Shown in pieces: positions 1 through 23,243 of a DNA stretch of 23,243 nucleotides (positions are counted from its first letter, which is position 1; every line of letters begins with the position of its first letter). A program made the translations under genes and the position numbers. Source of the DNA: a virus. The stretch is from the IMG/VR virus record IMGVR_UViG_3300032053_012680, positions 1 through 23,243 of that record; one strand, 5' to 3'. The notes beneath the pieces were generated by a model that was given only the letters and a program-made list of their open reading frames with translations, had not been told where the DNA came from and made no database searches.

Positions 1-1227
1 AACATTGAGGTTCCCGCAACAATAGTGGATAGAAAATTTAATGAATTTTTTGAAGGAGTTAAGGACAAGGCCCAAATACCGGGGTTTAGAAAAGGACATG
101 CGCCTGTTCACTTATTAAGACAATATTTTGGAACCAAGGTCCAAGCTTCGGTTGTAAGTATGATTTTGGGAGAATATTATGAAAGAATGATTAGGCAGGA
201 AAACATAAGTCCTATTGGTGCTCCGGATGTAAAAGACCATGACCCCAAAAATAACGAATTTCCCGGAAAGTTTAGTTTCGACGGATCTTACTCGGTAGAA
301 TTTGTCGTGGAAGTGTTGCCAAAAATTGACCCAGTAGGATATATTGGCATGGATGTTGAAATTCCAAATGTTGACGAGAATCAATTATTTGACGAAAAGA
401 TGAATGAATATAGAGAGCAGTTTGCTGAAAGAAAACAAGTCACAGACAGAGGGGCAAATCCAGGAGACTCTATTGTGTTAGATTTTACTGGATACGTTGA
501 CGATGTTCCGTTCGATGGTGGCACGGCAAATGGGTTTGTTCTCAACAAGCTTGGGTCTGCCACGCTGATTCCGGGGTTTGAAGAACAGTTGGCAGGCATG
601 AAGCCAGAAGAAAACAAAAAGATTTTAGTAAAATTTCCAGAAAACTATCACGCTAAACATTTGTGTGGAAAAGACGCAATGTTTGACGTTACAGTTCGCA
701 GCGTTATTGCGGTTACTCCAGCAGAAATTAATGCCGACTTGTCCTTGATGTCAGGCTTTACTTCTTTAGAAGAAATGCAAAATAATATTAAAGCCAATGT
801 TCAAGTGGACAAGCAAGCAATTATTAGACAAAAAATTGATGGCCAAATCGCAAACAAACTATTGGAGGTTAACAAATTTGACGCACCAAGGTCTTTAGTT
901 GATGTAGAGCTAGAAGGATTAAAAAATAGAATTTCCAAAGAGAAAGCTCTTCCGGACGAATTTGTTGAACAATTAAGAAAGAATGCTGAATTCAACGTTA
1001 AAAGAGCAATGATATTTGACGCCATCTACGAAAAAGAAAAATCGGTTGAAGTTACGCCAGAAGAATTAGATTTTGCTCTAGACGAACACGCCAAAATTAA
1101 CAATAAAACAAAGGATGAATTAATCAGTGCTTTGTATAATTCAAAGCAAATGGATAATTTCGTTGGAGTAATCAGAATAGCGAAAGTAGTAGATTTTATA
1201 ACAAACAATGTAAAGAAAGGAAGTTAA
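1..1227 (+). CDS. tig: Trigger factor (ribosome-associated chaperone / peptidyl-prolyl isomerase), 5' end missing
   Basis: The reading frame is open from base 1, so the gene starts before the window; comparison with E. coli Tig suggests about 15 residues are missing. The ribosome-binding signature GFRKG is at visible residues 28-32. It is followed by the rest of the N-domain, an FKBP-type domain (about residues 155-240, containing DFTGYVDD, FDGG, LIPGFEEQLAG and FPENYHA) and a helical C-terminal chaperone domain. All three domains of a bacterial trigger factor are present, about 409 visible residues against the usual 430 or so. In bacteria the protein binds ribosomal protein L23 at the exit tunnel and shields nascent chains. 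A phage-borne copy would be expected to act on the host ribosome, perhaps for phage proteins (inference). The next gene starts one base after its stop, and both precede a terminator. A GTG at 25 is in frame but is not the start. Confidence 0.93.
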   Translation, partial: NIEVPATIVDRKFNEFFEGVKDKAQIPGFRKGHAPVHLLRQYFGTKVQASVVSMILGEYYERMIRQENISPIGAPDVKDHDPKNNEFPGKFSFDGSYSVEFVVEVLPKIDPVGYIGMDVEIPNVDENQLFDEKMNEYREQFAERKQVTDRGANPGDSIVLDFTGYVDDVPFDGGTANGFVLNKLGSATLIPGFEEQLAGMKPEENKKILVKFPENYHAKHLCGKDAMFDVTVRSVIAVTPAEINADLSLMSGFTSLEEMQNNIKANVQVDKQAIIRQKIDGQIANKLLEVNKFDAPRSLVDVELEGLKNRISKEKALPDEFVEQLRKNAEFNVKRAMIFDAIYEKEKSVEVTPEELDFALDEHAKINNKTKDELISALYNSKQMDNFVGVIRIAKVVDFITNNVKKGS

Positions 1228-1228
1228 A

Positions 1229-1447
1229 ATGACAGAAACAGTAAAGCAGGCCGTAACAGGTTTCCAGGTTGTGAGTTTTCAGGTTAAAAAGGCTAAGGAT
1301 GGGGAAACCGTAAAGTTATTGTTAGAAGCGTCGGTGGATTCAATTGGTGCTGGAACCTGTGACATGGGAGATGTTTTGAAGGCTCTCCTACAACATCAGA
1401 CTGGCGAGGTTGATGTAGGACTATCGGTATTAATTAATAGTAAGTAA
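1229..1447 (+). CDS. Small protein of unknown function downstream of trigger factor
   Basis: This 72-residue protein has a good ribosome binding site (AAAGGAAG ending a few bases before ATG 1229) and begins one base after the tig stop, so it is cotranscribed and probably translationally coupled. It is mildly acidic, with alternating hydrophobic residues in its first half that suggest beta strands, then a GAGTCDMGDV turn and a short helix. There is no signal peptide, membrane segment or recognisable motif. It is the last gene before the terminator at 1465-1501. I do not recognise a family. The RBS and packing make it very likely to be a real gene. Confidence 0.75.
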   Translation: MTETVKQAVTGFQVVSFQVKKAKDGETVKLLLEASVDSIGAGTCDMGDVLKALLQHQTGEVDVGLSVLINSK

Positions 1448-1464
1448 TTTTGTCAACCCTAACA

Positions 1465-1501
1465 GGGACACTTGCAAGTTCGCAGGTGTCCCATTATTTT
1501 T
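1465..1501 (+). terminator. Rho-independent terminator after the trigger factor operon
   Basis: An 11-bp stem (GGGACACTTGC at 1465-1475 with GCAGGTGTCCC at 1482-1492, one G-U pair) closes a 6-base loop and is followed by ATTATTTTT. It lies 17 bases past the stop of the 72-aa gene. It would end the transcript carrying tig, and it excludes a start codon at 1472 for the next gene, since that codon lies inside the stem. Confidence 0.85.
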
Positions 1502-1507
1502 AAAATC

Positions 1508-1846
1508 ATGATAACTTTCAAAGAAACGGTTAAATCAAAAACCAGTAGCTGCTCAAAATGTTTTTCAATAACATATAGTTTGCCTTGCGTGATAGATGTT
1601 AAATTGGCATCCTTTTTAAAAGATTTTGGATTACCAATTTATTCTATGGAATCAACCAAGCTTTTGAAAATAGATACTTCAGATGGTTTTCACATAGAGG
1701 GCAGGCTTAATACTAAAGTAATCAAATTTACCATGCCAAAGAAATTTGAAAAAATAGCACCAGACAAGGCAACAAAAAGAATCGAATTTGAGAGAAAATT
1801 ATCCGAGTGGATAACAGACAAGTTAAATATTAAAATAGACGAATGA
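1508..1846 (+). CDS. Unknown protein with an N-terminal CxxC
   Basis: This 112-residue protein begins at ATG 1508. An in-frame TTG at 1472 would lie within the upstream terminator stem and was rejected. No Shine-Dalgarno sequence is visible before 1508; the start sits just past the terminator U-tract, so it may be expressed by read-through or from an unseen promoter. The protein has a CSKC pair near residues 14-17, a central hydrophobic stretch and a lysine-rich helical C-terminus. A single CxxC does not make a complete zinc site. The family is not recognised. The following gene begins 10 bases downstream. Confidence 0.6.
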   Translation: MITFKETVKSKTSSCSKCFSITYSLPCVIDVKLASFLKDFGLPIYSMESTKLLKIDTSDGFHIEGRLNTKVIKFTMPKKFEKIAPDKATKRIEFERKLSEWITDKLNIKIDE

Positions 1847-1856
1847 AAGATAAATA

Positions 1857-2219
1857 ATGGAAACTAGCACAAAAATAGTGTTTGTATCTTCTAATAATTG
1901 TTTTATTAAAAGGTTAGATTATTCGACTGAAAGATTTCCTTACTATGATCCATATTTTTTAGGAAGATTAATTTGCGCAGGATATATAGAATTCTATTCT
2001 ATAAAAAATATAGACGTATATAGCCATCCGTTTTCTGTATCTATAATAGATTTTAAAAACAGTGTTGTTACAAATATTAATAATATTTGGATTACCAATT
2101 ATAATTGTGAAACATTTAACAATACATGTCATTTGTATAAATCTCACTTTCAGGCAGAAAGCATAAACCGTGGAAATTTAAAAGACGCTTACCGAATTTT
2201 TCTAAGAAAAAAATTATAG
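1857..2219 (+). CDS. Unknown 120-residue protein
   Basis: ATG 1857 lies 10 bases after the previous stop, with only a weak purine-rich RBS (GAAAGATAA). The product is rich in Tyr, Asn, Ile and Phe, with a basic C-terminal tail, and has no signal peptide, transmembrane helix or recognised motif. It ends 14 bases before the start of the DNA polymerase gene, which suggests cotranscription with it. Reality is supported mainly by the uninterrupted frame and tight packing; function is unknown. Confidence 0.55.
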   Translation: METSTKIVFVSSNNCFIKRLDYSTERFPYYDPYFLGRLICAGYIEFYSIKNIDVYSHPFSVSIIDFKNSVVTNINNIWITNYNCETFNNTCHLYKSHFQAESINRGNLKDAYRIFLRKKL

Positions 2220-2233
2220 AATAAAGGATAAAT

Positions 2234-5200
2234 ATGATAGATTTTGCTCACCTACATTGCCATTCGGCGCTTGGCAGCATGGCCGACTCGATGGTTTCAG
2301 TAGACCAATTGTTTAAAACAGCATCAGAAATGGGCCAAAAGAGTTTGGCAGTAACCGACCACGGCACTATGGCGTCTCTAATAGATGCGTACAGGGCATC
2401 AAAAAAATATGGCGTGAGATATATTCCCGGAGTAGAGTTTTATTTTGTCGACAATGCCAAAGAAGATAAGCAGAAAAGAAAGCATTTAATTCTTTTGGCA
2501 AAAAACGAAAAGGGTTACAGAAATCTTCTTAAACTGAACCACGAGGGATTTGTTAATTGGAAATATGTTGCTATTTTAAATAAAGTGTTTCCGCAAATAG
2601 ACCTTGAGCTTATTAAACAATACCGAGAAGGTCTTATTTGCCTTACTGCTTGTGGCTCGGGCCCATTGGCGAACGAGATGTTTAAGCTTGATGAAAATAA
2701 GTGTTGGAACGAAGAGTCATGTTATTCCAATGTTTTAAACTTAGTTGGCTCCTTTCGTGAAGTTTTTGGTGAGGATTTATATCTGGAAGTTCAAACCCAT
2801 GATTTGAAAAAGTATAAAGTTAATAAGAAAACAAACGAAGTAGAAAAAGATGCTAACGGAGAGCCCATAATTCTTGTCGACCAATCTTACATTAATAGAA
2901 AACTTTTAGAATTATCTCAAGACATGGGGATTAAATTGGTGGGAACATGCGACGTTCATTATCTAAAAAAAGAAGACGCCAAAATTCACGACATGCTTAT
3001 GGCCATAAATGACAAAAAAGCATTAAATGATAAAAACAGACACAGATATGAGGTTGAAGAATTCTATATGAAATCTGGAGAAGAAGTGTTTAATCACTTT
3101 TCTCAATTATTTAATAAAGATATTGCTTCCGAAATTTGTAAAAATACCCTAGATGTTTCTAATAAATGTGAAGAGGCGTCGTATATAGAGGCGAAAGAAA
3201 TTAGATTTCCAAAATTTAATGTAAAAACAGAGAGTGACTATGAAGATTTTCTAAAATGGGAAGGCCGAGACGAAAAGTTGCCCGAAGATCATTCGTATTT
3301 AAGATACAAATGCATAAATATTTTTAAGGACAAATATGCCCATCTGCCAGCAGAAAAAAAGAAGGAGTATAAAAAACGGTTTATAGATGAGATTAAAGTT
3401 TTAGAGATGCATAACTTTTCTTCTTATATGTTAATTGTTGCTGATTTCATTCGTGAAGCCAGAAAAAACAATATACGTGTCGGGCCGGGAAGAGGAAGTG
3501 TCGGAGGATGTTTGGTGGCAAATCTATTAGGAATCCACGAGGTAGATCCTATTGAATATGGTCTAATTTTTGAAAGATTTCATAATAAAGAGAAAACTTC
3601 TTTTCCCGATATTGATACTGATTTTAGTCCATCAGGAAGAAATTGGGTGGAAAAATATGTCGTTAATAAATATGGAAAAGACAGAGTTGCTCACGTCTCC
3701 AATCTTACAAAAATGACTCCTAAAGTGGTAATAAAAGATGTCGCGCGCTCATTAGAATTGGGCGGAGGGAAAAGCGAAGCGTTTAAAATAGCAAATAATA
3801 TTACCGATGCGGTTCCCATAACTGCAAAAACTTTTGATGATGTTTTGCAGCAATCAGAAGAGTTTTCAAAATTTTGTGTTCAATATCCGGATATTGAAAA
3901 ATATGGAAGAAATCTGGTTGGTTTAGAAAAAACTTATGCGACACATGCGGCAGGAATAGTTATTAGTGATATTGATTTATCGACATATGTTCCGCTTAGA
4001 TATGATAAAGAAGGAAATGTTGCGGTTCAATATGAAAAAGATAGATGTGAGCAAATGAAGTTAATTAAAATGGATTTGTTGGGACTAGAACATTTGGATA
4101 TTATTGATGAAACAATTAAAAATGCTAACATGTTAGGCGACAGTTGTCCTGACACCAAAAACCTAGCTCCATTTAATGATGTGGGAGTTTGGGATATGAT
4201 TAGCAAAGGGCAGACAATCTGTGTGTTTCAGATGGGCTCTAATCATATGCGAGCACTTTGCAAACAAATATGCCCCAAAAATATTGAAGAATTAAGTTTG
4301 GTTAATGCTCTTGGACGACCATCTGCCATTAAGTCAAGGATATCGTATATAGCGAGAAGGGATGGAAGAGAAAAAATAACATATATTCATGAGTGCATCA
4401 GACCAGCTCTAGAGGAAACATTGGGCGTTTGCGTGTATGAAGACCAGCTAATGAAATTGGCAAAATGTGTTTCTGGTTGGGATCTTAACAAGGCAGACGG
4501 ATTGAGAAAATTAACGAAAATGAAAGCTAAAGGAAAGGATTTAGCGGAAAAACTAAAGAAAGATTTTATAGATGATGCCGTTGTTTTTAATAATCTTTCA
4601 AGAGACATTGCTTTGGAAATTTGGGAAAGCATTGTAGAACCATTCGAAGGATATGGATTCAATAAGGCTCACGGGATTTTCTATAGCTTAAATGGTTATC
4701 ACACAGCATATTACAAATATCATTATCCGGCTGCATTTATGGCCGCTGTATTAAAATCCGAAGTGTCTAAGTCGTCCTCTAATAAAGAAAAAATTAATAT
4801 TTACAAAAAAGAAGCAGAAAGGCTTGGATTAAAAATAGTTACTCCGGACATAAATAATAGTGGAGAGTTTTTTACAGTGTTTGATAAAAACACAATCAGT
4901 ATGGGTCTTGCGGCAGTTAAAGGTGTTGGAACCAAAGCTGTTTGTAACATCATTGAAGTGCGCAACGAACATAAATTTTTGTCTTTTGCCGATTTTTTAT
5001 ATAGAACTAATTCAAGTCTTGTGAGAAAGAATGTCATACAGGCTTTGGCCAAGGCCGGAGGATTTGATTCTTTGCGAATTTCTAGAAAGAGTGCTCATGA
5101 TTTTTACAGCGAGGTTAGAACAAAGGCAAACAAACATGCTGAGAAAAAAGCAATAATTGGTATGGACTCCTGGAACGTAATGAATGATTTTAAATTTATA

Positions 5201-5623
5201 TCTGATGTTTTTGAAACGGAGTGGACTAAAAAAGAAATATTGGATAATGAGTTAGAAGTTCTTGGAGAATATATTTCTGGTGGAATTAACGACGTATATG
5301 AGGGGTTTTTTACCGGAAATGGTGTTCTGTTCAAAAATTTAAAGAAGATGGCTGACAAAACACCAGTTAGAATAGAGGCTCTTATTGAATCCATAATAGA
5401 GTCTAGGATTCAAAAAGAGGGAAAAAACAAAGGAAATGTTTACGCAAGATGTACGCTAATAGACATTAATGGAGACACCGCACAAATGACCATTTGGGCA
5501 AACTTGTGGAAAAATTTAAAAACCAAAGACCTAAAGGGGAAACCAATGTGTTCTATTTGTAGAGTTAATTCTTATAAAGGAATAAATGGGTTGATTTTAG
5601 AGCGAGTAGATAAACTAAAATAG
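2234..5623 (+). CDS. dnaE: DNA polymerase III alpha subunit (DnaE-type replicative polymerase)
   Basis: This is a complete C-family replicase of 1129 residues, close to the usual 1160. The PHP domain begins at HLHCH (H6, H8, H10) and continues with TDHG (D42, H43), PGVE (E68) and CDVHY, so its metal-binding residues look intact. The palm has GPGRGSVGG near residue 416, the catalytic aspartates D459 and D461 in PDIDTDF, and the third, D614, in KMDLLGL. The fingers contain YEDQLMKLA and GYGFNKAHG. A helix-hairpin-helix (GLAAVKGVGTKAV) and a C-terminal OB fold (about residues 1040-1110) follow. AAGGAT precedes ATG 2234. The product would replicate phage DNA, either with its own PHP exonuclease or with a partner proofreader not present here. 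There is no intein. It ends in TAG and is followed by a repeat-rich intergenic region. Confidence 0.96.
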   Translation: MIDFAHLHCHSALGSMADSMVSVDQLFKTASEMGQKSLAVTDHGTMASLIDAYRASKKYGVRYIPGVEFYFVDNAKEDKQKRKHLILLAKNEKGYRNLLKLNHEGFVNWKYVAILNKVFPQIDLELIKQYREGLICLTACGSGPLANEMFKLDENKCWNEESCYSNVLNLVGSFREVFGEDLYLEVQTHDLKKYKVNKKTNEVEKDANGEPIILVDQSYINRKLLELSQDMGIKLVGTCDVHYLKKEDAKIHDMLMAINDKKALNDKNRHRYEVEEFYMKSGEEVFNHFSQLFNKDIASEICKNTLDVSNKCEEASYIEAKEIRFPKFNVKTESDYEDFLKWEGRDEKLPEDHSYLRYKCINIFKDKYAHLPAEKKKEYKKRFIDEIKVLEMHNFSSYMLIVADFIREARKNNIRVGPGRGSVGGCLVANLLGIHEVDPIEYGLIFERFHNKEKTSFPDIDTDFSPSGRNWVEKYVVNKYGKDRVAHVSNLTKMTPKVVIKDVARSLELGGGKSEAFKIANNITDAVPITAKTFDDVLQQSEEFSKFCVQYPDIEKYGRNLVGLEKTYATHAAGIVISDIDLSTYVPLRYDKEGNVAVQYEKDRCEQMKLIKMDLLGLEHLDIIDETIKNANMLGDSCPDTKNLAPFNDVGVWDMISKGQTICVFQMGSNHMRALCKQICPKNIEELSLVNALGRPSAIKSRISYIARRDGREKITYIHECIRPALEETLGVCVYEDQLMKLAKCVSGWDLNKADGLRKLTKMKAKGKDLAEKLKKDFIDDAVVFNNLSRDIALEIWESIVEPFEGYGFNKAHGIFYSLNGYHTAYYKYHYPAAFMAAVLKSEVSKSSSNKEKINIYKKEAERLGLKIVTPDINNSGEFFTVFDKNTISMGLAAVKGVGTKAVCNIIEVRNEHKFLSFADFLYRTNSSLVRKNVIQALAKAGGFDSLRISRKSAHDFYSEVRTKANKHAEKKAIIGMDSWNVMNDFKFISDVFETEWTKKEILDNELEVLGEYISGGINDVYEGFFTGNGVLFKNLKKMADKTPVRIEALIESIIESRIQKEGKNKGNVYARCTLIDINGDTAQMTIWANLWKNLKTKDLKGKPMCSICRVNSYKGINGLILERVDKLK

Positions 5624-5634
5624 CGAAAGGTGTA

Positions 5635-5650
5635 AACATTAAATAATGTT
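5635..5650. repeat. Short AT-rich inverted repeat after dnaE
   Basis: Arms AACATTA and TAATGTT (7 bp) are separated by two bases, directly abutting the next inverted repeat at 5651. It is the first of several inverted repeats packed between dnaE and the next gene. It could be a protein-binding half of the region or simply AT-rich chance. Confidence 0.5.
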
Positions 5651-5682
5651 AACAAACTATAAAGAAAATAGTTTGTTTCATT
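5651..5682 (+). terminator. Probable terminator of the dnaE transcript
   Basis: A perfect 10-bp stem (AACAAACTAT at 5651-5660, ATAGTTTGTT at 5668-5677) with a 7-base loop, followed by TCATTTC. The stem is AT-rich and the U-tract is interrupted, so termination strength is uncertain. The position, 27 bases after the dnaE stop, fits a terminator. Confidence 0.55.
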
Positions 5683-5694
5683 TCTATCAATAAT
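5681..5694. promoter_or_regulatory. 14-base motif shared with the intergenic region at 15416
   Basis: TTTCTATCAATAAT occurs here and identically at 15416-15429. Both sites precede genes whose leaders also share AACACTATAA followed by GGAGAC. It may be part of a phage promoter or leader element; no match to -35/-10 consensus was found. Confidence 0.35.
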
Positions 5695-5750
5695 GTCTCC
5701 TTATAGTATAGAGATAATCTCTATTGACTATCAACACTATAAGGAGACAT
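5693..5750 (+). promoter_or_regulatory. Long hairpin that buries the ribosome binding site of the next gene
   Basis: A perfect 15-bp inverted repeat (5693-5707 with 5736-5750) has the Shine-Dalgarno AAGGAG (5741-5746) wholly inside its right arm, paired with CTCCTT in the left arm. The start codon, ATG 5753, lies just outside. Between the arms is a second dyad, ATAGAGAT-A-ATCTCTAT (5708-5724), which would stack on the outer stem. In RNA this would block ribosome access. As DNA, the inner 17-bp dyad is a plausible operator for a dimeric regulator, including the ribbon-helix-helix-like protein encoded next. The pairing is seen directly; regulation is inferred. Confidence 0.75.
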
Positions 5751-5752
5751 GT

Positions 5753-5929
5753 ATGACAAAAGATAATTTTTACGTAATGGCTGTTAACTTTGATCGTGAA
5801 AAACATAAAGATTTGGTCGAGTGGTTAAAAAAACAGGCAGAAGAGAATGACAGAAGTCTTTCGTCCTTTTGTATCAGCATTTTTAAGGAATATAGAAAAC
5901 AAAAAGAGGATGAAAATGGAAACAAATGA
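5753..5929 (+). CDS. Small ribbon-helix-helix-like (Arc/MetJ fold) protein
   Basis: This 58-residue protein starts at ATG 5753, six bases after AAGGAG. An in-frame ATG at 5693 was rejected because it has no RBS and lies in the left arm of the hairpin. The layout is a short strand (FYVMAVNFD), a long amphipathic helix (about residues 16-32), a turn at NDRSLSS and a second helix (FCISIFKEYRKQK). This matches the strand-helix-helix plan of Arc/MetJ DNA-binding dimers. The fold call comes from pattern, not a conserved signature. If correct, autoregulation through the dyad upstream is a natural guess. Its last 14 bases overlap the start of HNH gene 1. Confidence 0.6.
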   Translation: MTKDNFYVMAVNFDREKHKDLVEWLKKQAEENDRSLSSFCISIFKEYRKQKEDENGNK

Positions 5930-6671
5930 CGAATGCAAACAATGCTCTGGGTCATGCAATTTATTAAATTATGACCTCGGCGACGTCTTTGTGTGGAAGT
6001 GCAAAATATGTAAAGCGGCATACGATAAAATATATCGTGAAAAGAATAAAGATAGGCTTGCTGTAATAAAGAAGGTGTATAGAGATGCCAACAAAAACAG
6101 GATTAATATAAAAGCAAGAGATATTCTAAAAAATAGGACACCAGAAGAAATACAGAAACAAAAAGATTATCTAGCTGCATATTATATTAAACACAAAGAT
6201 AAAATAAAGAAGGCTACCAAAAATAATAAAAACAGACCAGGTGCAAGACAAAATAGGGCTAAACGTGAACGGGAGAGATATAAAAATGACCCACAATACA
6301 GATTGGAAATGAACGCAAGAAGCAGGATTAGAAAATTTATAAAAGACCGTAGCATCAACAAATCGTCCTCTGTATCACGCGTGATTGGGTGTTCACGCGA
6401 AGAGCTTGCTGCTAGGTTTGAATTTTTATTTTATGATAATTTGGAAACTGGAGAGAGTATGACCTGGGATAACGATGACAAATGGGATATTGATCATATT
6501 GTGCCATTGTCATATTTTAATATGGCTGATCCAGAACAATTTGCGGTGGCCTGCCATTATTTAAATCTGCGGCCACTTTGGAGAAAAGAGAATCTTGAAA
6601 AATCGGCCAAAGTGCCAGAAAACGCAGAAGAGATAATTGGAAGAATCAAAGAAACATTAAATAAAACATAA
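5916..6671 (+). CDS. HNH endonuclease 1 with N-terminal zinc ribbon (homing-type)
   Basis: A 251-residue protein. ATG 5916 was chosen because AGAGG ends six bases upstream; ATG 5910 would leave no spacing. Cysteines at C7, C10 or C14, C29 and C32 form a likely zinc ribbon. A lysine-rich linker carries two 15-residue repeats (residues 38-67). The C-terminal HNH nuclease has WDIDHIVPLS, CHYLNLRPLW and ENLEKS; the DH pair and the Asn are the expected metal-site residues. It cleaves DNA, probably as a free-standing homing or DNA-processing enzyme. It is the most diverged of the four family members in this window. Its start overlaps the preceding small gene, so its translation depends on the hairpin-controlled RBS there (inference). 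Confidence 0.88.
   Translation: METNDECKQCSGSCNLLNYDLGDVFVWKCKICKAAYDKIYREKNKDRLAVIKKVYRDANKNRINIKARDILKNRTPEEIQKQKDYLAAYYIKHKDKIKKATKNNKNRPGARQNRAKRERERYKNDPQYRLEMNARSRIRKFIKDRSINKSSSVSRVIGCSREELAARFEFLFYDNLETGESMTWDNDDKWDIDHIVPLSYFNMADPEQFAVACHYLNLRPLWRKENLEKSAKVPENAEEIIGRIKETLNKT
6027..6116 (+). repeat. Two 15-residue repeats in HNH gene 1
   Basis: Residues 38-52 (KIYREKNKDRLAVIK) and 53-67 (KVYRDANKNRINIKA) are tandem units with the pattern KxYRxxNxxR(I/L)xxx. They are the shortest array in the four HNH genes of this window. Confidence 0.7.
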
Positions 6672-6682
6672 GGGAGTAAAAG

Positions 6683-7288
6683 ATGAATTGTTCGAATTGT
6701 GGAGTTGAAATAAGTAAAGAGTTTATATTTGCTTTTTCGTCCAATCAGTGTCCTGCGTGCGGAAAAAGTATTATGAATCCAGATCAATCTGTGGCCTATC
6801 TTTATCTTCGTGAGCTGCTAAAAACTGCCTTGACCGAAGAAGATATGGAAAAGATATCTACTTTGATTATGGCAAATTTTGATTTGAAAAAAATATCCAT
6901 TCCGGGTGCCTTTGCGCCAGCTTATGTGGCTCCCACCCCTGACCAAGATGGCCCGGGCACTAACACGCCATCGGAACCAGAGAAAAACATGGAGCCAATT
7001 AATGTTACAGAAGAGGTTCAGGAGTCTGTTATTACCGAAGATGGCGTAAAGCTCGAGGTTTTAGACAAGAAAAAGACACAAGATGTTTTGCAAAGAATGA
7101 GGGACGAGGCACTTGCTGGCGCTATTGACGAAAGATATGGTGTAGAATTAGAAGACGAAGATGTTTTGTTGTCCGAAGATCCCAAGGCTAATGCGGAATT
7201 GTTAAAAAAGAGACAAAAACAAATTGATGCACGAAGAACAATTTCTAGCGGCAGCGGCGGAAAGAATAGTTTCTCAAGGAGTAGCTAA
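6683..7288 (+). CDS. Zinc-ribbon protein of unknown function
   Basis: A 201-residue protein with a strong RBS (AGGGAG, 6 bases before ATG 6683). The N-terminus has a four-cysteine zinc ribbon (CSNC at 3-6 and CPAC around 24-27). A helical stretch, a Pro/Thr/Glu-rich flexible linker (about residues 75-110) and an acidic, helical second half with a Ser/Gly-rich tail follow. The ribbon resembles those of nucleic-acid-binding adaptors, but no family was recognised. It overlaps the next gene by one base (TAATG), and lies in the operon leading to the putative mediator and SSB, so a role in replication or transcription is plausible but unproven. Confidence 0.75.
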   Translation: MNCSNCGVEISKEFIFAFSSNQCPACGKSIMNPDQSVAYLYLRELLKTALTEEDMEKISTLIMANFDLKKISIPGAFAPAYVAPTPDQDGPGTNTPSEPEKNMEPINVTEEVQESVITEDGVKLEVLDKKKTQDVLQRMRDEALAGAIDERYGVELEDEDVLLSEDPKANAELLKKRQKQIDARRTISSGSGGKNSFSRSS

Positions 7289-7578
7289 TGATTAGGGCAA
7301 TAGATTATCAAAAAGTTGATATGTCAGATGAAGAATATGTATATTATCAAGAGTTGGTTAAAAAATTCACTGACAGCACTAATAAAGGTTCAGAGTATTT
7401 TGTAAATTTGTTTGTAACAGATAAGTTAGGATTAATTTCTTTAATTAAGCCAACAAAATCGATTCCGTGGGAGATAATATTTTTTGCTCAAAATTTAATG
7501 ATTAACCAGCATTTGAGAGAAAATGATAAAAGGATAGATAAACTACAAAAGGAAATAAGTGATTTGGAGAAAAAATGA
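7288..7578 (+). CDS. Unknown 96-residue protein with C-terminal coiled coil
   Basis: AAGGAG sits six bases before ATG 7288, which overlaps the previous stop (TAATG). The first two thirds are mixed hydrophobic and charged, including IPWEIIFFAQNLM. The last 20 residues (NDKRIDKLQKEISDLEKK) form a clear heptad-like coiled coil. The stop overlaps the next start (ATGA), so the three genes 6683-8144 form one coupled unit. No family was recognised; a small oligomeric accessory protein would fit. Confidence 0.75.
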   Translation: MIRAIDYQKVDMSDEEYVYYQELVKKFTDSTNKGSEYFVNLFVTDKLGLISLIKPTKSIPWEIIFFAQNLMINQHLRENDKRIDKLQKEISDLEKK

Positions 7579-8144
7579 AAGAAAGCAAGCTATTAACCGT
7601 TAGAGAGTTGCTGAATGGAAATGGACAACAAATAAGTCCGATGGATATTGACACATCCGAAATTAAAGAACTGTCCAACTCTATTCCAAAAGATGGAAAT
7701 ATTGATCTAAATCAGGCCGAAATTCTAGCAACAAAGTTTCTTAGAGGGGCAGACATATGCTCAGAACTATTGGCAATAGGTACCAATTATGCTTCCAAGC
7801 TAGACACATTAAAAAAGAGGGCCTATTCGGAAGCAGCTTTAACCAAAGCTACAGCTTCAGGGATTAAAACCGATAAGTCTAGAGCCTGGTTTGCGGATGC
7901 AGATAATGACTATTGTAACGCGTGCAATAGATACTCTGAGGCGTTGGCCTTTGTAAAATGGGTTGATAGCAAGCATGAATCTTTCATTAGAGCGCATTAT
8001 TTATGTAAAAAGATGTTAGAGCGGGGATATTCGCACGAAAAAGCTGAATCGTGGACAGGAACCCTTGAGGAAAGTAAAACTGGAGATTTAATACCCACAC
8101 AAACAGAAGAGGAGGAGTCGGATAAGTGGTGGGACGATAAATAG
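7575..8144 (+). CDS. Helical protein, possibly a UvsY-like recombination mediator
   Basis: A 189-residue, mostly helical protein with GGAG before ATG 7575. The central part (about residues 55-155) has a helix rich in Lys, Arg and Ala, a TDKSRAWFADAD segment, then AFVKWVDSKHESFIRAHYLCKKMLERG. This pattern, and its place next to SSB and upstream of a RecA-like gene, recall UvsY of T4-like phages, which loads the recombinase onto SSB-coated DNA. The similarity is by overall pattern only and no diagnostic motif confirms it. The C-terminus is acidic (EEEESDKWWDD), as in many partners of DNA-binding proteins. It ends in TAG just before the SSB promoter. Confidence 0.65.
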   Translation: MKESKLLTVRELLNGNGQQISPMDIDTSEIKELSNSIPKDGNIDLNQAEILATKFLRGADICSELLAIGTNYASKLDTLKKRAYSEAALTKATASGIKTDKSRAWFADADNDYCNACNRYSEALAFVKWVDSKHESFIRAHYLCKKMLERGYSHEKAESWTGTLEESKTGDLIPTQTEEEESDKWWDDK

Positions 8145-8152
8145 AAAAGAAG

Positions 8153-8180
8153 TTGACATTTTTAGAATTTGGTGTATAAT
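8153..8180 (+). promoter_or_regulatory. Consensus sigma-70-type promoter for the SSB gene
   Basis: Exact TTGACA (8153-8158) and exact TATAAT (8175-8180) are separated by 16 bp, with transcription expected to begin around 8187. It lies in the 112-bp gap before the SSB gene and points at it. A full match to the housekeeping consensus suggests strong transcription by unmodified host RNA polymerase, as expected for an abundant protein needed early. Confidence 0.93.
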
Positions 8181-8186
8181 ATATAT

Positions 8187-8256
8187 ATGTCCGCTGGCGA
8201 AAAAGCATGGTGCTTAATAGGCTAAAGGACAATTAAACAAACAAAGGAGTTTTGAT
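8187..8256 (+). promoter_or_regulatory. SSB mRNA leader with small hairpin and open A-rich RBS region
   Basis: The 70-base leader can pair AAGCA (8203-8207) with TGCTT (8211-8215), enclosed by GTCC (8189-8192) with GGAC (8227-8230). It is followed by a structure-poor AATTAAACAAACAAAGGAG stretch holding the RBS. The arrangement, a structured 5' element then an unstructured TTAAAC-containing region over the RBS, resembles the T4 gene 32 autoregulatory operator. Homology or function is inference. Confidence 0.4.
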
Positions 8257-8889
8257 ATGGGTACAAGAGTAGTAGGAAAACTAGACAATTGGGACGATGC
8301 GGATCTTGGTGGCACTGATTTCATGAATCTTGATGAGGGAAGTAATCCTGTTCGGGTAATTACATCTCCTTACCAATTTTACATTCATTGGAGCAAGGAC
8401 GCAACCGGGGCAAATCGCAAGGTTCGTTGTGCTTTGGATGGATGCCCACTGTGTCAGCAGGGAGAACGGGCCGTGGCTCGTTGGATTGTAGGCGTTATGA
8501 ACCGAAAGACTGGCAAAGCTGCCATTGTTGAAATCGGTCCTCAAATCTTCAAGCAGATGCACGCATTGGCCAAGAATCCAAAGTGGGGAGACCCAAGGAA
8601 ATACGACTTGGATGTGAAGCGTCAACCTAAGGGCTCACAGCCTCTCTACATAGTCACGCCGGAACCCAAGGAACCAATCTCTGATGAAGAAAAGGGAGTT
8701 ATCAAAGAGTTTCTTGCCCGCGTTGATTTTGTCAAGATTTCAGCATCATCTACCCCAGATGATGTGCGCGAGAAAATGGGCATGGCCCAAAAACCAAAAG
8801 AGAGCACTGTTAGTAATGATTTTGAAGATGATAGCGGAGTTGTGGCCGCAGATGCCACAGCAGACGATGATTTTGATTTTAGCGCCTAA
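8257..8889 (+). CDS. ssb: Single-stranded DNA-binding protein
   Basis: A 210-residue protein with AAAGGAG seven bases before ATG 8257. It has a zinc-binding cluster (KVRC at 58, then DGCPLC with C63 and C66; H44 could be the fourth ligand), many aromatic and basic residues in the core (FYIHW, RWIVGV, KWGDPRKYD), and an acidic tail ending DDDFDFSA. Such tails are the partner-binding element of SSBs. This combination matches phage gp32-like single-stranded DNA-binding proteins. It would coat single strands at forks and recruit the polymerase, primase core and recombinase encoded nearby. It has its own strong promoter and terminator, and its codons are richer in G and C than those of the HNH genes, as expected of a highly expressed gene. 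Confidence 0.85.
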   Translation: MGTRVVGKLDNWDDADLGGTDFMNLDEGSNPVRVITSPYQFYIHWSKDATGANRKVRCALDGCPLCQQGERAVARWIVGVMNRKTGKAAIVEIGPQIFKQMHALAKNPKWGDPRKYDLDVKRQPKGSQPLYIVTPEPKEPISDEEKGVIKEFLARVDFVKISASSTPDDVREKMGMAQKPKESTVSNDFEDDSGVVAADATADDDFDFSA

Positions 8890-8911
8890 TTAAAACCTAG
8901 CAGGAGTATAG

Positions 8912-8943
8912 GGAGGAGGCTCGTGCCTCCTCCTTCTCTTTTA
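8912..8943 (+). terminator. Strong Rho-independent terminator after the SSB gene
   Basis: A perfect 9-bp GC-rich stem (GGAGGAGGC at 8912-8920, GCCTCCTCC at 8925-8933) with a TCGT tetraloop is followed by TTCTCTTTTA. With the promoter at 8153 it makes the SSB gene a self-contained unit. The start codon of HNH gene 2 lies at the end of the U-tract. Confidence 0.92.
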
Positions 8944-9614
8944 TGACTAACGAACAAACAAAAAAATGTACTGGAAACTGCGGAAATATAAAAAATATTA
9001 ATAATTTTTATATTTGTAAAGCAAACAAGAAAGATGGACACAAAAATATTTGTAAAGAGTGTTTGTCAGAATATAATAAAAAATATTTAAAAGACTATTG
9101 TGAAAAAAATAAAGAAAGACTTGATGATTGCAAGGCTAAATATAGAAAAGATAACAGAAAAGACTTAAACAATAAACAAAAAATATATTCCGCAGATCAT
9201 AAAAAAGAGAAAAAAGAGTATGACAGGATTAGATATCAGGCCAAAAAACTAGAAATAAATAACGCTATTGCTGTAAAAAGAAATAAAGATATATCGTTTA
9301 AAATCGCAGGAAATTTAAGATGTAGGCTTAGAAGAGCAATCGAGATTGGTCAAAAAACCGGATCTGCCGTTCGTGATTTAGGATGTTCTGTTGAATATTT
9401 GATAGATTATTTTAAAACAATGTTTTACACAAATCCTGATACTGGAGAAATGATGTCTTGGGATAATTATGGCCAATGGCACATTGACCACATAGCTCCA
9501 CTGTCTTCTTTTAACCTAACAGATAGAGAGCAATTTTTGAAAGCCTGTAATTTTACTAATTTACAACCTCTTTGGGCCAAAGACAATCTGAAAAAAAGCG
9601 ACAAGATTCAATGA
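8943..9614 (+). CDS. HNH endonuclease 2 with N-terminal zinc ribbon (homing-type)
   Basis: A 223-residue protein. The zinc ribbon is C9-x3-C13 with C37-x2-C40. Three 15-residue Lys/Tyr/Asn repeats follow (residues 50-94), then the conserved block from GSAVRDLGCS to the C-terminal HNH motif (WHIDHIAPLS, FTNLQPLWAKDNLKKS). It is closely related to HNH gene 3, with long stretches of recognisable DNA identity in the nuclease domain. It lies between SSB and RuvC, typical of free-standing homing endonucleases that sit in replication gene clusters. No Shine-Dalgarno precedes ATG 8943, which abuts the SSB terminator, so expression probably needs read-through. Its stop overlaps the RuvC start (ATGA). 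Confidence 0.9.
   Translation: MTNEQTKKCTGNCGNIKNINNFYICKANKKDGHKNICKECLSEYNKKYLKDYCEKNKERLDDCKAKYRKDNRKDLNNKQKIYSADHKKEKKEYDRIRYQAKKLEINNAIAVKRNKDISFKIAGNLRCRLRRAIEIGQKTGSAVRDLGCSVEYLIDYFKTMFYTNPDTGEMMSWDNYGQWHIDHIAPLSSFNLTDREQFLKACNFTNLQPLWAKDNLKKSDKIQ
9090..9224 (+). repeat. Three 15-residue repeats in HNH gene 2
   Basis: Residues 50-64, 65-79 and 80-94 start with KDY, AKY and KIY respectively and keep the 45-base period. The third is the most diverged. Confidence 0.7.
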
Positions 9615-10114
9615 AAGTACTAGGCCTAGATGCCAGCTCTGTGCGCACGGGGTGTTGTATTGTTGAAGACGGGTATTTAGATTTCAAATCGCTCGACACC
9701 ATTGACCCTCCACCCAAATTATTAATGGGAAAGAAACTATTGTTTTTTGAAAAAGCAATAAAGAAGTTGCTAAAAAAACACAGACCAGATGCGGTAGTAA
9801 TTGAAAACATATTTCGTGGACCCAACATAATCACTTTTAAAACGCTTTCTATGTTTAGGGGCGTTGCGTATAAGTGTGTTCAGGAAGTTTTGAATCTTGA
9901 GCCAGAGAGCATTATGCCCACCGAAGCCCGAAAGGCCGTCGGCTGTGGACCAAAAAAGGAAGACGCTTTTGAGTGGATAACAAAAAAATATGATTTCAGA
10001 GATTTCACGTTTAATAAGCACAATGATATTTGTGATTCTATTATACTCGCCTTATCTTATTTTCAGCCTCGCCCTCACCCAAAACTTAAAAAGACCAAAA
10101 GAAAGAAAAAATAA
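9611..10114 (+). CDS. ruvC: RuvC-like Holliday junction resolvase
   Basis: A 167-residue protein starting at ATG 9611, within the ATGA overlap with HNH gene 2; an in-frame upstream start at 9572 lies inside the HNH gene and was rejected. The RNase H-like fold shows the RuvC acidic residues: D7 in GLDASSVRTG, E65 in VVIENIF, and D139 and D142 in HNDICDSIILAL. The length equals that of bacterial RuvC (about 170). It has a very basic C-terminal tail (KLKKTKRKKK). Expected role: cutting four-way junctions made by the RecA-type recombinase or clearing branches before packaging. It overlaps the next small gene by one base. Confidence 0.88.
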   Translation: MKVLGLDASSVRTGCCIVEDGYLDFKSLDTIDPPPKLLMGKKLLFFEKAIKKLLKKHRPDAVVIENIFRGPNIITFKTLSMFRGVAYKCVQEVLNLEPESIMPTEARKAVGCGPKKEDAFEWITKKYDFRDFTFNKHNDICDSIILALSYFQPRPHPKLKKTKRKKK

Positions 10115-10263
10115 TGTTTGATTTATTTAAAATAATTTATTTTCGATGTTTATTACCCGATATCTTATATGCGCAATCAGTGGCCAAGTGTTTATACAAC
10201 AAACGTGAGTGGAATGAATTCTTAGACGAAGCTAACGCGTTTAGAAAGGCCTACGGTATATGA
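10114..10263 (+). CDS. 49-residue unknown protein between RuvC and DnaJ
   Basis: ATG 10114 overlaps the RuvC stop (TAATG), and the TGA at 10261-10263 overlaps the DnaJ start (ATGA), so the frame fits exactly between two real genes with coupled junctions at both ends. A purine-rich run precedes the start. The product begins with a hydrophobic and basic segment (MFDLFKIIYFRCLLPDILYA), which could be a short membrane-associated helix, then a charged helix with WNEFLDEANAF. The family is not recognised. The double coupling is the main evidence that it is real. Confidence 0.7.
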   Translation: MFDLFKIIYFRCLLPDILYAQSVAKCLYNKREWNEFLDEANAFRKAYGI

Positions 10264-11288
10264 ATCCATATGAAATATTGGGGGTTGAAAAAACAGCTGA
10301 CGAACAAACGATAAAAAAATCTTTCAGAGAACTAGCGTTCAAGTACCATCCCGACAGAAATAAAGAGGCTGGAGCAGAAGATAAATTCAAAGAAATATCG
10401 GCCGCCTATGAGATTCTGAGTGACAAAGAAAAAAGAAACCTATATGACACTTATGGCACAATTAATCCTCACGAAGCACAGGGCAATACCGGGTTTGATC
10501 CGTTTGAGTTTATTAAAAGAGCAGGCGGGTTTTCTGATTTTGTTGATTTTGAAAACAATTATGGAAAACAAAATAGAAAAACCAGAGGAGATGATATATC
10601 TGGGTCTCTAGGTGTAAGCTTTCTTGAGGCAGCATTAGGGGCTGAAAAAACCGTATCCGTAGAACATCCGTATAATTGCGATTCTTGCAAGGGAACTGGG
10701 GCAGAAGCCGGATCAACACCTGAAAAATGCACCCTTTGTAACGGAAATGGTAAAATTGGAAAAAAACAGGGATTTATGCAAATACTGAGCACGTGTCCAA
10801 GCTGTAGAGGCCAAGGAACCATTATACTAAATAAATGCCAAGAATGCATTAGTGGACACAAAGTTAAGACTGAAAAAATAAAAATAAATATTCCTATAGG
10901 AATAGAAGACGGAAACGTAATTAGAATATTTGGAAAAGGCATGCCCGGTCAACACGGAAATGAAAATGGGGATTTATATTTAAGAATATCTATAGAATCT
11001 CATCCAAAATTTAAACGCGATAGGTCTACCATTTATTCTGAACAAGAGATAGATTATATTGATGCCATTTTGGGCACAAAAGTAGAGGTAGACACGATAC
11101 ATGGCCCTGTTAATTTAAAAATACCTACGGGAATTCAACCAGGACATGTTTTAAAAATCAAAGAAAAGGGTATAATTAAAGATAATGATGTTAAGGGCGA
11201 TCATTTGATTGGAATAAGAGTAATTATTCCTAGCAAATTAAGTAACGAAGAAAAAGAACTATTGGAAAAACTTAGGAATTTAAAATGA
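10260..11288 (+). CDS. dnaJ: DnaJ (Hsp40) co-chaperone, full-length type I
   Basis: A 342-residue protein. The J domain (1-66) has HPD at 30-32, required to stimulate DnaK ATPase. The usual Gly/Phe region is short and Gly-poor (about 67-112). The zinc region has four CxxC units at C140/143, C157/160, C179/182 and C193/196, three as CxxCxGxG and the last as CQECISG. Two substrate-binding beta domains and a C-terminal helix follow. No DnaK or GrpE is seen here, so it would work with the host Hsp70. Phage replication and assembly often need host DnaJ/DnaK. The start is within ATGA overlapping the 49-aa gene and the stop within ATGA overlapping HNH gene 3. Confidence 0.94.
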   Translation: MNPYEILGVEKTADEQTIKKSFRELAFKYHPDRNKEAGAEDKFKEISAAYEILSDKEKRNLYDTYGTINPHEAQGNTGFDPFEFIKRAGGFSDFVDFENNYGKQNRKTRGDDISGSLGVSFLEAALGAEKTVSVEHPYNCDSCKGTGAEAGSTPEKCTLCNGNGKIGKKQGFMQILSTCPSCRGQGTIILNKCQECISGHKVKTEKIKINIPIGIEDGNVIRIFGKGMPGQHGNENGDLYLRISIESHPKFKRDRSTIYSEQEIDYIDAILGTKVEVDTIHGPVNLKIPTGIQPGHVLKIKEKGIIKDNDVKGDHLIGIRVIIPSKLSNEEKELLEKLRNLK

Positions 11289-12085
11289 CAGATGGGTATA
11301 GGCAATGTACGGATGTTTGTGGGAAAGAAAAACCATTGTCAGAATTCTATTTTAGAAAAGATACGAAAAAATATAAAAATATATGTAAAGAATGTCATTC
11401 TAAAAAATGTAATAAATACCGACAGAATAATCATGAAAAAATATTGTTTGCTAAAAAGAAATATAGAGATAATAATAAAGATGATTTAAATGAAAAAGCA
11501 AAAAGATATGCAAAAAACAATAGAGAAAAAATAAATCAAAATAAAAAAGGGAACCCAAAAACAAAAGCCGCTAAAAACAGATATTATGAAAAACATAAAA
11601 ATGAAATACTATTAAAACAAAAACAATATAGAGAAAAGAACGCAGACGAAATAAATGCGAGACGCAGAAATAAATCAAAAGAAACAAAGAGTGCTGTAAG
11701 AGAAAAAGCATTAATAAGACACAATGAGAGAATGGGAACTGATATAAACTATAAAATAGCTGTGCATTTAAGAGGGCGATTAAATATCGCCATCAGACAT
11801 GGTCAAAAAGTCGGATCGGCAGTTAACGATTTGGGGTGTTCTATCAAATATTTAATAGAATATTTTACACCCATGTTTTACACAAATACAGAAACAGGCG
11901 AGCCAATGTCCTGGGAAAACTATGGACTTTGGCATATCGACCACATTATGCCTCTTTCGTCTTTTGATTTAACTGACAAAAAACAATTTTCTGCAGCATG
12001 TAATTATAAAAATTTACAGCCCCTGTGGGCCAAAGATAATCTAAAAAAGGGTGACAGAATAAAGGAGCAAATAAATGACAGTTAA
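11285..12085 (+). CDS. HNH endonuclease 3 with N-terminal zinc ribbon (homing-type)
   Basis: A 266-residue protein. The zinc ribbon is C8-x3-C12 with C34-x2-C37. Five 15-residue repeats of the form KxYRxxNxxxI/LxxxK occupy residues 43-87 and 98-127, interrupted by ten residues. The nuclease domain at the C-terminus has WHIDHIMPLS and YKNLQPLWAKDNLKKG. It differs from HNH gene 2 mainly in repeat number. It begins in an ATGA overlap with dnaJ, and its last 11 bases overlap the recombinase gene. The recombinase's RBS (AAAGGAG at 12061-12067) is inside this gene's coding tail, so loss of the HNH gene would have to preserve that end. Confidence 0.9.
   Translation: MTDGYRQCTDVCGKEKPLSEFYFRKDTKKYKNICKECHSKKCNKYRQNNHEKILFAKKKYRDNNKDDLNEKAKRYAKNNREKINQNKKGNPKTKAAKNRYYEKHKNEILLKQKQYREKNADEINARRRNKSKETKSAVREKALIRHNERMGTDINYKIAVHLRGRLNIAIRHGQKVGSAVNDLGCSIKYLIEYFTPMFYTNTETGEPMSWENYGLWHIDHIMPLSSFDLTDKKQFSAACNYKNLQPLWAKDNLKKGDRIKEQINDS
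11411..11665 (+). repeat. Five 15-residue repeats in HNH gene 3
   Basis: Three contiguous units (residues 43-87: NKYRQNN, KKYRDNN, KRYAKNN starts), a ten-residue interruption, then two more (98-127: NRYYEKH, KQYREKN starts). Each is exactly 15 residues. Confidence 0.75.
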
Positions 12086-13235
12086 GAAAACTATGGCCGA
12101 TGTATGGAAAGAGATAGAGAAAGCGCATGGCGAAGAAGGGTTATATGCTGGAGACAGCAATATGACTACGTACTCTGACGTAATTTCTACCGGAAGCCAT
12201 GCTCTCGACGATGCTTTGGGGATTTGGGGTATTCCTCGTGGGCACGTTGTCCAGTATGCCGGATATGAGTCTTCTGGAAAAACTCTTATGGCATTATGTA
12301 CCATAGCAGAGTGGCAAAAACTGGATCCGCAGAATTGGGCCATGTTTATTGACGCAGAGTTTACATTCGATAAAACCTGGGCAGCATCGTTTGGCGTAGA
12401 TCTTACCAGACTATATGTGTTGCGAGAAAATAAAGGCACAGCAATAATGGATCGTTTGGTTGGTATTCCTGGAAAACGTGGAAGTGACGGAACCGTTAAA
12501 AAAGTAAAGCCTGGCATTTTGGATGTTGAGCTAGAGACTGGCGGAACTGGATTAGGGATTATTGTGCTAGATAGTGTTGCCGCCATACAACCTCCGGCAG
12601 AAGAATCTAGCAGGTCTGGTAAAGACAATATGGCACTTATGGCTAGATTTCTGCCTCCAGAGCTCCGCAAATTGACGCCACTGCTTACAGCAACCGGAGT
12701 AACCCTTATAATCATAAATCAAGTTAGAACCAAGCCAGGAGTCATGTACGGCGATCCTACGATTAGTCCTGGTGGACAAGCACTAAAACATGCTTGTTCA
12801 CAAATGATAAATCTGGGAATGATAAAAAGCAGCACAGAATCCTATATTTTTGACGCGTCTAAAACACAAATAGGACACAAGATTCGTGCAAAAGTACAAA
12901 AGAATAAGAAAGCGCCACCATTTAGGACGGCTGAGTTTTCTATTGAGTATTTAAGAGGTATTGTTAGTAAGCATGAAGAGTTAAGAGACATTGCGGCCAA
13001 ATATGGCGTTATTGAACGTCCAAATAATAAAGTTTGGGTGCTGGATGGAATAAAATATAACGGAAAAGATGCTGTGTCTGAGGCAATTAAAAATGACTCG
13101 TCTCTTCAAATATCTTTGCTAGAGAGAACAAAAGAGGCAAAAAAGAATTTTGTTGGTGTAATATTAGATAGTGATAGCGACAGTGAAACAGAAGAGATAG
13201 AAGAAAATCAATCATTTGAAAAAGAAGGAGAATAG
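12075..13235 (+). CDS. recA: RecA/UvsX-type recombinase
   Basis: A 386-residue protein with AAAGGAG seven bases before ATG 12075. Walker A is GYESSGKT (63-70), the catalytic Glu is E95 in DAEFTFD, Walker B is GIIVLDSVAA (D166), and the DNA-binding loop region has INQVRTKPGVMYG then SPGGQALKHA. About 20 extra residues, rich in Gly and Lys (around 125-158), lie before Walker B compared with E. coli RecA. The C-terminus is strongly acidic (DSDSDSETEEIEE), as in RecA proteins where this tail limits DNA binding. It drives strand exchange for repair and recombination-dependent replication, with the SSB and possible mediator nearby. There is no intein. Confidence 0.94.
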   Translation: MTVKKTMADVWKEIEKAHGEEGLYAGDSNMTTYSDVISTGSHALDDALGIWGIPRGHVVQYAGYESSGKTLMALCTIAEWQKLDPQNWAMFIDAEFTFDKTWAASFGVDLTRLYVLRENKGTAIMDRLVGIPGKRGSDGTVKKVKPGILDVELETGGTGLGIIVLDSVAAIQPPAEESSRSGKDNMALMARFLPPELRKLTPLLTATGVTLIIINQVRTKPGVMYGDPTISPGGQALKHACSQMINLGMIKSSTESYIFDASKTQIGHKIRAKVQKNKKAPPFRTAEFSIEYLRGIVSKHEELRDIAAKYGVIERPNNKVWVLDGIKYNGKDAVSEAIKNDSSLQISLLERTKEAKKNFVGVILDSDSDSETEEIEENQSFEKEGE

Positions 13236-13237
13236 GA

Positions 13238-13606
13238 ATGAATCTTTATTGTAATAATAAGGGATGCATGAAGTCGTCAGAGGCATTGTTAGATGTAAAA
13301 ACCATGGAGGTTATTTGCTCGGAGTGCAATAGACCCATCATTAATATTTCGGCATCAATGAAGGCTACGCTAAAACAGGCCGGACAAATAGTTAGAGAAA
13401 ATCTGAAGAAGGCGTTTATGGTACACTGTAAGACCTGTAACGCCAACAGAGAAGTTGTGTTAGACCAAAATGACAATACCATCTGTAAAAGTTGCCACAA
13501 TCCAATTAAAATTCAGGCAACTTTTAAGCTAGCAATGCAAGAGAGTGGCAAAAAACTAGATAAGATTGACACATCAAAGGATAATAAAACAGAATCGAAA
13601 CAATAA
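13238..13606 (+). CDS. Double zinc-ribbon protein preceding the primase core
   Basis: A 122-residue protein with two diverged copies of one unit. Copy 1 has C-x4-C (residues 5-10) and CSEC, followed by a helix (SMKATLKQAGQIVRE). Copy 2 has CKTC and CKSC, followed by a similar helix (TFKLAMQESGKKLDK). Each copy can bind one zinc. The function is unknown. It is translationally coupled (TAATG) to a DnaG-type core that lacks its own zinc domain, so it may supply template recognition in trans (inference). It starts three bases after the recombinase stop, with AGGAG/TAGGA purines upstream. Confidence 0.8.
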   Translation: MNLYCNNKGCMKSSEALLDVKTMEVICSECNRPIINISASMKATLKQAGQIVRENLKKAFMVHCKTCNANREVVLDQNDNTICKSCHNPIKIQATFKLAMQESGKKLDKIDTSKDNKTESKQ

Positions 13607-14376
13607 TGAATAAATCATTTTTTGAAACACTGGCCTCTGTTTGTCACAATCTTCTTTTAGATAATAGTGATATTATGTTTTATTTAAAAGAAGGAAGGGG
13701 CATGACAGACAAAACAATAGAAACTTACAAACTGGGTGCTTTTCCTAAAGATCTAAGAGATTTTTATAACAAATATGATATGGACCCAGTAGAGTTGAGA
13801 AAACAAAATATTGTTGTAAACGCAAATCATAGTCCATTTAAGATGTATCCTATAGTAATTCCAATAAGAGATATTGTCGGACAGTCTATAGCGATTGGGT
13901 GTAGAACTCTGTTGTCAGACGATAAACGAAAAGAGTTGGGTTTACCAAAATATAGAAATAGTACTTACAAAAAGACCTCGCACCTTTTTGGTTTGGACAG
14001 CGCTAAAGGCGCAATTAGAAATAGCAATAAAGTTTTTGTTGTGGAAGGATATTTTGACACTATAACAGCACATCAAAACAATATTATGAACGTTGTAGCA
14101 ACATGCGGAACAATGTTCACCGAAAGACAGCTGATAATATTGTCAAGATATACGGAAAATATTTGCCTGTTGTTCGATAATGATGCGCCAGGAAAAATGT
14201 CGGCTCAAAAAATTATGCAAAAGTTTATCAATTTTGATGAAAACATTCATTTAACTTGTGCGTTTACACCAGAAGGATATAAAGATTTAGATGAGTATTT
14301 GCAAAAGGGCGGTAATATGCGGGTATTTGATAATAAAATTGACTTAAACGAGGAAAATATTAGTACCTTGTGGTAA
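13606..14376 (+). CDS. DnaG-type primase core (RNA polymerase/TOPRIM domain only)
   Basis: A 256-residue protein. YLKEGRGMTDKTIETYKLG (about 26-44) and IPIRDIVGQSIAIGCRTL match the N-terminal half of the DnaG catalytic core. The TOPRIM fold follows, with VVEGYFD (E147, D151) and LLFDNDAPG (D191, D193), the metal-binding residues of primases. The N-terminal CHC2 zinc-binding domain and the C-terminal helicase-binding domain of bacterial DnaG are absent; the whole protein is less than half of DnaG's length. It would make RNA primers for the polymerase, perhaps helped by the zinc-ribbon protein encoded just before. The frame is intact and the start is coupled, so this looks like a natural compact form. 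Confidence 0.87.
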   Translation: MNKSFFETLASVCHNLLLDNSDIMFYLKEGRGMTDKTIETYKLGAFPKDLRDFYNKYDMDPVELRKQNIVVNANHSPFKMYPIVIPIRDIVGQSIAIGCRTLLSDDKRKELGLPKYRNSTYKKTSHLFGLDSAKGAIRNSNKVFVVEGYFDTITAHQNNIMNVVATCGTMFTERQLIILSRYTENICLLFDNDAPGKMSAQKIMQKFINFDENIHLTCAFTPEGYKDLDEYLQKGGNMRVFDNKIDLNEENISTLW

Positions 14377-14387
14377 TAGGAGATGTT

Positions 14388-14843
14388 ATGCCAAAAACTT
14401 TTACTTGTAGCGCAACTGACGCAGAAAGTCTTCATAATTATGTTGAAATTAGTATCGACCCGCACCTGTTGAGTAATTTTTCTAACGAAGAGGGAATAGC
14501 GGCTTTTTTGTCCAACCAAAGTTGCTCCGAAGAATTCCAAAAGCTTAAAAACGAACTTTTAGAAGAAGTATTGTTTATTATTAATAATAATTTAACAGTA
14601 AAACAAAAAGAAGTAATGCAAATGACTTATTTGGAAGGAAAAACCCAATGTGAGATATCTTTTGCGCTTGGAAAGCATCAAACAACCATACACAAAATGC
14701 TTCAAGGAAATATAGATTATAATAATGATAAAAAACGATATGGCGGAGCTTTAAAAAAAATAAAACGGTTATGTTCAAGTAATAAGAGAATAAAGCAAAT
14801 TTTAGCACAAATGAGAACGTATACGCCAGAAAGTAAACCCTAA
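14388..14843 (+). CDS. Sigma-region-4-like helix-turn-helix protein
   Basis: A 151-residue protein from ATG 14388, five bases after AGGAG; an in-frame GTG at 14370 has no such site. Residues 69-106 (LTVKQKEVMQMTYLEGKTQ, then CEISFALGKHQTTIHKML) match sigma-70 region 4, the helix-turn-helix that reads -35 elements. No region 2 is visible, so this is not a complete sigma factor. It may be a small sigma-like or anti-sigma adaptor that redirects host polymerase, as small phage proteins do in T4 (known for T4, inferred here). The first 65 residues are acidic and helical and not recognised. It lies between the primase and IF-3 genes. Confidence 0.7.
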   Translation: MPKTFTCSATDAESLHNYVEISIDPHLLSNFSNEEGIAAFLSNQSCSEEFQKLKNELLEEVLFIINNNLTVKQKEVMQMTYLEGKTQCEISFALGKHQTTIHKMLQGNIDYNNDKKRYGGALKKIKRLCSSNKRIKQILAQMRTYTPESKP

Positions 14844-14863
14844 AAAAGGAGAAATGACTCAAT

Positions 14864-15334
14864 ATGGATATTTTGGTAATTGGAGAAGATGGAAGCAGGC
14901 TTGGGGAAATGTCTCTAGAAAAAGCAAAAAAGACAGCAAATGATTTAGGAAAAAGTTTGGTTTTAGTTAATCCAAAAGAAAATATTTATAGAATGGCAGA
15001 TGTTGGCAAATTAAAATATGAACAAAAACAAAAAGAAAGGGATCAAAGAGCCCAAAGGAGGACTCACAAAATAAAAGAAATTAGGTTCACACTAACCACC
15101 GAGCAACATGATATTGATGTCAAAGTTAGGAGAATCCGAGAGTTCTTAGTGGAAGGCCTAAAAACAAAGATTTCTATGCGACTACATGGTCGCCAAGAAA
15201 GCCTTCGGGACCTCGCCATTGAAAAAATAAAGAGCATCATCGATTCCTCTATTACCGACGGAATAGCAAGTGTCGACAAAGGACCATCGGTTGAAGGAAA
15301 AAATATAATAGTTTTCTTAAATCCCACCAAATAA
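14864..15334 (+). CDS. infC: Translation initiation factor IF-3
   Basis: A 156-residue protein with both IF-3 domains. The N-domain has EDGSRLGEMSLEKA and LVLVNP; the linker begins KLKYEQKQKERDQRAQRR; the C-domain has IKEIRF, DIDVKVRRIREFLVEG, KISMRLHGRQ and VEGKNIIVFLNP. Bacterial IF-3 is about 170-180 residues; this one lacks the N-terminal extension. IF-3 binds the 30S subunit, prevents premature 50S joining and checks the start codon, so a phage copy could bias initiation towards phage messages (inference). The RBS is poorly placed: AAGGAG (14846-14851) is 12 bases from ATG 14864 and only two from an out-of-frame ATG at 14854, whose frame ends after 29 codons. Confidence 0.9.
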   Translation: MDILVIGEDGSRLGEMSLEKAKKTANDLGKSLVLVNPKENIYRMADVGKLKYEQKQKERDQRAQRRTHKIKEIRFTLTTEQHDIDVKVRRIREFLVEGLKTKISMRLHGRQESLRDLAIEKIKSIIDSSITDGIASVDKGPSVEGKNIIVFLNPTK

Positions 15335-15565
15335 TAATCCATACATCCTACCTGTTTGATTTCATTCGTCATTTTTTTAAACAATCCTGTATAAAAATAA
15401 TCTATAATATTCTGTTTTCTATCAATAATTTGAGTATTAGTTATATGGCATAGTGTGCCTTGGCTTAATTTTAAAGATGGCAACAATTCTTAATACTTAT
15501 CTAATTTTGTATATTGTTGGCAAAAAAATATAAAATTAGACTAAACACTATAACTGGAGACTAAA
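15335..15565. other. 231-bp AT-rich intergenic region
   Basis: No gene was found on either strand. It holds TATAAT (15403-15408) without a convincing -35, and TTTCTATCAATAAT (15416-15429), identical to 5681-5694. It also has a 7-bp inverted repeat (15433-15439 with 15491-15497) enclosing GGCA/TGCC, an AT-rich stem at 15501-15539, and the sequence AACACTATAACTGGAGAC before the next gene, which resembles the leader at 5734-5748. No tRNA-like arms were seen. It separates the replication/translation block from the unknown block that follows and probably holds a promoter. Confidence 0.6.
15501..15539. repeat. AT-rich inverted repeat upstream of the 154-aa gene
   Basis: CTAATTTT-G-TATA (15501-15513) pairs with TATAAAATTAG (15529-15539), giving about 11 bp with one bulged G and a 15-base loop. 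It is not followed by a U-tract, so it is not an obvious terminator. It lies 27 bases before the start codon and leaves the GGAG of the next gene free. Confidence 0.45.
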
Positions 15566-16030
15566 ATGGCCGAAACCTTAGATTGGGGAAAACTAACAAC
15601 CGAAATCGTTCCAAACACAAAAAAGATATTATTTGAGTCAAACAAACATCGTTTTACTAAGATAGCGTTTGATGTTTGGCAGTTTAATGACTCTACAGTC
15701 GAGTCTCTTTGGATTTTGGAAGATGGTGAAGACGGCAAACAGTATTTGGTGGCGAAATATGAAGATTCCGATCAATCTTTGGAGTCCAAAAGCAATTGGT
15801 TAGCGTTACTTGATAAAGAAGGAAAGAATATTACGCTTGCGTATAAAAACACTCCTATTCAAAAATTTGCGTCGTCCGACTTTGGTTTTAGTAAAGATGA
15901 CGCCTATATTTTTCAGAAAATGTTAGTTGAAAAACTAAGTTCAGATAAATCTTTTGTAGAAAAGCTCATAAAATCACAACCAAGAGAGAAACAGGAAAAA
16001 TTGCTGACACAATTTCCTGAATTGGTATAA
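15566..16030 (+). CDS. Unknown 154-residue protein
   Basis: TGGAG lies seven bases before ATG 15566. It is the first gene after the long intergenic region. The first two thirds have alternating strands with many aromatic residues (FDVWQF, SLWILEDGED, YLVAKYE, NWLALLDKEG, ITLAYK), suggesting a beta-rich domain; the last third is helical and charged and ends in EKLLTQFPELV. There is no signal peptide or membrane segment. The family is not recognised. The next gene starts 15 bases downstream, so the two are probably cotranscribed. Confidence 0.75.
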   Translation: MAETLDWGKLTTEIVPNTKKILFESNKHRFTKIAFDVWQFNDSTVESLWILEDGEDGKQYLVAKYEDSDQSLESKSNWLALLDKEGKNITLAYKNTPIQKFASSDFGFSKDDAYIFQKMLVEKLSSDKSFVEKLIKSQPREKQEKLLTQFPELV

Positions 16031-16045
16031 TCGGAGGCCACTCAA

Positions 16046-17791
16046 ATGTCAAATAGCTTTAATATAGGCGATATCGTCCGTCTTGCACAAACCATGTTGG
16101 ACGCAAAAACAAAGGGTCGGGAGTTTATGCTGGAAGATGTTCACAAATTAACTCGCCTAGCATATGAGCAATATCCCAACGACTCTGTTATTACTCAGGT
16201 TGCATCCGCCATAGAAAAAATGGCAGAACGTGCGCCAAGTGGAGCAGTTATAAGTCAATCGGATATTTCCAACATATATAACAATTTTGTCAAAATATCC
16301 TCTGACTCTAGGTTTAGAGAGGTTTTGGGCGGACTATTGCTTAATGAAAGCGCGGTGGCCAAGACTGATAGCGATTTCGTTAAACAAAATCGACTAGATG
16401 TGGATATTGAAAAGGCAATTGACAATCAAATTGACCCAAATCTCACAAGTACGATAGCGTCAATATTTTCCGACAGTATTGACTCGTCAAAAGCTTTCGA
16501 TAACAAAATAGCAACCAAGGGAATAGAGTTTGTCAGCGCAGAATTAAAATCTCTTGGTTTCAAACCATCTGTTGAAATAATGGGTGGACATCAAGACAAT
16601 ATTATATATGCTGCACATTTTGACACTCGCAAGGGTCGCATTACTGTAGCAATACCAACACAGATTAATAACGGCAGAGTGTTGTTTCCAAGTACCTTCG
16701 TGGCCGATGATCACCTGGAAGAACTAAATGCTACAGCATTAACTATGTTTGTTGAGAAAAAAGCCCTTGCTGGAAATTTTTCCGTTCCCAAGACTTCTGA
16801 TGTTTTGTCAGCTGTTCGTGTTATTTTTGGCAAAAAAGATATGGAGAATAACGAATTCTCTAAAATAAGCAATGTTATTCCCGATAGTACCGAAAAAGAA
16901 ATAAGCCCAATGTATTCTGTTTCGGACAAAGTTCCTGGAGAAGTTGATGAGCTAGATGCTTCCCAAATATCTATGCCAAATCTTACGTTATCTTATGCTA
17001 CTCAGAAGGCCGATATGCCTTTGGCGTTAGCACATTTGTCTAGAGATTTTGAAGACGATGTTTTAGAAGCAGCCAGCGCATTTGGGCTTGAGTCTATTAG
17101 AAACGGCAAAGAATTAATTGCCAGCGAATTACGTTCTGCTGGGTTTAAAAACGCACAAGTGAGGTTTGGTAGCGAAAGCAACCAGTCAGTGATTTATTTG
17201 GCGTCAATTAATACTCCAAAGGGCGCAACGGAGATTGAGGTTGCGGTGGAAATGAGAGCGGTAGGCTCTAACAAGTATATGCCACTAATGCCCACTTATT
17301 TTGCATACGATGGGCTAATTGAAGACTTTACTCCAGCTAAACTACAGCGTTTTGCTATTTCGTCCACAAATCCTTCTTCTAAGACAACTGTTTATTCCGC
17401 ATCATACTCATATATGTTGCTGCCTGAACTAAAAGATGAGATTTTGAAGGCTGCTAGTGAAAATGATTATGTGACATGTGAAACGATTTTGTCAGAAATA
17501 AAAGAAAGATTTGACGAAGATAATTTTAAAAACGCAATAGCTGATTATCATTTTGTTTTAACACAGAAATCCAAATTAAATAAACAATCACAGCACAAGT
17601 GTTCCAAAGTTATTCATGCCGGCCACGGATCAATTGAAGAGCGTTGCGGGCATTTTCTTGTTCCAATGAGCAAGGTTGTTACTGATGAGCAGGGAAACTG
17701 CAGATTAAAGACCGCTATCGAGCGCGAAAGGCTGAATCCGCTTGAAAAAACGGGAGCTGAGATATCTACAAGCAAAATCAATTTAACATAA
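16046..17791 (+). CDS. Large unknown protein with an internal domain duplication and C-terminal Cys/His motif
   Basis: A 581-residue protein with GGAGG before ATG 16046. It has a helical N-terminus (1-130). Two copies of a roughly 100-residue alpha/beta unit lie at about 134-235 and 335-437, aligned through KGIEFVSAELKSLGFK with GKELIASELRSAGFK, NIIYAAHFDTRKG with SVIYLASINTPKG, and LFPSTFVADDHLEE with LMPTYFAYDGLIED. A Ser/Thr-rich linker separates them. The C-terminus has C519, H524, C534, H536 and C552 around VPMSK, a possible zinc site. The family is not recognised. Size, duplication and location suggest a virion or assembly protein, but no known structural motif was seen. Confidence 0.8.
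   Translation: MSNSFNIGDIVRLAQTMLDAKTKGREFMLEDVHKLTRLAYEQYPNDSVITQVASAIEKMAERAPSGAVISQSDISNIYNNFVKISSDSRFREVLGGLLLNESAVAKTDSDFVKQNRLDVDIEKAIDNQIDPNLTSTIASIFSDSIDSSKAFDNKIATKGIEFVSAELKSLGFKPSVEIMGGHQDNIIYAAHFDTRKGRITVAIPTQINNGRVLFPSTFVADDHLEELNATALTMFVEKKALAGNFSVPKTSDVLSAVRVIFGKKDMENNEFSKISNVIPDSTEKEISPMYSVSDKVPGEVDELDASQISMPNLTLSYATQKADMPLALAHLSRDFEDDVLEAASAFGLESIRNGKELIASELRSAGFKNAQVRFGSESNQSVIYLASINTPKGATEIEVAVEMRAVGSNKYMPLMPTYFAYDGLIEDFTPAKLQRFAISSTNPSSKTTVYSASYSYMLLPELKDEILKAASENDYVTCETILSEIKERFDEDNFKNAIADYHFVLTQKSKLNKQSQHKCSKVIHAGHGSIEERCGHFLVPMSKVVTDEQGNCRLKTAIERERLNPLEKTGAEISTSKINLT
16445..16750 (+). repeat. Copy 1 of the duplicated domain in the 581-residue protein
   Basis: This encodes residues 134-235. 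Its landmarks recur in the same order and spacing in copy 2 (17048-17356): (K)GxEFxSAELxSxGFK, IIYAAxxxTxKG, then PxxFxxDxxxEE. Divergence at the DNA level is high, so the duplication is old. Confidence 0.75.
17048..17356 (+). repeat. Copy 2 of the duplicated domain in the 581-residue protein
   Basis: This encodes residues 335-437 and aligns with copy 1 (16445-16750) over its full length with few gaps. The conserved residues are mainly the SAEL/SEL-GFK helix end, the IY-strand, the T-KG turn and the P-F-D-E loop. Confidence 0.75.
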
Positions 17792-17804
17792 AAGTTGGAA
17801 AAAA

Positions 17805-19319
17805 ATGAAACCTTTTGAGTATATTGGGCTTTGTCTCACAAAATTATTTAGTATCAAGAATAATATGTCCCGAACATCCAGCACTCTATCTTTAATTCCA
17901 CAATTTGAATTTTTGGGTTTCCAATTAGACAGATTGGTAGAGGAAGTTGATGCCGTTATTGGCGTTTTTGAGAAAGAAGCCAAAATAGAGCGCAAAGAAC
18001 AAAGGCCATTTGCTGAAGAAAAATTCTCTGACGAACACATGTATCTGATAAAATCTCGTGGTAATTTAATAGACGCGGCCAGAGAAGTGGCAGAGATGTC
18101 GGGAGAATTAAAAATAATTGGAAAGTTAAATAGTACCGAAAAATATAATGTTTTTACAAACAGCCTGGATAATCTTCTTAGAGCTATCGCTGGTGTTATA
18201 GTAGATTTTGATGAAGCTAACACAAACAAAATGAAAGAAAGCGATTATTTGCCACTAGCTCAAGAGTTAGAACATCAAACACAAATTGAAAAAGAAAAAA
18301 ACAAAAAAATAGACGAAAAACAATTGGCACTAAGATCTAATCAGATTGGAGACACTGAGGGTGACGAAGAAGAGTCGGAGTCTTCTGGATTGTCACAAAC
18401 CCCCAGAGGTGTTACCACAATGTCACCAGTGAAGCCGGTTAAACAATTAAAAAAGAAGCAACCAAAGGCGGAGAACAAAATGAACATCGAGTCTTTAATA
18501 GCATTAGCGGACAAACTAGATAAAGCCGGTCAGGAGGAAGAAGCCAATCGAATAGACGAAATGGTAAAAAAGATAGCGGCTGAGTTGCCACCCATAGATA
18601 TCAAAAAGGTTAATTTTGATGAAGTGGAAGACAAAGAACAAAAGACATTAAAAGAAAATAAAATTGGCAATACGAGCGCTGCGTTTGAAAAACTGGCAGC
18701 CATTGCAGACAAACTAGACGAAATTGGTGCTCCAGAAGAGGCCGGCCTAATAGATGAATTTTTACAAAAATATGCTTCATCGCCTGAAGACAAATACGTT
18801 CTTAAGGGCACAGAAGATGAGATTACTAGCGCCGTTAGTGTTTTTGTTAATTCTCCCGGAGAGGAAACAAAAAATAAAGCCGTAGAGTCATTGCAAAAAT
18901 ATTTAGACCTTCATGAGAGTTATACAAATCTTAATCCAAAGAGCGCAGCAAAAAAGACCGAAACCGCTGACCCTTATGACTCAAAAGAACATCGCAAAAC
19001 ACAAGTAAGGCAGCCGAAAAAAGAAAACAAAGAAACTAAAGATCATCATGTTTCTTCATATCAGTCTGGCAATTCTACCTTAAGCATACGTCACTGCCCA
19101 GTTCATATTGGTGTGCCAATGTCTCGCATTGGAGACCACACTTATCAGTGCTCTTTAGATGGAGAAGTGTTTAATTGGGAAACCGGATGGACCGGACCAG
19201 ACGGAGAAGTTCATCCAGGCGGAAGTGTGGCCGCACAAACTCCAGAGTCCACAGAATACGAAACGTCTCATCGCATATTTGATTCTAGGGAAAAAACCTT
19301 AAGTGGGGCCACTTATTAA
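17805..19319 (+). CDS. Unknown multidomain protein with two copies of a shared helical motif
   Basis: A 504-residue protein. The start at ATG 17805 has only a weak GGAA upstream; ATG 17865 is an alternative. An N-terminal helical domain (about 20-145) is followed by a charged, Ser/Lys-rich linker. Two copies of a 29-30-residue motif follow (229-258 with LADKLDKAGQEEEANRIDEM; 296-324 with IADKLDEIGAPEEAGLIDEF), then another flexible stretch and a C-terminal Cys/His domain (HCPVHIGVPMSRIGDHTYQC, then EVFNWETGWTGPDG). ATG 18480 inside the gene has GGAG six bases upstream and would give a protein beginning with the first motif, as the next gene does. The family is not recognised; a virion or scaffold role is possible. 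The stop overlaps the next start (TAATG). Confidence 0.78.
   Translation: MKPFEYIGLCLTKLFSIKNNMSRTSSTLSLIPQFEFLGFQLDRLVEEVDAVIGVFEKEAKIERKEQRPFAEEKFSDEHMYLIKSRGNLIDAAREVAEMSGELKIIGKLNSTEKYNVFTNSLDNLLRAIAGVIVDFDEANTNKMKESDYLPLAQELEHQTQIEKEKNKKIDEKQLALRSNQIGDTEGDEEESESSGLSQTPRGVTTMSPVKPVKQLKKKQPKAENKMNIESLIALADKLDKAGQEEEANRIDEMVKKIAAELPPIDIKKVNFDEVEDKEQKTLKENKIGNTSAAFEKLAAIADKLDEIGAPEEAGLIDEFLQKYASSPEDKYVLKGTEDEITSAVSVFVNSPGEETKNKAVESLQKYLDLHESYTNLNPKSAAKKTETADPYDSKEHRKTQVRQPKKENKETKDHHVSSYQSGNSTLSIRHCPVHIGVPMSRIGDHTYQCSLDGEVFNWETGWTGPDGEVHPGGSVAAQTPESTEYETSHRIFDSREKTLSGATY
18470..18482 (+). promoter_or_regulatory. Possible internal translation start in the 504-residue gene
   Basis: GGAG (18470-18473), six bases, then ATG 18480 in frame (codon 226). 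The product would start MNIESLIALADKLD, closely resembling the true N-terminus of the next gene (MEIYDLIKISDELD). Either a second, shorter protein is made from this gene, or the site is a relic of a fusion of two genes. Confidence 0.45.
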
Positions 19320-19897
19320 TGGAAATTTATGATTTAATTAAAATATCTGATGAATTAGATGAAATGGGTTTAACCAAAGAAGCAGAATTTATAGATTCTA
19401 TAATAAAGATTTCAGAAAAAAAAGAAATTCCAATAGGCTTATTTGTTGATGATCTAAAAAAGATTTTTACAAATTTTTCAAAAGGAAAAGCGTTTTCAAA
19501 AATTAAGAGTGCTTTGCCAGAAATTTTTAGAATTTTAGACATTTTCTCTCGTCTTCAGGATCATAAATTCAAAGAGATGGCGCCCAGCCATGAGCTAGAG
19601 TCGTTAAGTCCAGCTCCGGCAGTTATGCTCGCCGAGCACACTCTGGCCCGACAAGAAGACATTGATGATATTCAGATACAGATTAAACAAACCAAAGATC
19701 CCATTAAGCTAAAACAACTGCAGGGAGAGCTTGAAAGTATAGTCAGAGAGTTGAAAGGCAATTTTAATGAAATAGCCAAATTGAGAAACGAAGATGTAGA
19801 AGAGTTTAGAGAGTTTGTTAAACACTATGACAAGCTCAGGATGAGTAGAAAAATAAATTATAATCCAGAAATTTCAGCTTTTAAAGCAAAGATGTAG
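19319..19897 (+). CDS. Unknown 192-residue protein beginning with the shared helical motif
   Basis: ATG 19319 overlaps the previous stop. The first 30 residues (LIKISDELDEMGLTKEAEFI and following) are the motif found twice in the preceding protein. The middle is helical and basic with a hydrophobic stretch (IFRILDIFSRL), then an Ala/Pro-rich segment (SPAPAVMLAEH). A long coiled-coil-like helix follows from about residue 110, with KQLQGELESIVRELKGNF. There is no signal peptide and no clear transmembrane helix. The function is unknown; the shared motif and coupling suggest it works with its upstream neighbour. Confidence 0.78.
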   Translation: MEIYDLIKISDELDEMGLTKEAEFIDSIIKISEKKEIPIGLFVDDLKKIFTNFSKGKAFSKIKSALPEIFRILDIFSRLQDHKFKEMAPSHELESLSPAPAVMLAEHTLARQEDIDDIQIQIKQTKDPIKLKQLQGELESIVRELKGNFNEIAKLRNEDVEEFREFVKHYDKLRMSRKINYNPEISAFKAKM

Positions 19898-19902
19898 CAA
19901 AA

Positions 19903-20619
19903 ATGTCCAAGAAAATTTTAAGGCATCCAGACAAAGAAGAGATAATATCTAAATTAACCACGGGAGAGTCCGTTCGCAATATGGAAGCGTGGTTAAAAGA
20001 GAAGTACCCAAAGAACAAGAACTTGTGGATTACCTCTGTTACTTTACAAGAGTTCCGAAAATCCAATCTTCAGTTAGAGGGCAAGGTGCTAAGAGACATA
20101 CAGGAAGCTGGAAAAATTCAAAAACAAAAAACTGAAGAACTTGAAAAAACTCAGAAGATTCAGATGTCAGACGCATATAATAAAAAAATTAATGCCATAG
20201 TTGATACAAAGCTTGATGTTGCCAAAAAGATATTAGAATTAGACTCTATAATCGATGACAGAATGCAATATTGGTTTAACGCAATAAAGAGTGGGGAAGA
20301 AACGGCAAGCAAGGGAGACAAAGAATTGCGTCTCTACATGGATCGTTTAATGAATCTTCTCGCACAGTATAAAAAGTTTGTTGAAGGTTTAGCTGACAAG
20401 ACTATAGATCATAACGTTAATATTACTATTGTTAATGACCAAATTAATATTATAAGAGATGTTATACGAGAATGTATGGCGGAAATAGCTCCAGAACAGG
20501 CCATGCTTTTTATGGACAGAATGAACAAAAGAATGAGTGAGTTAAACTATCGGCCCATTGAGGTAGTTCCTATAAGATTAGATGATTTACAAGAAGCGGA
20601 AATCGAGCCCATATATTAA
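19903..20619 (+). CDS. Unknown HTH/coiled-coil protein, possibly a terminase small subunit
   Basis: A 238-residue protein. The first 60 residues (HPDKEEIISKLTTGESVRNM, then WLKEKYP, then VTLQEFRKS) have the plan of a helix-turn-helix domain with a conserved HPxxxEI start, as in some small terminase or DNA-packaging proteins. A long coiled coil (about 60-125) and a helical domain follow, ending in an acidic tail. Small terminases combine an N-terminal DNA-binding HTH with a helical oligomerisation region, which fits. No large terminase is in the window to confirm it. ATG 19903 lies just after the previous stop, with no strong RBS. Confidence 0.75.
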   Translation: MSKKILRHPDKEEIISKLTTGESVRNMEAWLKEKYPKNKNLWITSVTLQEFRKSNLQLEGKVLRDIQEAGKIQKQKTEELEKTQKIQMSDAYNKKINAIVDTKLDVAKKILELDSIIDDRMQYWFNAIKSGEETASKGDKELRLYMDRLMNLLAQYKKFVEGLADKTIDHNVNITIVNDQINIIRDVIRECMAEIAPEQAMLFMDRMNKRMSELNYRPIEVVPIRLDDLQEAEIEPIY

Positions 20620-20634
20620 ATTGTCGGAGACATA

Positions 20635-22086
20635 ATGGCGTCAAATAAAATTACCCAATCCCGCGAAAATGGCAGATTGAACGAGTACATGTACAATCGT
20701 CTTAGTGGTGCTGTAGAAAAAGGAATGAGTGATAATTTAATAGACGAGTTGGTACAAGATGGACAGGACGCCAGTGACTTTGGAGTAGAAGACGAAAAAG
20801 GTTATAATCTCTATTTTTTTATTAATAATTTAACCGATGATATTTTAGAAGATACGTTTGGTGTAGATCTTAACGATAGTCAAAAAAGAGATTTAAAACA
20901 ATATTTATTTTCACACAAAAATGATGAAAAATATAAATTCACCAATCTGGTAGATTTTAGGATTTTGGTTTATGATTGGTTGTGTAACAATAATTTTCAC
21001 AAAACTGCTCATCCCAATATTGGTGGAAAAAACTACAACAAAGATACAACCTACAACATAGACAAGTGGATAACAACTCTTAAAAGCATATACGCCGCTA
21101 TTAACAATAGGGAAGAAAGAGGAGATGCGGTTAAATATTTTACGCAGAATTGGGACACAGATGAGAGACAGCATTTTATTAATTGGCTAAAATATCATGA
21201 AGAAGGAAACATGGAGAAATACAACGTGAAAAACGCTAAACTAACCAAAGAGGCAGACTTAGATTTTACAATTCCTCCGTCATGGGCTAAAGAGGATGGT
21301 CGACAAACTCAGGCGCCCTACATGTCCAATTACAAAATTAATAAAGAAAAGACTCGCAAAGAACAAGAATTAGAAAATGCGCAAATGTTAAAGATTAAAA
21401 TGCGCGGAAGACTACTGTCTTTTAAAAGATTATTGGACAAATATAACGACATTCTTCCAAAACAAAATCTTGATAACATTTATAATGAAATTCATAATTT
21501 GGACATAAGTATTAGTAAACTAAATATTTATGCCTCTATGCAAGATTGTTTGTATCGTTCGGCCAACAGAATACGTAAATTTGGATTTTCTGAAGGGGCT
21601 GAACTTTTGGAAAAAATTGCCGAAAACCCTGTAGCTGGAAGAGATGTTCTAGAGTCCATGCCAAAGGGTATTTCTGATCAGCCTAATTTGCCGGCAGGAG
21701 TTCCAGCAATAAACATAAAGGGAATAATAGATAGGCTAGAAGGATTAAGCAAAACACTAAAATCTCGTGACATGATAAGAGAGTTGGCAAGTATAGACAT
21801 ACTTCTTAATGAGTTGGGGCTTGCTAGTTATTTTCCAGAATTATCTGATGCTCAATCTAAATTGATTGAGTCGTATGGGTATGCTAGCAATAAAGTAGAA
21901 AGTATAATTGCTAAACTTAGAGGAAGTGGCGTTAGTCGGCCGCGGGCGCCAGATGTTAAAGCGCCAACCCCGCAAGTTAAGACCGTTCCTCCAGCCAAAC
22001 CAATTGATACTGGCGAGATAATGAATAAGCCTGTTGGTGAGGTTAAACAAGAGTTGCCCAAAGAGGCACCCAAAAAGGTCGTATAA
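20635..22086 (+). CDS. Large unknown, mostly helical protein
   Basis: A 483-residue protein; TCGGAG lies seven bases before ATG 20635. The N-terminal 200 residues are acidic and aromatic-rich. A Lys/Glu-rich helical middle follows, with ANRIRKFGFSEGAELLEKIA near residue 310-330, a distant relative of the helical motif in the two upstream proteins. A helical unit follows around 365-435 (LASIDILLNELGLASYFPEL and a neighbouring Ser/Lys helix), and then a Pro/Ala/Val-rich tail (about 440-483), probably flexible. The family is not recognised with confidence. The flexible tail and motif sharing suggest a virion or assembly protein. Confidence 0.78.
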   Translation: MASNKITQSRENGRLNEYMYNRLSGAVEKGMSDNLIDELVQDGQDASDFGVEDEKGYNLYFFINNLTDDILEDTFGVDLNDSQKRDLKQYLFSHKNDEKYKFTNLVDFRILVYDWLCNNNFHKTAHPNIGGKNYNKDTTYNIDKWITTLKSIYAAINNREERGDAVKYFTQNWDTDERQHFINWLKYHEEGNMEKYNVKNAKLTKEADLDFTIPPSWAKEDGRQTQAPYMSNYKINKEKTRKEQELENAQMLKIKMRGRLLSFKRLLDKYNDILPKQNLDNIYNEIHNLDISISKLNIYASMQDCLYRSANRIRKFGFSEGAELLEKIAENPVAGRDVLESMPKGISDQPNLPAGVPAINIKGIIDRLEGLSKTLKSRDMIRELASIDILLNELGLASYFPELSDAQSKLIESYGYASNKVESIIAKLRGSGVSRPRAPDVKAPTPQVKTVPPAKPIDTGEIMNKPVGEVKQELPKEAPKKVV

Positions 22087-22090
22087 CTAA

Positions 22091-22855
22091 ATGAACTTAG
22101 ACGAACTCTTGGCCACGATTGAAAGCGTTGCATCTGAAAGTGGACTTAGCAAGCCATTAATTGTTGGCGGCGTACCAAGAGACAGGATAATAGGACTAAT
22201 AGACAAAAAAAGTGAAATTAGAGATATAGACATTACGACTGGAAATAAAGATTCGTTAAAACTAGCCGTATTGTTAAATCAAAAATTAGAAAACAGTCGT
22301 TATGCAGTATACAATGATGGACATTCGTCAGTAGATTATCAGGGCATTCATTTCGATTTTAGTAGCAATTTTATTGCTCCAGGAGTTGAAAAAGAATTAA
22401 AAAAGATGGGCAAAGAAGTAAACCCAATGAAATTGGAAATCTTAAGCAGGGATTTTACAATTAATACATTGCTAGAAACATTAGATTTTTCTGCAATGTA
22501 TGATTTGACTGGTGAGGGAATGAATGACATTAAGATGAAAATTATTCGTTGCCCAATTAATCCAGAAATTACTATAGGCGTTGACCCTCGCAGGATATTG
22601 AGAGCAATTAGATTTTCCATAAAGTTTGGGTTTGAAATAGAAGATGGTTTGAAGGCAGCAATGTTAAACAATCATAAAAAAATAAGTGAGTTGCCGCCAA
22701 AGTTTGTTTCAGATAAGGCCACAGAAATTGTTTTGCTAGATGCGGATAAAGGAATCGATATGTTAATTGAATATAAACTTTTACCATTGGTTACATTAAC
22801 AAAAACATTGTCGGACATTTTGATCCAAAAAAGGAGGCTCGTCCGCGCCCTATGA
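22091..22855 (+). CDS. CCA-adding enzyme / poly(A) polymerase family protein, head and neck only
   Basis: A 254-residue protein. The nucleotidyltransferase head has VGGVPRDRIIG (25-35) and the catalytic DID (D45, D47), then SRDFTINTLL (119-128) and the neck signature DPRRILRAIRFSIKFGFEI (165-183). These are the class II CCA-adding/poly(A) polymerase motifs. Bacterial members are usually about 400 residues, with body and tail domains that hold the tRNA; here the frame ends soon after the neck. The last eight residues are encoded by an unusually GC-rich stretch, and the stop overlaps HNH gene 4 (ATGA), so truncation by HNH insertion is possible. The substrate (tRNA CCA repair or RNA tailing) cannot be decided from sequence. 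Confidence 0.85.
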   Translation: MNLDELLATIESVASESGLSKPLIVGGVPRDRIIGLIDKKSEIRDIDITTGNKDSLKLAVLLNQKLENSRYAVYNDGHSSVDYQGIHFDFSSNFIAPGVEKELKKMGKEVNPMKLEILSRDFTINTLLETLDFSAMYDLTGEGMNDIKMKIIRCPINPEITIGVDPRRILRAIRFSIKFGFEIEDGLKAAMLNNHKKISELPPKFVSDKATEIVLLDADKGIDMLIEYKLLPLVTLTKTLSDILIQKRRLVRAL

Positions 22856-23243
22856 TAACAATTAATCTTTTAAATATAATGAAAAAATGCACTGGGCCAT
22901 GTGGCAAAGAAAAAGAATTAAGCGCATTCTATCTTAATAATAAAAAAAATAGACGGGAAAATAAATGCAAAGAATGTATTTCAAAATATAATAAAGAGTG
23001 TTATTTAAAAAATCGGAATAAAAGATTGTGCTATCAGAAACAATATAATCAATATAATAAAGAGGACATAGTAAAATACAATAAACAATATCGTGAAGAC
23101 AATAGAGATTATCTAAAAGAAAAAAATATACAGTATCGTGAAATTAATCAAGAAATACTGGTAGAAAAAAATAAAGAATACTATCAAAATAATAGAGAAG
23201 AATTATTAGATTATCAAATACAATATATTAAGGAACACGAAGA
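22852..23243 (+). CDS. HNH-family endonuclease 4, N-terminal part (cut by window end)
   Basis: The frame is open from ATG 22852 to the window end (130 codons). ATG 22879, immediately before KKCTGPCG, is an alternative start. The N-terminal zinc ribbon (C-x3-C, then CKEC) matches HNH genes 2 and 3. It is followed by at least four tandem 15-residue repeats from 23035 onward (such as NKQYREDNRDYLKEK). The HNH nuclease domain itself is not in the window, so membership rests on the ribbon and repeats. No well-spaced RBS is seen: AAGGAGG ends 14 bases before ATG 22852. Confidence 0.8.
   Translation, partial: MITINLLNIMKKCTGPCGKEKELSAFYLNNKKNRRENKCKECISKYNKECYLKNRNKRLCYQKQYNQYNKEDIVKYNKQYREDNRDYLKEKNIQYREINQEILVEKNKEYYQNNREELLDYQIQYIKEHE
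23035..23243 (+). repeat. At least four 15-residue repeats in HNH gene 4
   Basis: Units begin at 23035, 23080, 23125 and 23170, with a fifth starting at 23215 and cut by the window end. The 45-base period is exact. The pattern is N(K/I)(Q/E)Y, then Asn at position 8, and Ile or Leu at position 12. Confidence 0.8.

Follow-up and report, generated by a model that had tools for sequence, protein, structure and literature searches.

A hairpin over a ribosome-binding site and a promoter-like element in the leader of a putative homing endonuclease cassette of an uncultured phage

Results

A cassette in the replication operon

The window analyzed here is the whole 23,243-nucleotide stretch of the viral record IMGVR_UViG_3300032053_012680. 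In this window, 1,059 bp separate the gene for DNA polymerase III alpha from a zinc-ribbon gene, and this segment comprises a leader, a gene for a 58-aa ribbon-helix-helix (RHH)-like protein, and an HNH endonuclease gene (Table 1). Four related contigs were identified via the polymerase gene; in each of these, the zinc-ribbon gene begins within a few nucleotides of the polymerase stop or overlaps the polymerase gene. Because the relatives have at most a few nucleotides between the two genes, the comparison of gene order identifies the whole segment as an insertion absent from all four. In contig L004 (positions 5001-9761), the polymerase III alpha gene contains a long in-frame insert of intein-like appearance.

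Table 1. Features of the cassette and its leader, in window coordinates
Feature	Position	Strand	Remarks
Inserted cassette (leader, RHH-like gene, HNH gene)	5624..6682	+	missing from four relatives
Small A+T-rich hairpin upstream, 10-bp stem	5651..5677	+	no terminator call
Upstream box TTTCTATCAATA of promoter-like element	5681..5692	+	matches TTTCTATYAATA box of six relatives
Left arm of 15-bp inverted repeat	5693..5707	+	ATGTCTCCTTATAGT; carries anti-SD CTCCTT
-10-like TTATAGT in left arm	5701..5707	+	N8 spacing as in relatives; best-scoring site of the window
Inner dyad ATAGAGATAATCTCTAT	5708..5724	.	candidate operator of RHH-like protein (putative function)
Predicted transcription start	5713..5716	+	placed from the -10 position
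Right arm of 15-bp inverted repeat	5736..5750	+	ACTATAAGGAGACAT; carries SD
Shine-Dalgarno (SD) AAGGAG of RHH-like gene	5741..5746	+	from sequence
58-aa RHH-like protein	5753..5929	+	phrog_3180; AlphaFold model, Foldseek neighbors
HNH endonuclease, overlaps RHH-like gene	5916..6671 (start possibly 5910)	+	phrog_1035

The initial annotation had described an RHH-like gene overlapping an HNH endonuclease gene. The overlap is borne out by the coordinates of the two frames, and the RHH assignment in part. The AlphaFold single-sequence model of the 58-aa protein contains two confident helices, and its Foldseek neighbors are nearly all RHH proteins, yet with E-values above 1. At the sequence level, the protein weakly matches the Arc-like repressor family phrog_3180 (E = 0.0011) and, under the cut-off, Pfam Arc (E = 0.048), and no match exceeds a curated family cut-off. 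The RHH frame can be extended upstream, through the hairpin, to an ATG at the foot of the left arm (5693-5929, 78 aa), which has no SD.

The HNH protein matches the endonuclease VII family phrog_1035 (E = 2.7e-11), contains a DH...N motif, and hits Pfam HNH_4 under its cut-off. It thus has the HNH catalytic domain expected of free-standing HNH homing endonucleases, and the insert is putatively a free-standing cassette of this kind. Two HNH paralogs, with 36-39% identity, are encoded in the window at 8943 and 11285. Immediately 5' of the ATG of the first of these (8943) lies a terminator-like sequence, GGAGGAGGC-TCGT-GCCTCCTCC followed by TTCTCTTTT (8909-8942), and this gene shows no clear SD outside the terminator-like stem.

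Searches with the RHH-like and HNH proteins against viral contigs, phage records and contigs of the lineage, and with the RHH-like protein also against plasmids and genome contigs, detected no relative of the cassette. The annotation of six fetched regions with other HNH matches contained no RHH-HNH pair. A small overlapping ORF in MetMV, considered as a counterpart of the RHH-like gene, was rejected because it is not RHH-like in appearance.

A hairpin predicted to mask the ribosome-binding site of the RHH-like gene

The leader contains a perfect 15-bp inverted repeat, with 28 nt between the arms, and the AAGGAG of the RHH-like gene lies wholly within the right arm, both as initially annotated. 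No perfect inverted repeat in the window with a loop of up to 60 nt is longer (the runner-up has 11 bp), and the repeat has no second copy in the window. Of 200 simulations matched to the real window in dinucleotide composition, none reached 15 bp, the maximum being 14. The RNA of positions 5640-5780 (141 nt) has a predicted folding energy of -38.4 kcal/mol (z = -6.5). The left arm is contiguous with an arm of the inner dyad, resulting in a single helix of 22 bp that is interrupted on its 3' side by an 11-nt bulge.

Among the 23 gene starts checked in the window, the SD of the RHH-like gene is the least accessible, with 16 kcal/mol required to open it, compared to 0.2-6 kcal/mol for most of the others. 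The cost depends on where the transcript begins: it is 15-17.6 kcal/mol for 5' ends up to 5694 and about 3.3-3.9 kcal/mol, the range of the ordinary genes of the window, for 5' ends from 5706 onward. With the left arm removed in transcripts beginning at 5712-5718, about 3.4 kcal/mol suffices, compared to 16-17.5 kcal/mol when the arm is present. Sequestration of this ribosome-binding site (RBS) by the hairpin, as originally proposed, is thus strongly supported by the computed accessibility. On long transcripts, the SD is buried in a stable helix, as in RBS-masking hairpins of the T4 type.

A promoter-like element of the lineage crosses the left arm

Comparison of the intergenic leaders of the lineage brought out a common element, TTTCTATTAATA-N8-TTATATT, which was noticed by eye and scored afterwards. 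It lies upstream of the homolog of orf154 (15566-16030 in the window) in 4/4 contigs found via the polymerase gene. In the cassette leader, the corresponding sequence, TTTCTATCAATA-N8-TTATAGT, overlaps the left arm of the hairpin such that the -10-like TTATAGT makes up the upper portion of this arm, with the anti-SD in the spacer.

A scan of viral contigs for TTTCTATYAATA-N8-TTATA yielded 57 loci, six of which were assigned to the lineage by tblastn; these are the four contigs found via the polymerase and two more (L157 and L183), which were recovered by the motif itself and so are no independent evidence for it. All six sites lie just upstream of the orf154 homolog, and both motif-recovered contigs have C at the variable position, like the window. 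A block of genes opens with the orf154 homolog; followed onward in one contig, this block reaches the large terminase gene (phrog_675, 1.2e-52). A profile built from the six relatives places its top site in the window, on either strand, at 5681 (21.7 bits; an equal site in 4/300 simulated windows), and the second best at 15416, in the window's own orf154 leader. When the profile is restricted to the four polymerase-found contigs, 5681 is still the top site (19.8 bits; 11/300 simulated windows). Sites with up to two mismatches were found in 0/100 shuffles.

By these sequence comparisons, a promoter-like element is conserved in the lineage. We infer that it is a late promoter, with transcription starting 6-9 nt downstream of the -10, in the loop of the hairpin. 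Sigma-like proteins encoded in the lineage count in favor of this model. Two observations count against it: in the window's own orf154 copy, 13 nt, not 8, separate the box from TTATAT, and each relative has about one copy of the element, not a series of copies ahead of many late genes. The initial annotation had suggested escape from the hairpin by an internal promoter, as in T4; a conserved promoter-like element with its -10 in the left arm lends support to this suggestion, and the sequence match by itself makes the element a candidate for that role.

Two groups of additional motif sites were set aside: in L034 and L060, the pattern falls inside an HNH coding region, and in G004, G005 and G006 a further motif-like site was left uncounted, as it appears to fall at a gene junction with an SD. 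Upstream of the orf154 homolog in L182, L183, L157, L179, L190 and L194, a short, partly covarying stem with a conserved TCTAY loop is located just behind the element; a stem in this position would fit a transcript 5' end.

Several genes related to expression were noted in the window and its relatives. The window encodes a sigma-like protein resembling region 4 (14370-14843; about 5e-5) and, next to it, a complete translation initiation factor IF-3 (14864-15334; IF3_N 2.4e-12, IF3_C 2.3e-20); a relative encodes a region-2 sigma-like protein upstream of a trigger-factor gene (L007, 1409-2287; 3.8e-7). A sigma70-like promoter, TTGACA-N16-TATAAT, precedes the SSB-like gene of the window (8154-8181), and a similar promoter is found before the same gene in relatives.

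The inner dyad and alternative readings of the repeats

The second, near-perfect dyad of the initial annotation is present in the loop as ATAGAGAT-A-ATCTCTAT (8+1+8), inexact only at the central base. The window contains five palindromes with arms at least this long, so the dyad alone is mildly unusual and stands out mainly by its location, spanning about -5 to +11 relative to the predicted start. It probably serves as the operator for autorepression by the RHH-like protein.

The nested repeats could also be read entirely at the DNA level, as an operator array for the RHH-like protein, with purely transcriptional regulation and the RNA hairpin as a by-product. CTAT/ATAG half-sites are indeed clustered in the leader (8 in 103 nt; the mean is 0.98), which counts for the favored model as well. 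RHH-like proteins bind to short sites in inverted or tandem arrangement, and the inner dyad sits at the predicted start. However, for a DNA operator, 15 perfect base pairs with the SD exactly in one arm would be unnecessary, and the pairing at the RNA level is extreme, judging by the cost of opening the SD. Moreover, SD hairpins with this core in viral contigs precede an ATG more often and have longer arms than those of the reversed-sequence control (40/54 versus 15/41 distinct hairpins), keeping in mind that starts would be preceded by an SD anyway. The enrichment is confined to arm length and nearness to the ATG; the core SD-hairpin pattern alone is near chance, occurring at 67 loci in viral contigs and at 52 in the reversed control. 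Altogether, we regard the purely transcriptional reading as rather unlikely.

Still less probable, in our assessment, is a hairpin whose sole effect is to keep a possibly harmful cassette silent on read-through mRNA, with no internal promoter and with the RHH-like gene expressed rarely or by another trigger. The very strong computed masking speaks for this reading, and a scan for sigma70-type promoters found none on the plus strand at the hairpin, only a single match on the minus strand, and in the region as a whole no more matches than in shuffles; however, the lineage-specific promoter-like element sits exactly in the left arm. That the repeats are a structural relic of the insertion or a terminator, without a regulatory role, is very improbable: they lie close to the 5' edge of the insert, but there is no T-run and no terminator call, the right arm is located exactly at the RBS, and the repeat is unique in the window.

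Discussion

A model for the cassette leader

We favor, as a probable but far from assured explanation of the whole locus, a hairpin-masked leader with an escape promoter in the left arm and an operator over the start. Under this model, the region would be the leader of an HNH, putatively homing, endonuclease cassette inserted in the replication operon of the phage. Read-through transcripts from the DNA polymerase III alpha gene would carry both arms and fold into the hairpin, which would hide the SD of the RHH-like gene. The lineage element (TTTCTATYAATA-N8-TTATAwT), which otherwise heads the packaging block, crosses the left arm, so that the anti-SD falls in its spacer and the upper stem in its -10. 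Transcription initiated from this element would produce an RNA that would start in the loop and lack the left arm, so that the SD would be free and the RHH-like gene translated; by binding the inner dyad over the loop start, the RHH-like protein would then repress its own gene.

The initial annotation further proposed that a single element could time both genes of the cassette. This proposal is hypothetical as regards the HNH gene, which has its own, weaker and unmasked SD, AGAGG (2.3 kcal/mol to open). Conceivably, the hairpin times the repressor and not the nuclease. The HNH protein would be made early from read-through mRNA via its own SD, and the RHH-like regulator would be made late, from the loop promoter, and shut the cassette down. 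We consider this variant doubtful; if true, it would amount to an inversion of the T4 logic.

Comparison with known systems

In the T4 genes for I-TevI, I-TevII and I-TevIII, an RBS hairpin is combined with an internal late or middle promoter and an autorepressor operator (PMC2988022). The cassette leader resembles these genes in that the RBS is masked on read-through transcripts and an endonuclease gene is the cargo; the escape promoter in or by the hairpin and the operator over the promoter, both known in T4 (PMC2988022), have predicted counterparts in the window. In contrast to the T4 genes, the window has a free-standing cassette in which a separate RHH-like protein is the presumed repressor, and the promoter element is not the T4 TATAAATA. 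Furthermore, the phage has a C-family (bacterial-type) DNA polymerase. In four other viral contigs (L024, L032, L044 and L070), an SD hairpin with TATAAATA, a late promoter of the T4 type, in its loop precedes an apparent T4-like neck gene.

In Aeh1 mobE and T4 segB, which are free-standing endonuclease genes, a hairpin likewise sequesters the RBS (PMC2988022, PMC3014915). The masked RBS there is that of the endonuclease, whereas in the window a small gene precedes the endonuclease gene, and the masked SD belongs to this RHH-like gene. The arrangement in the window may work like the I-TevI, segB and mobE hairpins, yet it is no simple member of this group, because the masked SD is that of a regulator-like gene and not of the endonuclease. 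With RHH repressors of the P22 Arc and CopG type, the cassette shares a palindromic site directly followed by the gene for a small RHH-like protein; however, the sequence similarity of this protein is weak and its binding is a prediction.

If the favored model holds, the combination known from T4, in which a hairpin hides an RBS and a later promoter sits in the left arm, would recur in a lineage that replicates with a different polymerase and has sigma-like proteins and a promoter element of its own. Such recurrence would point to repeated evolution of one timing switch for mobile endonucleases, and the element would provide a candidate late promoter for this uncultured lineage.
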